Source: Methanohalophilus euhalobius
Lineage (GTDB): Archaea; Halobacteriota; Methanosarcinia; Methanosarcinales; Methanosarcinaceae
NCBI RefSeq assembly: GCF_900215215.1
Contig: NZ_OBDR01000002.1
Span: 1-64,000 of the forward strand
DNA: 64,000 bases
Direction: 5' to 3'
Part shown: piece after piece, positions 1-64,000 of the stretch
How the letters are laid out: every line of letters begins with the position of its first letter
Numbering within the stretch: position 1 is the stretch's first letter
Translations under genes and position numbers: made by a program
The notes under the pieces: model-generated
Databases searched by the model: none
Told to the model about the DNA's origin: nothing
The model's input: the letters and a program-made list of their open reading frames with translations, nothing else

Positions 1-404
1 ACCGTACATCCCACAAGTGAATAGTCATATTTGGAATTATCACACACTGTTGCACCAAAGACTGAACCTGCAGGGACAATACCCTGTGGTATCTCACCGT
101 TTAATATGTCGTTTCCAAGATGGATTGGTTCATAATCACCATTTGGATGTATCATATGTATGTCAATGGGTGCCCCACTGTAAAAATGCCAGATTTCTTC
201 CTGTTTTATTGTGTGAAGTGCTGAAAATTCGCCTTGTTTTAATAAAAAGTAGATTGCCGTGGAAAACGCATGATCTATAGTAAATCTTTTCGGTAGGTAT
301 TGGTGTTTGATGGTTTCCCCGGATCTGTATGTTTCTTTAAAAAACCCACCTTCGGGGTGCTTGCTCATATCAAGGTATTTTATGATTTCATCAGCGTTGT
401 TCAT
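1..404 (-). CDS. Cupin-fold protein, DUF985 family (C-terminus outside window)
   Basis: The reverse strand reads MNNADEIIKYLDMSKHPEGG and continues for 134 codons to the window edge, so the C-terminus is missing. The PEGGFFKETYRS stretch, then STAIYFLL, SALHTIKQEEIWHFYSG and a PQGIVPAG turn are the pattern of the DUF985 RmlC-like cupins. These are small beta-barrel proteins of unknown substrate. An AGGAGAT ribosome site lies just upstream of the ATG. The gene is divergent from the cas operon and is not evidently part of it. Confidence 0.8.
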   Translation of the reverse strand, partial: MNNADEIIKYLDMSKHPEGGFFKETYRSGETIKHQYLPKRFTIDHAFSTAIYFLLKQGEFSALHTIKQEEIWHFYSGAPIDIHMIHPNGDYEPIHLGNDILNGEIPQGIVPAGSVFGATVCDNSKYDYSLVGCT

Positions 405-485
405 GGTTATCTCCTGAATTGTATTAAGGTACTTTAAGCCCTTGCTTTAGTGGATATTGTGAGATCACTATGACATGTTCATAAA

Positions 486-497
486 AAATATTTATAC
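486..497 (+). promoter_or_regulatory. Putative TATA box of the cas6-cas4-cas1-cas2 operon
   Basis: An A/T-only stretch AAATATTTATAC lies about 22-33 bases before the cas6 ATG at 519. That is the right distance for an archaeal TATA box giving a leaderless or very short-leader transcript. No ribosome binding site is visible before cas6, which fits leaderless initiation. The assignment is by position and composition only. Confidence 0.45.
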
Positions 498-518
498 AAT
501 GCTAATCATGTGTCATAT

Positions 519-1247
519 ATGCGATGTAAAGTAAGCTTAAAAAAATTATCTTCTAATCCTATCCATTATGATTACCAGTATGGGTTGGCTTCTATATTAT
601 ATAAGCGTTTGACAACTGCAAATGTAGAACTTGCAAATGAAATTCATAGATATAAAGGTTTCAAGTTCTATACATTTTCCAATTTGATTGCAGAGGATAA
701 AATTCCTAATAACAAGGGTTTGAATTTTAGTAAAGCTCATTTTTTCATATCATCTCCTGACAATAAATTTATCAAAAGTTTTGTTGAGGGATTATTAATG
801 CAACCTGAGTTCTTTCTGGGAAAAAATGAACTGAAAGCGAATTTTACAATTGAAAATATAGAGTTGCTCGAAGAACCTAACTTTTCAGATAAATGTATTT
901 TCAGGACTCTTTCTCCTATCTATGTAAAAACCCAGAGAAAAAAACAGGATAAACTTGTTATGGTGGACCTCTATCCCAAGGAACCTAAATTCTATGATAA
1001 TTTATATAGAAATTTAGTAAACCGCTATGAGGAATACTATAAACAATCGTTGGATCATTACCATTTTGATGTTTTGGACGTCTACAATGTTAAACCCAAA
1101 CGCATATCGATTGGTAATACCCAAAGGCGTTGCAGTATCATGACTTTTGAAGTAGAGGCAAATCCCGAACTTATTGCTTTTGCATACAATGCAGGGTTTG
1201 GAGAAAAGAATGCAATGGGATTTGGATGTGTAGATATAGTGGAGTAA
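519..1247 (+). CDS. cas6: CRISPR pre-crRNA endoribonuclease Cas6
   Basis: This 242-residue protein matches the Cas6 family in length and layout: two ferredoxin-like halves and a C-terminal glycine-rich loop, GFGEKNAMGFG, at about residues 226-236. His43 in ELANEIHRYKG is a candidate catalytic residue. Cas6 cuts the repeat RNA of the adjoining array, leaving an 8-nt 5' handle, here expected to be AUUGAAAU. I start at ATG 519 because MRCKV is a typical Cas6 N-terminus; a GTG at 510 is possible. It is the first gene of the adaptation-side operon, one base before the cas4 frame opens. Confidence 0.9.
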   Translation: MRCKVSLKKLSSNPIHYDYQYGLASILYKRLTTANVELANEIHRYKGFKFYTFSNLIAEDKIPNNKGLNFSKAHFFISSPDNKFIKSFVEGLLMQPEFFLGKNELKANFTIENIELLEEPNFSDKCIFRTLSPIYVKTQRKKQDKLVMVDLYPKEPKFYDNLYRNLVNRYEEYYKQSLDHYHFDVLDVYNVKPKRISIGNTQRRCSIMTFEVEANPELIAFAYNAGFGEKNAMGFGCVDIVE

Positions 1248-1257
1248 GGTGTACCAT

Positions 1258-1860
1258 ATGGGGCAGATGAAAAACACTGATTCCGGAAAGAAGAGAGAGT
1301 CAGAACAACCAGATGTGGACCCAAATTCGTTTGCAGCCGTTTGGTCGGATTCAGTGCGTATAACTGGTGTAAAAGTTGCTTACTATCATATCTGCCATAC
1401 AAAACTCTGGCTTTTTTCTCATAATATTAATCTTGAGCAGGAAAATGCAAATGTACAAATTGGCAAGCAACTTCATGAAGATCGTTATAAGAAGAAAAGA
1501 AGGGATGTTACAATAGGTAATACCATGAGTATAGATTTCTTGGAAACAAAGGGTACAATCAGGATTCATGAGGTCAAAAAGACAAAGAAAATGGAAAAAT
1601 CCCATGAAGCACAATTGCTTTTCTATATCCACTATTTTAAGAAACAAGGTATTGAAGCAACGGGTGTTATCAATTATCCGCTACTGAATAAGACCCAGAA
1701 TATTACGCTGACTCCTGAAAATGAATCAACTCTTATTCAGGAAATAGAGGACATAAAGATAATAGTGCTTGGGAAGATGCCAAACCCGAAAAGAAAAAAG
1801 ATCTGTCCCAAATGTGCCTATTATGAATTTTGTTTTAGTGGTAGTGAGTATGAAGAATGA
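1258..1860 (+). CDS. cas4: CRISPR-associated exonuclease Cas4 (RecB-like, Fe-S)
   Basis: Cas4 trims and orients prespacers for Cas1-Cas2. The 200-residue protein shows the family's four cysteines: Cys46 in YYHICHTKLWLF and Cys183, Cys186 and Cys192 in ICPKCAYYEFC, which bind a 4Fe-4S cluster. The RecB-type nuclease residues are also present: His73, Asp93, Glu105-x-Lys107 and Gln119 followed by Tyr123. A GTG at 1249 would add three residues. The stop is TGA at 1858-1860, and the same frame then runs open straight into cas1, so the two proteins are separated by a single TGA and a short linker. Confidence 0.93.
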   Translation: MGQMKNTDSGKKRESEQPDVDPNSFAAVWSDSVRITGVKVAYYHICHTKLWLFSHNINLEQENANVQIGKQLHEDRYKKKRRDVTIGNTMSIDFLETKGTIRIHEVKKTKKMEKSHEAQLLFYIHYFKKQGIEATGVINYPLLNKTQNITLTPENESTLIQEIEDIKIIVLGKMPNPKRKKICPKCAYYEFCFSGSEYEE

Positions 1861-1872
1861 AGGGGGAATTTT

Positions 1873-2871
1873 ATTAAAAGCGAATATTATATCCTGCAGG
1901 ATGGTTATCTGAAAAGAAAAGAAAACACTGTCTATTTCCAGAATAAGGATGAAAGAAGACTTCTGCCCATAAACAAGATTTATTCCATCTATGCATACGG
2001 TAAATTATCTTTTTCTTCAGGGGTGGTTTCATATCTTGCTAAAAATGGAATCCCGATACATTTCTTTAATTACTACGGTTTTTATGAGGGTAGTATGTAT
2101 CCAAGGGAGACTTTGATAAGCGGTGACCTTGTGATCAATCAGTCTGCCCATTATCTGGATGATTCAAAGCGGAAGTATCTTGCAGGTAAGTTTATTGAAG
2201 GTGCATGTGGCAATATTCTTAAAAATTTGCGCTATTATTCAAGAAATGATGAATATCATCAGCAACTCAATGACTTTATAGGACGTATTGAGGATGAAAT
2301 TGTTAAACTGCCTGAGACTGATTCTATATCTTCAATGATGAATGTTGAAGGCAGATTGCGTGGCCTGTATTATCAGGCATTGGATGAGATTCTTCCTGAG
2401 GAATATATGATTGTTAAAAGAACCCGCAGGCCTCCGGAAAATAAGATGAACACCTTAATAAGCTTTGGTAATTCCCTGATGTACACTACTGTTCTTTCTG
2501 AAATCTATAATACGCAGTTGAACCCGACAATTTCCTACCTTCATGAACCGTTTGAAAGGCGTTTTTCCCTTTCTCTTGATGTAAGTGAAATATTCAAACC
2601 AATTATTATCGACAGGATTATTATGAAACTAGTCAATAAAAATATGCTTGATGACAATTGCTTCAGAGGCGAGATCGGGGATATGCTTCTTAGTGAGAAA
2701 GGAAAGAAGATATTTTTGCAGGAGTATAACGATAAGTTGGGTACAACAATCAAGCATAAAGGTCTCAACCGTAAAGTTTCATATAAAAGGCTTATAAGGC
2801 TGGAACTTTATAAACTTTCAAAGCACATCCTCGGAGTTGAGGAGTATAAGCCACTAGTGATGTGGTGGTAA
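1873..2871 (+). CDS. cas1: CRISPR integrase Cas1, apparently starting at ATT
   Basis: Cas1 integrates new spacers. The frame holds Glu159 ([11 protein letters not shown]), His224 ([10 protein letters not shown]) and Asp236/Glu239 (SLSLDVSEI), the catalytic E-H-D set. The first ATG/GTG/TTG in frame is GTG 2023, but starting there would remove about 50 residues of conserved N-terminal domain. Upstream the frame reads [20 protein letters not shown], a classic Cas1 beginning, preceded by an ATT codon at 1873 with GGGGG six bases before it. An ATT start gives 332 residues, the normal Cas1 length. Readthrough of the cas4 TGA at 1858 would instead give a Cas4-Cas1 fusion. Cas1 identity is certain; the start is inferred. 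Confidence 0.9.
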
Positions 2872-2872
2872 T

Positions 2873-3136
2873 ATGTATGTGATTGCTGTATATGATGTGG
2901 GGATTGATCGTCTGAATAAGGTTCGTATATTCCTTAAACAGTACCTCAATTGGGTTCAAAACAGTGTCTTTGAAGGAGAGCTTACAAAAGCTGAATACAT
3001 AAAGGTAAGGTCAGAAGTAAAAGAACTCATTGATGAAGATGTTGATTGCGTCTTTTTTTATCATGTCAGGGATAAGAAATATCTTGGTTTTGATGAAATG
3101 GGTACCAGAAAAACAAATATTGATACGATAATCTGA
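2873..3136 (+). CDS. cas2: CRISPR endoribonuclease-fold protein Cas2
   Basis: An 87-residue Cas2 that bridges Cas1 dimers during spacer integration. It begins MYVIAVYDVG with the conserved Asp8 at the end of the first beta strand, followed by the ferredoxin-like segment NKVRIFLKQYLNWVQNSVFEG. It starts one base after the cas1 stop, so it is translationally linked to cas1. It is the last gene before the array leader. Confidence 0.95.
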   Translation: MYVIAVYDVGIDRLNKVRIFLKQYLNWVQNSVFEGELTKAEYIKVRSEVKELIDEDVDCVFFYHVRDKKYLGFDEMGTRKTNIDTII

Positions 3137-3349
3137 TGTTTCTATGACATTTTCGTGGATGTTTATAAAGCTACTTCCAAATTAAAGATCCACGAAAATG
3201 AGCAATTTGGATTTTGAATTTTTGTTACATTTGCAGACTATTCATTGAATTGCTTTTTTTGAATAAACGTAACTGGAGACGCAATTACACACTTTTTTGT
3301 TGAATTATATTCGTCTCAATAAGCCTAAAATAAGATGAAATCCATCTTG
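3137..3349 (+). promoter_or_regulatory. CRISPR leader between cas2 and the first repeat
   Basis: This A/T-rich 213-base stretch lies immediately 5' of the first repeat, on the side from which repeats ending in ATTGAAAT are transcribed. It holds two spaced inverted repeats: TTTTCGTGGAT (3150-3160) with ATCCACGAAAA (3188-3198), 11 of 11 bases, and GAGACG (3276-3281) with CGTCTC (3312-3317). A TATA-like GTTTATAAAG sits in the loop of the first. Leaders recruit the Cas1-Cas2 integrase and drive array transcription; which element does which is not visible from sequence. Confidence 0.8.
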
Positions 3350-6300
3350 GTTATAATCAGACCTTAGAGGGATTGAAATGAACTCTTGAGAGTTCATTGA
3401 CGTCAGCCTTCTCAATGTTATAATCAGACCTTAGAGGGATTGAAATCACAGTTTGCAGAACTTGACGGCAGCGTATTGTCAAGTTATAATCAGACCTTAG
3501 AGGGATTGAAATTTCTCTCACCTCATATTCGAATACTTGTTACACTGATAGTTATAATCAGACCTTAGAGGGATTGAAATTAATACACATATCCATCTGC
3601 GCTGGATATATTATTGTGTTATAATCAGACCTTAGAGGGATTGAAATTGTTGGCAAACAATCATTTATATGAAACAGACCAGTTATAATCAGACCTTAGA
3701 GGGATTGAAATGTTACTTCCTGTGATGGTATAAATATTTCATCTACGGTTATAATCAGACCTTAGAGGGATTGAAATGTTCCGTGGGTGCGTATTAATGA
3801 TCCACAGCCTGCGTTATAATCAGACCTTAGAGGGATTGAAATACTCAAAAGGCGACACTTTCGAGATGCCTGTCAAGGGTTATAATCAGACCTTAGAGGG
3901 ATTGAAATTAAGCGCGCCGGGTTGCATTTCCTTTCCTCCTTTTTTTGTTATAATCAGACCTTAGAGGGATTGAAATGCATTTAATTCTTTTTGGGAAACT
4001 ATAAAAGATTTAGTTATAATCAGACCTTAGAGGGATTGAAATAGTCTTACCTTCTATCTTACCTTCTTTCATGTCATCGTTATAATCAGACCTTAGAGGG
4101 ATTGAAATACAGTATTTGAGGATTTAGAACATTACAAGAAACGTGTTATAATCAGACCTTAGAGGGATTGAAATGTTTATGTCGATATGATAATGCATTG
4201 ATACAATTAGTTATAATCAGACCTTAGAGGGATTGAAATATAAGTTCGGCTTCATTTTTATCTACCAAACCTTTCTTGTTATAATCAGACCTTAGAGGGA
4301 TTGAAATGTTATCGCTGTTTTTGTTACTGCATACGCCAGACAGTTATAATCAGACCTTAGAGGGATTGAAATCATGCTATTTCGTTCTGGAATGGAACGA
4401 CGTATTCCGTTATAATCAGACCTTAGAGGGATTGAAATTTTCCTAGTCTTATACTATCTAAAACATTGCAATCGTTATAATCAGACCTTAGAGGGATTGA
4501 AATTTAATCAGTTTGTACTTAGGTTGTTCGGGTTGCTTTGGTTATAATCAGACCTTAGAGGGATTGAAATACCAAGGCGTTTAGTATCGAAACCAGCAGG
4601 TATGTGTTATAATCAGACCTTAGAGGGATTGAAATGACGATGACACAACGATGGAAATAATACATGTTGGTTCACGTTATAATCAGACCTTAGAGGGATT
4701 GAAATGATGCACTATCGACAGTATTATAAGTAATCTGTGGTAGTTATAATCAGACCTTAGAGGGATTGAAATGAAATTCTGTTGTCTTCATCAAAAATAA
4801 TATTATAGTTATAATCAGACCTTAGAGGGATTGAAATTATTAAATATGTATAAGCATATAAATGAACTGAAAAAGTTATAATCAGACCTTAGAGGGATTG
4901 AAATGACAGATTGGATTTAGTACAACTGCTGAAATGGAAGGTTATAATCAGACCTTAGAGGGATTGAAATTCAAATAAGCATACCTTATATGGAACAATA
5001 CTGATAGTTATAATCAGACCTTAGAGGGATTGAAATGTAGTATGCTCACATTTCCGCATTGATATAGCACATGTTATAATCAGACCTTAGAGGGATTGAA
5101 ATATGACGTATCATTATCAGGTGTAACAAACTCAACACGTTATAATCAGACCTTAGAGGGATTGAAATACATTAATGTACATACATGTACAATGAACAAT
5201 GGCTATGTTATAATCAGACCTTAGAGGGATTGAAATGATATTGGTGGTAAAGAAGTTAGAGGTACGTTTAAGTTATAATCAGACCTTAGAGGGATTGAAA
5301 TTCGATTAAGCACATATCAAAGGTACTTATGCAATTCTGTTATAATCAGACCTTAGAGGGATTGAAATCCTCATCAATGGCTACTCCAGACATACTCCAG
5401 TAGGGTTATAATCAGACCTTAGAGGGATTGAAATTCAATTAAGCACATATCAAAGGTACTTATGCAATTGTTATAATCAGACCTTAGAGGGATTGAAATT
5501 ACATTACCCCAGAGATTTTCGATACCACGATAGACGTTATAATCAGACCTTAGAGGGATTGAAATATGTTTGGCACTGAACACTCTAAAACAACGTTTGT
5601 GTTATAATCAGACCTTAGAGGGATTGAAATACAGGGGAGGGAAAAATAGAAGACTACACGGAACATGTTATAATCAGACCTTAGAGGGATTGAAATGCAA
5701 CAGGTGAAGTTACTTATGGAAGCAATCCTAGGTTATAATCAGACCTTAGAGGGATTGAAATACTGTGTGGTAGAGTATTTCCCCAAAAAGCGCAATGGTT
5801 ATAATCAGACCTTAGAGGGATTGAAATAAAACAGAGCTGCATACCACGATGAGCCAGGGAAAGTTATAATCAGACCTTAGAGGGATTGAAATGAAAACCA
5901 CAGAGCAAGCCCCTGTGGATCAACAGGGTTATAATCAGACCTTAGAGGGATTGAAATAAGCCAAACGGTGAACCGTCATCATTCATAATAGTCGTTATAA
6001 TCAGACCTTAGAGGGATTGAAATCCGGCGAGGATGTCGATGAAAAAAAGTATGATGATGGTTATAATCAGACCTTAGAGGGATTGAAATATAATAACGGA
6101 TAAAATACAGAATAAAGTACAGAATGTTATAATCAGACCTTAGAGGGATTGAAATATCGTCCACAATTCCATTAGGGGCAACCACTCCAGAGTTATAATC
6201 AGACCTTAGAGGGATTGAAATGGACTTTCAATACTGGGCATTTCTATTTGTGGAGCAGTTATAATCAGACCTTAGAGGGATTGAAATGAAGATGATGTCG

Positions 6301-9300
6301 GTGGAGGTGTCTTCTAATGCCAGGTTATAATCAGACCTTAGAGGGATTGAAATGATATATGATGCATTGAGCCTGTAATCATAGGAATAGTTATAATCAG
6401 ACCTTAGAGGGATTGAAATATAATAGGGGCCAGTAATCTTTTTAAGGTGATTATAGTTATAATCAGACCTTAGAGGGATTGAAATACATCAGAAAGGATC
6501 GATATGCTTTGTCGTGCAAAATCGTTATAATCAGACCTTAGAGGGATTGAAATTAATAAGGATGTATGAAACATGCAACAAAAAATAAGTTATAATCAGA
6601 CCTTAGAGGGATTGAAATTCTGCTCATATTTCTTGTTGTTTTCCGTCTCGAGGTGGTTATAATCAGACCTTAGAGGGATTGAAATTCTCTAATCTTTTCT
6701 TCAAGTACTGCTTCAAGATTAGTTATAATCAGACCTTAGAGGGATTGAAATGGGAATCAAAGAAGGGCAAAAACTACCGTGATGCTGTGTTATAATCAGA
6801 CCTTAGAGGGATTGAAATCCATAGATTACGATATCTGCAGGCGATGAAAGGAATGTTATAATCAGACCTTAGAGGGATTGAAATGTAGTTATTCAACAAT
6901 GGGTTATGCAGGGCGCTCTGTTATAATCAGACCTTAGAGGGATTGAAATTTCAATTTGAAATTTGAGTGTGAAGAACCTTATGCATAGTTATAATCAGAC
7001 CTTAGAGGGATTGAAATTTATGCCTCACTCCTGATATACGAACGATGCATTGAGTTATAATCAGACCTTAGAGGGATTGAAATATTGATTGGGCAATTGA
7101 ACTTGCTGACAACACACAAGTTATAATCAGACCTTAGAGGGATTGAAATCGAGAATATACCCAATCAGACTCATGCCCGAAAAAAGTTATAATCAGACCT
7201 TAGAGGGATTGAAATAACCTTTTTATTTTTATTTATTACTGGTGTACCTGATATTGTTATAATCAGACCTTAGAGGGATTGAAATATAGGTTAACGTATT
7301 TTATCCTAATTGTACTATCGTGTTATAATCAGACCTTAGAGGGATTGAAATCTTGCTATATCTGTAGCACCATTATTGAAAATTCTGTTATAATCAGACC
7401 TTAGAGGGATTGAAATAACTTTATGCGTGGAAATGAGGGTATTGAGGAAATAGTTATAATCAGACCTTAGAGGGATTGAAATGTTTGTTTTTTACAATTT
7501 TAAGTCCACCCCGATTACGTTATAATCAGACCTTAGAGGGATTGAAATGTCATCAAAATCAGTTGCAGTAAGTACACCGCTTGAGTTATAATCAGACCTT
7601 AGAGGGATTGAAATTTTTATCACCTTATTGTAGTCACCAATACTAAATAAGTTATAATCAGACCTTAGAGGGATTGAAATTCATCATCTTCAAAATGATA
7701 TGTGCATAACGTATCAAGTTATAATCAGACCTTAGAGGGATTGAAATCATAAACAGAAACAATAAAAAGGATTGAACAAACATGGTTATAATCAGACCTT
7801 AGAGGGATTGAAATATTTGAGACAATACGATAGTACAATTAGGATAAAATGTTATAATCAGACCTTAGAGGGATTGAAATATGTACTTGAATGTACATAG
7901 ATGTAACTATTTGTGCCGTTATAATCAGACCTTAGAGGGATTGAAATGGCAGTACATCAATACAGGAATTTGAGTTTGACGGGTTATAATCAGACCTTAG
8001 AGGGATTGAAATCGATGCTTATGTGAAATCTTACGCTACAAGTCAGCCAAGTTATAATCAGACCTTAGAGGGATTGAAATGGAGATAGAAGAAAAGGAGG
8101 AGACAAAATGAGTATTGGTTATAATCAGACCTTAGAGGGATTGAAATATACCTAGCAGTGCAAAAATACCATACAACGCATACTGTTATAATCAGACCTT
8201 AGAGGGATTGAAATATTTTCAAAAAACTGGAGAAATTACAGCAGTCATAGTTATAATCAGACCTTAGAGGGATTGAAATACTGAGCATACGTTTAATACA
8301 ACATTGAATTTTGAGATGTTATAATCAGACCTTAGAGGGATTGAAATTATTTTTAAGGGATGTAGCACTAAATGACTTAAATCGTTATAATCAGACCTTA
8401 GAGGGATTGAAATATAGATACAAGTGCTGATTCAGTTATATCTATCATCATGTTATAATCAGACCTTAGAGGGATTGAAATTAGGATTGCAGTATTTTGA
8501 ATGCTTCTTGGTCTATTGTTATAATCAGACCTTAGAGGGATTGAAATAACTACATTAACAACTGAGGAAGTCGAAGATATTGGTTATAATCAGACCTTAG
8601 AGGGATTGAAATTAGTAAGTATCTAAAATCATATCATGGATAGACCGGTTATAATCAGACCTTAGAGGGATTGAAATCTGCGTCAGAGGGGCGATCTGTG
8701 AACGCTGTTTGTTTGTTATAATCAGACCTTAGAGGGATTGAAATTGAGTCTAAAAGACTCATGATACACATGCACAGCACATGCACGTTATAATCAGACC
8801 TTAGAGGGATTGAAATTAAAATGATTAATAAAACAGATTAATCTAACTTAACTGTTATAATCAGACCTTAGAGGGATTGAAATGACTTCTACCACACTCA
8901 TTGGAGCATTGTAACCAAAGTTATAATCAGACCTTAGAGGGATTGAAATTTGCCCTCCCGTTAGTAGCAGGTCTCGCAGCCGTTGGGTTATAATCAGACC
9001 TTAGAGGGATTGAAATATGATTATTCATTTGCTCTAATTCGGTAGGCGTGGATGTTATAATCAGACCTTAGAGGGATTGAAATTACTCTTTTATTCTTTA
9101 AAGGTTTATTTAATTGTGAGTTATAATCAGACCTTAGAGGGATTGAAATCATAACATTGATTATTCATAGACGGATATAGTGCCAGTTATAATCAGACCT
9201 TAGAGGGATTGAAATTTTTAAGTCTCTAATTAGTAATAGGTTGTCTAAGTTTAAAAGGCTGTTATAATCAGACCTTAGAGGGATTGAAATTCAGCAACAA

Positions 9301-11116
9301 ACACATTTGTAACTGAAAATGATGTGTTATAATCAGACCTTAGAGGGATTGAAATATTTCAAACTTCAAAGTGCAACGGGAAAACAACCCGTGACTGGAG
9401 ACGTTGGTTATAATCAGACCTTAGAGGGATTGAAATACATTCTGGATCGTGAATGTGTCTCCGCCGATATTTGGTTATAATCAGACCTTAGAGGGATTGA
9501 AATTATGTCTGTATTCCTTGTAGATGATCGAGATTCAAGTTATAATCAGACCTTAGAGGGATTGAAATATAACATGAACTATAGAAGTATAGTTCAAGGT
9601 TGGAGTTATAATCAGACCTTAGAGGGATTGAAATTCTCCTCTATCAATTCCATACTTTTCCATAATTTTTTGTTATAATCAGACCTTAGAGGGATTGAAA
9701 TATCTTGGCATGCTTGATTTCATGAGGGTCATATTTCGTTATAATCAGACCTTAGAGGGATTGAAATACTTATAAAACCGTGCAAGTACACGATTTATAT
9801 ACTGTTATAATCAGACCTTAGAGGGATTGAAATTCTGCATAGGAGCCTTGCGCGCCCATTCTTGATTTTGTTATAATCAGACCTTAGAGGGATTGAAATT
9901 TGATGCCATCTTGTCCTGTACCCGTTCCTTTGTCTTCGTTATAATCAGACCTTAGAGGGATTGAAATTTCAGTGTTGCAGCCGAACTTGTTACGGTACCC
10001 AGGTTATAATCAGACCTTAGAGGGATTGAAATCTCTTTGGAAATGCTTTTGGTCTGTTCTCTACAGCAGGTTATAATCAGACCTTAGAGGGATTGAAATG
10101 ATGATGTGATTGAAAATACATGGAATGAAAATGAGTATGATGTTATAATCAGACCTTAGAGGGATTGAAATACACAATATAAAATATGGAATCAGTAGAC
10201 ATCATGTTATAATCAGACCTTAGAGGGATTGAAATTGTTACAACAAAAGGTAATGGTAACACGAGTAACCAAAAGTTATAATCAGACCTTAGAGGGATTG
10301 AAATAAACGAGCGGGTGAACATGAAGAACGTAATCATCTTGACGTTATAATCAGACCTTAGAGGGATTGAAATAAACAGCCATAGATAATAGGAACATTC
10401 TTTCGGTCCCTGTTATAATCAGACCTTAGAGGGATTGAAATTTCATGTACTGATAACGAACTATTTATGACTGGATGTTATAATCAGACCTTAGAGGGAT
10501 TGAAATATCTGCTTGTTGTTGTACGGATCTTTGTGTATCGATCCGTGTTATAATCAGACCTTAGAGGGATTGAAATAAATGCGTAAACGGATCAAAATAT
10601 ATATCACTCGGTGACGATTGCGTTATAATCAGACCTTAGAGGGATTGAAATGCGCTTCTTTGGCGGTGAATTCATCATCATACTTTTGTTATAATCAGAC
10701 CTTAGAGGGATTGAAATTTCGTTCCTATGTTTGTATCTGCTGAATCTGCACCTGTTATAATCAGACCTTAGAGGGATTGAAATTTTCTTATATGTTTTTT
10801 ATATTCTTTTATACTTTCATTGTTATAATCAGACCTTAGAGGGATTGAAATTCAATAATTTGAATTTGTTGTTTTTGTGGTGGCTCAGTTATAATCAGAC
10901 CTTAGAGGGATTGAAATGCAATTATCATGTTTGTATGTTTCGTCTTGAACGGTGTTATAATCAGACCTTAGAGGGATTGAAATTTATATGTATAAAAACA
11001 TCTATAATAGAGTATATAGTTATAATCAGACCTTAGAGGGATTGAAATGATTGAGTGTAATTTCAGTATTTCCGGCAACCTGACTGGTTATAATCAGACC
11101 TTAGAGGGATTGAAAT
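3350..11116 (+). CRISPR. CRISPR array: 117 repeats of 30 bp, 116 spacers
   Basis: The repeat starts GTTATAATCAGACC and ends GAGGGATTGAAAT; I saw no variant copy. I counted 117 repeats by hand, the first at 3350-3379 and the last at 11087-11116. Spacers are mostly 35-38 bases, ranging from 34 to 51; the outliers, at 42, 45 and 51 bases, cluster in the distal quarter. The 3' end ATTGAAAT fixes transcription on the + strand, from the leader next to cas2. The final repeat is intact rather than degenerate. Spacers 30 and 32 are near-copies, and spacers 60 and 68 overlap on opposite strands (see findings). The array separates the adaptation genes from the effector genes. Confidence 0.99.
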
Positions 11117-11188
11117 TATTATTTAGACGCTATTTTAATAAACTAATCAATACAAAGTAAAATTAAACTTTCTGATTTAATATCGGAA

Positions 11189-11240
11189 CTGTATATACAG
11201 TTTTGAAGTAGATTTATAACGATAAAAACATTTATTAATA
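11189..11240 (+). promoter_or_regulatory. Promoter/operator region of the effector operon
   Basis: The 157 bases between the last repeat and cas8 contain a 12-base perfect palindrome, CTGTATATACAG (11189-11200). Two TATA-like stretches follow, GATTTATAAC (11211-11220) and TTTATTAATA (11231-11240). The second is about 34 bases before the cas8 ATG. This suggests that the effector genes have their own start site and do not depend on readthrough of the array. The palindrome could be an operator; no regulator is evident nearby. Confidence 0.45.
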
Positions 11241-11273
11241 TGGCCAGAACTCTAAATATGAGGTCATTAGAAA

Positions 11274-12650
11274 ATGGACGGGTTTGTGGGAGATCCCATC
11301 ATAACTTCCGGCTTACTTGCGATTAAATTGAACACAGGTTTCAGTATTAGCGAATGCCCTGAAGATAAATTGAAGCAGGCAAGTGAACAACTTGTAGAAT
11401 TATATCTAACTCCTGCTTGGTCAAAGGAGTTACAATCTATTTTTCCCAATAGTACTTACATTCAAAGTGCAAAAAATTATGATAAGAAAGGCAAATCGAT
11501 AGAATTCTTGTATGAGCTTATAGAGGGCTTAAATTCTGAAAACAATAATGATGAGTATTGCGTATTTTGCGGCAGTCCTGCACATCAAAGAAATGATGGC
11601 AAGCCATTTGTAAAAACGCAGGTTCCACTAATTGGATCTTCTGATTTTACTAACTTTTTCCCCTCTTTCAAAAATGGCATGGACTTATGTGCAAAATGTG
11701 CTCTTGCTATTCAATTTTCTCCACTTTTGTACTATAAATCAGGAGGCAAACCTTGCTGTATAAGTTGTAATAATCTTCTTGTTTTAGAAAAATTTGGACA
11801 AGAATGTATTGAATACATCACGCAAAAACATGCTGCGGGATCTTTTAATTCAAAAGAAACTTCAGGAATACTCGATGAAGGTTTCAAAAATCCACAGAAT
11901 GCATTATTTAACCTTGCTTATAAATTCATAAATTATGAAAGAGAAGAAGAAGCGATTGATAAAGAAGAAATCGTCCTTTACTTGATGGATAACTATAATC
12001 AAAACCCTGCAGGGGTTTCCATTTACAAACTACCTAATAATGTATTCAGTTTTGTTGCATCAGTTATGCATTCACCCGAATTAAAAGATGTATGGTACTC
12101 TCTTTTATCAAAGCACTATAGGGGTAAAAAAGACAAAAAAAGCGGCTTACCAATATGGAAAACCAACTATAATCAAATTCATGATTATCTTTTGAAAAAC
12201 AGAAGTATTTTAAGATTTTTCAGAGACGATGTCAACAAAAAAACCACTGTTCCGTGGATATTAGTTGAAAATTATATGCAGAGGGTGAAGAATGTGAATC
12301 AGAACCGGATTAATGCAATAAAAGATTATGCTGATAGGATTGCGCAATGTATAACTGAATCTAAGAAAACAAAGCGCATCAATGATTTAATATCTGCAAA
12401 AGACTTTCCAACTTTTAAAAATCAACTACGTATGATTGGAAAAGATTGGCAAACCCTTGGTAAACAAGAGCCTTTGATCACATTTGATGATTATGTCTAT
12501 TCTATCATGCCAGATGATTATTCCAACTGGAGAGATGTTCAAAATCTAATAACTATAAGGCTATATGAAGAATTGCATCCAATCCTTGCAAATACAGATG
12601 AAGAAATGACCGATATAGATGAAGAAAGAGCCGAAGGTGAACAAATATGA
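11274..12650 (+). CDS. cas8: Type I-B Cascade large subunit Cas8 (Cst1, CXXC-CXXC type)
   Basis: Cas8 is the large Cascade subunit that recognises the PAM and recruits Cas3. This 458-residue protein carries Cys96-x2-Cys99 (YCVFCGSPAH), Cys139-x2-Cys142 (LCAKCALAI) and a further CCISC at 161-165. This is the paired CXXC signature of the Cst1 family of Tneap-type I-B systems. Position agrees: it is followed at once by Cst2-like Cas7, Cas5t and Cas3. The stop overlaps the cas7 start (ATGA). Most of the protein outside the zinc-finger region is not conserved enough to annotate by eye. Confidence 0.85.
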   Translation: MDGFVGDPIITSGLLAIKLNTGFSISECPEDKLKQASEQLVELYLTPAWSKELQSIFPNSTYIQSAKNYDKKGKSIEFLYELIEGLNSENNNDEYCVFCGSPAHQRNDGKPFVKTQVPLIGSSDFTNFFPSFKNGMDLCAKCALAIQFSPLLYYKSGGKPCCISCNNLLVLEKFGQECIEYITQKHAAGSFNSKETSGILDEGFKNPQNALFNLAYKFINYEREEEAIDKEEIVLYLMDNYNQNPAGVSIYKLPNNVFSFVASVMHSPELKDVWYSLLSKHYRGKKDKKSGLPIWKTNYNQIHDYLLKNRSILRFFRDDVNKKTTVPWILVENYMQRVKNVNQNRINAIKDYADRIAQCITESKKTKRINDLISAKDFPTFKNQLRMIGKDWQTLGKQEPLITFDDYVYSIMPDDYSNWRDVQNLITIRLYEELHPILANTDEEMTDIDEERAEGEQI

Positions 12651-13672
12651 AAACAGTAATTGGCACATATCTGATAGATGCTCCTTTTTCAGCATTGAAC
12701 AATAAAGGAATAGACTCACGTGGGGGTAACGAAAATGAGGTCTCTACTAAATCTATCTATTCTCCAGAAGGTGTAAGACCATATGTTTCTGGCCAGGCTT
12801 TGAGATATTGGTGGAGAAATGTTCTAGAAGAAAAGTATGGATGGAACTGCTCACCTGTAGAAGTAGTTGGAAAGAACCAGGCAGTCACAAAAGGCAACCC
12901 ACTTGAATATGATGATGACGATATGTTTGGTTATATGAGTGCCAGGAAAGAGGAAGTTCCAGGAAAAAAGAAACTAGAAAATGTGACAGTAACACGTGTA
13001 TCCCCACTAAAATGCTCTCCTTTAATCGGCTATCCCATCAGGCCTACTTCTGATTTTGGAGTACTCTCAAGGAAAACGGAATCAGATCCAATCCTTTTTG
13101 CACACCAGTTCTATAGTAATATACTGAAAGGAATTTTTTCGATTGATCTGGATTCGGTTGGAAAATATACCATGATAAATAAATCCGGGAGTAAAAATCT
13201 ATCTCCAGCTTTGGCTGAAGAATATGACTCCAAGGGATTAAAATCAGGGGAAAATGTCTATGAAGCCCCCTTAGAAATCAAGAAAAAGAGAGTGACTGAT
13301 ACATTAAAAGCAATCAATTACTTGAATGGTGGGGCTATGCAAGCATTGCATCATACTGATGTAACTCCTAAACTTATAATCTTGGCTGCATTAAACGGTG
13401 GAAACAATATTTTCATGAATATAATGCCACACAAAAATTATGAAAACGGCTTGGTAAACATCGATGCTCTTTATGAGGTACTAGATGACTACAAAGATGA
13501 TTTGCTAACAATGGTCTATATTGGAATTTTATCAGGTTTTGAAACTGATAAAGATAAGGAAATATTCCATTTCAAACCTCCTGAAGGCGTACAGGTTGAA
13601 ATAACTACACCTGTCAAAGCAGTTGAAATGTTTACTTCCGAATTAGAAGATAATGTAATAAAAGGCGAATGA
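12647..13672 (+). CDS. cas7: Type I-B Cascade backbone Cas7 (Cst2/DevR)
   Basis: Cas7 forms the helical backbone that covers the crRNA. The 341-residue sequence has the DevR/Cst2 pattern: an N-terminal IGTYLIDAPFSALNNKG strand, then VRPYVSGQALRYWWRN at about residues 43-57 and a central FGVLSRK loop. It also has the LKAINYLNGGAMQALHHTDVTPK helix and a late VEITTPVKAVEMF. It overlaps cas8 and cas5 by four bases on each side, so the three genes are translationally coupled. Confidence 0.9.
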   Translation: MKTVIGTYLIDAPFSALNNKGIDSRGGNENEVSTKSIYSPEGVRPYVSGQALRYWWRNVLEEKYGWNCSPVEVVGKNQAVTKGNPLEYDDDDMFGYMSARKEEVPGKKKLENVTVTRVSPLKCSPLIGYPIRPTSDFGVLSRKTESDPILFAHQFYSNILKGIFSIDLDSVGKYTMINKSGSKNLSPALAEEYDSKGLKSGENVYEAPLEIKKKRVTDTLKAINYLNGGAMQALHHTDVTPKLIILAALNGGNNIFMNIMPHKNYENGLVNIDALYEVLDDYKDDLLTMVYIGILSGFETDKDKEIFHFKPPEGVQVEITTPVKAVEMFTSELEDNVIKGE

Positions 13673-14328
13673 TCATGAAAGCCCTCAGGGTCGAATTAAA
13701 GGCAATGACTGCATCTTTTCGCTATCCGATGTTTGCAGTATCCTACCAGCCAACATACAAAGTGCCTCCTCTCTCAACCATCTACGGCCTTTTATCTGCT
13801 GCAAAAGGAGAAAAGGTGCATGTATGGGACCTTGCCATAGGCTACGATTTTTCCCATGAAGGTGAAGGAGTGGATTTGGAACGTATTCTGGAATATGGTG
13901 GTGAAAAAAAGACAAAACCCGTTTCATATCAGGGAAGTAACATTGTGCAAAGACAGTTTTTGTACAACTGCACATTGAACCTTTATATTTCAGACCTTGA
14001 TTTTAAAAAGTATTTTGAAAAGCCCTATTATACATTATTGCTAGGTAGACAAACAGACCTTGCAATGGTAACTCGAATTGAAGAAATCAATCTTGAAAAA
14101 AAGAATAATGTATCTGTCAAAAACACAATGATACCATTTGACGGCAAAGTTCCAGGACAGATTGTTTCTTTACCATCTGATTTCACAGATGAACCACAAA
14201 GAAAACCCATTGAAGTGCGTCCCTATTGTATTGTTGAATCCGAACAACAGATAGACATTGGGTATTTTGATAGTGAATTAAATAAAGGTGTATGCCTACA
14301 TGAATTCGACAATAAAGGCAAAGAGTAA
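13669..14328 (+). CDS. cas5: Type I-B Cascade subunit Cas5 (Cas5t)
   Basis: Cas5 caps the 5' handle of the crRNA in Cascade. This 219-residue protein shows the RAMP-type start MKALRVELKAMTASFRYPM and the PTYKVPPLSTIYGLLSAAKGE helix typical of Cas5t, with a later YTLLLGRQTDLAMV strand. The first ATG overlaps the cas7 stop; a second ATG at 13675 is preceded by AAGG and gives the cleaner N-terminus. Its end overlaps the cas3 start by about 29 bases. Confidence 0.9.
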   Translation: MIMKALRVELKAMTASFRYPMFAVSYQPTYKVPPLSTIYGLLSAAKGEKVHVWDLAIGYDFSHEGEGVDLERILEYGGEKKTKPVSYQGSNIVQRQFLYNCTLNLYISDLDFKKYFEKPYYTLLLGRQTDLAMVTRIEEINLEKKNNVSVKNTMIPFDGKVPGQIVSLPSDFTDEPQRKPIEVRPYCIVESEQQIDIGYFDSELNKGVCLHEFDNKGKE

Positions 14329-16510
14329 TGGAGAAACACTTGAAGAACATACTTCCAAATGTCTTTCTGTTTTTTCTAATTTAAAAGAAATATACAGTGA
14401 ATTAGATCAATTCACTAAGTATCCTTATTTTTATACTGATATATTCAATGCACTTTTTTTTCATGATTTTGGAAAAGCTGCAAATGGATTTCAAGAAGCA
14501 CTTGAATCAAAAAAAAGCAGATGGAAGTACAGGCATGAGATTCTATCTGTAAATTTTGTGGATTGCCTAAACAATCATGATTTAGATTTCACAAAAGCTA
14601 TGGTTTTGACCCATCACAAGAATATTGATGAACTTTGGGACTATTTTGAAGATGAATATTCTATTGGCAACAATTTTGAATACAAGATGGAAGAAATCAG
14701 AAACAATTTGTCTAGCTTAAACCAACTAATTGCAAAGTACCCCCAATTTTAGACTGACTACTTTGGTTGTAAGAACAAAAACCCAGAAAATCTTACCCTT
14801 GATCCAATCACTGAAATTCCAAAGGATAAAAATGAATGGCAACGCATTTTTCTCAAAATAACAAATAAGGACAATTTTCCTCCTTATCTGGGACTCTTTG
14901 GGAAAGGATTTGTAAATTCATGCGACCATCTTGCTTCAAGTGGAATTGACCATGTGCTTAAACCAATTTCTGATATGTATTCTGTTTATAATTTCGAAAA
15001 ACTTACAGATGTTCAAAATAAATGTTTGAGTACACGAGGCAACTCCATCGTTATATCCCCAACAGGTTCAGGAAAAACAGAAGCTTCCCTCTTTTGGAGC
15101 TCTGCTAATTTAGACAAAAATTCCGGAAATCGCATATTTTACACCTTGCCATATACTGCAAGTATAAATGCAATGTATAATCGACTCTTATATGACTTCT
15201 CTCCATATTACTCTACAAATGGATATGTTTCCTTGTTGCATGGGAAAGCAACTTATTTTCTGTATAAGCAATATGATCAGGAACAATACAAAGAAGTAAA
15301 AAATATTACAAAGAAAATCTATAGTCCATATAAGATAATGACCCCATTTCAGTCCATAAAACACTTCTTCTCCCTCAAAGGCTATGAGATGGGTATTCTT
15401 GAAATGTACCGTGGCCTGTTCATATTTGATGAAATCCATGCATACGATACCAGAACTGCCGGCCTGATTTACTCAATGTGTTCTCATTTAGTTAATGAAA
15501 TGGACGCTAAGGTAATGGTAATGTCAGCAACCCTTCCAGATTTTTTAAAAGATTTATTTCAGGATATGCTGGATGTTGATGAAGCAATAAAGATGAATGA
15601 AGGTGAATCCAACAAATATCTTCGTCATCGATGCAATATACTTGATGGAAATATATTTGACAACATGAGTTTAATCGCTGAACGAATTCAAGCCAATGAG
15701 AAAGTATTGGTTGTTTGTAATACTGTCAAGCAAGCTCAAAATGTGTATAATCATCTTCAAGGTTTTACAAAAAAGTCTGCTCTTCTTCATGGTAAATTTG
15801 TGTTGCGTGACAGAGAATTAATAGAAAAAAATCTACAAAATCTCGATTTGCTGGTAGGGACCCAGGTAATTGAAGTATCTCTAGATATGGATTATGATGT
15901 TTGTTTTACTGAACCAGCTCCAATAGATGCTCTTATACAAAGATTTGGCAGGGTTAATAGAAAAAAGAATAGTGAAGGTTATCCACTAAAAGGTATATGT
16001 GATGTATACATCTTTTCTGAAGGTTCTGAAAGTGACCATTACATATATGACCAAAATTTAGTGAAAAAAACATTGGATTCATTGGCTTCAGTAGATTTAA
16101 TGCATGAAACAATGCTCCATAACATAGTCAATGATGTTTATGGCAATGGTTTCGGGAAAAATCAAAAATTGTTCGACGAAACAAAAGAAAGGTTTAAAGA
16201 AATAATCGATAATATCGCTCCTTTTAAAGGTTCTCATTTCAAGGAGTCTGATTTTTATAATCTATTTAATTCTATAGAGGCCGTTCCATCTAATTTCAAA
16301 TCAGAATACCAAAAATGCATTAATGAAGGAAGAATTTTTGATTCAATGCAATATACCCTTCAATTAACTACCGGACAATATTACAGGTTACTAGGTGAGG
16401 ATAGAGTTGATTATGATGTTGATTGCAGGCAATTATTTATTGACGCCAAATATTTGCGTGTAATGGGTTTGTTGATCGACGAACCATATTTTGAAAATAA
16501 TATTTTGTGA
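14300..16510 (+). CDS. cas3: Cas3 HD nuclease-helicase with in-frame amber codon at residue 151
   Basis: Cas3 nicks and degrades DNA marked by Cascade. Read through TAG 14750-14752, the frame gives 736 residues. HD motifs are His17, His55-Asp56 (FFHDFGKA), Arg78-His79-Glu80, His105-His106 and, after the amber, Asp209 (NSCDHLASSG). Helicase motifs follow: PTGSGKT at about 254-260, FDEIHAYD near 377, SATLP near 408, then QVIEVSLDMDYD and QRFGRVNR. The amber therefore lies inside the HD domain, the frame is identical on both sides, and the 67 codons after it are open and family-like. No ribosome site or good start exists for a separate helicase gene; the GTG at 14954 is mid-domain. In a pyrrolysine-decoding methanogen residue 151 could be pyrrolysine; otherwise this is a nonsense mutant. 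A GTG at 14288 is an alternative start. Confidence 0.85.
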
Positions 16511-16616
16511 TTGATTAATTGCGTTTATCCTGCATATTTTGCAATAAATGGAATTATTGTGATTTTTGAAGTTATATAGACATATTATCGTGTGCCCTGA
16601 ATCTGTAAGAAATAAA

Positions 16617-16885
16617 GGCTCTGTAGAAATCCTCATTTGGAAAATTACTGAAATAGAAGTTGCCCTGTCTATATATTTGAACTTGACCTCTTTGACCTGA
16701 TTTCTGTATTTTTACGACGGTATACCACTAAATTACAGATTTAATGAGAGTTCCAGATTTTCAATCTGGAACAAAACACATTCATCACCAATGTGTTTTT
16801 GCCTATCCAGAATCACATTGGGGACCTTTCATCTAAAAATGATAATTTATTAATGGAAGGTAGAGGGAAGGATTTCTACAGAGCC
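16617..16885. mobile_element. MITE derived from the IS remnant at 23668-24035
   Basis: A 269-base element bounded by perfect 16-base terminal inverted repeats: GGCTCTGTAGAAATCC (16617-16632) and GGATTTCTACAGAGCC (16870-16885). It has no coding capacity. Its reverse complement matches both ends of the decayed IS at 23668-24035, and the piece missing is most of the transposase reading frame, so it is an internal deletion derivative. It carries a 10-bp perfect hairpin, GTTCCAGATT/AATCTGGAAC, at 16750-16772. I could not identify a target duplication with confidence. Confidence 0.8.
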
Positions 16886-16984
16886 CTTTTTCTCATAACT
16901 GATGTCAAGCCTTCCATATAACCACCTTCAATAGCAACATTTGAAAATAAGCTGTACTATACAGGGATACAGTAGGGATAATAA

Positions 16985-18135
16985 AAGAGGATTCAGATTA
17001 ACGTTCCTCTTCCAGAACTTCTATAAAAATTGTTCTTATTATTGTTCCATTTGCCTGTTTCCCAGGCAATTATTCTGAAATATCTGCTTATTTATAGATA
17101 GCTTCCGCTCTCAGGCCATCACCCCTTTTCTTTTTAACGTCCTCATTTGATGCAAATTGAAACAAAACGCCGTAACCATCATTTTTAGATTTACTCTTTT
17201 AACCGTCGTAACCATCACCTTTCCCGCTTTGAATACGCCTTTTGTCACCGCATACACCCTTTCACAGGGCATCCTCTGTACACTAATCCTGTCATTACGC
17301 ATAATCTGTTTGATATTTAGTGGCTTTCCTCTTACCGCTCTTTGCATCGTTGCCGCAAATCCCTTTGCCTCCACTCCAAAATATCCCTTATCCCTATACA
17401 CCACTTCTCCTTTTTTTGACAGATCCACCTGTGAATCATGTACTGATGCCACAGTCGTTTTAAACCTTCGAATCAACTCATTCTCCTTATCAATAATCGT
17501 ATGCAGTTTGTACCCAAAATATGATTTGCCACCTTTTTTTGACCAATTTCCATCCCTGCTTCTTCTTGTTTTTGCCTCATCACCTCTCATTTTCTCCTGA
17601 TTGGCATGTCCAGGTTCTGCAACAATAAAGGTTGCATCCTGAATCATTCCCTTTTTAATTTCCAATCCTCTACAATCAATCTGTCTTTGTAGTTCTCCCC
17701 ATATTTGTTCTTCCAGTCCCAATTTTGCAATCCTCTCCCTGAATGACCATACAGTTGTGTCATCAGGTATTCGCTTTGGAAACCCCAGGAATTTTCTGAA
17801 TGAAATACGATCAATACATTGTCGTTCAAGTTCTGGATCTGAAAGACCATGCCATTGTTGTAATACAAGCATTTTGAACATCATTACAACATCATTTTCA
17901 GGTCGACCACCTTTGTCTGTCCTGTTGATATACATTGATTCCAGTATGGGACGAAATGGTTTCCAGTCGATTAGCTTGTCTATTTCAGATAGTTTGTCAC
18001 CAGCAGCTATCAAACGGTCATATTCCTGTTTCAGGGTGAAATTAATGAAAGTACTCATATAACTAAATTTATCTTGATTAGATATAAATATTGTTGTTTA
18101 GTTTGGGTGAGAAGAGGAGTTAATCAGAAATCTCT
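16985..18135 (-). mobile_element. IS5-type insertion sequence, about 1.15 kb
   Basis: The element encloses an intact transposase gene. Its ends are imperfect inverted repeats: AGAGGATTCAGATTAACG from about 16986 on the left, and GAGTTAATCAGAAATCTCT ending at about 18135 on the right. When one is reversed, roughly 20 of 28 positions agree over the outer ends. Length and gene size are those of the IS5 superfamily. It sits 100 bases from the MITE, which has unrelated ends, so two different mobile families inserted side by side downstream of cas3. Confidence 0.75.
17111..18058 (-). CDS. IS5-family DDE transposase
   Basis: An intact 315-residue transposase. The N-terminal helix-rich region (FRPILESMYINRTDKGGRPENDVVMMFKMLVLQQWHGLSD) is the DUF772-type domain of IS5 elements. 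Candidate catalytic residues are Asp141 (MIQDATFI), Asp223 (YRDKGYFG) and Glu266 (CERVYAV). The basic KTRRSRDGNWSKKGGKSYFGYKLH segment between them is typical. The frame is undamaged, so the element may be active. Confidence 0.9.
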   Translation of the reverse strand: MSTFINFTLKQEYDRLIAAGDKLSEIDKLIDWKPFRPILESMYINRTDKGGRPENDVVMMFKMLVLQQWHGLSDPELERQCIDRISFRKFLGFPKRIPDDTTVWSFRERIAKLGLEEQIWGELQRQIDCRGLEIKKGMIQDATFIVAEPGHANQEKMRGDEAKTRRSRDGNWSKKGGKSYFGYKLHTIIDKENELIRRFKTTVASVHDSQVDLSKKGEVVYRDKGYFGVEAKGFAATMQRAVRGKPLNIKQIMRNDRISVQRMPCERVYAVTKGVFKAGKVMVTTVKRVNLKMMVTAFCFNLHQMRTLKRKGVMA

Positions 18136-18286
18136 ATAGAATAACATGTGTAACCCATTTGGGTAACATAGATTGGAAAAAGAAACTGGTCTTGAGGCAA
18201 TTAATATAAAAATGGATTATCAAGGACGTATTGAAACAGAAATCCCAACAATATGTCCAAAAGACTAATATACAACACAATATCAA

Positions 18287-19354
18287 ATGCAGCGTCTAAT
18301 GAAAGAACTCATATGCCCTAAATGTGGCAATCCTACTCACAATCTTTATGAAAATGTGTGCAAGAACTGTTTTTTAAAGCAGTTTAAACTTGCCGAATTA
18401 GACCCGGTCATAAGCACCCAGATCTGTGCCAGATGTGGCTCCAAGTACGAAAGGGGGCAGTGGACAGATACAAAACACGATACAAATACAGTACTTGAGA
18501 AAGTTGAAAGCGAACTGTTGCTTCATGAAAATGCAGACATAATTGAACTTGGATTTGAACCTCAAAAACTGACTCCCTACCAGTATATTGTTAATATTTA
18601 CATTCAGGCAGAAATCTACGGCATGCCTCTGGAAGAAAAACTTACAACTGAGGTCCGTGTCCAGCGCAGTGTCTGTGATGCATGCAGCAGGATAGCTGCC
18701 GGTTACTATGAAGGAATCATCCAGCTTAGGGCAAGTAACAGGAATCCTACAGATGAAGAAAAGAAAAAATGTGACCACCTGGTCCGCGATACCCTGAGCA
18801 GGATGGAGAAAAAAGGGGACAGACTGGCTTTTATTTCAAACATGTCTTCATCAAAGGAAGGGACAGATTACTATATTGGCTCATCCGGAGCCTGCAGGCA
18901 GATCTGTAAAATTATAACATCCAAACTTGGAGGAGAACATCAGGAATCCCCGTCCCTGTTCAGCCAGCGAGATGGTAAGGAGCTCTATCGAGTATCATAT
19001 GCCGTACGCCTGCCAAAATATGTTCCCGGAAATATTCTCTATTTTAATAATCAGGTATTGCAAATAAAAAATTGTGATAAAAAAGCCAAATGTATAGACC
19101 TGCAAACCGGCAAGAAAGTTATTGCATCCATAGAAGATATCGAAAAGGCCGAATTCCTGGGTGTATACAATGATTCAATACTGGCTGTGCTGGTGGCAAT
19201 TGAAGACAATGCCATAATGGTCCTTGATCCCACAAACTACCAGACAGTGACCCTCAAAAAACCCTTTTTCCTGACTGCCAGAGAGGGAGAGGAAATTCCG
19301 GTACTTAAAACCGAATATGGAATAATACCCATCCCCGAAGAGATAGAAGCATGA
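18287..19354 (+). CDS. NMD3-family ribosome-associated zinc protein
   Basis: The protein begins with two zinc ribbons, CPKCG...CKNC and CARCG...CDAC, followed by the alpha/beta domain of archaeal NMD3 homologues (355 residues). In eukaryotes Nmd3 escorts the 60S subunit out of the nucleus; the archaeal role is presumably in late 50S maturation. A TATA-like CTAATATACA lies about 20 bases upstream of ATG 18287. ATG 18299 (MKELICPKCG) is an equally plausible start. The stop overlaps the next gene by four bases. Confidence 0.85.
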   Translation: MQRLMKELICPKCGNPTHNLYENVCKNCFLKQFKLAELDPVISTQICARCGSKYERGQWTDTKHDTNTVLEKVESELLLHENADIIELGFEPQKLTPYQYIVNIYIQAEIYGMPLEEKLTTEVRVQRSVCDACSRIAAGYYEGIIQLRASNRNPTDEEKKKCDHLVRDTLSRMEKKGDRLAFISNMSSSKEGTDYYIGSSGACRQICKIITSKLGGEHQESPSLFSQRDGKELYRVSYAVRLPKYVPGNILYFNNQVLQIKNCDKKAKCIDLQTGKKVIASIEDIEKAEFLGVYNDSILAVLVAIEDNAIMVLDPTNYQTVTLKKPFFLTAREGEEIPVLKTEYGIIPIPEEIEA

Positions 19355-20490
19355 AAAATATCCTGATAATCGGGTACAGCAGCAGGAATATTGCCTGTTC
19401 TGCCATGGATGCAGGATATAATGTATATGCAATTGATGCTTTTTGTGACCGGGATCTGGAATATAATACCTGCAAATGCCATGCTTTGATGGAAGAAGAC
19501 ATCCATAAAGTGGATCGGGAAGAAATTGTCCGGATAATGGATAATTTCGAAACGGATTTTGACGGAGTAGTCCTGGGTTCGGGGTTTGAAAATCTTGAGA
19601 GGGAAATCTTTGACTGCCCAGTCCTGAATAATTCTGTGAGACAAATGAGAACTGTATCGGATAAAAAATGTTTTGCAGAAGAATTACAAAAACTTGGGAT
19701 CCCCCATCCTGAAACCCACGTAGCTACTAATCCGCCTCAAATAAACACCCCTATGATACTCAAACCAGCAATCGGGGGCGGAGGAATTTTCAATAAAATA
19801 GTAACCAGTGCAGATGAACTGGAATATCAGATTGACAATATATGCAAAGCCGGAAATTTCAAACCGGATGAACTTATTCTGCAGGAAGTCATACCCGGCA
19901 CTGCAGCAAGTGTTTCCATGATAAGTGATGGAAAACAGGCTACTACAATTGCTGTTAATGAGCAACTTATTGGAATTGCCTGGCTTACTAACATGCCGTT
20001 TGCCTATTGTGGAAATATCACTCCCATGCAGACAGCCCATGAAAAGGAAATGATTGAAATCTGCAAAAAATTATGTAAACACTTCGAACTGAAAGGCTCC
20101 AATGGAATGGATTTCATAATTACAGAGAAGGGGCCATTGATACTGGAAATAAATGCCAGGTTCCAGGGAAGCCTGGATAGTGTGGAAATTGCAACAGGAA
20201 TCAATCTGTTTCAGGCTCATGTAGATGCATTTAAGGGGATGTTGCCAGAAAAACCGAAATACCAGCGGTGGGGTGGGAGAACTATACTGTATGCTTCTGA
20301 AAAACCGGTTACTGTCCGCAAACAAATATCTGAAGTCTTTGGAAGGGGGCGTTTTGCAGACATCCCGAAATCCGGATATGAGGCATTCCCGGATGAGCCG
20401 GTTGTTTCTATACTGGCAGAGGGTAATTCCAGAAGCGATGTAATTGGATATATGAAAGAACAGGCGAAAATGCTGCATAAGATAATGTAA
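19351..20490 (+). CDS. ATP-grasp carboligase of unknown substrate (COG2232-like)
   Basis: A 379-residue ATP-grasp protein. The N-terminal Rossmann-like part starts MKNILIIGYSSRNIACSAM and continues GYNVYAIDAFCDRDL. The ATP-grasp core follows, with MILKPAIGGGGIFNK (glycine-rich loop), LILQEVIPGTAASVSM and the metal-binding LILEINARFQGS. Such enzymes join a carboxylate to an amine or thiol using ATP. I considered MfnD of methanofuran synthesis but see no specific support. It is translationally coupled to NMD3 and lies upstream of TFE, a neighbourhood that suggests housekeeping rather than secondary metabolism. Confidence 0.75.
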   Translation: MKNILIIGYSSRNIACSAMDAGYNVYAIDAFCDRDLEYNTCKCHALMEEDIHKVDREEIVRIMDNFETDFDGVVLGSGFENLEREIFDCPVLNNSVRQMRTVSDKKCFAEELQKLGIPHPETHVATNPPQINTPMILKPAIGGGGIFNKIVTSADELEYQIDNICKAGNFKPDELILQEVIPGTAASVSMISDGKQATTIAVNEQLIGIAWLTNMPFAYCGNITPMQTAHEKEMIEICKKLCKHFELKGSNGMDFIITEKGPLILEINARFQGSLDSVEIATGINLFQAHVDAFKGMLPEKPKYQRWGGRTILYASEKPVTVRKQISEVFGRGRFADIPKSGYEAFPDEPVVSILAEGNSRSDVIGYMKEQAKMLHKIM

Positions 20491-20502
20491 TGCAACCCCA
20501 TA

Positions 20503-20513
20503 ACTATAAATAG
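20503..20513 (+). promoter_or_regulatory. Putative TATA box for tfe
   Basis: ACTATAAATAG is a good archaeal TATA-box match in the 83-base gap before tfe. It predicts a start near 20537 and a leader of about 35 bases carrying the GAGG ribosome site. Confidence 0.5.
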
Positions 20514-20573
20514 CATGAAAGGTAGAAAGCGTAAACTCTACTTATTACTAATTCCTTTCCATGAGGCGATCAA

Positions 20574-21068
20574 TTGATAGATTTAAATGACCCTGTAGTA
20601 CGAGGATACCTGATACAGCTGCTTGGAGAAGAAGGAATCACAATGATTGAGAATATGCCCGAAGGTGAAGTCACCGACGAGGAAATAGCAGAAGCTACGG
20701 GTGTGTTATTGAATATTGTTCGAAGAAACCTATTCATAATGAACGAGAATAAACTTGCTGTATGTCGCCGGGAAAGGGATTCAAGCAGCGGCTGGTTGAC
20801 ATACCTCTGGCAACTTGACATGGATGACATAGATACCCAGCTGACAAAAGAGAAGAAAAAACTCGTTAAGAACCTTCAGGCACGTCTGGATTTTGAAGAG
20901 GATAACGTATTTTATGTCTGCCCGGAAGGATGCATAAGGATTCTGTTCAACAATGCAGCTGAGTGCCATTTTCTTTGTCCGGTATGTGGTGAAGACCTGA
21001 CCTTCCAGGAAAATACGGAAATGGTTGAGACACTAAAAGAAAGACTTACTGCCCTGCAGGAAAGTTGA
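20574..21068 (+). CDS. tfe: Transcription factor E, alpha subunit (TFE)
   Basis: TFE helps TBP/TFB-recruited RNA polymerase open promoters. The 164-residue protein has the N-terminal winged helix (IQLLGEEGITMIENMPEGEVTDEEIAEATG, then VRRNLFIMNENKLAVCRRERDSSSGW). A basic linker follows, then a C-terminal zinc ribbon with cysteines in YVCPEGC and FLCPVCGEDL. The start is TTG 20574, set by GAGG at 20563-20566; no ATG fits this frame. Confidence 0.92.
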   Translation: MIDLNDPVVRGYLIQLLGEEGITMIENMPEGEVTDEEIAEATGVLLNIVRRNLFIMNENKLAVCRRERDSSSGWLTYLWQLDMDDIDTQLTKEKKKLVKNLQARLDFEEDNVFYVCPEGCIRILFNNAAECHFLCPVCGEDLTFQENTEMVETLKERLTALQES

Positions 21069-21071
21069 GCA

Positions 21072-21584
21072 ATGATCTCTTACAGGGATGCAATACTGCT
21101 ACTCAAAAACGAAGGGTGTTCTGAAAAAGTAATCCAGCACTGCATTGAAGTATCAAGGGCATCCGAAGAGATTGCAGAAAGGCTTCAAAGAAGGGGCTAC
21201 GATGTTGATATAGAACTCGTCAGAATCGGCGGGCTTTTACATGATATCGGAAGAGGTACCACACACGGCATTATGCATGCAGATGCTGGTAGCCGGCGTG
21301 CTACTGAACTGGGCCTTGACGAAAAACTAATAGATATTATAAGGAACCATATTGGTGCAGGTATCCCTAAAGATGAAGCAAAAGAAATGGGACTTCCACC
21401 ACAGGATTATATGCCCCTCTCCATGGAAGAGAAAATAGTTGCTCATGCGGATAACCTTGTGAAAGGAACAAAACGCATATCCACAGAGGAGCGCATCAAC
21501 CTTATGAAGAAAAAAGGTATCGGGAAAAAGGCCATCGAAAGAGTTCGTGCCCTTGCAGAAGAACTTGGAATTTGGCAACTTTAA
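21072..21584 (+). CDS. HD-domain phosphohydrolase (TIGR00295-like)
   Basis: A 170-residue HD-superfamily protein. The metal-binding set is visible: His in QHCIEVSRAS, the GGLLHDIGRGTTHG motif, a later His in RNHIGAGI, and Asp in KIVAHADNLVKG. It resembles the archaeal TIGR00295 group, thought to act on nucleotides or related phosphates; the substrate is unknown. It starts three bases after tfe and is probably co-transcribed. Confidence 0.8.
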   Translation: MISYRDAILLLKNEGCSEKVIQHCIEVSRASEEIAERLQRRGYDVDIELVRIGGLLHDIGRGTTHGIMHADAGSRRATELGLDEKLIDIIRNHIGAGIPKDEAKEMGLPPQDYMPLSMEEKIVAHADNLVKGTKRISTEERINLMKKKGIGKKAIERVRALAEELGIWQL

Positions 21585-21613
21585 ATTTTATGGGATGCAG
21601 GAAAGCAATGATC

Positions 21614-21931
21614 TTATCTGGAAACTCTGCAACACTTTCTCCTGATCATAACTAAATCCATAAGAGAAGATATCTCTTTTGCCCTCTCAAACCTTTCACC
21701 TGGCATCTTTGCAAGCACAGTTTTTAGTTTAGCATTCCCAACATCAATACCCATACCCAGTATAAATTCAACGCCATATCTTGACGTAGTGTCACCAACA
21801 GAAAGAACACTATCCAGTGTATCATGATCCATAAGACATATAGATTTCAGTCCCACTTCAGAAGCTTCCTTAACCAGTCCGTCAGGTGAAAGTGTACCCC
21901 TCGGAATAGAAAGAATGTGTATGCATGTCAA
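21614..21931 (-). pseudogene. Remnant of a PHP-domain metal-dependent phosphoesterase
   Basis: Only 105 codons survive. The reading IHILSIPRGTLSPDGLVKEASEVGLKSICLMDHDTLDSV matches a PHP N-terminus, where DLHxHS and TDHDT are expected. The first metal motif is damaged and LMDHDT is partly kept. It then jumps from GVEFILGMGIDVGN (normally GIEI) to AKLKTVLAKMPGERFERAKEIS, which lies much later in family members. This implies internal deletions and a lost C-terminus. It is probably dead and marks the start of a decayed stretch that runs to about 24,035. Confidence 0.65.
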
Positions 21932-22050
21932 TAATCTTATTTTGCCCCTTATAGAATCAAATATACCCGGACCTCAGATAAACTCATAATCCATATATAA
22001 TTTATGCCAGAATTGTATATATAAGACGTTTAATATATACTTAATATTCA

Positions 22051-22118
22051 TTGGCTTTGTAGAAATACTCATGAGAATACAAATGTAACCACATAGTATA
22101 GATTTTCTACAAAGCCAA
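22051..22118. repeat. 68-bp inverted-repeat mini-element related to the IS/MITE ends
   Basis: TTGGCTTTGTAGAAAT (22051-22066) is mirrored by ATTTTCTACAAAGCCAA (22102-22118). The core CTNTGTAGAAA is the same as the ends of the MITE at 16617-16885. Only about 35 bases separate the arms, and they include a 22-base stretch (from 22071) that recurs with two mismatches at 23517-23538. It looks like the collapsed remains of a related transposable element. Confidence 0.6.
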
Positions 22119-22195
22119 TTTTTTAGAAACTCATAAATAGTGTTTAAACCGAATTATACTGCTGCATAAGGGAAATACAACGAAGGTATTTGATT

Positions 22196-22333
22196 ATGGC
22201 AATGTCGAAAAAAGATATAGACAGAAAAAAAGGTGCAAAGAGAGAAAAACTGGCAAAACTGGAAGAATTAGCAGCCAGCGGCAACAAAGATGCCAAAAAG
22301 AAACTTGCCAAGGAAAAAAGGAAAGGAAAATAA
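22196..22333 (+). CDS. Small lysine-rich protein, 45 residues
   Basis: The short frame reads MAMSKKDIDRKKGAKREK, then a Leu/Ala/Lys-rich helix, and ends in KRKGK before TAA. It is strongly basic and predicted helical, with no cysteine or hydrophobic segment. I do not recognise the family. Regular codon use and a clean stop argue for a real gene, but the ribosome site is weak (GAAGG about 11 bases upstream). A nucleic-acid-binding role is possible from charge alone. The second ATG at 22202 may be the start. Confidence 0.5.
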   Translation: MAMSKKDIDRKKGAKREKLAKLEELAASGNKDAKKKLAKEKRKGK

Positions 22334-22362
22334 CTTCCTTTCACTTTTTTGACGTATGATTA

Positions 22363-22795
22363 TTAATTTACAATCCATCCTTCAAAGAGTTTGCCGCCGT
22401 GCTTATACTCCCGAGCCCGGAAGTATATTGCGTTATACGTAGAGCTTATATGACTTCTTTTTTTGTTGCTCCTTTATTCATTGCCCCTATTACAAGGCCC
22501 TGTACCCCATTGATCGCACCGGCAGCGGCACCAAGGGACCTTGCAATGAGAAATTTGTATTTCATCGGGACGCTGCCATCTGAAAGTGCTGTCTGACGGG
22601 TGTTCTCCAGCAGAGCGAAGAATTCCGGGTCTGCACTTCTTTATTACTTCAAGTGGTTTTTCGGAAATTTTGTAGATATCTCCATAGTATTCACATGTAG
22701 TTTCACTTATGCTACCTGACTCATCCTTGCTGTTGAATTCGAATATTTTTACGTAAAGACTTCAGTATCACAATACCGGCATAGCTTTGAGTTTG
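22363..22795 (-). pseudogene. Frameshifted carboxymuconolactone-decarboxylase-like gene
   Basis: Reading the minus strand in three successive frames gives CRYCDTEVFT, then VKIFEFNSKDESGSISETT, and finally DPEFFALLENTRQTALSDGS followed by VPMKYKFLIARSLGAAAGA and GLVIGAMNKGATKKEVIYS. The last part matches the AhpD/carboxymuconolactone decarboxylase fold (PxKYKxLIA, GATKEEV). The usual redox CxxC is absent (AAGAINGV). At least two frameshifts separate the pieces, so no full protein is made. It was probably a small redox-related protein; wrbA lies just upstream on the same strand. Confidence 0.6.
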
Positions 22796-22801
22796 CAGAA
22801 A

Positions 22802-23419
22802 TCATTCACCTATAAGCTTTCGTGTAATCTCTGCCACATGCCGACCCTGGAAACGTGCAATTCCAAGCTCATTCTCGCTCGGATGCCTAGTATCAGGCCC
22901 GTTGCCCGCAATAGTTGAAGCTCCATAAGGACTGCCACCTGATATTTCATCAAGGGTTGTTTGTCTTACCTCTGAATAAGGAACACCCACAATCACCATC
23001 CCGTGATGCAGTAAAGTTGTGTGGAAGCTGAGTATGGTCGATTCCTGACCCCCATGCTGGGTAGCACTGGATGTGAAGACACTGCCAACTTTACCGATAA
23101 GTGCACCTTGCGCCCAGATACTGCCAGTGCTGTCAAGGAATGTTCGCATCTGGGCAGTCATCATCCCATAGCGAGTCGGAGTCCCGAAGATGATAGCATC
23201 AGCTTCCACAAGATTGTCTATACTTACAACAGGTATATGCCCGAAACTCTTTTTGGACACTAACGCCCCCATTTTCTCCAGAATCTCAGGACTAAGAGTC
23301 TCCGCTACCTGATAAATTCCGACTTCCGCACCTTCTACTTCCCGGGCACCCTCGGCAATTGCTTCCGCAATCCTGTAAACGTGCCCGTAGAGACTGTAAA
23401 ATACAACGTTTATTTTCAT
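22802..23419 (-). CDS. wrbA: Flavodoxin-like NAD(P)H:quinone oxidoreductase WrbA
   Basis: A 205-residue WrbA-type flavoprotein that reduces quinones by two electrons. It begins [25 protein letters not shown], the FMN phosphate-binding loop. It continues with [19 protein letters not shown] and the diagnostic [34 protein letters not shown]. The C-terminal [11 protein letters not shown] and [15 protein letters not shown] are also WrbA features. I start at ATG 23419, preceded by GGGGAC; longer frames upstream lack family similarity. It is the only clearly intact gene in the decay zone. Confidence 0.92.
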
Positions 23420-23667
23420 TGTCCCCACTACCTTGGCTTCTATTTCCATAATAATATGTAACCTATGATAGATTCGTTTTAAATGACAAATAAGTTTTGG
23501 TTCTGTTAATATTTTCATAAGAGAACAAATGTAACCACTGATTTCACAGAGGAAATTTTAAGTGTTTTCTCCTTTCCTTATTCCATGAAGCCACAATTTT
23601 CCTGTATTTTGCCACAATCAGTCCTCCTATATACCAAACACTCAATACAATACAACAATGAATGAGG

Positions 23668-24035
23668 GGGTCTGTAGAAAACCTTCCCTTTAAATTCCAC
23701 TAGTACATTATCATTTTTATAAGAAGTCCCCAATGTGATTGTGGCTATAAAAAGCACAATGGAGATGAATGTGTTTTGTTACAGATTGAGAACTGGAACT
23801 CCCATTAAATCTGTGACTTTATGGTATGCGGTCGAGAAATGAGAAATGAATTTGCTGAAGACATCTATCATTACAGAAAGCTGGTAGAGACGATGTTTTC
23901 TGTTTTAAAAAGGAGATATGGGGAAGAACTGAAGGCAACAAAATACAGAAATCAGGTGAAAGTGGTCAAGTTCAAATTATTAAGTTATAATAGAGACAGG
24001 ACAACTTCTATTTCAGTAATTATTCAAATGAGGAA
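23668..24035 (+). mobile_element. Decayed IS copy, likely parent of the 16.6-kb MITE
   Basis: The left end GGTCTGTAGAAAACCTTCCC and the following 130 bases align with the reverse complement of the MITE at 16617-16885. The copy then carries a transposase fragment, MVCGREMRNEFAEDIYHYRK, then VETMFSVLKRRYGEELKATK and RNQVKVVKFKLLSYN (from 23821). This is the C-terminal end of an IS4/IS5-type DDE enzyme with the conserved Glu in VETMFS. The right end matches the MITE up to CAAATGAGGA, then stops at the 3' end of the permease gene, so the right inverted repeat is gone. Not mobile as it stands. Confidence 0.7.
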
Positions 24036-24836
24036 TTATACTTTTTTAATATCTTCGACCATCAGGTCATAATCATCAAAGCCTTTTTCCACGACTACAA
24101 TTACACAAATCAGGACACCCAGCACAGTAGTTACAAAAATCGCTACCATTATGGTTATCTGGTATTTGATAGCCAGTATGGGATCCACTCCCCCCAATAT
24201 CTGACCGGTCATCATGCCCGGCAGGAATACTATACCCATAGTTGCCATGTTGGCAAGAGTTGGTTTGAGAGAAGATAGCATACTCCTTTGCATGTAGGGA
24301 AATAAGGCTTCTTTCTTGGATGCACCAACACAAAGCCTGTACAGGTAACGTTGTTCATTGTTCTTTACATCTTGATAAAAATCATTCAATGCAACAATAT
24401 TTGCACGCAATGAGTTGCCCATAAGCATACCTGCAATGGGTATGAGATAGCGAGCCTCAAAGATATCATCAAGTTTTATGATAAAACCGGTAAAATAAAA
24501 CAGAACCAGTATGTTTGCAATGGAAAAAAGGATTAGCATTGTGGGAAGAAAAGGTCCTGTCTTGAAATCCGTTCCTTCGAGTATGGTATATGTTGCAAAG
24601 AACAGCATTACAAATACCCATAAAACGTTAATAAGCGGGTTATTAATATCAAAAACTACGGTAAGCAGAAGCCCTGTCAGGAATAACTGGAAAGACATCC
24701 GCGATACGATAATGACACTTTTCTTTATGATACCCAATTTGAAATAATAACTTACCATAAAGGGAAGAATAAGCAACAAGGCGCAGAATATAAATCCGGA
24801 GACCCCGATATTTTGAATTAAGTTAATTTCTGCCAT
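24036..24836 (-). CDS. ABC transporter permease, UPF0014/FetB family
   Basis: A 266-residue membrane protein with about seven hydrophobic segments. FetB/UPF0014 hallmarks are visible: LIPIAGMLMGNSLRANIVALNDFY, then LCVGASKKEALFPYMQRSML and LANMATMGIVFLPGMMTGQILGGVDP. In bacteria FetAB exports iron and protects against oxidative stress; the archaeal substrate is unproven. Its last codons abut the decayed IS at 24035, so the extreme C-terminus may have been reshaped. It pairs with the ATPase gene just upstream on the same strand. Confidence 0.85.
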   Translation of the reverse strand: MAEINLIQNIGVSGFIFCALLLILPFMVSYYFKLGIIKKSVIIVSRMSFQLFLTGLLLTVVFDINNPLINVLWVFVMLFFATYTILEGTDFKTGPFLPTMLILFSIANILVLFYFTGFIIKLDDIFEARYLIPIAGMLMGNSLRANIVALNDFYQDVKNNEQRYLYRLCVGASKKEALFPYMQRSMLSSLKPTLANMATMGIVFLPGMMTGQILGGVDPILAIKYQITIMVAIFVTTVLGVLICVIVVVEKGFDDYDLMVEDIKKV

Positions 24837-24845
24837 CTATGCACC

Positions 24846-25478
24846 TCATTTGTTCGGAATATCCACAACACGCAAACCTTCTCTTTCCCACTGGGGATCG
24901 TGTGAAATGACAACTACTGTTAATGAAGGGTCATTGACAAAATAGTCAACTACCTTTGATTTTAATGAAGAATCGAGGGAAGAAGTGGGTTCATCAAGCA
25001 AAAATACATTTCTTTCCAGAAGTAGAGACAAAATGAGTATAATACGTTGTTTTTCCCCTCCAGAGAGAGATTTGAATTCTTTTTTGAGAATGGAATCATC
25101 AAGTTCAAACCATTCAAGCAATCTTTGGATTTTTTCAAAATCCGGAGTAAACCCAACGGCATTATAGGAGAATATAGTGTCAAAGAACTCATTTACACTA
25201 TCTCTTCCAACATCAACATCCTGGGGAACATAGGCTATTTTTGTACGCACAACAGAAACAGAATTACCATTAACCGGCAAATCCTTAAAATAAACATCCC
25301 CCTTTGAAGGGCGCATCAATCCCAGCAAACACAAAAAAAGGGTGGATTTACCGGTCCCGGATTTCCCCCGGATTAGAACTTTTTCACCTTCTTTAATTAT
25401 AAGGTTGAAATTCTCCAGAACCTTCTGATGCGAATGAATAATGCTAAGGTCCCTGTATTCAATAATATTTTTACCCAT
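24846..25478 (-). CDS. ABC transporter ATPase, FetA-like
   Basis: A compact 210-residue ATPase. Walker A is RGKSGTGKSTL, the signature is SLSGGEKQRI, Walker B is NVFLLDEPTSSLD, and the switch His is in VVVISHDPQW; the Q-loop is in VPQDVDVG. It partners the adjoining permease, as in FetAB. I start at ATG 25478 (MGKNIIEY); an in-frame TTG nine bases earlier is less likely. An inverted repeat GCATATAC (25568-25575)/GTATATGC (25606-25613) lies in the upstream gap and could be an operator. Confidence 0.87.
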   Translation of the reverse strand: MGKNIIEYRDLSIIHSHQKVLENFNLIIKEGEKVLIRGKSGTGKSTLFLCLLGLMRPSKGDVYFKDLPVNGNSVSVVRTKIAYVPQDVDVGRDSVNEFFDTIFSYNAVGFTPDFEKIQRLLEWFELDDSILKKEFKSLSGGEKQRIILILSLLLERNVFLLDEPTSSLDSSLKSKVVDYFVNDPSLTVVVISHDPQWEREGLRVVDIPNK

Positions 25479-25688
25479 ATACACCAACAGATTCCCATAT
25501 AGCAGAAAGTAGAAAAGTAAACACCATATTTATGGTTTGTTATACATAAAATATATACTCATTATTGGCATATACATAATCAACCTCAAATAAGTAATTG
25601 GTTCTGTATATGCTTATTCTTGAGTGTGTTGAAAAGAACATACAACTTGCACATTACCAATTTTTATCCAATATGGCATGTAGCCAAT

Positions 25689-26417
25689 TCAAATTTCATG
25701 TGAAGGAAGTATCTTATTAAAATAAATATTTCCTTGCCGGAAGGTAAACAGAAGCGGATAAAAATCCACTCCTGCCTCCCTAGCCTTTTGATATGACCAA
25801 TAGAAACCCGGGTCCATTAGCCGATTAGGGGAAAAATATTTTACATCAGCCCTGAAAACCAGAAATAGAACCGCTGCATTGTCCCCGTTTTTCTTTGCCA
25901 GTATAAGTTCATCAAGGTGACGTTTGCCCCTTATTGTAGGAGCATCGGGAAAAAGGGCTACTTCATCCCTAACAAGGGTACACCCTTTAATCTCTACCCA
26001 GATACGTTTGTCCCCTTTGAAAACAAGAAAATCCAGTCTGCTGTCACCAAGTTTTTGCTCAGGCAAAATTGAATCCACCCGCCCCAGGGGACTAATGTCA
26101 GGACACGATAATACCCACTCAGCAATCTTGCGATGATATGCAGAATTTACAAGTATCCATTCAGCATCCTTTTTTGCAGCAATGAGGTCCCATTTTGTTT
26201 TACGATGGGGATTTGTCGCCTTTTTCAGTAGTAACCCGTTTCCCCTGTAAAGCAGATCAACCAGCCTTCCGGGGTCATGAACATGGACAGCCACATTTTG
26301 CTTACCAGATGACAGAATATCTACAATCGCAACAAATCGGTTGGGACGGCTAATGAAGACGGCTTCAGCATCCCATCCAATATGCATTACCCGTTTTTCT
26401 GATTCAGCCATATACAT
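25689..26417 (-). CDS. sfsA: SfsA family DNA/RNA nuclease-like protein
   Basis: The 242-residue protein follows the SfsA pattern: FISRPNRFVAIVDI and AVHVHDPGRLVDLLYRGN (N-terminal OB-like part). The C-terminal restriction-endonuclease-like core includes SRLDFLVF, WVEIKGCTLVRDEVALFPDAPTIRGKRHLDEL and VLFLVFRADVKYFSPN. Asp and the ExK of VEIKG form the usual metal site. SfsA was named for a sugar-fermentation phenotype in E. coli; its biochemical role is unsettled. The first ATG used is 26417; ATG 26411 is also possible. Confidence 0.92.
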   Translation of the reverse strand: MYMAESEKRVMHIGWDAEAVFISRPNRFVAIVDILSSGKQNVAVHVHDPGRLVDLLYRGNGLLLKKATNPHRKTKWDLIAAKKDAEWILVNSAYHRKIAEWVLSCPDISPLGRVDSILPEQKLGDSRLDFLVFKGDKRIWVEIKGCTLVRDEVALFPDAPTIRGKRHLDELILAKKNGDNAAVLFLVFRADVKYFSPNRLMDPGFYWSYQKAREAGVDFYPLLFTFRQGNIYFNKILPSHEI

Positions 26418-26437
26418 ACCAATAATCTGACATCCTT

Positions 26438-26782
26438 TTAATCATGAGCCAGCAGTCCACCGAGAACTGCTCCAATAATACCAATTATGCCGGTATGCAA
26501 CATAATCAGGACGAACATGCCTGCACCCAGTCCTGTAACAATTGCCATCAAACCCGGTATATTGTGAAAAAGGGAACCCACAAAGCCTGCCAGAATAAAA
26601 CCGGGAATCACCATCAATATGAACATTAATGTGCCTACTAAGAAGCCATCCCATGCAGAACGCACCTCGGAATAGGCTCCTGCAAAGCCACCTATAAATG
26701 GAGAAAGCATGTTTACAAACGGAACTAAATAAAGTACAAATGTAACTATCAAGCCTATAACGGCACCTTTGATCAAACCCAT
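26438..26782 (-). CDS. Small membrane protein, DUF5518-like
   Basis: A 114-residue, glycine-rich hydrophobic protein with four likely transmembrane segments (LIVTFVLYLVPFV, an FIGGFAGAY turn, LMFILMVIPGFILAGFVG, and a C-terminal GIIGIIGAVLGG). This is the layout of archaeal DUF5518 proteins, whose function is unknown. It is followed by sfsA 20 bases downstream on the same strand. Confidence 0.65.
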   Translation of the reverse strand: MGLIKGAVIGLIVTFVLYLVPFVNMLSPFIGGFAGAYSEVRSAWDGFLVGTLMFILMVIPGFILAGFVGSLFHNIPGLMAIVTGLGAGMFVLIMLHTGIIGIIGAVLGGLLAHD

Positions 26783-26857
26783 TTTTCGCCTCCATCAATA
26801 TAAGCCCATATCAACCATAATTAATTTAAATATTCCTATACAGAAGTCTCAAAGAGA

Positions 26858-27676
26858 GTGGATATGAACCAAAACGAACAATTTCAGGCCAATCTAGCAG
26901 ATGCGAGAATCTTGTTCAGGGAAGAAGATGCAGTAATAAGAATAAAAGAACTTCCCACAATGATAATCGGGGATTTGCATGGAGACCTTGAAGCCCTGAA
27001 CATGGTAATTTCAATTAAAGAAGAGTTAGAACCTGCAAATATAATATTCCTGGGAGATTATGTAGACCGGGGAAGAAATTCTGCAGAAGTCCTTTCAAGA
27101 TTATTGAAATTAAAGATTGCCTCACCGAAAAATGTCTTCCTCCTGAGAGGGAATCATGAAACAAAGCAGATGAACGAGAAAAGGGGATTCTTTGATGAGC
27201 TGAAAGATAGTGAGCTGTTCAATTTTGCTAATATCGTGTTTGAAGAAATGCCTGTAGCAGCTGTAATAAATAAAAAAATATTCTGTGTCCACGGCGGTAT
27301 CGAGGATATCAGAAAAACAACAACGATCACAAAACAAGATTCATTTAATTATCTCTGGAATGACCCCTCAGAGATACCGGGCCTGAACTTCTCCATAAGA
27401 GGAAGAAGCATACGGACCTTTGGCCCCGATATTGTGGAAGGATTCCTGCGCCTTAATGACCTCCAAATGATTATTCGTGCCCATAGTTCACTGGATACAG
27501 GATATAAATGGTGGTTTGGAAATAAATTGCTATCAATACATTCCACGCTGAATAAGCATGGGACACCCGTAAAGGGTGCTGTATGCCTTATAAAAAAGGA
27601 TCAACTGGACATATACACATATGGAAAAACGGGAGATGGTGCAAGGATTATTGACAAAACCAGGCATGATCTTTGA
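26858..27676 (+). CDS. PPP-family serine/threonine protein phosphatase
   Basis: The 272-residue protein contains the full PPP metallophosphatase signature: IGDLHGDLEAL (GDxHG), FLGDYVDRGRNS (GDxVDRG), LLRGNHETKQM (GNHE), CVHGGI and a late IRAHSSLDTGYKWWF. It should remove phosphate from Ser/Thr residues using two metal ions. A GTG at 26858 after AAAGAGAG is the first start; ATG 26864 is the alternative. It reads away from sfsA and stands alone, with an RNA gene downstream. Confidence 0.9.
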   Translation: MDMNQNEQFQANLADARILFREEDAVIRIKELPTMIIGDLHGDLEALNMVISIKEELEPANIIFLGDYVDRGRNSAEVLSRLLKLKIASPKNVFLLRGNHETKQMNEKRGFFDELKDSELFNFANIVFEEMPVAAVINKKIFCVHGGIEDIRKTTTITKQDSFNYLWNDPSEIPGLNFSIRGRSIRTFGPDIVEGFLRLNDLQMIIRAHSSLDTGYKWWFGNKLLSIHSTLNKHGTPVKGAVCLIKKDQLDIYTYGKTGDGARIIDKTRHDL

Positions 27677-27777
27677 TTGTAAAATACCCTGGCATCCGAA
27701 AAAGTCCTAATTATATTAGACAGACATCCCAAATATGCAAAAAAGGAAATGGAATTATACAAAGTATTCGCCGTTAA

Positions 27778-27788
27778 CATTTAAATAG
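27778..27788 (+). promoter_or_regulatory. TATA box for the RNA gene at 27810
   Basis: CATTTAAATAG lies 22-32 bases before the first G of a GC-rich block at 27810, the standard archaeal TATA-to-start distance. It is the best-placed promoter signal in the 286-base gap between the phosphatase and tsr3. Confidence 0.6.
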
Positions 27789-27809
27789 TAGAACAACCCT
27801 CATTTTATA

Positions 27810-27921
27810 GTGGGACAGATTAGCAAGTCTGCCCGGCCCCCGCACAGTCCGGGAGCAAATATCATACAACCACCTTTGTTGATTCTGGCCGGCACGAAAC
27901 CGGCCGGATCACAAGCTTTTT
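27810..27921 (+). ncRNA. Candidate structured RNA or leader upstream of tsr3
   Basis: About 110 bases are far richer in G+C than the flanks. Three helices can be drawn: GGG-CAGA with TCTG-CCC (27812-27834), CCCGG with CCGGG (27832-27853, competing with the first for CCC), and a long 3' hairpin. That hairpin pairs GAT and GGCCGG with CCGGCC and ATC around a CACGAAA loop and is followed by CTTTTTT (27915-27921), like an intrinsic terminator. A TATA box sits at the right distance upstream. It could be an independent small RNA or an attenuator-type leader of tsr3, whose ATG is 42 bases further. I do not recognise a known RNA family. Confidence 0.6.
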
Positions 27922-27962
27922 TGAACAAACAATATGTATTATTAATGAATAATATAGCCTGA

Positions 27963-28469
27963 ATGAAAGACTTCAGACTCCATATTTATCATGCCCGGCA
28001 ATGTGATCCTAAAAAATGCACAGGTAAAAGACTCAAAAAATTTGATCTGGTCCGACTGCATGAAAAAATACATTCACTCCCAAAGGGATCCATCTTACTG
28101 GACCCACTGGCAGAAAAAGCCCTTTCGCCTGCAGACAGTGAGATTTCAAACATTATTGTCCTTGATTGTTCCTGGAATACCGTGGAAGAAATTTTTCCTA
28201 AACTGTTGCGCCGCAAGTTACAGCATCGTGCATTGCCCTATCTGCTAGCTTCAAATCCGGTGAATTTTGGCAAACCTTTTAAATTGAATTCTGTAGAAGC
28301 TTTTGCCGCAGCTTTGTATATTCTGGGAAATAAAGAGCAGGCAGAAAAAATCCTGTCAAAGTTTAGATGGGGACATACTTTTCTGGAACTTAACAGACAA
28401 CCTCTGGAAGATTATAGTAAAGCGAACAATAGTGAGGACATTATACAAATCCAAAATGAATACATCTGA
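27963..28469 (+). CDS. tsr3: 16S/18S rRNA aminocarboxypropyltransferase Tsr3
   Basis: Tsr3 (DUF367) transfers an aminocarboxypropyl group from S-adenosylmethionine to a hypermodified pseudouridine of small-subunit rRNA. The 168-residue protein has the RLI-like N-terminus [23 protein letters not shown], then the core [15 protein letters not shown], then [34 protein letters not shown]. The last segment is highly typical. The gene follows the structured RNA above and overlaps nothing; the next gene starts 14 bases on. Confidence 0.93.
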
Positions 28470-28483
28470 GTAGGAGGTAAAAT

Positions 28484-28936
28484 ATGGAGATACAAATTGG
28501 AGTTATCGGGGCCGGGTCCTGCGACAGTGAAATCGACAGCCTTGCAGAAGAGGTGGGAAGAGAGATTGCAAAAAGGGGAGCATACCTTCTTTGTGGTGGC
28601 ATGGAAGGTGTTATGGAAGCTGCCTGCAGGGGATGTAAAAAAGAAGGTGGCAAAACTGTTGGAATACTTCCCGGGTCTTCTGCAAAACAAGCAAACCCTT
28701 ATGTTGACATCGCCATAGTAACGGACATGGGACACGCAAGAAATGCAATCATTGCGGCTTCATGCGATGCGGCTATAGCAGTTGGTGGGGAATATGGTAC
28801 ATTATCAGAGATTGCATTGTCTATTAAAAACGGCAAACCAGCCATCAGACTTTGTTCAAAGTGGGATATTGAAGGAACAATCCCTGCCCATTCGGCAAAA
28901 GAAGCGGTAGATATGGTATTCAAAAAAATAAATTGA
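28484..28936 (+). CDS. SLOG/LOG-like nucleotide-binding protein (TIGR00725)
   Basis: A 150-residue Rossmann-like protein: IGVIGAGSC, CGGMEGVMEAACRGCKKEGGKTVGILPG and IAVGGEYGTLSEIALSIKNGKP. These are the features of the TIGR00725 branch of the lysine-decarboxylase-like/LOG superfamily (GGGxGTxxE variant GGEYGTLSE). LOG proteins cleave nucleotide 5'-monophosphates; the exact substrate here is unknown. A strong AGGAGG site precedes the ATG, and the gene is likely co-transcribed with tsr3. Confidence 0.8.
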   Translation: MEIQIGVIGAGSCDSEIDSLAEEVGREIAKRGAYLLCGGMEGVMEAACRGCKKEGGKTVGILPGSSAKQANPYVDIAIVTDMGHARNAIIAASCDAAIAVGGEYGTLSEIALSIKNGKPAIRLCSKWDIEGTIPAHSAKEAVDMVFKKIN

Positions 28937-29040
28937 GACTACATTATTGATATTTGCTGAAAGATACATTTATATGCAATGACTCTTTTGACAGAAATAT
29001 TTATAGAAAATAGAAAAAACAACTTATAACGTGATCCTCA

Positions 29041-31254
29041 ATGCATCTGATAATAGCCGAAAAACAAATTGCAGCAAGACGAATTGCATCTATTCTCAGT
29101 CCAAAAAAGCCGCAGAAAAAAAGGATTAGCGGTATTGACTCCTATGAGTTTGGGAACGATGAGAAAACCATAGTTATCGGGCTTAGCGGACATATAGTCC
29201 AGCTCGATTTCCCTCCCGCATACAATAACTGGCAGAAGGTTGAAGCAAAAGAACTCGTAGACGCCGAACTTATTATTACACCTACCCACGCAAAAATTGT
29301 GAGCGCCCTGAAAAAACTCGGTAAAAAGGCAACAAAGGTTACTATTGCCACTGACTACGACAGGGAAGGTGAACTTATTGGTGTTGAAGCTCTCAATATC
29401 GTAAAAGGAGTAAACGAAAACATCGAGTATGAAAGGGCAGTATACAGTGCAATCACACCTGCAGCTATCAAGGAAGCATTCGAAAACACTACAAAAATCG
29501 ATTTCAATCTCGCAGATGCAGGACATTCCAGACAGGTAATTGATCTGGTATGGGGTGCCAGTCTCACACGTTTTATTTCCCTGGCCTCCAGAAGACTTGG
29601 AAAGCAATTCCTATCGGTCGGACGTGTACAATCACCAACCCTTGCCCTTATTGTGGACAGGGAAAAAGAGAGAGAGGTTTTTGTACCTGCGCCTTACTGG
29701 GAAATATATGTAGACCTGGTTAAAAACGGAGAAAATTTCAAGATCAGGCATAAGAAAACCCGCTTCTGGGAAAAGGAAGAAGCAGACAGGGTATTTGGAG
29801 TTATTGGTGATGAAGCACTGGTTTCCTCCCTGGAAACTTCCACTAAAGAAGACAAGACACCCATGCCGTTCAATACAACCGAATTCATAAGGGCTGCCAA
29901 CTCGATTGGATTTACCCCGGCCAATGCCATGAGAATAGCAGAATCCCTCTATACCAACGGTTATATTTCATACCCCAGAACCGACAATACTGTCTATCCC
30001 TCAACAATTGACCTGAGAGAACAGATAGAAATGTTCTCTAAAGGCCATTTCAGTGAATATGCAAAAAAACTGTTGGCAAAAAAAGAGCTCAAACCCACAA
30101 AGGGAAAGAAAGAAACTACAGACCATCCGCCAATCTTTCCTGCATCAGTTGCGAAGAAATCCCAGCTTAAGGAAGATGAATGGAAAGTGTATGAACTTGT
30201 AGTCAGGCGGTTCTTTGCCACTTTTGCCGAAAATGCAGAATGGGAAACCATGAAGGTCAGTTTTGACATCAATGAAGAGGAATTCAGGGCAAATGGTTCC
30301 CGGCTTGTAAAGCCAGGATGGAGATGGTATTACCCCTACAATGCTCCGGAAGATCGATTGTTCCCTGCTTTGGAAGAAGGGGAGATACTTCCTGTTAATG
30401 ATAAAGAAATGCTTGATAAGGAAACGAACCCCCCGGGCAGATATGGTCAGGGAAGACTCATCAAAATGATGGAAGACATGGCGCTGGGAACAAAAGCCAC
30501 ACGTCATGAAATTATAAGCAAACTTTACTCAAGAGCATACGTGCATGGCAATCCCCTCCAGCCTACCCAGACTGCATATGCGGTGGTAGAAGGGCTGGAA
30601 AATTATGCCCCCACAATTACCAGACCAGACATGACCAGTACTCTCGAAGAAGACATGGACCGCATTGCAGAGGGTAATATATCTGAAGAAAAGGTACTGC
30701 AGCAATCCAGGGACATGCTGAAAGATGTCTTTAAGGAACTGGAAGAGAACCGTGAGAAAATATCCGAATCCCTCAGGGAAGGCCTGAGAAAAGATAAGAT
30801 CATAGGCAAATGCCCGGATTGTGGTTGTGACCTGATCGTACGCCGCTCACGCCGGGGGTCAAGATTTATCGGATGCGAAGGATACCCTGACTGCACATTT
30901 TCCCTGCCCCTTCCAAAAAGCGGACATATACTTGTTACCGACAAGACATGTGACAAACACAGCCTGTACCACATAAAAGTAAAGGGGCAGAAGAAAAGAG
31001 CATGGGATCTGGGGTGTCCTTATTGTAACTACCTTGAATGGAAAGAAGAACAAAAGAAAGAAAAAGCTGCAACTCCGCGACCGGAAAAGATCAGTGATAT
31101 TCCGGGTATCGGGAAAGTTACCGAAGAAAAACTAAATTCTGCAGGCATTTCAACTGTCGATGAACTTGAAAATTCAGATGCAAACGAAATTTCAAAAACT
31201 ACAAATATACCTCTGGGTAAAATAATCCGATGGCAGGAAGCAGTTGCATATTAA
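29041..31254 (+). CDS. topA: DNA topoisomerase I (type IA)
   Basis: Relaxes negatively supercoiled DNA. The 737-residue enzyme has the N-terminal TOPRIM domain (LIIAEKQIAARRIASIL, ATDYDREGELIG) and the central gate region RVQSPTLALIVDREKE. The catalytic Tyr311 lies in YISYPRTDN. Zinc-binding motifs follow (CPDCGCDLIVRRSRRG...CEGYPDC, and CPYC), then a C-terminal helix-hairpin-helix (ISDIPGIGKVTEEKLNSAGI). A GTGATC ribosome site ends five bases before the ATG, the pairing used repeatedly in this window. Confidence 0.96.
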   Translation: MHLIIAEKQIAARRIASILSPKKPQKKRISGIDSYEFGNDEKTIVIGLSGHIVQLDFPPAYNNWQKVEAKELVDAELIITPTHAKIVSALKKLGKKATKVTIATDYDREGELIGVEALNIVKGVNENIEYERAVYSAITPAAIKEAFENTTKIDFNLADAGHSRQVIDLVWGASLTRFISLASRRLGKQFLSVGRVQSPTLALIVDREKEREVFVPAPYWEIYVDLVKNGENFKIRHKKTRFWEKEEADRVFGVIGDEALVSSLETSTKEDKTPMPFNTTEFIRAANSIGFTPANAMRIAESLYTNGYISYPRTDNTVYPSTIDLREQIEMFSKGHFSEYAKKLLAKKELKPTKGKKETTDHPPIFPASVAKKSQLKEDEWKVYELVVRRFFATFAENAEWETMKVSFDINEEEFRANGSRLVKPGWRWYYPYNAPEDRLFPALEEGEILPVNDKEMLDKETNPPGRYGQGRLIKMMEDMALGTKATRHEIISKLYSRAYVHGNPLQPTQTAYAVVEGLENYAPTITRPDMTSTLEEDMDRIAEGNISEEKVLQQSRDMLKDVFKELEENREKISESLREGLRKDKIIGKCPDCGCDLIVRRSRRGSRFIGCEGYPDCTFSLPLPKSGHILVTDKTCDKHSLYHIKVKGQKKRAWDLGCPYCNYLEWKEEQKKEKAATPRPEKISDIPGIGKVTEEKLNSAGISTVDELENSDANEISKTTNIPLGKIIRWQEAVAY

Positions 31255-31267
31255 GAGGGAGAAAACT

Positions 31268-32509
31268 ATGCGTATTGATTTTAAAGGGGGTTGCAGGGAG
31301 GTAGGGCGATCTGCAATTCTGGTGAATGAAGAGATTCTGATAGATTACGGCATCAAGCCGGGAGACCGACCCGACTATCCAGTTGATGGTATTTTTCCGA
31401 AAAGCATTTTTGTTTCCCACGGCCATCTTGACCATTGCGGAGCGGTTCCCAACCTCATGGACCTGAGTCCAGAGGTGTACATGACACATATGACCTCCAG
31501 GTTTACTGAAATCCTGGGCAGGGACACACTCAAAATATCAGAAAGAAGAGGATTACCAGAACCGTATGATGAAGAAGATTTGCAGAAACTTTCCCAGATT
31601 ACAAGAAGAAAGCACTTTGGAGAAGAGGTCAGGACAAACGACTATCTTGCCAGGATATATAGTGCAGGGCACATACCGGGTGCATCATCGATATACCTCG
31701 AGGACAATAAAGGGGAAAGCCTGCTTTATACCGGTGATATAAGTACCAGTGATTCCAGGCTTGTATCAAAAGCTGACACATTGCCTGATGTAGATGTATT
31801 GATTACAGAAAGCACATACTTTGGAGAAGACCACCCACCCCGAAAGGAAACCGAGAAAGCATTTATTGAGTCTGTTATTGATACAATTGATATCGGTGGT
31901 ACGGTCATTATCCCTGCTTTTGCCATTGGACGGACACAGGAAATTATGATGTTACTCCATTCAGAAAAGATTCCCTGTTTTGTGGATGGCATGGGAGTGG
32001 CAATGACAGATGAGATGCTGAATCATCCAGAATACCTAAAATATCCAAAAAAACTGGAAAAGGCATTTGGTTTTGCTACTACTGTAAAAGGAAACAAGAG
32101 AAATAGAATTCCTCTGGAAGGTTCGGTCATAGTAACAACTGCGGGAATGCTTAATGGAGGCCCTGTACTCTATTATCTGGATAAGAAAGCTGACGATCCG
32201 AAAACAAAAGTAATGCTTACAGGATATCAGGTCGAAGGAACAAACGGCAGACTTGCTCTTGACAGTGGTTTTCTCGAAATAAATGACCGAATACAACATC
32301 TGAGGTGCAAACTGGAGCAATACGATTTTTCGGCCCATTGCGGGGATAAAGAGTTGAAAGAACTTGTAAGGGACTTTTGCGACAGGGGAACTGAAACCGT
32401 GTACACAATGCACGGGGATGATGCGGAGGGGTTCGCACAATGGATAATGGATGAAATCGGTGTTGAGGCCTATGCTCCTGCAACCGGTGAAACCCTTATG
32501 ACCCGATGA
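31268..32509 (+). CDS. Beta-CASP metallo-ribonuclease (CPSF/RNase J-like)
   Basis: A 413-residue metallo-beta-lactamase/beta-CASP nuclease. The zinc motif SHGHLDHCG is at residues 50-58, GHIPGASSIY and LLYTGDIS follow, and the CASP motifs are ITESTYFGEDHPPR, IIPAFAIGRTQEIM and FSAHCGDKEL. It lacks the N-terminal KH domains of aCPSF1, so it belongs to the shorter archaeal aCPSF2/RNase J-like group, which processes or degrades RNA. I start at ATG 31268 after GAGGGAG; an upstream TTG at 31244 would overlap topA. Confidence 0.9.
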   Translation: MRIDFKGGCREVGRSAILVNEEILIDYGIKPGDRPDYPVDGIFPKSIFVSHGHLDHCGAVPNLMDLSPEVYMTHMTSRFTEILGRDTLKISERRGLPEPYDEEDLQKLSQITRRKHFGEEVRTNDYLARIYSAGHIPGASSIYLEDNKGESLLYTGDISTSDSRLVSKADTLPDVDVLITESTYFGEDHPPRKETEKAFIESVIDTIDIGGTVIIPAFAIGRTQEIMMLLHSEKIPCFVDGMGVAMTDEMLNHPEYLKYPKKLEKAFGFATTVKGNKRNRIPLEGSVIVTTAGMLNGGPVLYYLDKKADDPKTKVMLTGYQVEGTNGRLALDSGFLEINDRIQHLRCKLEQYDFSAHCGDKELKELVRDFCDRGTETVYTMHGDDAEGFAQWIMDEIGVEAYAPATGETLMTR

Positions 32510-33113
32510 AATCATTCCTGACTGACCTGAGGTCATCCAGAGTATTAATATTTTGGAGGCATGCAAGGAGTGGATCCATTTTTTCTATTTCCGCTATGTC
32601 CACTTCAACCATGTCATTCATTTCAAATACGGGTGACAGAATGAAATACCTGTTATCCCGTATCGACTTTTCAATGAGGGGAATCAGCAGGCAAACCCTG
32701 TAAACTGCACAGAGAGGCTCATAACTGTCATTTTTTCTTTTTATGAGAGCGCAATTATGGCCTTTTGCTTTTGAGAAGAGCAACTCAACTATTTTCGGGT
32801 CAGGAAAAGGCATATCACAGGCTGTGACAAAAATATATTCATAGGAGGCAGCTTTCAATCCTGCCAATATGCCCGCAAGGGGACCTACCCCTTCATACTC
32901 GTCAAAAGCCGTTGGTAATTCTCCCGTAACTGGAGCAAGTAAATCATATTGGTGTTTATCCCGCAGGGATATTATTATTTCATCCACAAGCGGCTCAAGT
33001 GTGCTGATTATCCGACTGATTACAGGCATCCCTTCTATCTCTATCAGGGCCTTTTCTTTATAACCAAAACGTTTTCCTTTTCCTCCTGCAAGTATCAGGG
33101 CCGAACGTGGCAT
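32496..33113 (-). CDS. mobA: Molybdenum cofactor guanylyltransferase (MobA-like)
   Basis: MobA attaches GMP to molybdopterin; methanogens need it for formylmethanofuran dehydrogenase. The 205-residue protein has the nucleotidyltransferase start SALILAGGKGKRFGYKEKALI, the GVGPLAGILAGLKAA helix and the metal-binding FVTACDMPFP. Start ATG 33113 gives MPRSALIL; longer readings upstream look non-coding. Its 3' end overlaps the convergent beta-CASP gene by 14 bases. Confidence 0.88.
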   Translation of the reverse strand: MPRSALILAGGKGKRFGYKEKALIEIEGMPVISRIISTLEPLVDEIIISLRDKHQYDLLAPVTGELPTAFDEYEGVGPLAGILAGLKAASYEYIFVTACDMPFPDPKIVELLFSKAKGHNCALIKRKNDSYEPLCAVYRVCLLIPLIEKSIRDNRYFILSPVFEMNDMVEVDIAEIEKMDPLLACLQNINTLDDLRSVRNDFIGS

Positions 33114-33197
33114 AGTGCCAACAATCCCGACATTAAATATTACACTTTCGCACAATATCCGAAACAATTAAAGACCAGTATTATCAATCCGTTATGC

Positions 33198-33749
33198 ATG
33201 GAACAAAATCCTGAAAAAAAAGAAGTAGCAGAAATGGCGAGGATCGTATTAGCAGCAGCCAGAACTGCTCCAAAGGGTAAAGGAATTGATGATATAGTAA
33301 CTGCCCTGGCCGATAGAAAAGATATGGAAGATATCGCAACCGAGATGGAAAATATCGCTGATGAAAAGAGTGATGGATTCCAGTTCCTGAAAAGGGATGC
33401 AGCAAATGTCAGGCAGGCGGATGCCTTTATAGCTATAGGAGTCAAGCATGCCGAGCCGCTTAAATTGAACTGTGCTGCCTGCGGCTTTGCAACATGTACA
33501 GAAATGAAAGCTCAAAAAATAATAGAAGGAGATTATGCGGGTCCTAACTGTGCTTTCAAGAACATAGATCTCGGAATTGCTATTGGATCTGCTGTGGCTA
33601 AAGCAAAAGACCTGTGCATAGATAACCGCATAATGTACTCAGCAGGAAACGCCGCACGTTCACTGGGTTTGGTTGAAGCGGATGTCGTTATGGGAATTCC
33701 ATTAAGCGTTTCAGGAAAAAGCCCTTTCTTTGACAGGAAATGGCCCTGA
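33198..33749 (+). CDS. DUF2148 protein with cysteine-rich ferredoxin-like domain
   Basis: A 183-residue protein of the DUF2148 family. The cysteine cluster is CAACGFATCTEM, with a later Cys in GPNCAFKNIDLGIAIGSAVAKAKDLCIDNRIMYSAGNAARSLGL. DUF2148 proteins occur in anaerobes and are thought to bind an Fe-S cluster; no reaction is established. The start is ATG 33198 (MEQNPEKKEVAEMARIVLAA). It is divergent from mobA, with about 85 bases between. Confidence 0.85.
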   Translation: MEQNPEKKEVAEMARIVLAAARTAPKGKGIDDIVTALADRKDMEDIATEMENIADEKSDGFQFLKRDAANVRQADAFIAIGVKHAEPLKLNCAACGFATCTEMKAQKIIEGDYAGPNCAFKNIDLGIAIGSAVAKAKDLCIDNRIMYSAGNAARSLGLVEADVVMGIPLSVSGKSPFFDRKWP

Positions 33750-33752
33750 ATA

Positions 33753-35735
33753 TCAGGTTATACCACGACGGCGCTCACTTCTATATTCATCCACAAGGGA
33801 TTTTAATTTCTCTTGCTCTTTTTCTTTTTTCCAGTGATCAGCTTTGCCAAACCAGTTTTCAATTGCAATTTTCAAAGTTTTAGGAGATACAACTGCAAAA
33901 TCACCCTCCTTTTGTATTTCCAGACCTTCAATTACAGGAATGCTTTTCTCGAAAAATACCTCTTTTGCCGCATAAGATATTTCTGCAGGTACGATCAGTG
34001 CTTTTGGTGAATAATCTGCAAGCAGGCCAGCAGTTGAAGCGCTTCCTCCACTGGGGTCCTGGAAATAAACGACATCACCTTTTTTTAAGCCATATACATC
34101 TGCTACATTCAGGATGGCTTCACGGCTAAAAGAGGAAATGACCTTTACAGGAATGCCTTCCCCCCTGCTTTCCATCTTTTTTATACGTTTAAGGCGATTT
34201 ACCTGAGCCCTGGAATTATGAAGCCTCTTATTCAGACGTTTGATATCCCTTTTAAGGTTCGCAATTTTCTTATTACGAATTGAAATCTCTTTTTCCTTCT
34301 GCAGTTTAATGCGTTCAGTTTCACGCATTTGCCGAATTTTTGATTCCAGGTTGGAGATTGTACTATCCCTTGACCTGCGTTGACCAACGAGCTCTTTCAC
34401 ATATTCCTGTAATTCAGCGATCTCCAAATCCCTGCGTTTAAGTTTTTCTGTCATTTTACGGTAGGTTTCATCATCAATATCATCAGAAGAAGAGCCAGAA
34501 GTTTCTGCTACACTTTTTTGGGCCTTAGTTGCTTGCTTGTGTTCTTTCAAAGAATTAATGGCCTCTTCTATGGATGAACCTTTGATGACTTCGACTTTTA
34601 TTTTATCGATATCCATGTAAGGAGGATACTTGCTTTCAATCTTCAGGAAAAGCTGTCTGTATTTTTTATAAGCTGATATGGCAGCGGAAAGGGAATCCCT
34701 TTCATGGTCATTGGAATAGCCATGGGGTTTAGCCAGTTCAATCTTTTCATCCGATGGAATGGGACCACCGGGGGAATAACTGACAGCACTGAAACTACGC
34801 CTGATTTTTTCCACTGCTGCAGGCATCGGGTATACATCGGTCGCCACTATTGCAGGTTTGCCGTATTCAGAAATAAGTTTCACCACTTCATCATGGGAAA
34901 TACCCCGATAACTGGCGCAATGTAGAACATCACCTTCAAGAGAAAGTATGGAGAGGCCAACAGTCGTGCCCGGATCAACACCCACAATAGTAGGCCTGCG
35001 TTCTTTGCTTTTCAAAGGTATATACTGTATCTTATCCCTCACAAAACTCCTGACATTTACCTGCACATCCGAACCGGATGAGGGATGGATGGGTACATCG
35101 CACTTGCGTGCATTAACGGTAAATTCACACCTGACATATCCTCCAAAGCCCTTGACGACTTTGCTTGTGTAATTGAAGTTGCGCTCCTTTGCCGCTCCTT
35201 TAAGTATCGATTCAATCTCACGGCTTTTGACTTTCACAGCTCCGTGAACCTTACGACAATAACGATTCTGACTCCAACCTCCCCTGCCAAGAGAACGTGC
35301 CCTGCTTACCTTTATTTTTGTTTTATCCTCAAAAAGGGATACTTCCACCCCTACTCCCATTTCAGCCAGTCTTGCACAGGCTTCTGCTTCATCCCCGGGA
35401 TCACGGGGATTTATTGAAATATCATACTTGTGGGCAAGAAAGGGCAGGGAAACCTGCTTCAATCCACCTGTGACCTGTACGAGTTTCACACCAGAAGGGA
35501 GTTTTTCCAGGAAATGAATCAATTCCTTCTTATCTTTTGCCAGTTCATAGATATTATCTACAGCTATTATCATTGGATGATCATCTTTTATCATCCTGAA
35601 AATACGATGTATTTTCAACATCGAATGCCTGTAAACCGAACCGTCTTTCAGAATAGCAACTGCATAACGTGGAACCTGACCGGAACGCGGCGACCCCCCG
35701 GCAACGTCTATACCATAAATGGCATTTGATGTCAT
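33753..35735 (-). CDS. DUF460 protein with RNase-H-like and coiled-coil regions
   Basis: A 660-residue archaeal DUF460 protein. The N-terminus (AIYGIDVAGGSPRSGQVPRYAV) and the middle (RRPTIVGVDPGTTVGLSILSLEGDV, HERDSLSAAISAYKKY) look like two RNase-H-fold modules with acidic residues. A charged coiled coil runs from about residue 425 to 530 (KLKRRDLEIAELQEYVKEL and following), and a globular C-terminal domain ends the protein. The function is unknown; a nuclease or RNA-binding role is inferred from the fold. rio2 lies 20 bases upstream on the same strand. Confidence 0.85.
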   Translation of the reverse strand: MTSNAIYGIDVAGGSPRSGQVPRYAVAILKDGSVYRHSMLKIHRIFRMIKDDHPMIIAVDNIYELAKDKKELIHFLEKLPSGVKLVQVTGGLKQVSLPFLAHKYDISINPRDPGDEAEACARLAEMGVGVEVSLFEDKTKIKVSRARSLGRGGWSQNRYCRKVHGAVKVKSREIESILKGAAKERNFNYTSKVVKGFGGYVRCEFTVNARKCDVPIHPSSGSDVQVNVRSFVRDKIQYIPLKSKERRPTIVGVDPGTTVGLSILSLEGDVLHCASYRGISHDEVVKLISEYGKPAIVATDVYPMPAAVEKIRRSFSAVSYSPGGPIPSDEKIELAKPHGYSNDHERDSLSAAISAYKKYRQLFLKIESKYPPYMDIDKIKVEVIKGSSIEEAINSLKEHKQATKAQKSVAETSGSSSDDIDDETYRKMTEKLKRRDLEIAELQEYVKELVGQRRSRDSTISNLESKIRQMRETERIKLQKEKEISIRNKKIANLKRDIKRLNKRLHNSRAQVNRLKRIKKMESRGEGIPVKVISSFSREAILNVADVYGLKKGDVVYFQDPSGGSASTAGLLADYSPKALIVPAEISYAAKEVFFEKSIPVIEGLEIQKEGDFAVVSPKTLKIAIENWFGKADHWKKEKEQEKLKSLVDEYRSERRRGIT

Positions 35736-35755
35736 TATCTGTATTTTTGTTTGTA

Positions 35756-36661
35756 TTAATCTTTAATATTATCGGTACTGGATACTATCTGTCCATATAA
35801 TGCGTCGACATCTCTTTTCAGATTATATTTTTTCTTGAAATGAGCAGCTATGTTCGAAATATCACGCATTAGGAGCTCCTCTGCATGAGGATGAGACGGA
35901 GTTACATACTGAGGCCAATCGATAATCTGCACACCTTTGGGATTGACAAAAATATTGTACTCACTCAGATCGGCATGAATTACATTATGGCAATAGATAT
36001 TTTCGACCTGCTCCATTATCATATCAAAAAAGATTTCGGGATCTTCCAGTCTGACCTTGAACAAAAGTTCTCCTTTGGCAGGTTCCATTACTATAGCATG
36101 CCTGTTACGGTCAATAGGTTTGGGAATGCTTATATCAGGATACAGACGGGACATTATTTCATATTCACGACCCGCCGCAAGCCGGGCGGCATATATCCAG
36201 GAGAAATGTTCTTTATTAACAAGGTGTCCACGGACCCTTTTGACATCCCTGAAACTGGTGCGCCCTTCCCTGTGGAATTTGACTATCACCGTTTCCGGAT
36301 CACCTATGGGCAATTCAGGTTCTTTCATACCTTCATGAACAACCGATTCCTTGCCCACACCGATTTCATCCCCAAGGGCACAGATACTACCCCGTTTTAC
36401 CAGTGCATTGATAGCCAGAGCATCATAACCATTGAAATACAGCCTGTAGCCTTCATAAGGTCTTGTTGTTGCCACAACAAGCTCTTTTTCGATCAATTCA
36501 CCTAACAGATAAGCCAGATTCTGATGGTCTATACGTGTATATTTCACAAGTTCATCAAAAGGCACCCATTCATGGTCTTGCATGCCTACTTCAATACCTG
36601 TTAGAATACGAAAGTCCCTGGAGGTTATACCAGGAAATAACCTGAGTACATCGGCAATCAT
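35756..36661 (-). CDS. rio2: RIO2-type atypical serine protein kinase
   Basis: Rio2 acts in small-subunit ribosome maturation. The 301-residue protein has the N-terminal winged helix (FRILTGIEVGMQDHEWVPFDELVKYTRID). The kinase core follows, with GDEIGVGKESVVHEG (P-loop), VIVKFHREGRTSFRDVKR (catalytic Lys), NVIHADLSEYNIFV (catalytic loop HADLSEYN) and VQIIDWPQYV (metal-binding IDWPQ). All kinase residues expected for RIO2 are present. It is followed by DUF460 on the same strand. Confidence 0.95.
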   Translation of the reverse strand: MIADVLRLFPGITSRDFRILTGIEVGMQDHEWVPFDELVKYTRIDHQNLAYLLGELIEKELVVATTRPYEGYRLYFNGYDALAINALVKRGSICALGDEIGVGKESVVHEGMKEPELPIGDPETVIVKFHREGRTSFRDVKRVRGHLVNKEHFSWIYAARLAAGREYEIMSRLYPDISIPKPIDRNRHAIVMEPAKGELLFKVRLEDPEIFFDMIMEQVENIYCHNVIHADLSEYNIFVNPKGVQIIDWPQYVTPSHPHAEELLMRDISNIAAHFKKKYNLKRDVDALYGQIVSSTDNIKD

Positions 36662-36684
36662 TGTATCACAGAATAAAAGGATAA

Positions 36685-37077
36685 TTAAGAGTGCCTCTTT
36701 TTGGCCTCTTCCACTTCATCTATTATATCGGGATATTCCCGGAAAACAGAAAGTATATCCAGAGCTGCCACAAGGTCCACAACCCCTATTGAACCAACTA
36801 ATTCTCCGTCAGGGGTCATTATCGGAGTCACTGCAACCGCCTTCCCTTTATACACACCTTCTTTGGGAACTGTGCGGATGGTGGCCTTGTCCTCCAGGAC
36901 TTTTTCAAGTACAGGACCTGTATAATCCCAATCTACAACTTCCCCCCTTTCCATTCGGATACCCTTACAGTTTACACTGCGCATGGTAGTCGGTATGCCC
37001 AGAAGAGAGTGAACCGCAGATGCAATTGGCTCCAGGTCCTCTGCAGTAGAGTCTTTACATATTTTCAAGCATATCAT
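36685..37077 (-). CDS. DUF2111 family protein
   Basis: A 130-residue methanogen protein of the DUF2111 family, with MRSVNCKGIRMERGEVVDWDY, then VEAVTP-like VAVTPIMTPDGELVGSIGVVDLVAAL. The latter half resembles a PAS/GAF-like sensory fold. No catalytic motif is visible, and the function is unknown. It sits 23 bases upstream of rio2 on the same strand. Confidence 0.75.
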   Translation of the reverse strand: MICLKICKDSTAEDLEPIASAVHSLLGIPTTMRSVNCKGIRMERGEVVDWDYTGPVLEKVLEDKATIRTVPKEGVYKGKAVAVTPIMTPDGELVGSIGVVDLVAALDILSVFREYPDIIDEVEEAKKRHS

Positions 37078-37147
37078 AATTCCACCTTACATACTAATAG
37101 GCTTCAAAAAATATAATACTTATCGAAAAACAAAGAAAAACATCTCT

Positions 37148-38050
37148 TTAGATGCCTTCGATGTACTTGAAAGCAGAATAAGCCGCAATGGCTCCGTCCG
37201 AGGCTGCAGTAATTACTTGGTAAAGGGGAGATTGCCTGCAATCACCGGCGGCAAATATGCCTCTGGCAGATGTTGCCATCGATTCATCAGTGATTATGAA
37301 ACCTTTATCGTTCTTTTTAACATTAACAAGATCGGTGTTGGGATTCAGGCCTATATGGATAAAAGCACCGTTTACAGGAAGTTTTTTTGTTTCTTCAGTA
37401 ATTACATTATGTACCTGCAGGGATTCAACAATATCTTTTCCTTCTATTGCATCCACAACACTATCCCATACAAGTTCAATATTTGGACGGTCAAATGCCC
37501 TGTCCTGCAGGATTTGTGATGCTCTCAATTTATCGCGATGATGAACTACGTACACCTTTGAAGCAATATCTGAAAGGAATATAGCATCTTCAATAGCCGA
37601 TTCCCCGCCACCGATCACCGCTACTTCTTTGCCGGAGAAAAAGGGACCGTCACAGGTGGCACAGTAAGAAACACCTCTGCCCAGGAATTCCTTTTCACCC
37701 GGTACATCCAGTTCCCTGGGAGAAGAACCTGTTGCGACAATGAGTGATTTACTTTTTATTTCTTCCTCACTGGAAGAAACAATAAAATGTCCACCTTCTT
37801 CAGTCACGGAGTTGAGTTCCATGACTTTAAAAGTGACCCCGGCCTGTTCTGCATGGTCAAGGAATTTTCCCATCAGTTCCATTCCACCGATCGAGGGAAA
37901 ACCTGTATAGTTTTCGATCGTTTTTGCAGTGCTTATCAAACCACTCATGCTGTCCTTATCAACAAGCAAAGTATCCAGTCCATATCTGACTGCATAGATT
38001 GCAGCCGTAACTCCTGCGGGTCCGGCACCCAGAATTATTAAATCATACAT
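37148..38050 (-). CDS. trxB: Thioredoxin reductase
   Basis: FAD enzyme that reduces thioredoxin. The 300-residue protein has GAGPAGVTAAIYAVR (FAD site), the redox CATCDG active site (SYCATCDGPFF), VIGGGESAIEDAIFL (second dinucleotide site) and the C-terminal FAAGDCRQSPLYQVITAASDGAIAA. It starts at ATG 38050 with GGGAT upstream; an in-frame TTG three bases earlier is less likely. The thioredoxin-like gene lies 21 bases upstream, so the pair probably forms one redox operon. Whether it uses NADPH or F420H2 cannot be told from sequence. Confidence 0.95.
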   Translation of the reverse strand: MYDLIILGAGPAGVTAAIYAVRYGLDTLLVDKDSMSGLISTAKTIENYTGFPSIGGMELMGKFLDHAEQAGVTFKVMELNSVTEEGGHFIVSSSEEEIKSKSLIVATGSSPRELDVPGEKEFLGRGVSYCATCDGPFFSGKEVAVIGGGESAIEDAIFLSDIASKVYVVHHRDKLRASQILQDRAFDRPNIELVWDSVVDAIEGKDIVESLQVHNVITEETKKLPVNGAFIHIGLNPNTDLVNVKKNDKGFIITDESMATSARGIFAAGDCRQSPLYQVITAASDGAIAAYSAFKYIEGI

Positions 38051-38071
38051 CAATATCCCGACATTTAAAGA

Positions 38072-38314
38072 TTACTTGATACTTTCAAGAGCTTCATCTT
38101 TGGAAGGAATACCTATAAAGGCCACCTCTCCATCGATCACAGTCGTTGGCACAGCCATCACAGAATATTCCTGAGCTATCTTTTGCCCCTCATCAGATTC
38201 TACATCGATCTCTTCATATTCAAAATCATGTTCCTCTTTGAGGTCTCTCCAGATCTTTTCAGCCTTTGGACAATTGTGACACCAGCTTGCATATAAAAGA
38301 ATTACTTTTGTCAT
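38072..38314 (-). CDS. Thioredoxin/glutaredoxin-like protein
   Basis: An 80-residue thioredoxin-fold protein with active site CHNC (YASWCHNCPKAEKIW) and the cis-proline loop SVMAVPTTVIDGEVAFIG. Short size and an ExxD-rich middle match the archaeal MJ0307-type thioredoxins. It is the likely substrate of the adjoining trxB product. Confidence 0.9.
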   Translation of the reverse strand: MTKVILLYASWCHNCPKAEKIWRDLKEEHDFEYEEIDVESDEGQKIAQEYSVMAVPTTVIDGEVAFIGIPSKDEALESIK

Positions 38315-38497
38315 ATAATCCCTCTTAATTTATTCACTGATTAAGGTTGGTTTCAGAATATATCAATTTAATTGAGGTTTAATGAATTTTCAGATATCAA
38401 GGAAGAGTTATAGCAGCTGATTATCTCCATTAATAGAACGGAATTTTATTTCAAAGCAAAGAAGACACTGGCAATGATAGATCGTATGCCCTGACAA

Positions 38498-38551
38498 TAA
38501 ATTTAAATGTGATGACATTAATGTACATACAAATACATCAAAGTACATAGG
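38498..38551 (+). promoter_or_regulatory. trp promoter with 10-bp-phased TGTACA-type operator
   Basis: A TATA-like TAAATTTAAAT (38498-38508) precedes three related hexamers: TGTACA at 38522, AATACA at 38532 and AGTACA at 38542. They lie exactly 10 bases apart, so they face one side of the helix. They fall around the expected transcription start and just before the GGTG ribosome site. TGTACA is the TRP box bound by the repressor TrpY in Methanothermobacter, so a TrpY-like repressor is a reasonable guess; no such gene is in this window. The 244-base gap holds no other clear feature. Confidence 0.55.
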
Positions 38552-38558
38552 TGTCCAG

Positions 38559-39359
38559 ATGCATCCGAAGATCGAACAAATAATCCAAAAATCAAAAGAA
38601 AGGGCAGACGCACTTTCTGAAAGTAACACATACACCAGACATAATGATATAAGGGATATTTTCGAATCAATCGGGCTTGCCCGTAGCAGAGGACACATAC
38701 CCATAATTGCCGAAGTAAAACCTGCTTCACCAACAGGAAAATTTGCTGATGTAAACCCGGAAATGGCCTCACAAATTGCCTGTGACATGGAAAATGCGGG
38801 AGCTGTAGCCTTATCTGTCCTTACGGAACCCTGTTACTTTGAGGGAAGTATAGAAAACCTTGAAAGTGCAAGGAAACATACTTCCATACCTGTTTTGCGC
38901 AAAGATTTTATTGTGGACAAAAACCAGATGCATGAAGCAAGCAGTGATGTTATATTGCTGATTGCAGGGATATTGGGTAAAAGGCTACCGGAATTCATAG
39001 AAATCGCCCGGAGAAGGAACATCGAGCCTCTTGTAGAAGTACACAATAAAAAAGAGCTTGATTATGCACTTGAATGTGACACAATCCTCATAGGGATAAA
39101 TAACCGCAGTTTTGAAACCCTTGAAATCGATCTGGAAACAGCTGAAAAACTCATTCCCCTCGTGAAAGAACATGACCGTAAATACAACCAGCAACACCTG
39201 ATAATAGGGGAAAGTGGAGTCAAGAGCACAGATGATGCGGCAAGGATGATCAAGGCAGGGGCTGACGCTTTGCTTGTTGGAACCTACCTTATGGAAGGCA
39301 ATCTTAAAGAAAAAATGAAACAACTTATTGAAGCAAATAAGAATCAGGAGATAGTATGA
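38559..39359 (+). CDS. trpC: Indole-3-glycerol-phosphate synthase
   Basis: Closes the indole ring in tryptophan synthesis. The 266-residue TIM barrel shows [14 protein letters not shown] (substrate Lys), [53 protein letters not shown] and [15 protein letters not shown]. These are the six family blocks. It is first in trpCBA; its stop overlaps trpB by four bases. No trpF is fused or adjoining, so the preceding isomerase must be encoded elsewhere. Confidence 0.95.
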
Positions 39360-40528
39360 ACCATTATTATGGAGACTACGGTGGACAATACGTACCGGAA
39401 ATATTGATGCCGCCACTTCAAGAACTTGAAGAAGCGTATGAGCAATACAAGGCAGACCCGGAGTTTACCTCCCAGCTTAATGACTACCTTGAAAATTATG
39501 CCGGAAGAAGTACGCCCCTATATTATGCAAAGAACATGAGTGCTAAATACGGCATAAAAATCTACCTCAAGCGGGAAGACCTCGTACATGGAGGAGCACA
39601 TAAACTCAACAATACCCTGGGACAGGCCCTTCTTGCAAAATTCATGGGCAAAAAAAGGTTAATCGCAGAGACAGGAGCCGGCCAGCACGGCACCGCAACT
39701 GCCATGGTGGGAGCAAAACTGGGATTTGAAACCATGGTATACATGGGATCAAAAGATGTAAAGAGACAGCTTCCAAATGTCTACCGTATGAAACTGATGG
39801 GTACTGAGGTAGTATCAGTTGATACCGGTTCAAAGACAATGAAAGATGCAATAAATGAAGCATTAAGGGACTGGGTAACAAATGTCGGGGATACACACTA
39901 CCTCATTGGATCGGTAGTCGGCCCACACCCGTTCCCGAAGATTGTGAGGGATTTCCAGAGTGTTATCGGCAGGGAAGTAAAGGAGCAAGTCATGAAAGTG
40001 GAGGGAAGATACCCGGATTCTATCGTGGCCTGTGCAGGCGGCGGAAGTAATGCAATGGGTATTTTCTACCCCTTCCTGGATGATGAAGTGAATCTTTTTG
40101 CAGTAGAAGCAGGCGGTGAAAAACTCAGGGAAGACGATAAAATCGCCTATCATTCAGCATCCCTGGCAACAGGGAAGGAAGGTATACTGCATGGTGCCAG
40201 AACTAAGGTCCTGCAGAACAGGGATGGACAGATACTGGAATCCACATCAGTAGCAGCCGGCCTGGATTATGCAGGCGTGGGACCCGAACTTGCCCGGCTC
40301 TCAGAAACCGGCCGGGTGAAACCCTGTTACATAACTGACATGGAAGCCCTTGAGGCATTCCATGAGCTTAGCAGGCTGGAAGGAATAATCCCTGCACTGG
40401 AATCTGCACATGCCATTGCATATGTAAGGAAAATGGCAGATCATGGCATACTGGGTGATACAGTAGTTATAAATCTCTCCGGAAGGGGCGATAAAGATCT
40501 CCAGACTATTATGGATATGGAGGAGTGA
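39356..40528 (+). CDS. trpB: Tryptophan synthase beta chain (TrpB1 type)
   Basis: PLP enzyme joining indole and serine. The 390-residue protein starts [21 protein letters not shown] and carries the PLP lysine Lys83 in [13 protein letters not shown]. It also has [17 protein letters not shown], the phosphate loop [15 protein letters not shown] and the C-terminal [10 protein letters not shown]. Length and N-terminus are those of the TrpA-partnered B1 form. It sits between trpC and trpA in an overlapping operon. Confidence 0.97.
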
Positions 40529-40530
40529 AT

Positions 40531-41304
40531 ATGCGCATCAGTCAAAAATTTGAAGAACTTAAGGACAAAAATGAAAAAGCACTGATCGCCTATGTCTGTG
40601 CAGGGGACCCCGATCCGGATACCACACCTTCTATTGTAAATGCGCTTGTTGAAGCCGGCGCGGATATAATAGAACTGGGTCTGCCTTTCTCCGATCCTGT
40701 AGCAGACGGGCCAACCATACAGGCCGCAACCTGCCGTGCAATTGAGGCCGGCATGAACACAGAGAGCTATTTTGAGATGATAAAAGGCCTGGAAGTAAAT
40801 GTTCCTCTCATTTGTATGACCTATTACAACCTCATATATCGCCAGGGTAGTGAAAATTTCGTGAAGAAGTGCGCTGATGCGGGAATTTCAGGATTGATTA
40901 TACCCGATCTGCCATTGCATGAAGCAGATGAACTGATCGAGATATGCAAAGAGGAAGGAATTGATAATATATTTCTTGTCGCACCAAATACAAGCGATCA
41001 GAGACTGGATGCAATTAGCAGCAAAAGTTCGGGTTTTATATATATAGTATCCAAACTAGGGGTTACCGGAGAAGGAAAAAACATCTCGTCCAATGTAGCA
41101 GGCCTTCTGGATAAAATCAATTCAGACCTTCCAAAAGCCGTAGGTTTTGGAATATCAAACAGAAAACATGTAGAAGAAATGGTCGCTGCAGGAGCTGATG
41201 CGGTAATCGTGGGTTCTGCCTTTGTAAATATAATAGCCAGCAAAGATAATGTAATATCCCGCTTAAAGGAAATAACAAAGGATTTGAAAGAAGGGTGCCG
41301 ATAA
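40531..41304 (+). CDS. trpA: Tryptophan synthase alpha chain
   Basis: Splits indole-3-glycerol phosphate and hands indole to TrpB. The 257-residue barrel has the catalytic Glu and Asp in DIIELGLPFSDPVADGPTIQ, then PLICMTYYNLIYRQG, GLIIPDLPLHEA and FIYIVSKLGVTGEG. ATG 40531 is preceded by GGAGGAG at a seven-base spacing; GTG 40525 would overlap trpB and is less likely. Last gene of the operon; ftsY converges on it with a five-base gap. Confidence 0.95.
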   Translation: MRISQKFEELKDKNEKALIAYVCAGDPDPDTTPSIVNALVEAGADIIELGLPFSDPVADGPTIQAATCRAIEAGMNTESYFEMIKGLEVNVPLICMTYYNLIYRQGSENFVKKCADAGISGLIIPDLPLHEADELIEICKEEGIDNIFLVAPNTSDQRLDAISSKSSGFIYIVSKLGVTGEGKNISSNVAGLLDKINSDLPKAVGFGISNRKHVEEMVAAGADAVIVGSAFVNIIASKDNVISRLKEITKDLKEGCR

Positions 41305-41308
41305 GATT

Positions 41309-42367
41309 TTAACTGAAAATTTGGTCAACAAACCAGTGAGGATCGAATTTTATCAGGTCCTCATAATCCTGTCCCATACCGAGGAATACAATGGGTTTAC
41401 CGGTTACGTATGCAATGGAAATTGCAGCTCCGCCTTTTGAATCGGCATCTGTTTTAGTAAGGATGGAGCCATCAACTGGCACTGCCTCATTGAACTGTTC
41501 AGCCCTTTCGACAGCATCATTACCTGCAACCGCCTCGTCTACAAAAAGCACAAGATCCGGAGCACTTACACGGCATATCTTCTGGAGCTGTGCCATCAGA
41601 TTTACATTGGTATGCATCCTGCCTGCAGTATCAGACAAAACTACATCACTATCATGAGCTTTTGCATACTGTACAGCATCATAAACAACAGCTGCAGGAT
41701 CGCCTCCTTCCTGATGTTTAATCAGTTTTACACCGATGCGCTCAGCATGTACCGCAATCTGGTCAATAGCCCCTGCACGGAATGTATCCCCTGCTGCAAT
41801 TACGACAGACTTATTCATGGCTTTAAGGCGATGAGCAATCTTGGCAATAGAAGTCGTCTTCCCTGTTCCATTAATACCAACAAAAACAATATTTACAGGT
41901 TTCTCATGATTATCGATGAATTCATCAAAATCGAATACATTAGCAGACATGACATCATTGATTGACTTTTTCAATGCATCTTCTACGATCTTGCTTGTGT
42001 TGCCACCTATCTTCTTACGGCTGCCTACAAGTTCTTGTTTTACATCAGTAACAATCTTTTCAGAAACCGAAATTGCAATATCACTTTCCAGAAGAGACAT
42101 CTCCAATTCCCAGAGGATATCTTCGACGTCCGCTTCGTCAAGAATAAACTCCCTTTCAAAAACCAAAGCTTTGGCTTTATGTGCAAACCCTGTTTTATTT
42201 TCATCCTTAGTCCCAGTTACAGCCTCTTTTTCCTCAAATCTACCACCTTCTGCTGCAGCTTCAGGCTCAGTAGCGGATGATTCTTCCACCGGAGTGGCTT
42301 TATCTTCAATTTTGGAACTGAAATTTTGCTTAAATCCTGAAAGTTTGTTCTTAAGCTTATTAAACAA
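41309..42367 (-). CDS. ftsY: Signal recognition particle receptor FtsY
   Basis: Membrane receptor GTPase for SRP-ribosome complexes. The 352-residue protein has an acidic N-terminal A region (TPVEESSATEPEAAAEGG), then the NG domains: GINGTGKTTSIAKIAHRL (G1), AAGDTFRAGAIDQ, VLSDTAGRMHTN (G3), and TKTDADSKGGAAISIAY (G4). The start is TTG 42367 with GGAG seven bases upstream; no ATG fits. It is the last gene of the minus-strand cluster that begins with L39e. Confidence 0.95.
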   Translation of the reverse strand: MFNKLKNKLSGFKQNFSSKIEDKATPVEESSATEPEAAAEGGRFEEKEAVTGTKDENKTGFAHKAKALVFEREFILDEADVEDILWELEMSLLESDIAISVSEKIVTDVKQELVGSRKKIGGNTSKIVEDALKKSINDVMSANVFDFDEFIDNHEKPVNIVFVGINGTGKTTSIAKIAHRLKAMNKSVVIAAGDTFRAGAIDQIAVHAERIGVKLIKHQEGGDPAAVVYDAVQYAKAHDSDVVLSDTAGRMHTNVNLMAQLQKICRVSAPDLVLFVDEAVAGNDAVERAEQFNEAVPVDGSILTKTDADSKGGAAISIAYVTGKPIVFLGMGQDYEDLIKFDPHWFVDQIFS

Positions 42368-42385
42368 GGTTATGCTCCATAAAAA

Positions 42386-42811
42386 TTATTGCTGTGGCTG
42401 TTGTTGCTGTTGTTTTGCCATAGACTCGATGGACTGGATGCGCTGATTGATCTGTTCAAGGTTCTGATTCATCTGTTCCAGTACCTTCTGCAAATCTTCT
42501 TTGCGCTTATTAAGAGTGATTTTGGCTCCATCAACATCCTTTTCGACACTAATCCCGGCACCGACCTCAACAACAACTTTGTTGTCATTGGCTATATGTG
42601 CATTTATAAACGAACCCGCACCTATAGGAACAAGAGTATCGGGATTTTTGGAAAATGATTGGAGATCCTCAAGAGTCGTTATTGCCCGCCCACAGTCATC
42701 AATGGACATCTGCAACATATTTGTCTGCTGCTGTATGGTCTGGGCACGTTTCTGGAGCTCCCTGTGCTGAAGGGCCAGGTTCTGGATATTCTGCTGACCT
42801 TCTTCTGCCAT
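42386..42811 (-). CDS. pfdA: Prefoldin alpha subunit
   Basis: Prefoldin is a hexameric chaperone that hands unfolded proteins to the thermosome. The 141-residue chain is two long coiled-coil helices (NIQNLALQHRELQKRAQTIQ at the start and a glutamine-rich C-terminal helix) around a beta hairpin (LVPIGAGSFINAHIA, VVVEVGAGISVEKDVDGA). This is the alpha-class pattern. It starts at ATG 42811 right after the L18a stop. The last residues are a QQQQPQQ tail. Confidence 0.92.
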   Translation of the reverse strand: MAEEGQQNIQNLALQHRELQKRAQTIQQQTNMLQMSIDDCGRAITTLEDLQSFSKNPDTLVPIGAGSFINAHIANDNKVVVEVGAGISVEKDVDGAKITLNKRKEDLQKVLEQMNQNLEQINQRIQSIESMAKQQQQQPQQ

Positions 42812-42815
42812 ATAA

Positions 42816-42992
42816 TCATGCCTCTTCGACACTGTCTATCTTTATCAAGTAGCGCTTGATACCGTTCTTGCTTCCAAAAAGGGAATAAACTTTCTCAACT
42901 GCGTTCTTTTCATTCTGGCTTTCCACATTTTTTGTGAATTTTTCCCAGATATGACCCGCTTTGAATGTGCCTTTTACAACAAAGTCGCTCAT
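42816..42992 (-). CDS. rpl18a: 50S ribosomal protein L18a (LX)
   Basis: A 58-residue protein, [20 protein letters not shown] onward, ending in [11 protein letters not shown]. This is the archaeal LX/L18Ae (eL20) protein, usually found beside aIF6, L31e and prefoldin alpha as here. The ATG at 42992 is used because upstream codons are not conserved. Confidence 0.92.
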
Positions 42993-43017
42993 AAAATCAC
43001 CCGCATAATATGTTAAA

Positions 43018-43668
43018 TCAATCAAACATCAATGCATCTTCAATTCTTCCAAGTTCATGACCTGTGGTTTCCGAACCTGCAACATATCCAGAAGAATTAG
43101 CAAGCACACCGGAACCTACTACCTGGGATCCGTAATTTACAGTACCTATTTCCACATTAAGTCCAAAAAGATTCTCAAGAATGGAAACTTCTTCCTGTTT
43201 TATCATTGGATGGGCAAGCAATCCATGATTGGTAACCACACCCGCCATTCCCACAGTTTTGATACCGGCAATCGTGCCTCTTCTGACATCAACTGAAAGA
43301 GTCTTTTCGATTATCTCAATTGCTTTGTCAGAGATATCCGGATGGACAAGAGCTGCTGAATCATTGGCAAGCACTATGTTTCCTATTGCCGATAGATTAT
43401 CTGGAACCTCGGCTACTGGAAGGTCTATTTTTTTAGGAAGGGGACCTGAGCCTTTCGGCACAAGGAATCCTGAGGAATTCCCTTTTGAGAGGGAACCCAC
43501 GACTACACTCCCATTTACAAGAGTGGAAACTACTTCCACCTCAAGTATATCTTCCAGCATACCAGATGTCTTATCGTTCGTACCCGGAGGCACAAGGGCG
43601 AAATCCTCTGTACAGGTTGCAAATACCCCTATTACGGGATTTTCATATATGTTTAGGGTTCGGATCAT
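43018..43668 (-). CDS. eif6: Translation initiation factor aIF6
   Basis: aIF6 binds the large subunit and prevents premature joining to the small subunit. The 216-residue protein is a five-fold pseudo-repeat (pentein), seen as the recurring [19 protein letters not shown] and [15 protein letters not shown] elements. It begins [22 protein letters not shown]. It lies 25 bases upstream of rpl18a. Confidence 0.96.
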
Positions 43669-43705
43669 AAATTATTTCGAACTTGGAATTGTATCGGCAT
43701 TCAAA

Positions 43706-43978
43706 TTATGCCAATTCTGCCTGAACCTCACCATCTTCGAACATTGCTGCCCGTATCCGGATTGAGGAAGGTGGCTTCTCGGCTCCGCGATTCCAGACCA
43801 ATTCATTGATACTGCTATCAATTTTGACCTGTTCAGGAGACGCCCTCATGTGCCTGACCAGGTATTTCTTTACCAGGGTCATCGCACGAGTTGTACGTTT
43901 CCATTTAGGGGCCAGTTTTGCATCCCTGAGCGGAATGGTATAAACCTGTTCTTTTACGATATCATCTACCATTGCCAT
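43706..43978 (-). CDS. rpl31e: 50S ribosomal protein L31e
   Basis: A 90-residue ribosomal protein: [20 protein letters not shown], then [13 protein letters not shown] and [15 protein letters not shown], which is the eL31 pattern. It begins four bases after the L39e stop in the same operon. Confidence 0.95.
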
Positions 43979-43982
43979 TACC

Positions 43983-44138
43983 TCATTTCACTTTAAGGCT
44001 GTTCCTTCTCCAGTGCCTTCTCTTGGGATGACTGACAACCTTTCTGTTTGACTTGATAATTGCCCATGTAGGAACCCTCTGGTTCTGGACGTGGGCCTTT
44101 GCCAATCTCATTTTCTGTCCTTTCGTGTTATGGCTCAC
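43983..44138 (-). CDS. rpl39e: 50S ribosomal protein L39e
   Basis: The 51-residue, very basic eL39 begins [20 protein letters not shown] and ends [12 protein letters not shown]. The start is GTG 44138 with GGTGAGA upstream; this gives the exact family length, whereas a longer reading would add 16 unrelated residues. It heads the L39e-L31e-aIF6-L18a-pfdA-ftsY cluster. Confidence 0.95.
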
Positions 44139-44202
44139 TTGTCTCACCTGATCCACGTTGCTCTCAAATTTATATTTATAAATCAATTAATGATATAAAA
44201 TT

Positions 44203-44814
44203 TTAATTGGTAGCCTTTTCCTTAATTTTCCTCAACACTCTCGATTGAACGTGTTCGGGAAATATGGAAAGGACCTTTTCATCATCATATTCCTGTCGAA
44301 TCAAATACCTTAATTCAGTTTCATAATCCGCCTTGGAAATTCTGTCACTCAATCCTTCTTCAACTTCAAGATGTTCACAAACCATTAAATCAACCGCAGC
44401 ACGGCCAAATCCTTGCAGAGGGGACGCACAATGCACCCCATACCGATCCTCAATGCTGCGTAGTCTGGATATATCCATCCTGGGCACCCGGTCATCACGT
44501 CTTATCCCATCAACGATCATATCAACACTACCACATGCCGCTATTTTTTCGAGGGCATGTGAATGAATATGATTTATCGCATTATTTGGGAAATTGTCTT
44601 CAACTGCCATCTCAAGGGCATCATCCAGAACTGAACGCTCAAGTTCTACAACCGAATGAGCAAAACCCAATTCATCAGCCACTTTACGTGCAATGTTTCC
44701 TACATCGACGAGGGAAAAAGTGCACGTTACAAGTTCAACGTCAAAATATGGTTCCAGTAAAATGGCGGATAGGGCACTATCCTTCCCGCCACTAAACATC
44801 ACCCTTGCTTTCAT
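44203..44814 (-). CDS. PP-loop ATPase, COG2117-like
   Basis: A 203-residue PP-loop protein: VMFSGGKDSALSAILLE (SGGxDS ATP site), then CTFSLVDVGN and VDMIVDGIRRDDRVPRMD. Such enzymes adenylate a substrate, often in tRNA thiolation or related modification, and COG2117 is annotated as a predicted tRNA-modifying subunit. The substrate is unknown. It lies seven bases from the PDCD5 gene on the same strand. Confidence 0.8.
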   Translation of the reverse strand: MKARVMFSGGKDSALSAILLEPYFDVELVTCTFSLVDVGNIARKVADELGFAHSVVELERSVLDDALEMAVEDNFPNNAINHIHSHALEKIAACGSVDMIVDGIRRDDRVPRMDISRLRSIEDRYGVHCASPLQGFGRAAVDLMVCEHLEVEEGLSDRISKADYETELRYLIRQEYDDEKVLSIFPEHVQSRVLRKIKEKATN

Positions 44815-44820
44815 ATCCGA

Positions 44821-45171
44821 TTACAGTCTTGTGATCTTGGGGTCATGTTTTTTGGGTTGCATCCGGGTAAGCAAGGCTTTCATTTTCTCATCGTCAATGG
44901 TAGATTGCAACCGGCCACTCTGAGCTAGTCCCACAATCTGGGATTCGACCTGTTCTGCCAGTTCTTTGCGAGACATTTTCAACCTTGTAAGGCGTTCTCT
45001 TGCATCGGGTGTCGTGACCTGGCGAAGGACAGCATGAATCTTTGCTTCCCTTTCTGCCTGTGCCTGTTCCTGCTGGTATGCAGCCTGTGGATTGTTGTCT
45101 TGCTGGGCGGCTTGCTGCCTCTGCATTTCTTCAAGCCTTTTCCTGCGGATTGCTTCGAGATCATCTGCCAT
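44821..45171 (-). CDS. DNA-binding protein, PDCD5 family
   Basis: A 116-residue PDCD5/TFAR19 homologue: LEAIRRKRLEEMQRQQAAQQ (charged N-terminal helix), then VTTPDARERLTRLKMSRKEL and AEQVESQIVGLAQSGRL, ending DDEKMKALLTRMQPKKHDPK. Archaeal members bind DNA non-specifically. The usual neighbour S19e lies just upstream. Confidence 0.93.
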   Translation of the reverse strand: MADDLEAIRRKRLEEMQRQQAAQQDNNPQAAYQQEQAQAEREAKIHAVLRQVTTPDARERLTRLKMSRKELAEQVESQIVGLAQSGRLQSTIDDEKMKALLTRMQPKKHDPKITRL

Positions 45172-45229
45172 GGTATAAAACCCCTTTTAAGGAAGACTGG
45201 CTTTATTAGCCAACCCGGATTAATTACAT

Positions 45230-45679
45230 TTAATATTTTTGCATCTCGGGAATTTCAGAAACCAGTTCCTTCTTGATTTCATTAGCTGTATTGTCAAGCA
45301 AAGACTTTCCTGCTGGAGATGCAACCCTACCTGCCTTCTGTTTCTTTACAAAACCGGCATCTTCAAGCTGTTGGGCTATTGTACGGGCAACTGCACCGCT
45401 ACCCTTTGCTTTCTTTGCAGGGGTTACACGCTTTGCTTTCTTTCCTCCGTATATGGAACGAAGCCTCTGTATACCTACCGGACCGTCAGTATATATCCTT
45501 CTGAGGACCGCAGCACAGCGAGTATACCACCAGTCATCTTCCACTGGAGGAAGTTCTCTGTGTGCACCGGTCTTCACATAGGCTGCCCATTCCGGAGGTT
45601 GGATCTTCTCATTTTCTTTAAGTTTCTCTGCTGTCTTTTTGATAATATCATTAGCAGGGACATCATATGCTGTAGTCAT
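45230..45679 (-). CDS. rps19e: 30S ribosomal protein S19e
   Basis: The 149-residue eS19 begins [20 protein letters not shown] and contains [36 protein letters not shown] and the C-terminal [17 protein letters not shown] 45679 is preceded by AGGAGG. Confidence 0.95.
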
Positions 45680-45826
45680 TCTATCCTCCTTCAAATAAAG
45701 ATAGCATCAGGCATAACGTTTACGACTGACATTCACTTTGAAACGCGTCTGTATATGCACTGGAATAAGACTCTTAAATCTACCGGTTCATATATATGGT
45801 TTTTGGATCGAAAGCGTTGCAAACCT

Positions 45827-47098
45827 TCATTTCATGAAAGTTTGTTCCCTTCCCGGCCCCACAGAGATATATTTGACCGGGATTCCCATCAATTCTTCAA
45901 GGCGTTCGACATATTTCCGGGCTTTTTTGGGCAGGTCCTCATAACCAGATACAGAGGTTAAATCTGTATCCCAGCCTTCCATATCTTCATAAACAGGCAC
46001 ACATCTTGCAAGTTTTGAAGTATCTTCCGGCGGATAATCAATTACGTTTCCATCCAATTCATAGCCAACACCTATTTTTACAGGGTCAAGACCTGTCAGT
46101 ACATCCAATTTTGTAAGAGCTAAGGAAGTATAACCATTAAGGTAGACTGACTTTTTGGCAAGAGGCATATCAAACCAGCCACACCGCCTTGATCTGCCTG
46201 TAGTGGTACCAAATTCATGGCCTACATCATGCAGGTGCTGGCCTGCGTCACCTTCCTGTTCAGTAGGAAGCGGACCTGCTCCCACACGTGTAATATAAGA
46301 TTTAACGATGGCAAGTACTTCATTCACACGAGTCGGACCTACACCAAGATTGGCACATGCGGATCCCGCAATGGTACTTGAAGAAGTTACAAATTTTTGA
46401 GTGCCGTGAATTACATCCAGATGACTACCCTGTGCCCCTTCAGCAAGTACATTTTTACCTTCATCCAGCGCAGTATTAATCTCATAGGAAACATCGGCAA
46501 GATAAGGAGCTAGTTCCCTGCCCAGGGAAATATACCTGTCCACAAGAGAACTTTCAGTTACAATGGAAGGATCACCACCCATTGCCTTAATTTCCCCTTC
46601 CTTCTGGGAAGCAAGATTTGAAAGACGTTGCTGAAGGCGTTTTTCATCGATCAGGTCGGAAAAATTAACTTCATCCCTTGCAATCTTATCAATATAGGCA
46701 AATCCAATACCCCTTTTCGTGGTACCGATCTTTTCCGAGCGGGTAGCTTCCCTGAGACCATCGAGTTCTATGTGATAAGGCATGATTATGCTTGTCTTGC
46801 CATCAATACCCAGTTTTTCAGCAGATACTTTTACACCGGCCTCTTCCAGCATCCGTATCTCTTCTACCATAACTTCCGGATTCAGGACCGTACCCGGCCC
46901 AATGAGCACCCGGCTGTCAAGAAGAAAGCCAGAGGGGATTAGATGTAATTTATATATCTCATCCTTAACCTTGACAGTGTGACCTGCATTATCGCCGCCT
47001 TGAAACCTGGCAACAATGTCATAGTCACCTGCCATCAGGTCTACTACCTTGCCTTTACCCTCATCACCGAATTGGGCACCGGTAATAATCGTGAACAT
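45827..47098 (-). CDS. purA: Adenylosuccinate synthetase
   Basis: GTP-dependent step from IMP to adenylosuccinate. The 423-residue protein has GAQFGDEGKGKVVDLMAG (P-loop), GGDNAGHTV, KIGTTKRGIGFAYIDK, LAEGAQGSHLDVIHGTQKF and EFGTTTGRSRRCGWFD. The start is ATG 47098; the upstream extension MASQTKHYYGYN is not family-like. It is transcribed alone on the minus strand, divergent from the small membrane protein gene. Confidence 0.96.
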   Translation of the reverse strand: MFTIITGAQFGDEGKGKVVDLMAGDYDIVARFQGGDNAGHTVKVKDEIYKLHLIPSGFLLDSRVLIGPGTVLNPEVMVEEIRMLEEAGVKVSAEKLGIDGKTSIIMPYHIELDGLREATRSEKIGTTKRGIGFAYIDKIARDEVNFSDLIDEKRLQQRLSNLASQKEGEIKAMGGDPSIVTESSLVDRYISLGRELAPYLADVSYEINTALDEGKNVLAEGAQGSHLDVIHGTQKFVTSSSTIAGSACANLGVGPTRVNEVLAIVKSYITRVGAGPLPTEQEGDAGQHLHDVGHEFGTTTGRSRRCGWFDMPLAKKSVYLNGYTSLALTKLDVLTGLDPVKIGVGYELDGNVIDYPPEDTSKLARCVPVYEDMEGWDTDLTSVSGYEDLPKKARKYVERLEELMGIPVKYISVGPGREQTFMK

Positions 47099-47226
47099 GG
47101 TTGACAGGATTGTATTATATCCATAATAATGTTTTGTCTGGGAAGCCATGTAATAGAAAATGTATAAATGCAGAACAAAAGCAAATCAATCCTTTTAAGA
47201 AGATTTATAATCAAAAAATACAATCT

Positions 47227-47529
47227 ATGTACCACATGTATGTATATATTGCAATTGCAGCATATTTCGTGGTATTATTCCTGACATTGCGGGACATAAG
47301 AATCTATCGCCGCACTCGCTTCCAATCATACCGAAAAGGAGCTATGAAAGGAATTGTCGCATCCACTATCGTATTGATAGGAGCTGTTATCACACCCTTA
47401 AATCCAAATGCAGGGCTTTTGTTAGTGCTTGTTGGCATGTTCCTGAATAAGAAAGGTACAAGGGAAAAAGTGTTCAATGATGCAAATGCAACCGAAAGAA
47501 TGCTGGGTAAAACCGACCTGCAGCAGTGA
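47227..47529 (+). CDS. Small membrane protein of unknown function
   Basis: A 100-residue protein with two transmembrane segments: AIAAYFVVLFLTL near the N-terminus and GIVASTIVLIGAVI / AGLLLVLVGMFL in the second half. A basic loop, RDIRIYRRTRFQSYRKG, joins them and puts the loop on the cytoplasmic side. The C-terminus is soluble (KKGTREKVFNDANATERML). I do not recognise the family. It starts at ATG 47227 and lies 100 bases before rps17e. Confidence 0.7.
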   Translation: MYHMYVYIAIAAYFVVLFLTLRDIRIYRRTRFQSYRKGAMKGIVASTIVLIGAVITPLNPNAGLLLVLVGMFLNKKGTREKVFNDANATERMLGKTDLQQ

Positions 47530-47630
47530 ACTTATAACACACTACAATATCCAAAAGTTATAAATACCTAAAGCTGGTTCAAAAAAGAAGAATTAACTAC
47601 TACCTATCCAATTATATGGAGTTATCAATT

Positions 47631-47825
47631 ATGGGAAATATTAGACAGAACAATATTAAGAACATAACCTCACGCCTGCTTACCAACCACGGAAATGTAT
47701 TCACATCTAATTTCGATGATAACAAGCTTCTTGTTGCGAAATACACCACAATCGAGAGTAAAGTAATAAGAAATCGTGTTGCAGGCTACGTGACAAGAAA
47801 GATCAATCACAAGAGACATGAGTGA
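47631..47825 (+). CDS. rps17e: 30S ribosomal protein S17e
   Basis: A 64-residue eS17 with [17 protein letters not shown], then [20 protein letters not shown] and [15 protein letters not shown] 47631 starts the conserved part. dapA begins within 20 bases of its stop, the arrangement common in Methanosarcinales. Confidence 0.94.
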
Positions 47826-47844
47826 AACCGGAGCTGGTTTTTTT

Positions 47845-48720
47845 ATGTTTGAAGGAGTTCTACCGGCTCTTATAACCCCTTTCACAAAAGACAATACCAT
47901 TGACATCAGTGGTCTTAAACGAAATATAAGATACGCTGAAGAGGGAGGTGTCAGTGGAGTTGTAGCTTGTGGAACTACAGGTGAATCCGCCACCCTTTCT
48001 ACAGTTGAACACAAAAAAGTGATCAATACCGCGGTGGAATGTGCCAATGTGCCGGTGATTGCGGGTACCGGATCAAACAATACAGTTGAAGCCGTAGAAC
48101 TTACAAAACATGCTGCTGATGCCGGAGCAGGGGGAGCACTCATTATATCCCCATACTACAACAAGCCCAATAATGCAGGACTGATCCGCCACTTCACCGC
48201 AGTCGCAGAAGCAGCAGACATTCCCATCATATTATACAATGTACCTTCCAGAACCGGACAGGACATCCCACTGGAAGTAATTGTCGAACTTGCCATGATT
48301 GACAACATAGTTGCGATCAAGGAAGCAAGCGGAAGTATCCCAAAAATCTCAGAAATAATTGAAAACACGACGGATGAAGATTTCAGCGTGATTTCTGGAG
48401 AGGATGACCTTACATTCCCTGTTGTTGCCCTGGGCGGAGTAGGAGTAATTTCCGTTGTTGCAAATGTAGTTCCAAAGACAGTGTCCGATATGGTAGAAGC
48501 TGCTCTTAAAGGCGATATGGCAGCTGCCAGGAAAAAGCATTATGAACTTGCACCCCTCACACGCGCCCTGTTTACTGAAACCAATCCTATACCTGTCAAG
48601 CGTGCAATGGAAATGATAGGTATGCCCGCAGGTCCGCTGAGAGCACCCCTGGCGCCTATCATGCCGGAGAATGAAAGGATACTTGAAGAGGCATTAAAAG
48701 GGATCGGGTGTCTCAAATGA
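47845..48720 (+). CDS. dapA: 4-Hydroxy-tetrahydrodipicolinate synthase
   Basis: First committed step of lysine/diaminopimelate synthesis. The 291-residue TIM barrel has GVLPALITPF, the GTTGESATL loop, SPYYNKPNNAGLIRHF, ILYNVPSRTGQDIP and the Schiff-base lysine in IVAIKEASGS. ATG 47845 follows GGAG at nine bases; an earlier ATG at 47818 overlaps rps17e. Its stop overlaps the dapB start. Confidence 0.95.
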   Translation: MFEGVLPALITPFTKDNTIDISGLKRNIRYAEEGGVSGVVACGTTGESATLSTVEHKKVINTAVECANVPVIAGTGSNNTVEAVELTKHAADAGAGGALIISPYYNKPNNAGLIRHFTAVAEAADIPIILYNVPSRTGQDIPLEVIVELAMIDNIVAIKEASGSIPKISEIIENTTDEDFSVISGEDDLTFPVVALGGVGVISVVANVVPKTVSDMVEAALKGDMAAARKKHYELAPLTRALFTETNPIPVKRAMEMIGMPAGPLRAPLAPIMPENERILEEALKGIGCLK

Positions 48721-49508
48721 TACGGGCAGGAGTGATCGGAGCCTCCGGGAAAATGGGTGGCCTGATAATACAGAGCATCACCAGAAGCGAAGGTATTGAA
48801 CTGTCCTCTGCATTTGACCTGAATAAAATCGGTGAAGATGCGGGAGATGTGGCCGGTGCAGGAAAGCTCGATGTATCAATTACCAGTGTAGAAGACCTTG
48901 GAAAAGTTCTCAAAGAAAGCAAAACCGACGTCCTAATTGATTTTACCATTGCAGGAGCAACTGCTTCCAATGCACCAATCGTCGCTGCAAGTGGTGTAAA
49001 CCTTATTATCGGGACTACCGGTTTTAGTGAAGAACAAAGGGAAGCAATCGAAGAGAGTATCCTAAAAAACGGTGTATCAGCCGTTATTGCTCCAAATTAT
49101 GCGGTTGGAGTCAATGTATTTTTCAAGATTATTGAGGAAGCGGCCAAATACCTTCCCGATTACGACATAGAGGTTATTGAAGCACACCATAACCGGAAAC
49201 AGGACGCACCCAGTGGAACTGCAATGAGGGCTGCAGAGGTTATCGGTAAAGCTGTTGGGCGTGAAGAATACATATTTGGCCGCCAGGGCAACGCACCTCG
49301 TAAAAATGAGATTGGTATTCATGCAATCCGTGGAGGAGATATTGCCGGTGACCACACGATTCTTTTTGCCGGAGAAGGCGAAAGGATTGAAATTAAACAC
49401 CAGGCGCATTCTCGCGATGCATTCGCCGCAGGTGCTGTAAAAGCCGCAATTTGGTTAAAAGATAAAAAATCCGGCATTTATTCCATGGAAGATATCCTGG
49501 GACTATAA
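48717..49508 (+). CDS. dapB: 4-Hydroxy-tetrahydrodipicolinate reductase
   Basis: Second enzyme of the diaminopimelate route. The 263-residue protein has the NAD(P) loop AGVIGASGKMGGLI, GTTGFSEEQREAI and the catalytic EAHHNRKQDAPSGTAM. It ends RDAFAAGAVKAAIWL. ATG 48717 overlaps the dapA TGA by the ATGA rule. Confidence 0.96.
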   Translation: MIRAGVIGASGKMGGLIIQSITRSEGIELSSAFDLNKIGEDAGDVAGAGKLDVSITSVEDLGKVLKESKTDVLIDFTIAGATASNAPIVAASGVNLIIGTTGFSEEQREAIEESILKNGVSAVIAPNYAVGVNVFFKIIEEAAKYLPDYDIEVIEAHHNRKQDAPSGTAMRAAEVIGKAVGREEYIFGRQGNAPRKNEIGIHAIRGGDIAGDHTILFAGEGERIEIKHQAHSRDAFAAGAVKAAIWLKDKKSGIYSMEDILGL

Positions 49509-49509
49509 A

Positions 49510-49983
49510 TTAAAGGAGATGATCTGCAATATTTTCACAGATCACTCTTTCACAATAACCACAGCGTAATTCGATTTTGCCTTCCCGGGTATTCACATCA
49601 AATTTAGATTCTATGGGTTCATTGCTGTTGGAAATGCAATTTGGATTGATACATTTTACAACACCTTCTACATGCGAGGGGATACCCACCTGATTCTTTT
49701 CCTGCACATCATAATCCCGGATTATATTGATGGTGGCACCAGGAGAAATGAGAGATATTTTATCCACTTCACTGCTCACAAGTTCACGTCCTTCTATCTT
49801 GACCACATCTTTTTTTCCATATGAACTGGGCGCATTAATCAGGATACTGACAATTCCCCAGGAAGTGCCGGTTATACCCAGAATCTTGAGAACATTGAGA
49901 GCCTGACCGGCTGTAATATGGTCAATGACTGTGCCTGAACATATGGGTTGAACACGAATTTCTTTTTTTGCTACCTCACTCAT
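49510..49983 (-). CDS. pyrI: Aspartate carbamoyltransferase regulatory chain
   Basis: Binds nucleotide effectors and holds the ATCase catalytic trimers together. The 157-residue chain has GTVIDHITAGQALNVLKILG (nucleotide-binding part) and the zinc domain CINPNCISNSNEP...RCGYCERVI with its four cysteines. It overlaps pyrB by four bases, and its 3' end nearly touches convergent dapB. Confidence 0.96.
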   Translation of the reverse strand: MSEVAKKEIRVQPICSGTVIDHITAGQALNVLKILGITGTSWGIVSILINAPSSYGKKDVVKIEGRELVSSEVDKISLISPGATINIIRDYDVQEKNQVGIPSHVEGVVKCINPNCISNSNEPIESKFDVNTREGKIELRCGYCERVICENIADHLL

Positions 49984-50906
49984 TCAAACACCCCCATAAC
50001 AAGACAAAGCAAAGCCATCCTTATTGGAACACCATAAAATGATTGGTCGAAGTATGAAGCATGGGGAGTCTCGTCCACTCGAGGGGTGATTTCATTGGTC
50101 CGGGGAAGAGGGTGCATAATCCGCAGGTTTTCCTTTGCATTTTTCAATACTTCCGGTGTAATCTGGAGGCGATTAGCGACTTTCTGATATTCTGCCGGAT
50201 CAGGAAAACGTTCTTTCTGTATCCGCGTCATATAAAGTACCTCCACATACTGTATGGCATCTTCAATGGAATCAGCCTCTATTACTTTAATATTTTTCTT
50301 TTTAAGATCCTCTATAATCTCTGAAGGCATTGAAAGTTCCGGTGGGGACACCAGGGTTATCTCGGCACCATAAAAGGAAAGGGCATAGCAAAGCGAATGT
50401 ACAGTTCTGCCATATTTGAGATCGCCTGCAAGAGCTATTTTTAAGCCTTCAAGATGGCTTTCGCGCTTGATAGTGTAGAGATCGAGAAAGGTCTGTGTAG
50501 GATGATGGCCAGCACCATCGCCTGCATTGAGTATAGGCACTGTCGAAAATTCCGAAGCCAGCCGAGCAGCACCTTCCATAGGATGGCGAAGGACAATGGC
50601 ATTACTGTAACCGGCTACAACCCTTATGGTATCAGCAAGGGTTTCACCCTTTGCAACAGAACTTGCATCAACCGAACCGAGACTTAACACTTCTCCCCCA
50701 AGTCTCATCATGGCAGCCTCAAAAGACATCCTTGTACGGGTACTGGGCTCAAAGAACAGGACACCAAGCACCTTGCCTTTTAAGAGGTCTGAACCTGACT
50801 TTGACCTGGCAATTGGTTCCATTTCTTCGGCGACTTCCAGAACATGGTCAATCATATCACGTGTGAATTCCTTCATAGAAATGATATGCATATGCTCAAA
50901 TGACAT
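49980..50906 (-). CDS. pyrB: Aspartate carbamoyltransferase catalytic chain
   Basis: Makes carbamoyl aspartate for pyrimidines. The 308-residue enzyme has FFEPSTRTRMSFEAAM (carbamoyl-phosphate site), VLRHPMEGAARLAS, GDGAGHHPTQTFLDLYTI and MHPLPRTNEI. ATG 50906 is used. pyrI follows on the same strand. The 279 bases between pyrB and the divergent hps gene contain a TATA-like ACTTTATAGTGG near 51105 but no gene that I can see. Confidence 0.97.
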   Translation of the reverse strand: MSFEHMHIISMKEFTRDMIDHVLEVAEEMEPIARSKSGSDLLKGKVLGVLFFEPSTRTRMSFEAAMMRLGGEVLSLGSVDASSVAKGETLADTIRVVAGYSNAIVLRHPMEGAARLASEFSTVPILNAGDGAGHHPTQTFLDLYTIKRESHLEGLKIALAGDLKYGRTVHSLCYALSFYGAEITLVSPPELSMPSEIIEDLKKKNIKVIEADSIEDAIQYVEVLYMTRIQKERFPDPAEYQKVANRLQITPEVLKNAKENLRIMHPLPRTNEITPRVDETPHASYFDQSFYGVPIRMALLCLVMGVFE

Positions 50907-51185
50907 CAAAATACAGCTCCTTGCAGATTAAAGCTTTAGGGATTAGTTTCATAATAATCAACCGCAGGCGTTTTTTATTCCTATGCGATTATTTGCGGAT
51001 AGCGTATAAACTTATTGCCAATTACTATGTTCTTTTATAATTGACTCTTTCCGATGACCTCATGATATAGTGCTCAAGGCAGCATCAAAGATTAATCTGG
51101 AAAACTTTATAGTGGTTCACTTCTATCCTTCAGCCTGGAGAAATCATAATCGATAATTACAAATAAGAATTAGCAGGGTGATCCT

Positions 51186-52469
51186 ATTAAAACCATAATT
51201 CAGCTTGCTCTTGATATACTGGAGATCGATAGAGCTGTGCAGATTGCAAAGGAAGCAGTTGAGGGAGGTATCGACTGGATAGAAATCGGAACTCCCTTCA
51301 TAAAAAGTGAGGGCATGGACGCCATTCGTACTCTCAGAGAAAACTTTCCTGAACACACCATCGTGGCAGATATGAAAATTGCAGATACCGGCAGCCTTGA
51401 AGTTGAAATGGCTGCAAAAGCCGGTGCAGATATTGTTATGGTTATGGCAACAGCCGATGATTCAACGATTAAAGATGCGCTCCAGGCTGCGCAAAAATAT
51501 GGAGTTCGGCTCATGGCAGATCTCATTAGCACCCCAAAACCTGTTCAAAGGGCTGTAGAATTGGACAGGATAGGTGTGGACATCATCAATATCCACATGG
51601 GAATAGACCAGCAGATGACCGGGAAAACACCGGTAGATCTTGTTTTTGAGATTGCTTCCAAAATCAGGGCTGATATTGCTGTAGCAGGTGGACTGGATGA
51701 GCAAACTGCAGCCCGGTCTGTAGAAGCAGGTGCTGATATTGTCATTGTGGGCGGTAATATAATTCACACGGATAATGTAACAGAAGCTACCAAAAAAATT
51801 CGCCGTAGTGTAGATAATCCACAATTGAATCAGGCAAAAAAACTCGATATGGACGAGGAGATGCGCAAATTGTTCATGGAAATTTCCACCCCTAATATTT
51901 CAGATGCCATGCACCGGCAGGGTGCAATGAAAAACATCAAACCCATGCTAAATGATACCAAAATGGTAGGACCGGCTATAACGGTGCAGACATTCGAGGG
52001 CGATTGGGCCAAAACTGTGGAAGCGATAGACAAAGCAAAGGAAGGCAATGTAATAGTAATTTATAACGGAAGTTCTCATATCGCACCGTGGGGAGGACTG
52101 GCAACCCTGAGCAGCCTAAACCGTGGTATCGCAGGCGTTGTGGTCGATGGAGCGGTAAGAGACATAGAAGAGATACGCAAAATCGGACTTCCGATATTTG
52201 CCACTTCCAATGTACCAAATGCAGGCGATCCCAAGGGTTTTGGGGAAGTTAATGCACTGATTAACTGTGGAGGGCAAAAGGTCAAACCCGGCGATTACAT
52301 AATCGGTGATGAAAACGGGGTTGTTGTAGTACCTGCAGAAAGAGCATACGAGATTGCAAGGCGAGCAAAGGAAGTACAAAAAACTGAAGAGAGATTATTT
52401 GATGAAATCCGCAGGGGAGGAACACTTTCCGAAATCCTTAAACTCAAAAAATGGGAGAAGCAAAAATGA
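51186..52469 (+). CDS. hps: Hexulose-6-phosphate synthase fused to RraA-like domain, ATT start
   Basis: Residues 1-about 215 are 3-hexulose-6-phosphate synthase (OMP-decarboxylase fold: [66 protein letters not shown]). This condenses formaldehyde with ribulose 5-phosphate or, in methanogens, runs in reverse to make pentoses. Residues about 220-427 are RraA-like ([45 protein letters not shown]). The fusion is known in Methanosarcinales. The first standard start, GTG 51237, would delete the first barrel strand. The frame upstream opens after TAG 51171, and ATT 51186 lies just after GGGTGATC, so I infer AUU initiation. Confidence 0.88.
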
Positions 52470-53233
52470 TAGTTATTGCCAAAATAATGCTATGCCTGGC
52501 ATTTCTCTCCTATGCCTCCTATAGGGACATGAAGGAGCGCAGGGTAGGCAACAGCGTATGGCTAATTATGCTGGCAGCCTTTTCCCCCTTTATAATTTAT
52601 GAACTTGCAACTTCATCCAGCCCGGTTACATATATTATGCAAATAGCTATCTCCTTTGGATTAATTTTTGTTTTTTCCTACGTCCTGTTCTATCTGGGAG
52701 CATTCGGAGGTGCAGACGCCAAATTGTTGATGGTAATGTCCATTGTGTTTCCTTTCTACCCGGCATTTACTATGGGAGGGACCTATTTCCCCACAGAAGG
52801 TGTTCCGATCATGAACTTTTTTACTTTTACAGTATTTGGTAATTCAATACTGCTGACAATAATTGTACCCCTAGGGCTTTTTATCTATAACCTGAGCCGG
52901 CCTGACGTTAAAACTACCCTCAAAAAACCCTATTTTATGTTTATAGGCTACAGGGCACCGATAGGAAAGCTTGAAAACAGGCATGTAAAACTTATGCAGC
53001 AGTACGAAAAAGATAAAAATGGCATCATTCGGACCTATTTCAGGAGAAATGGCAAAGAAATAGACAGGGAAACCCTTGAGGAATTAAAAGCATATTCAAA
53101 GAAGGGAATTATCGACAATATGGTGTGGGTTACCCCGGGTTTGCCTTTTATAGTCCCTATAACCGCCGGTTTTTTAGCGGCTGTATTTTACGGTGACCTG
53201 GTCTTTAAACTCACCTTATACTTCATGGCCTGA
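52466..53233 (+). CDS. A24-type prepilin/archaellin peptidase
   Basis: Membrane aspartyl protease that cuts class III signal peptides. The 255-residue protein has six or so hydrophobic segments and the two catalytic aspartates: Asp21 in [12 protein letters not shown] and Asp84 in [11 protein letters not shown] (GxGD variant GGAD). A long cytoplasmic insert, including [20 protein letters not shown], separates the last helices. It resembles the FlaK/PibD/EppA group. Its ATG overlaps the hps stop, so it is co-translated with a metabolic gene rather than with pilins; no pilin gene is in the window. Confidence 0.85.
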
Positions 53234-53244
53234 AAAACAAGCAT

Positions 53245-55044
53245 TCAACAAAAACTTTTGATCTCTGACAAAAATGCATCACCATATTTTTCAAGTTTGC
53301 ATTTCCCGACTCCTGTTATGGTGAGCATCTGGTTTGCAGTTTGCGGTTTACTGGAGGCCATCTGCTTCAAACTGGTATCTGCAAAGACAATGTAAGGTGG
53401 CACATTATCCCTTTTTGCAAATTGCAACCGGAGTCTGCGCAGTTTTTCAAATAACTTAGAATATTCACAATCAACAGAAGATGACTTCGAAGAAACTTTG
53501 CTTTGCCCGGATAATTTTTTCTTTGAAGCTGTTGCAGCAGATAATTGAGGTATAATTACATTAGCACCATCATTGAGAGCCGCCCGGCTTTTCTCATTTA
53601 ACTTTAAGACCGGATATCTTCCGCCTTTCACTTCCAGGAATCCCAGAGAGGAAAGCCGATGAGAAAGGTCTTTCCAGTAATCTTGCGGATTGTGGGAACC
53701 ATTACCATGGCAATGTAGTCGGTGGTGACCACATGACACAATTTTTTTAGCCTTTGAACCTGCAATTACCGATGCAACATGGGTTGCCCCGAATTTCTGG
53801 TTCAACTCCTTTATGCACTTAAAAATAATTAACGCATCTTCTGTAATATCCATCTGCTGTGGCGGGTTAAGGCAAACGTCACAATGTCCACAATCTTTTT
53901 CGGTAGATTCTCCGAAGTATTCGAGTAAAATTTTCCTTCTACAGGTGACTGTTTCACAGTAATCCATCATGTGGCGTAACTTGGAATGAGCAATTTCACG
54001 TTCTTTTTTAGAAGACATCTGTTCAATGAAGTATTGATGTTTATACCAATCTCCTCTTTTGAAAAAAAGAATACAATCACATGGTTGCCCGTCCCTGCCA
54101 CCCCTGCCGGTTTGTTGATAGTAACTTTCCAGATCCGCTGGCAGGTCATAATGCATAACAAAACGTACATTGGACTTATCAATCCCCATCCCAAATGCAA
54201 CTGTTGCCACAATTACCCTTATAGTACCATTCAGGAACTTTTCCTGAGCACGGTGTCTCAGTTCATCTGACATCCCGGCATGATAGAATGCCGCATTGAC
54301 TCCTAATTTTTTCAGTCTGCCAGCAAGTCCTTCTACGGATTTTCGTGTCTGGCAATAAATAATTCCACATGAATCAGGATGAGAGCGCAGGTATGATGTG
54401 ATCTGTTGGTCTGCATTCTCCCCGGATTTAACCTCATAATAAAGGTTGGTCCGATTAAAACTTGCTACATACTTCTCAGAACTGACCATATTGAGTTGTT
54501 TTGTTATATCACGGGCAACTGCAGGGGTAGCAGTAGCTGTAAGTGCTATTAGAGGAATATCTGGGAAACCAGAGCGCAGGGCACCTAATTTCCTGTATTC
54601 AGGTCTGAAATCATGCCCCCACTGGGATATACAATGTGCTTCATCAACGGCAAAAAGGTTGACATTTGCTTTTGCAAGCAATTTAAGAGTAGACGGCATA
54701 GCCAGTCTTTCGGGGGCCACATATAGAAGATCGAGTTTTCCCCTTATTAGAGAATCCTTAACATGGCTCATTTCGGAATTGTCAAGTGTACTGTTCATAT
54801 AGGCAGCGGCAATGCCACGTGAAAGCAATCTGTCCACCTGATCTTTCATGAGGGATATCAAAGGGGACACAACAACAGTAACACCCTCCATAAGCAGGGA
54901 AGGCAACTGGTAACACAAAGATTTCCCACCCCCGGTTGGCATCAATACAAATACATCTTTCTTGTCCAGCACATCCTGAATAATATTTTCCTGAAGGGGA
55001 CGAAAATTTTCATAACCGAAATAGTCATAGAGGGTTTGCCGCAT
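53245..55044 (-). CDS. recQ: ATP-dependent DNA helicase RecQ
   Basis: A 599-residue RecQ: FRPLQENIIQDVL (motif 0), LMPTGGGKSLCYQLP (Walker A), AVDEAHCISQWGHDFRPEYR (DEAH plus aromatic loop), ALTATATPAV and VRFVMHYDLPADLESYYQQTGRGGRDG. The RQC zinc cysteines are in TCRRKILLEYFGES...CGHCDVC. A C-terminal HRDC-like domain ends the protein (LFEKLRRLRLQFAKRDNVPP and KYGDAFLSEI). It unwinds DNA 3' to 5' in repair. It is bacterial-style in domain order, as in other Methanosarcinales. Confidence 0.94.
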   Translation of the reverse strand: MRQTLYDYFGYENFRPLQENIIQDVLDKKDVFVLMPTGGGKSLCYQLPSLLMEGVTVVVSPLISLMKDQVDRLLSRGIAAAYMNSTLDNSEMSHVKDSLIRGKLDLLYVAPERLAMPSTLKLLAKANVNLFAVDEAHCISQWGHDFRPEYRKLGALRSGFPDIPLIALTATATPAVARDITKQLNMVSSEKYVASFNRTNLYYEVKSGENADQQITSYLRSHPDSCGIIYCQTRKSVEGLAGRLKKLGVNAAFYHAGMSDELRHRAQEKFLNGTIRVIVATVAFGMGIDKSNVRFVMHYDLPADLESYYQQTGRGGRDGQPCDCILFFKRGDWYKHQYFIEQMSSKKEREIAHSKLRHMMDYCETVTCRRKILLEYFGESTEKDCGHCDVCLNPPQQMDITEDALIIFKCIKELNQKFGATHVASVIAGSKAKKIVSCGHHRLHCHGNGSHNPQDYWKDLSHRLSSLGFLEVKGGRYPVLKLNEKSRAALNDGANVIIPQLSAATASKKKLSGQSKVSSKSSSVDCEYSKLFEKLRRLRLQFAKRDNVPPYIVFADTSLKQMASSKPQTANQMLTITGVGKCKLEKYGDAFLSEIKSFC

Positions 55045-55115
55045 GTTACATAGATGGTGCTGAATGCATATAAAGCTGTAAATAGCGGGTTGAAAGTATT
55101 ATGTTAAAAGTTACC

Positions 55116-55864
55116 GGCACTGTTACAGTTAAGAAATAAATAGGGGGATTCATCCCCTATTTAAAGGAGATGAAAATGGAACAGAATGCATTATTAAATC
55201 TAATACCGGTAGACCTTAAATCTTTCGTGCAAAGGAAAAGAAGGGATTTAAAAACCATAGCATTATCCATACTTGTGTACCAGCAGGGACTTAAGTTTGA
55301 GAAAAACCTCAGAACTATTATCATATCCTGGTGAATCGATAAGTTACAGGGGAGTACATTACCGGGTACAGAAATTCAGCCGGTGCGTACAGCTTTATGC
55401 TGGTAAATTACCAGACACCATAGTAGTTGAAAGTACAGTTTGCAAGCCAGTACTGGTTCTTATACGCGGCTATAAATCCCGATTCTAAAAGAATAATCTA
55501 TGCCAAGATATACCCTACAAGGAACTACCTAACTACAAAATCTTTCTTTAAGGATTTGAAACGAATATATGGAGAAATGCCAAAGAGGGCAGTTGTGGAT
55601 GGGGGCCATGGTACACTGCTACAGCGAAACCCGGGATTCAGAGAACTGTAATATCCGGGGATATCAGAAATTATATCGAGCGATGGTCAAATCTTTTAAA
55701 AGGAGGATTAAGATGTTCGATAAATATTTCCCACATAAAGAGGGACTTGTTCAGCATATTAATAACTGGATACAGATGTTTAATCATAATTACATCAGAA
55801 ATTATCAAAATCTAAACTCATATACGCCTTATCAATGGGAAAGATGCTTTTACTGAACAGTACC
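55116..55864 (+). mobile_element. IS6-type insertion sequence, inactivated
   Basis: About 750 bases bounded by short imperfect inverted repeats: GGCACTGTTACAGTT at 55116-55130 and ACTGAACAGTACC at 55852-55864, which reversed reads GGTACTGTTCAGT. Length and transposase type agree with the IS6 family. Insertion was in the gap between recQ and guaAb. Confidence 0.65.
55176..55856 (+). pseudogene. IS6-family DDE transposase, frameshifted
   Basis: The gene starts MEQNALLNLIPVDLKSFVQR after AAAGGAG but breaks at a TGA near 55334. Another frame carries the DDE core QYWFLYAAINPDSKRIIYAK, RNYLTTKSFFKDLKRIYGEM and AVVDGGHGTLL. A third frame carries the C-terminal VKSFKRRIKMFDKYFPHKEG, then IQMFNHNYIRNYQNLNSYTP. 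At least two frameshifts are needed, so it is inactive. Confidence 0.75.
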
Positions 55865-55977
55865 AAGTTACCGACCGGAAAACATATCTATATAAATTAA
55901 AAATTGCATCGGTACGATTAAGTCATACAAATCCCTAGTAAGCACAAATCATCATAAACCATATGGAGTTTCCTTTC

Positions 55978-56892
55978 ATGGTAAAAACCGAAAAATTCAT
56001 TCCAAAAGCAATCGAGAAAATAAAAGCCAAAGCGCAGGGCAAAACGATCATCGCCCTCTCGGGAGGTGTTGACAGTTCCGTATGTGCAATCCTTGCACAC
56101 CGTGCAATTGGTGATAATCTGATACCGATCTATATAGACACGGGTCTTATGAGAAAAGGTGAAACCGAACGAATAAAGGGAATATTCGGTGACATGAATC
56201 TCCAAATCATCGATGCAAAGGATCGTTTCCTTGACAGCCTGGTGGGAATCAAGGACCCAGAAGAAAAAAGAAAAGCTGTCGGTGAGACTTTCATTCGTGT
56301 CTTTGAAGAAGAAGCACTCGGTGTTGAGGCAGAATGTCTGATCCAGGGGACCATATACCCGGATAAGATTGAATCCGATGGTGGTATCAAGTCTCATCAC
56401 AACGTAGGCGGCCTGCCCGAACATATCAATTTCAAACATATTATAGAACCTATTGATGACCTCTACAAGGACGAGGTAAGGGAAGTCGCTCATGCGCTCG
56501 AACTGCCAGAAGAAATCTGTGAAAGAATGCCTTTCCCGGGACCGGGACTTTCAGTAAGGATAATCGGAGAAGTTACAAGAGAAAAGATCGAAGTTGTCAG
56601 AGAAGCAAATGCGATTGTGGAAGAAGAACTGCTTGAACAGTTCTTCCCCTGGCAAACATTCGCGGCAGTTTTGGGCAAAGGGACCGGCGTAAAAGGCGAC
56701 CTAAGGGTACATGGCTGGATCGTTGCAGTGCGCGCAGTAGGTTCAAGAGATGGTATGACCGCAGAGGCCCTGGATTTACCCTGGGATACCCTCAGAAAAA
56801 TCAGCTCGCGCATAACCGGGGAAATCCCCACAGCAGCAAGAGTTGTCTATGACATAACACCAAAACCACCTGCTACTATCGAGTTCGAATGA
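55978..56892 (+). CDS. guaAb: GMP synthase, PP-ATPase subunit (GuaAb)
   Basis: Archaea split GMP synthase into a glutaminase and this ATP-pyrophosphatase subunit. The 304-residue protein has [20 protein letters not shown] (PP-loop), [39 protein letters not shown] and the dimerisation domain from [16 protein letters not shown] to [11 protein letters not shown] 55978 starts MVKTEKFI. It overlaps the RaSEA gene by four bases. Confidence 0.95.
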
Positions 56893-57929
56893 ATCTTAAT
56901 GATAGAATACTGGAAATTAGACAGCAGCAACGCATAAAAAAGGCTCCAAACAATGAGCCTGCTGCTGTCTGGACAGGCAAAGATCTTCTTCAAGGAGAAA
57001 TAACAGATACCCTAACCCTTATTTTCAAGACCTGTGGATGCTGGTGGGGGATAAAAGGAGGGTGTACAATGTGTGGTTTTGTTTATGACAGAGCCTCCAC
57101 ACCTCCATCAGCTGAAGACCTATTGCAGCAGTACGAAAAAGCACTTGAGCGTTCTTCCGGATTGCAGGAATTCATAGTAAAAATATTCACATCCGGCAGT
57201 TTCCTGGATGAAAAGGAAATTGATGCACAAGTCAGAGAAACCCTACTGAATAAAATGGAAGCAGACGAAAGGATCAAGAAAGTAATTGTAGAAACCCGGC
57301 CCGAATTTGTAACAGAAGATACCCTTGCTTCCTGCACAGAAGTGCTAAAAAACACCGGATTTGAAATCGCTATTGGTCTTGAGACAAGCAGTGATTTAAT
57401 ACGCAAACGTTCCATAAACAAGGGTTTTACCTATGCAGGTTTTTCCCGTGCGGCACAACTTGCTCATGAGAAAGGTGTTACTGTTAAGGCATACCTGCTT
57501 CTCAAACCACCCTTTTTGTCAGAAATCGAAGGAATGAACGACATTATAGATACGATAAATGATATTGCCGGCCTGGTTGACACGGTCTCCATAAACCTGT
57601 GTAATGTCCAGAGAGGAACTTTTGTGGAACGCCTATGGGAAAGAAACCAATACAGACCGCCCTGGCTATGGAGTGTTGTCCGGATACTCATGGAGTCCAA
57701 AAAGAATCACCCTGATCTTGTAATCACATCGGATCCCGTCGGAGCCGGCTCAAAGCGTGGACCTCATAACTGCAGGGAATGCAGCCACATGGTTGCCGAT
57801 ACGATCAGGGAATATTCCCTCACACAGGATATCGCGATATTGGAAGACCTCAACTGTGATTGCAAGGAAGAATGGGAAAAAGTACTGGAACTTGACGGGT
57901 TAACCTTTGGCTGCCCCATCAAATCCTGA
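56889..57929 (+). CDS. raSEA: Archaeosine synthase radical SAM subunit RaSEA
   Basis: A 346-residue radical SAM protein. The cysteine motif is in [17 protein letters not shown], followed by [49 protein letters not shown] and a C-terminal cysteine cluster ([19 protein letters not shown]). This is the TIGR01210 family, RaSEA, which works with ArcS to turn the lysine-modified preQ0 base of tRNA into archaeosine. Coupling to the GMP synthase gene is sensible, since the pathway begins with GTP; no ArcS gene is in the window. Confidence 0.88.
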
Positions 57930-57933
57930 AAAC

Positions 57934-58821
57934 TTAAAATACCATAGTGCCTATCCCGCCATCTGTAAACAGTTCCAGAAGGATGGAATGGGGCACACTT
58001 CCATTTATTATATGCACCCTTTCTACACCGTTTTCTACACTTGTGGATGCACTGCGCATTTTGGGGATCATACCGCCACCAATAATTCCCTCATCAATCA
58101 GATCCTCTACCTGAGGTGCAAGCACCCGTGAAATCCTTGTCGTAGTGTCTGAAGGATCCCTCATAAGTCCTGCCACATCAGTCATTAGAATGAGTTTTTT
58201 GGCCTGCAGGGATTTGGCAATATCTCCGGCAACCGTATCTGCATTGATATTCAGGGCATTGCCCTCATTATCCACAGCAATCGGAGAGATCACAGGTATG
58301 TAGCCCTGATTTGTCACTATATGGATCAATTCCGTATTGATTATTTCGGTATCTCCAACCCACCCCAGGTCCACACTGTGCTCTATATCCTCTATCATAA
58401 CCCTCTGGGCAGGTTTTTTGCGAGCCATTATCATTTTCCCGTCTTTTCCGGAAAGACCCACACCTTTTGCACCGTGCTGACCAATCAGGGACACAATTTT
58501 CGTATTGATGCTGCCTACAAGGACCATACGGGCAATTTCCATGGTCTCGTCATCAGTAATACGCAAGCCGCCTACAAATTCGGGTTTCTTGCCCATCTGC
58601 TCCATTTTTTCAGTAATTTCAGGTCCGCCGCCATGTACGATTACCGGATGTATTCCCACGAATCTGAGAAGCACAATGTCCTCAACAATTGCACTCATTA
58701 TTTCGGGGTCTACCATTGCGTGCCCTCCAACCTTTATCACCATAAATGAATCATAGAATTCACGAATGTAGGGAAGGGCTTCAATCAATATATTTTCCTT
58801 CTTATACGAGCCTTCTGACAT
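57934..58821 (-). CDS. argB: Acetylglutamate kinase
   Basis: Second step of arginine synthesis. The 295-residue amino-acid kinase has VIKVGGHAMVD (phosphate loop), HPVIVHGGGPEITEKMEQMG, NINADTVAGDIAKSLQAKKL and GGMIPKMRSASTSVENGVERVHIINGSVPHSILLELFTDGGIGTMV. ATG 58821 gives MSEGSYKKE. An ArgA-like acetyltransferase is encoded 3.4 kb away. Confidence 0.96.
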   Translation of the reverse strand: MSEGSYKKENILIEALPYIREFYDSFMVIKVGGHAMVDPEIMSAIVEDIVLLRFVGIHPVIVHGGGPEITEKMEQMGKKPEFVGGLRITDDETMEIARMVLVGSINTKIVSLIGQHGAKGVGLSGKDGKMIMARKKPAQRVMIEDIEHSVDLGWVGDTEIINTELIHIVTNQGYIPVISPIAVDNEGNALNINADTVAGDIAKSLQAKKLILMTDVAGLMRDPSDTTTRISRVLAPQVEDLIDEGIIGGGMIPKMRSASTSVENGVERVHIINGSVPHSILLELFTDGGIGTMVF

Positions 58822-58924
58822 AAAGGCTACATAGGAAAACAATGCTTTAAACTTTTTGTAAAGAAAAATAGATAAACAAGGGGATAACCCCTATATGAGT
58901 ATAATAAGAAAGTAATAGAAATAA

Positions 58925-59227
58925 TCAGACTTGCTCAAGTTTGATTATGCCTGGTTTTTCTTTTCTTACAAAAGGCTTGTTGATTTTGTCAGGCATCCAG
59001 TCTGGTTTGTTCTTGGGAGCATCAACTTCCTCTTTCCAACCATAGAAAACATGGACTTTCTTGGTCCCCCTTTCACGGAGCATAATTTTTTCAGGGTTTT
59101 TCTTGGTGCCTTTACCACGGTTTGCAACTTTAAGAGCTGCCTGTCTTGGTTGCTTTCCTGTAAATACTCCATGTTCGTTTCCTTTTTCATCCCTTAATAC
59201 AAAATTTCTCGGTTCTGACTTAGACAT
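58925..59227 (-). CDS. Chromosomal protein MC1
   Basis: MC1 is the small basic DNA-bending protein of Methanosarcinales and haloarchaea. The 100-residue sequence has NFVLRDEKGNEHGVFTGKQP, RQAALKVANRGKGTKKNPEK, LRERGTKKVHVFYGWKEEVD and PDWMPDKINKPFVRKEKPGI, all diagnostic. It has about 24% lysine plus arginine. It is divergent from mptA across a 242-base A/T-rich gap in which I see no gene. Confidence 0.96.
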   Translation of the reverse strand: MSKSEPRNFVLRDEKGNEHGVFTGKQPRQAALKVANRGKGTKKNPEKIMLRERGTKKVHVFYGWKEEVDAPKNKPDWMPDKINKPFVRKEKPGIIKLEQV

Positions 59228-59469
59228 TTAATCACCTTGTCCACCGTTACCGGTTATTGATTAGTTGTAATGTTGTTGTATATATAATTAACTTTTAATG
59301 TTGCCTTTTGATAATGATTTGAATGAAAACCGACCAAAAGGGTTAATGCACAGTAGTAAACACATACAATAAATTCGTCAACAAAACATTTACATGCGAT
59401 GAATAAGTTTCAATTATAGTTTCAATTACAATCAATTTATTTTACTTAACCCGTTTAGAGGTCATTTAA

Positions 59470-60423
59470 ATGGAACTCCCAGTATTAGAATTACCAGATG
59501 TTCAGGCAAATAAACCAAAAATACCGATAAACCTCACCAGAGTCGGTGTAACCGACGTGAAAAAACTGGTCGAGATCAAGAGAAAAGATAAAAGACCAAT
59601 AGTCCTTATATCTACTTTCGATATTTTTGTTGATCTGCCTTCCGACAGGAAAGGAGCAAACCTTTCACGTAATTTTGAAGCTATAGATGAGGTTCTCGAA
59701 AAGGCAGTCAATATGCCTGTTTATGAGATAGAAGAACTTTGCGGAGATGTTGCACAAAATCTTCTCACAAGACATGAATATGCCACTCAGGCAGAAGTGA
59801 TCATGAAAAGTGAGTACGTGATCAAACGTGAAGCGCCTGTGAATAAAATGCAATGTCAGGAAGTTGTCGATATATTCGCAGAATCCTTTGCAACCCGTGA
59901 TGAAGAAAACAACATCGAAGTCAAGAAACTTATTGGTTCAGAAGTTGTAGGAATGACCGCATGCCCCTGTGCACAGGAAATTATGCGGGATAAGGCCATG
60001 AAAGAGCTTACAGAACTTGGAGTGAATGAGAAGACCATATCCCTTTTCCTCAAAAGGATGCCAATGCCCACCCACAACCAGCGAGGCAGGGGTATAATTT
60101 CTATCCAGACAAAGTGTGATGTCGAAGTGTCTCTGGAAGAGATAATAAAGGTTATCGAAAACTCCATGAGTTCAAATGTCTTCGAATTATTGAAGCGCCA
60201 GGACGAAGCTTTTGTGGTAGAAACCGCTCACAGAAATCCAAAATTCGTGGAAGACTGTGTGAGAACAATGGCACAGAAAGTTGTAGAAAAGTTCCCCCAC
60301 CTACCCGATGATGCTGTAATAACTATTAAACAGATAAATGAGGAAAGCATACACAGGCATAATGCATTTGCCGAAAGGGTTGCGGATTTCAGTGATCTCA
60401 AAAATGAGATTGCAAATAGTTAA
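59470..60423 (+). CDS. mptA: GTP cyclohydrolase MptA
   Basis: MptA opens the methanopterin route by making 7,8-dihydroneopterin 2',3'-cyclic phosphate from GTP. The 317-residue protein belongs to the COG1469/FolE2-type family: [55 protein letters not shown] (metal-site Cys), [13 protein letters not shown] (His) and a C-terminal [26 protein letters not shown] precedes the ATG. It is co-transcribed with a DUF2098 gene. Confidence 0.95.
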
Positions 60424-60437
60424 AGAAGGCAATATAA

Positions 60438-60749
60438 ATGGAACAAATACAAACATCTGACATCGACGGTCACCCCCTTGAAAAAGGCATGGTGGTGAGA
60501 TATCTCAATACTGGAACTCTGGGAGAAATCGTCGATATAAAGGAAGATGATGAAGGCACATGGGCCCTGATGAATACCACAGACCTTTACTACAGGGTCG
60601 ATACCTTGAAAGTATCAGACGAAAAAGTAGGAAAAAGGGGAGAAAAAGAATACAGTGCAAGCGATGTAAAGGATTACCTGCTCAGCCAGGACGAGGAAGC
60701 CTCTTCAGGAAATCTGGAGAATGTATATCAGTCCACTGGAGGGGGCTGA
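60438..60749 (+). CDS. DUF2098 family protein
   Basis: A 103-residue methanogen protein of the DUF2098 family: GHPLEKGMVVRYLNTGTLGE followed by IVDIKEDDEGTWALMNTTDL and a charged C-terminal tail. The short beta-rich core looks like an SH3-like barrel. The function is unknown. It follows mptA by 14 bases, which hints at a link to pterin metabolism but proves nothing. Confidence 0.82.
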   Translation: MEQIQTSDIDGHPLEKGMVVRYLNTGTLGEIVDIKEDDEGTWALMNTTDLYYRVDTLKVSDEKVGKRGEKEYSASDVKDYLLSQDEEASSGNLENVYQSTGGG

Positions 60750-61691
60750 TTACAATAAACCCTCTTTCTCAAGCAACGTAAGGGAGCGCATCCATTCACC
60801 CCGGGGCTCCCTTGAAGTACCTACTACAAGCCTTTTTTTATGTCCCAGCTCCTCAACCACTCCCCTTGCTTCTATTCTTTCTCCTGTTAATGCCTGACCC
60901 GAATAGGTGTGCGTGTATGAAAGGATATGGTCTATCTCCTCATGATCAATTTTATACAACGCAGGATTATCAAAAGCAAATGTCGCATCTGTAACAGTAG
61001 CTTTTATTTGTATATGCTTGGTATCTGTCCCCCTTTCCAGGGGCTGATGTATCTGATCCCAATCTCTTGTGAAGAGGAGATCAAAATAGGTACCATTTAC
61101 CATTCCACGATTTCCTTTTCTCAATTCATGCAGAAGAAACTCATCATATGAAATTTCAGGAGAGCGTTTTCTGTAAATACGTTGCCACATATTCTCATCG
61201 ATTGCCTCAATAAGGGAACTGGATAGTTTTGCCCTGTTTATGGCATCACGTGCCTTAAACCAGTCCGGCCCGTAAATCACAAAATCAATATCAGACATGT
61301 CATTTTGTAAACCAGGGAGGATTGAACCGGTAACTCCCTGTTTGCTCATAGGTATACCAGCATCAGAAAGAACCGTAACAATTGTTTTGATTTGTTCATC
61401 CGAGTCAACTACTTCAGGCACCCGATCTACAGGGCTGAGAATTTCTGAAATCCGTTCCTGTGGAATTATATGTACATCAGCTATCCAATCCGGGTGATGC
61501 TTGCGCATGTAATCAAAAGAATCGGCGAAATCGTATTTCCTGTACTTCATTCCGTTTGCAAATCGATTCCCCTCCTCATCCGGAGCATACCTTAGTATTC
61601 CCCTTATACCGTCGGGGTGGAAATAATCGACTACCGAAAAAAAACAGTCTTCATCTGTACGTACAAAATCCCTTAATCTGGTCCTGATCAT
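60750..61691 (-). CDS. Predicted nucleotidyltransferase, COG1665-like
   Basis: A 313-residue archaeal protein. A polymerase-beta-like nucleotidyltransferase core sits in the middle: GVTGSILPGLQNDMSDIDFVIYGPDWFKA, with the SD-x-D metal pair, and FDLLFTRDWDQ as the third acidic strand. The N-terminal domain, RTRLRDFVRTDEDCFFSVVD and GIRGILRYAPDEEGNRF, is shared by COG1665 proteins. The substrate is unknown. It converges on DUF2098 with no gap. Confidence 0.78.
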   Translation of the reverse strand: MIRTRLRDFVRTDEDCFFSVVDYFHPDGIRGILRYAPDEEGNRFANGMKYRKYDFADSFDYMRKHHPDWIADVHIIPQERISEILSPVDRVPEVVDSDEQIKTIVTVLSDAGIPMSKQGVTGSILPGLQNDMSDIDFVIYGPDWFKARDAINRAKLSSSLIEAIDENMWQRIYRKRSPEISYDEFLLHELRKGNRGMVNGTYFDLLFTRDWDQIHQPLERGTDTKHIQIKATVTDATFAFDNPALYKIDHEEIDHILSYTHTYSGQALTGERIEARGVVEELGHKKRLVVGTSREPRGEWMRSLTLLEKEGLL

Positions 61692-61739
61692 CCATAGCCT
61701 TCCTTTATTAAATGCAAGAGTGAAATCATGATAAATAAA

Positions 61740-62210
61740 TTACAAATACCTGAGCAAGGCAATTTCATTGCAATCCGGGAATTTTGGACATTTTATGCAA
61801 CCTACCCATACCTTATGCGGCAGTGATGCCTTTTCAACTTTTGAAAAACCCTGTCTTTCAAAAAATTCCGGCACGTAAGTAAGGGTAAATGCTCTTTTCA
61901 CCCCGATGTTTTTCCCCTCTTCGATACTGGTATCCAGTAGTATCGACCCAATGCCCATTCCAGTGTGTTCGGGTTTAACAGCAAAAGACAGGATTTCGGC
62001 CAGATCTTCCCATACAACCTGAAGAGCACAGCAACCAATCACTTCACCATTTTCCTCATAAACATAAAAATTCCTTATGTTTTCATATAGTTCCCCCACA
62101 GAGCGGGGTAACATAATCTCTTTTTTCGCATAGCTGTTTATGAGGTCTTTCATGGGAGTTACATCCTCAATTACAGCCTTACGAATTATACCCGGTAACT
62201 GCTTATGGAT
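61740..62210 (-). CDS. GNAT acetyltransferase, ArgA-like (COG1246); start uncertain
   Basis: The core IIRKAVIEDVTPMKDLINSYA, LPRSVGELYENIRNFYVYEE and CCALQVVWEDLAEILSFAVK is followed by HTGMGIGSILLDTSIEEGK. The protein ends LTYVPEFFERQGFSKVEKAS, then LPHKVWVGCIKCPKFPDCNE. This matches the short N-acetylglutamate-synthase-like group, so it may supply acetylglutamate to ArgB. No ATG/GTG/TTG lies close to the conserved start. GGAGG at 62219-62223 points to ATC 62208-62210 as the initiator; a TTG at 62255 would add 15 unconserved residues. Confidence 0.78.
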   Translation of the reverse strand: MHKQLPGIIRKAVIEDVTPMKDLINSYAKKEIMLPRSVGELYENIRNFYVYEENGEVIGCCALQVVWEDLAEILSFAVKPEHTGMGIGSILLDTSIEEGKNIGVKRAFTLTYVPEFFERQGFSKVEKASLPHKVWVGCIKCPKFPDCNEIALLRYL

Positions 62211-62289
62211 ATTAGATTCCTCCGAAATAATAGCATGAATGGTACGAATGAACAAAAGATAAATAAAAATATCGAGTCAAAATTGTAAT

Positions 62290-62321
62290 AACCCTGTCTG
62301 GAAGTTGCAGGTGACAGGGCT
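62290..62321 (-). terminator. Hairpin downstream of the DUF1699 gene
   Basis: CCCTGTC (62292-62298) pairs with GACAGGG (62313-62319) around a 14-base loop, with partial pairing of the flanks. It lies about 45 bases past the DUF1699 stop on the minus strand, followed by a weak T-rich stretch. It could be a terminator or part of a short untranslated RNA. Confidence 0.35.
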
Positions 62322-62364
62322 AAAGAATATAAAAATTGCAAATAATACTTATAAAAAACTATAA

Positions 62365-62640
62365 TCACTCTTCAGAATCGATTTCCTTATACATTGAGAT
62401 ACCAGTACTTTTCAGGTCACCTTCAAGTAACTCAACATCTTCCATTTCAAGGAATTTAATTGCCACATCTGACAGAGTTTTCCTGTAGGATGAAGGCAAT
62501 TGCAGAGCCCTTAAACCCTTGCATCTGGTGATAATCTGCATAATATCCGTATTGCTCGGCCTGAAAGAAAGATGTACAACTTCTTCATCTTCTTTAAGAG
62601 TTTCAATCTCATATTTGGAATTCAACATCCTTATTCTCAT
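62365..62640 (-). CDS. DUF1699 family protein
   Basis: A 91-residue protein, MRIRMLNSKYEIETLKEDEE, then VVHLSFRPSNTDIMQIITRC and LRALQLPSSYRKTLSDVAIK, then FLEMEDVELLEGD. This is the methanogen DUF1699 pattern, with no known function. ATG 62640 is preceded by GAGGTGAG. Several paralogues are usual in Methanosarcinales. Confidence 0.82.
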   Translation of the reverse strand: MRIRMLNSKYEIETLKEDEEVVHLSFRPSNTDIMQIITRCKGLRALQLPSSYRKTLSDVAIKFLEMEDVELLEGDLKSTGISMYKEIDSEE

Positions 62641-62810
62641 CAACTCACCTCTATGAATTAATCGATATTGCGCAAATACATATAGTATTCTTTGTATAAC
62701 AATATATAATTCGTACTTCATAGTATTTAATTACAATAGAGAATAGAAGAATTTACAAACTTAGGTATAAAAAGAAATACAATATAATAAATTACATAAT
62801 AAGAGAATGG

Positions 62811-62885
62811 CGGGCGTGAAGGGAGTTGAACCCCTGACTTACAGCTTAGGAGGCTGCCGCCATATCCTGGCTAGGCCACACGCCC
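62811..62885 (-). tRNA. tRNA-Arg (anticodon CCT)
   Basis: On the minus strand the 75 bases fold as a tRNA. The acceptor pairs GGGCGTG with CACGCCC, plus a G discriminator. The D stem is GCC/GGC, the anticodon stem GCAGC/GCTGT has loop CTCCTAA (anticodon CCT, reading AGG), and the T arm is AGGGG-TTCAACT-CCCTT. No CCA is encoded and no intron is seen. A TATA-like AGTATAAATG lies about 35 bases upstream. Confidence 0.95.
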
Positions 62886-62957
62886 GCTTCCGACACATGC
62901 TGAATGTAAAAACAATCATTTATACTTATTGGTAAAACTGAATCCCAGAAAATTCTT

Positions 62958-63350
62958 TCAGTCAAATTTGATGGAATACGGTTTAATGTCAAGTACAGGA
63001 GTGCCATCTATGGCATCCAGGCCTTCCACTTCCAGGGTTAATCCGTCGACTGAAAGAAGGTTTACCGTTGTTATCCCTATACTATTTGGCCTATGGGGAC
63101 TGCGGGTGGCAAATACCCCCACCAATTTACCATCGGTTCGACGCTTTTGCTTTAATTTATAGCCTTGACTTTTGTCAAACTGAAACAATATCTGGATTTT
63201 CTTAAATTCATCAACTCCATCCAGGGCTTCTGCAAAATCAGGATAGATTTCAATAAAGGAAATTGATGAATACATTTTTTCATCAAATACAGGTTCCTTA
63301 AAGGTACTTTTCACATAACCAACAGATTCCGGAAAACATATGTTTTTCAT
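62958..63350 (-). CDS. trmO: tRNA (t6A37) N6-methyltransferase TrmO
   Basis: A 130-residue protein of the TrmO/UPF0066 family that methylates threonylcarbamoyladenosine in tRNA. Seen: VGYVKSTFKEP (start of the barrel), FAEALDGVDEFKKIQILFQF, then the diagnostic GVFATRSPHRPNSIGITTVNLL and TPVLDIKPY. It lies beside the tRNA-Arg gene on the same strand. Confidence 0.92.
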   Translation of the reverse strand: MKNICFPESVGYVKSTFKEPVFDEKMYSSISFIEIYPDFAEALDGVDEFKKIQILFQFDKSQGYKLKQKRRTDGKLVGVFATRSPHRPNSIGITTVNLLSVDGLTLEVEGLDAIDGTPVLDIKPYSIKFD

Positions 63351-63426
63351 GTCTCAATCATACCTGCTATCAAATAAAAATATAACGGAAACATTTTTGA
63401 GATTTACCTGCAGGATTTATGGCTGC

Positions 63427-63608
63427 TTAATCCATCAACAAAAGAGCCTTATTTGGACAATGAGAAACACATTGCTCACAAGCATTACACTTTTGTATGT
63501 CTATTTGAACGCATCCGGAACTATAAAATTTGCATTCTCAATGCAAATAGATATACATTTTCTACAGCCTTTGCAGCCGAATACGGCTACATGTGACCCA
63601 GGTACCAT
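63427..63608 (-). pseudogene. 2[4Fe-4S] ferredoxin split by a -1 frameshift
   Basis: From ATG 63608 the frame reads MVPGSHVAVFGCKGCRKCIS, then ICIENANFIVPDAFK and stops at TAG. The first CxxCxxCxxxC cluster is thus intact. The -1 frame continues VQIDIQKCNACEQCVSHCPN, then KALLLMD and TAA, giving the second cluster. Together they make a 60-residue two-cluster ferredoxin of normal size. A single-base indel near 63520-63530 explains the break; sequencing error or programmed slippage are alternatives. Confidence 0.7.
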
Positions 63609-63685
63609 GAAATGATGACTGATTTCATATTAGTTAATCGATGGGTAAAGAAAAAGTTATATACTTATATATTCATGCAAAAGCA

Positions 63686-64000
63686 ATGGCAAATATCCAG
63701 CAAGCAGAAGCAGGCTCTTTTTACAGTTATCTTTCAACCGGTTGCAAAATGTGCCGCGATGGTGCAAAAATGGTATTGTACATAACCGGTCGTTGCGGTA
63801 AGAATTGTTTCTATTGTCCGCTATCAGAAGAGAGAAAAGGCGATGCCGCATATGCCAATGAAAGGAAAGTGCAATGCGATGATGAAGTAATAGAAGAAAG
63901 CATGCGTATGCAGGCCCTGGGAACAGGAATTACGGGTGGTGAACCACTCCTTGAAATGGGAAAGGTCCTGCATTACATCCATCTACTGAAAAGCACATTC
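63686..64000 (+). CDS. Radical SAM protein, COG2108-like (C-terminus outside window)
   Basis: The first 105 codons read MANIQQAEAGSFYSYLSTGC, then VLYITGRCGKNCFYCPLSEERKG. The second part holds the radical SAM CxxxCxxC cluster, and GTGITGGEPLLEMGK (the GGE motif) follows. This matches archaeal COG2108 enzymes of unknown reaction. The frame is open to the window edge. Confidence 0.85.
   Translation, partial: MANIQQAEAGSFYSYLSTGCKMCRDGAKMVLYITGRCGKNCFYCPLSEERKGDAAYANERKVQCDDEVIEESMRMQALGTGITGGEPLLEMGKVLHYIHLLKSTF

Follow-up and report, generated by a model that had tools for sequence, protein, structure and literature searches.

In MtmB, MtbB and MttB an in-frame UAG codon is read as pyrrolysine, and the codon is both conserved and catalytic. 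The same reading is proposed here for the cas3 gene of a CRISPR-Cas locus in Methanohalophilus euhalobius, in which the codon is not conserved and does not specify one of the HD catalytic residues. In the tRNA-His guanylyltransferase Thg1 (Heinemann 2009), a dispensable and non-catalytic pyrrolysine is reported to have been acquired by neutral evolution; the same drift explanation is offered below for cas3, although the Thg1 protein was reportedly studied by experiment, whereas our case is built from sequence. Recent work reportedly describes archaea, Methanococcoides and others, that read all of their TAG codons as pyrrolysine.

Within the same genus, an amber codon in the citrate synthase gene of Methanohalophilus mahii has been proposed to encode pyrrolysine (PMC3017947), likewise a single in-frame UAG in a central gene, but one specifying a metabolic enzyme rather than a CRISPR protein. 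Cas1 of 'Ca. Methanomethylophilus alvus' is predicted to contain pyrrolysine (PMC4153887), although Cas1 is an adaptation protein whereas the gene considered here encodes the interference nuclease. An in-frame amber codon also occurs in cas3 (AR505_1089) of the Methanomassiliicoccales archaeon ISO4-H5, another pyrrolysine-decoding methanogen, where the gene is listed among those using pyrrolysine (PMC5011839). The first-pass annotation of the present DNA was aware of no described pyrrolysine Cas3, for which this predicted amber-containing cas3 is a precedent. In a search of full-text literature with sparse coverage of subscription journals and preprints, a link between pyrrolysine and Cas3 was found, among the papers examined, in that report alone, and the idea of an amber-encoded, pyrrolysine-containing Cas3 is already known. 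ISO4-H5 belongs to a different archaeal order, and in the text of its report the cas3 amber codon is listed with neither a position nor an analysis, whereas for the present codon the position, the residues of orthologues and the genome-wide background were tested.

The window, meaning the whole 64,000-nt stretch of DNA that was analyzed, contains a complete type I-B locus in the order cas6-cas4-cas1-cas2, array, cas8b1-cas7-cas5-cas3, with the following features:

510..1247, + strand: cas6 (TIGR01877, 169 bits)
1249..1860, + strand: cas4 (TIGR00372, 78.5 bits)
1873..2871, + strand: cas1, type I-B (TIGR03641, 475.5 bits); start ATT at 1873 after GGGGG, with no ATG, GTG or TTG at the expected position
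2873..3136, + strand: cas2 (TIGR01573, 41.6 bits)
3350..11116, + strand: CRISPR array of 117 identical 30-nt repeats, GTTATAATCAGACCTTAGAGGGATTGAAAT, and 116 spacers
11274..12650, + strand: cas8b1 (Cst1; TIGR01908)
12647..13672, + strand: cas7 (Cst2/DevR; TIGR02585)
13669..14328, + strand: cas5b (TIGR01895), overlapping the start of cas3
14300..16510, + strand: cas3 with one in-frame TAG; HD nuclease at residues ~1-214, helicase at ~240-600
14750..14752, + strand: in-frame TAG, codon 151, proposed pyrrolysine; serine in most orthologues

Directly after cas3, the last gene of the locus, lie a MITE-like element of 281 bp with 23-nt inverted ends (window 16611-16891) and then an IS5-family transposase gene (window 17111-18058).

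From ATG 14300 to TGA 16508-16510, the cas3 frame is interrupted solely by the TAG at 14750-14752, and no further stops or frameshifts were found in the gene. In profile searches, TIGR01596 (Cas3'' HD) matched residues 14-214 (61.3 bits), spanning the TAG, and TIGR01587 (Cas3' helicase) matched residues 250-596 beyond it (266.3 bits), so that homology extends on both sides of the UAG and the two halves constitute one protein. These results agree with the first-pass annotation, which had described a single TAG in an otherwise open frame and placed it within the HD nuclease domain. The HD catalytic set H17, H55, D56, H79, H105, H106 and D209 is intact in this copy and invariant in 44 sequences, and the helicase motifs PTGSGKT, DEIH, SAT and QRFGR are all present. 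With the catalytic histidines and aspartates, the SF2 helicase motifs, and cas8b, cas7, cas5, cas6 and an array adjoining, the gene has the features of a type I-B Cas3.

The alignment column corresponding to codon 151 is occupied by serine (AGC, AGT or TCN) in nine same-family orthologues and in the majority of the broader set, and elsewhere by alanine, methionine, phenylalanine, tyrosine, glycine, other residues or a gap. TAG was found at this column in none of more than 50 relatives, in all of which a sense codon or a gap occurs instead, and no internal stop was present in the cas3 cores listed from 112 family genomes. The UAG is therefore not conserved among homologues, whereas conservation would be expected of a functionally required pyrrolysine. 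A model of the protein was computed with AlphaFold from 44 sequences, using lysine in place of pyrrolysine at residue 151 (pLDDT 88.6, pTM 0.89; an earlier model from 10 sequences, with a pLDDT of 45.5, was set aside), and its best PDB matches were the Cas3 structures 4qqx (T. fusca) and 4q2d. Residue 151 falls within a short helix (147-155) just before a low-confidence loop. It is not among the HD catalytic residues, and the modelled position would place it in a variable short helix that is far from all of these residues in sequence.

A pyrrolysine reading calls for pylT, pylS and pylBCD in the same genome, and all are present as one complete pylTSBCD operon on contig C7 of the 1.94-Mb assembly (G000), encoding tRNA-Pyl(CUA), PylS, PylB, PylC and PylD. 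The PylB, PylC and PylD profile scores are 521, 442 and 352 bits, respectively; TIGR03909 detects PylC, and PF21360 used as a PylC probe gave no match. Two mtmB genes occur in the genome, with one TAG in each. The stops of 974 ORFs in 1.16 Mb comprise 468 TAA, 484 TGA and 22 TAG, and when a coding-usage filter is applied, 463 TAA, 475 TGA and 17 TAG of 955 ORFs. TAG thus accounts for ~2% of gene stops, as against an 18% share of stop trinucleotides over the initial 0.45 Mb, and the proposal that this genome avoids TAG stops is correct. The combination of the pyl gene set, rare UAG stops and in-frame UAG codons in other genes is the one expected for a pyrrolysine-encoded protein, and the organism very probably reads UAG as pyrrolysine. 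The stop codon of pylB is itself TAG in both of the Methanohalophilus genomes (L037:6748-6750 on G000:C7 in the present one).

The decisive evidence comes from the genome at large. About 350 filtered genes were compared, in both directions, with 1.2 Mb of a closed genome of the same genus (G033), the interruption scan covering 1.16 Mb of the 1.94-Mb genome. Comparison without the coding filter was overwhelmed by shadow and antisense ORFs, and only the filtered version was used; excluded from it were a gene interrupted by TAG as well as TGA, two alignments with frameshifts, and TAAs upstream of a likely true start. Single stops breaking otherwise matching genes were TAG in every instance, five in M. 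euhalobius and four in G033, and neither genome had a TAA or TGA of this kind, an outcome with a chance probability of ~5e-5 if nonsense mutation to the three stops is assumed to be equal. Seven of the nine represent single-base steps (CAG to TAG five times, GAG to TAG, and TAT to TAG). The five genes of M. euhalobius, with the codon of the relative, encode aconitase (CAG), a PPK2-type polyphosphate:AMP phosphotransferase (CAG), RuBisCO (GAA), a FilR1-like regulator (TAT) and an HTH/TOBE protein (GAG), three of them located as follows:

L096:14987-17770 (G000:C11), - strand: aconitase AcnA (928 aa), TAG in V*PSLAGPKRP, Gln in the relative
L060:7417-8838 (G000:C18), + strand: RuBisCO large chain, TAG in DKDAI*LVNED, Glu in the relative
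L068:6729-8237 (G000:C18), - strand: polyphosphate:AMP phosphotransferase, TAG in WLHID*DTQF

The aconitase and RuBisCO profile models continue through the TAG with high scores, and no other aconitase of AcnA length was found in the genome. Elsewhere on contig C18 (about 386397-386682), a CxxC-containing gene has both a TAG and a TGA in frame relative to an intact counterpart, and is probably a true pseudogene.

Because the interrupting stops are all TAG and never TAA or TGA, UAG tolerance is general in the genus, with cas3 as one more case; these gene comparisons show UAG to be accepted as a sense codon independently of cas3. The explanation we favor, and consider likely, is that the gene encodes an unexceptional type I-B Cas3 in which codon 151 has drifted neutrally to UAG and is decoded, perhaps only in part, as pyrrolysine to give a working protein. 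The substitution itself would be tolerated and probably neutral.

An unlikely alternative is that interference has been disabled by a recent nonsense mutation, with most translation ending at codon 151 and leaving an HD fragment that lacks D209 and the helicase while the array persists. The presence of a sense codon or gap in every homologue examined is compatible with such an event, whereas random nonsense mutation would not yield gene-breaking stops that are exclusively TAG across the genome, and some read-through of a UAG would be expected in any case. Nor does the gene resemble a pseudogene with further lesions or relaxed constraint. It has no frameshift and has kept its conserved residues: of 123 columns that do not vary among 18 relatives, it retains 120 (18 of 19 before the TAG and 102 of 104 after it), much as in sister copies. 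Tajima relative-rate tests gave chi2 values from 0.0 to 4.4, only one of 21 exceeding 3.84, indicating little acceleration, although unique changes are slightly more numerous in this copy (~65) than in sister copies (~53). Relaxed selection would stay invisible if the event were recent, and since the nearest relatives in the collections searched, from ANME and Methanoperedens, are only ~60% identical, a recent nonsense mutation would look identical to what is observed; a counterpart of this cas3 from another strain, carrying a sense codon, was not found in these collections. The first-pass annotation had held that sense codons in full-length relatives together with further decay in this copy would speak against pyrrolysine, and of these the sense codons were found and the decay was not.

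The state of the array also bears on this alternative. Its 117 repeats are without a single mismatch and its 116 spacers are all distinct, which argues for recent activity, and two spacers, at 5302 and 5435, nearly duplicate the sequence of a single protospacer, with a one-base difference between them. The perfect repeats and this near-identical pair suggest that the array has been in recent use. Two spacer sequences compared with viral contigs gave no exact match, and a search for self-targeting spacers, which could indicate that interference is dead, revealed no close match in 1.16 Mb of the organism's own genome, with one at 6 mismatches. The ATT start of cas1, where relatives have ATG, could be taken as a second lesion in the locus. 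The second cas1 of the genome (L056 about 8064-8066, - strand, contig C25) has ATA at the conserved start, after a G-rich site, and a second Methanohalophilus species (L246) shares this start context exactly. Because this gene also lacks a canonical start, and the feature is conserved in a second species, a near-cognate, non-canonical start is a plausible interpretation of the cas1 sequence, rather than a lesion. Contig C25 (10.8 kb) carries a second, different CRISPR-Cas locus, with cas3, a cas5-like gene, cas1, cas2, cas4 and another repeat, which could compensate for a disarmed type I-B system. The array on that contig is broken by a truncated IS5-like ORF at L056 2504-3091.

It is very improbable that the UAG is instead a selected gate that ties interference to pyrrolysine supply, such that immunity rises with methylamine metabolism. 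The codon does lie upstream of D209 and the helicase, and output would accordingly track the supply of pyrrolysine. However, TAG is conserved in no relative examined, and the same tolerance of TAG in unrelated housekeeping genes needs no regulatory cause, so that the suggestion of a conserved or selected codon finds no footing. An RNA element after the TAG was likewise not found, the downstream RNA structure showing nothing unusual or PYLIS-like (z = +0.63).

A single-base error in sequencing or assembly is likewise very improbable: only one genome copy of this cas3 is at hand, but the other TAGs of the genome have the correct context, and the relative independently displays the same pattern. 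A division of the gene into an HD gene (cas3'') and a helicase gene (cas3'), such as those represented by type I-A chains among the PDB matches, was rejected, because homology is unbroken across the TAG and the first listed-ORF start downstream of it in frame, GTG 14954 (codon 219, opening a 518-aa ORF), lies 3' of D209 (codon at 14924), the final HD motif, so that a re-initiated protein would lack a complete HD site and neither half would possess one; as the first-pass annotation had maintained, no separate helicase gene is evident.

Returning to a neutrally drifted codon that is read as pyrrolysine, the insertion of this amino acid in archaea is considered to depend on how Pyl-tRNA competes with release factor, with no required mRNA signal (PMC9499178). 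At codon 151, Pyl-tRNA(CUA) made by the organism's own pylTSBCD products would thus compete with the release factor. Read-through would give full-length HD-helicase Cas3 with pyrrolysine in the short, variable helix within its HD domain, and termination would give an inactive 150-residue HD fragment; the cas3 UAG would be one of several such codons scattered through the genus. The sequence itself establishes the reading frame, the integrity of the motifs, the pyl operon and the tolerance of TAG across the genome; we infer the incorporation of pyrrolysine into Cas3, its efficiency, the inactivity of the fragment and the activity of the pyrrolysine-containing protein. If the fragment is inactive, interference needs pyrrolysine, although nothing indicates selection for such a dependence. 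We consider it improbable that CRISPR interference is a function of pyrrolysine supply to the extent that too little of the amino acid leaves only the HD fragment and abolishes immunity, coupling methylamine metabolism to defense. Should a shortage of pyrrolysine indeed lower immunity, a rare amino acid would offer a practical handle on CRISPR activity.

Read-through of the pylB stop would add at least 39 codons that overlap pylC, and pyrrolysine might in this way feed back on its own synthesis. The UAG-containing genes of Methanohalophilus, including those for aconitase, RuBisCO, polyphosphate:AMP phosphotransferase and Cas3, form a clear set in which read-through could be measured. Standard pipelines are likely to annotate genes of this kind as pseudogenes or as truncated, and active CRISPR systems in pyrrolysine-decoding archaea may consequently be scored as dead.

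Follow-up and report, generated by a model that had tools for sequence, protein, structure and literature searches.

A candidate structured small RNA gene with its own conserved promoter lies upstream of tsr3 in Methanohalophilus and Methanococcoides

The window analysed here is a stretch of 64,000 nucleotides from Methanohalophilus euhalobius (NCBI RefSeq assembly GCF_900215215.1, contig NZ_OBDR01000002.1, positions 1–64,000). Within it, an intergenic gap separates a metallophosphatase-like gene (26858–27676; PF00149) from tsr3 (27963–28469, + strand), the product of which resembles 16S rRNA aminocarboxypropyltransferase (PF04034, 6e-49; PF04068; NF002621, 239 bits). After tsr3 comes a SLOG/LOG-like gene (28484–28936; PF18306, TIGR00725), and a similar ORF is found at that place in genome G009 (L007). 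The gap contains a block at 27811–27922 with a GC content of 0.55, compared with 0.25–0.40 in the DNA around it. An initial annotation had picked out this GC-rich block together with a TATA box, a strong GC-rich hairpin and six consecutive T; the block is real, and all three elements are present as claimed.

The features of the gap all lie on the + strand. The promoter (27770–27787), recognised from sequence and conservation, consists of an upstream element, GCCGTTAACA, and the TATA box, TTTAAATA (27780–27787); the upstream stretch as a whole reads GCCGTTAACATTTAAATA, with the TATA box inside it, and about 22 bases then lead to the first hairpin. With a start near 27810, as placed from the TATA box, and an end placed from the T run, the predicted product is a small RNA of about 110 nt (27811–27922), and the match of RNA model R1, described below, spans 27811–27933. 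In the predicted fold the 5′ hairpin SL1 (27811–27835), to which the CCC at 27832–27834 belongs as had been stated, is followed by SL2 (27836–27856), the hairpin beside the linker. The unpaired linker, AAAUAUCAUACAACCACC (27857–27874), ends in the core ACCACC (27869–27874) and is the proposed pairing region. It is followed by the strong 3′ hairpin SL3 (27875–27915) and by TTTTTT at 27917–27922, the proposed transcription end, which leaves a gap of 40 nt before the start of tsr3 at 27963.

The full 166 bases of the query were found at 90–95% DNA similarity in five of the seven other Methanohalophilus genomes, and G005 and G002 carry a diverged copy at the same position. RNA models were built from the eight Methanohalophilus sequences (R1) and from six Methanococcoides sequences (R2). 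R1 recovered the RNA upstream of tsr3 in all eight Methanohalophilus genomes, which is expected because those sequences built the model. R2 found it in 10 of 11 Methanococcoides genomes, always upstream of tsr3; this count includes its own six sequences, and the finds beyond them (G062, G078, G081 and G084) had E values of 2.2e-5 to 3.7e-4. The eleventh genome, G087, which is 76% complete, gave neither a tsr3 match nor the RNA. At E ≤ 0.1, R1 and R2 found the RNA in none of the 81 other genomes of the family, and tsr3 is present in 94 of 100 family genomes. The absence from other genera is not firm, since both models are weak across genera. When R2 was applied to five Methanohalophilus loci (15,138 bases) the five best scores were the RNA, on the right strand in every case; its whole-genome search found no Methanohalophilus RNA, and at E ≤ 2.5 it missed two of the eight Methanohalophilus loci.

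A third model, R3, was built from 10 of the 18 loci, with both genera represented, and it inherits the structure of R2 and so is not independent of it. Among 40 family genomes R3 found the RNA in 8/8 genomes of the two genera, and sequences outside its alignment (G003, G006, G009, G022, G048 and G056) scored 50–80 bits. Nothing was found with R3 at E ≤ 0.1 in 31 genomes of families other than Methanosarcinaceae, and none of the three models found a convincing member in Methanolobus. Nor was a copy retained beside sfsA in Methanolobus or other genera found in 20 such loci by R2 and a motif scan (R1 was applied to six of them only), apart from that of G009. Matches to query bases 69–97 in five Methanohalophilus genomes were rejected as paralogs, as they fall inside one long ORF, taken by eye to be glycyl-tRNA synthetase.

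Weak R3 matches in other genera have a look-alike layout, UAC-N-ACCACC and then a hairpin, and were counted as unexplained. Those in G010 and G057 (genus g4, to which an ANME-3 record belongs; L420, L423) lie just after an ftsZ-like ORF and comprise a hairpin, a near-identical linker in AAATATCATACCACCAC, a long hairpin and a T-rich tail, the same layout, at chance-level scores (E 0.4–1.9). The only other R3 match below E 0.1 (G016, E 0.04) belongs to a repeated element of that genome, which is intergenic, was seen in six copies (L428–L432, L435) and reads ATACAACCACCTCC followed by a long hairpin, with 12–13 bases in common with the linker. In the Methanolobus genome G024 (L413 / L438), AATACCACCACTTTGAGATAGGA with an adjoining perfect hairpin lies near a lipoprotein-like ORF, at a chance-level score.

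Conservation is distributed unevenly along the locus. Between the main Methanohalophilus clade (four genomes) and G005 or G002, identity is 91% in the linker and 79% in the promoter, compared with 60% in the 5′ hairpins, 63% in SL3 and 50–60% in the flanks. The corresponding values for two Methanococcoides sub-clades are 100% for the linker, 94% for the promoter, 79–83% for the hairpins and 62–73% for the flanks, and between the two genera they are 85% for the promoter, 71% for the linker and 48–60% for the remainder. Inside both genera the linker, AUACNACCACC, surpasses every other block in conservation, and the block identities together indicate that constraint is strongest on the promoter and the linker. 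In four Methanococcoides genomes (G084, G062, G078 and G081; L114–L117) the linker carries repeated copies of its ACC unit (ACYACCACCACC) and also includes an ATG.

Twelve more genomes of the two genera have the 18-base promoter element at the RNA with 0–2 mismatches, and another two have it with three. A regulon with this element in common was considered and rejected, because at ≤3 mismatches the element is not clearly commoner than its reversed control; for the same reason it looks particular to the RNA gene. A sequence that resembles it, GGTGTTAACATTTATATA, stands before a nadA-like ORF in G019 (L317, reverse strand, ~445–520).

The RNA of the window has a predicted folding energy of −40.3 kcal/mol (z −2.87), with 1 of 200 shuffles as good, and the folds of seven relatives have z values of −4.0 to −6.5, so that eight sequences, the window's RNA included, were compared with controls. 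The minimum-energy folds of 18 sequences all display one or more 5′ hairpins, then the exposed linker, then the 3′ hairpin. The mean unpaired probability of the ACCACC core is 0.71–1.0 in 18/18 sequences; in the window it is 0.91 for the core and 0.88 for the whole linker. Covariation was assessed on a MAFFT alignment of 10 Methanococcoides sequences, using a two-helix structure written by hand from the consensus fold of six. In this structure 91.2% of cells are paired, and compensatory changes affect 8 of its 26 pairs, with four such pairs in either helix. The number of compensatory cells is 22 compared with 8.3 in shuffles, none of 500 shuffles reaching 22, and slid versions of the structure gave at most two pairs and eight cells. 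One of the five covariation measures, the number of further pair types, is opposite in direction (14 vs 18.4). For Methanohalophilus, RNAalifold found compensatory change at only one of 25 pairs, and its covariation term was unfavourable, a weakness due in part to misalignment of SL3 of G005 and G002. A MAFFT alignment of the 3′ part (14 sequences) misplaces SL3 and was left out. R2 places its single 5′ hairpin on SL2 of Methanohalophilus, which makes SL1 look like an addition in that genus.

The initial annotation had described two competing hairpins and had proposed an attenuator of tsr3, that is, that the RNA is the 5′ leader of tsr3 and terminates transcription according to which hairpin forms. 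The position and orientation of the RNA, the 40 nt between T run and ATG in the window, and the constancy of tsr3 as neighbour in 18 genomes all speak for such a leader. The two 5′ hairpins, however, co-form in the minimum-energy folds of all eight Methanohalophilus sequences, so their competition is not a conserved feature; a mutually exclusive terminator/antiterminator pair is not conserved in these eight folds, and there is no such pair in Methanococcoides, which lacks the second hairpin. Moreover, the distance from the end of the RNA match to the tsr3 match rises to about 276–279 nt in three Methanococcoides genomes (G062, G081 and G084) and 385 nt in a fourth (G078), where a TATA-like stretch was seen by eye before tsr3; by eye, such stretches precede tsr3 in Methanococcoides and also in genera without the RNA. 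Finally, the most conserved block is the linker, which would be useless to an attenuator. Because relatives have as much as ~390 nt between the RNA and tsr3, and because the 5′ hairpins form together, the attenuator reading fails, and we regard it as improbable. A link to ribosome assembly through Tsr3, which had also been raised, is supported by nothing except the neighbourhood, given that tsr3 occurs without an RNA match (R1/R2, E ≤ 0.1) in 76 genomes of the family that belong to neither genus.

A short mRNA for a small protein might also be read from the locus, as an ATG opens a frame of 34–100 codons across the linker in six Methanococcoides genomes. The length of that frame varies within Methanococcoides, however, and pN is near or above pS in many of 15 pairs. 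None of the eight Methanohalophilus sequences has an ATG frame of at least 12 codons, and close relatives differ in length by a single base in the A run that precedes the linker; a coding function is accordingly very improbable. The least probable reading of all is a C/D or H/ACA guide RNA, the finding named beforehand as one that would overturn the annotation. It draws on the rRNA-modifying neighbour, tsr3, and on an ACA near the 3′ end in Methanohalophilus. It was rejected on the grounds that a C box (RUGAUGR) is missing from 18/18 sequences, that no ACA occurs at a common position and that the loci of four relatives matched nothing in Rfam at E ≤ 1; in addition SL3, inspected by eye, folds without a large internal loop. 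The remark that the RNA matches no known family also stands, as a search of Rfam 15 returned nothing at gathering score except tRNA elsewhere in the window, and near the block, at E ≤ 10, only two weak matches (E 1.2 and 6.3) that are far below gathering.

Taken together, these comparisons show a predicted structured RNA gene of about 110 nt, with its own conserved promoter, upstream of tsr3 in both genera. The other proposal of the initial annotation, an independent small RNA with its own TATA box and terminator, agrees well with the conservation of promoter, stems and linker across the two genera, and an independent small RNA gene is, in our judgement, highly probable. As judged from its sequence and relatives, the RNA is a conserved small RNA gene absent from Rfam.

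The closest likeness in published work is to sRNA162 of Methanosarcina mazei, for which the accessible text of PMC3510493 describes SL1, SL2, a 39-nt single-stranded linker and SL3, and a linker that masks a ribosome-binding site. Compared by description with that account, the tsr3-side RNA is likewise an intergenic archaeal RNA in which SL1–SL2, a single-stranded linker and SL3 follow one another (PMC3510493). It also has stem-loops of conserved structure flanking the unpaired linker, a promoter of its own in two genera and, in the window, a terminator-like 3′ end with a T run. There are differences as well: in the text available of PMC3510493, homologs of sRNA162 are reported only in M. acetivorans and M. 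barkeri, and its linker is called its most variable part, whereas the linker of the tsr3-side RNA is the most conserved; the tsr3-side RNA is also shorter, at about 110 nt, one sRNA162 construct in the same text reaching nucleotide 191.

By analogy, the tsr3-side RNA would be transcribed as a free small RNA ending at the T run, SL3 would protect it, and, less surely, it may act in trans via the exposed linker AUACNACCACC. The linker could then pair with GGUGGU-containing ribosome-binding sites of target mRNAs and so block translation, as the sRNA162 linker does. Consistent with this, the reverse complement of the linker, AGGTGGTTGTATGAT, resembles a Shine–Dalgarno sequence followed by ATG. With ≤2 mismatches it has 72 matches in the eight Methanohalophilus genomes (8 being the gene itself and 64 other), compared with 20 for the reversed sequence, a comparison to be read with the caveat that a start-like pattern (AGGTG..ATG) beats the reversed control for any start-resembling sequence. 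In the window's genome, five of the ten non-self matches fall at the in-register ATG of a family-assigned or conserved ORF, namely apgM, modA, a ramA-like gene, metX and a small ORF without a family, and the linker duplexes predicted at these five starts have energies of −16.9 to −24.0 kcal/mol. More generally, across the window and ten further stretches of its genome (236 genes by a simple ORF rule), the mean linker duplex energy is −6.77 at the starts vs −5.53 inside genes, with 1 of 40 shuffled linkers doing as well (200 genes), a preference that partly reflects the resemblance of the linker to the complement of a generic start.

The Methanococcoides linker, in contrast, displays no start preference (−5.57 vs −5.53, with 15 of 40 shuffles as good; 171 genes in ten stretches of G009), and matches to its reverse complement are fewer than those to the control (30 non-self vs 64 in six genomes). 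Inspection of 23 of these 30 places, which are mostly inside ORFs, gave no convincing target. Five Methanohalophilus genomes retain the ramA-like site, G002 and 6/6 Methanococcoides genomes have lost it, and a search of six Methanococcoides genomes gave no match to the best-pairing small ORF, so that neither qualifies as a target common to both genera. The ramA-like gene of G004 (M. profundi; L382, L398) appears as two overlapping pieces, one with an internal stop, which points to a frameshift or an assembly fault. With no start preference or enrichment in Methanococcoides and the ramA-like site lost, the ribosome-binding-site step is supported in one genus only.

These results bear on an alternative in which the RNA is still an independent small RNA and its linker binds a protein, or pairs away from starts, instead of serving as an anti-ribosome-binding-site seed. 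The linker is 100% identical between the two Methanococcoides sub-clades in the genus that shows no start preference, one Methanococcoides branch has an expansion of the ACC unit that would be surprising in a fixed antisense seed, and no target is common to both genera. The start preference in Methanohalophilus argues against this alternative, which we consider possible and rather unlikely. Far more doubtful is a new small RNA family that would mimic the anti-Shine–Dalgarno tail of 16S rRNA, its ACCACC linker (ACCACCACC in one branch) binding a broad range of Shine–Dalgarno sequences and damping translation initiation genome-wide from a gene encoded beside, and perhaps co-regulated with, that of a small-subunit maturation enzyme. 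Whether the linker acts against ribosome-binding sites is, in our estimate, evenly balanced. As a whole, an independent trans-acting small RNA with a linker that masks ribosome-binding sites is the best explanation, to which we give modest preference.

Other small RNAs of methanogens share single traits with the tsr3-side RNA. The M. mazei RNAs sRNA41 and sRNA154, described for Methanosarcina in the accessible text of PMC5867862, are likewise intergenic and are said there to mask ribosome-binding sites, a likeness by description. In Methanolobus psychrophilus, nine cold-induced conserved small RNAs have a common ‘cold box’ motif upstream of their promoters, according to the part of PMC5378194 available; the tsr3-side RNA, again compared by description only, similarly has an element before its TATA box that is strongly conserved. 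The openly accessible literature on Methanohalophilus small RNA and Methanococcoides burtonii non-coding RNA contained no publication on the tsr3-side RNA, and that on M. mazei small RNAs, sRNA41 and the cold box did not describe it.

To our knowledge, a function has been established for few archaeal small RNAs, and in the accounts available those with named targets come from Methanosarcina and Haloferax. The shape of the tsr3-side RNA and the short exposed stretch kept by evolution suggest that it may control other genes by pairing with their messages. Kept in two genera beside the same neighbour, and with compensatory changes in its stems and a conserved seed-like linker, the family is an evident candidate for a search for targets in methylotrophic methanogens, and, if the linker acts on ribosome-binding sites, the mode of action of sRNA162 would extend beyond Methanosarcina.
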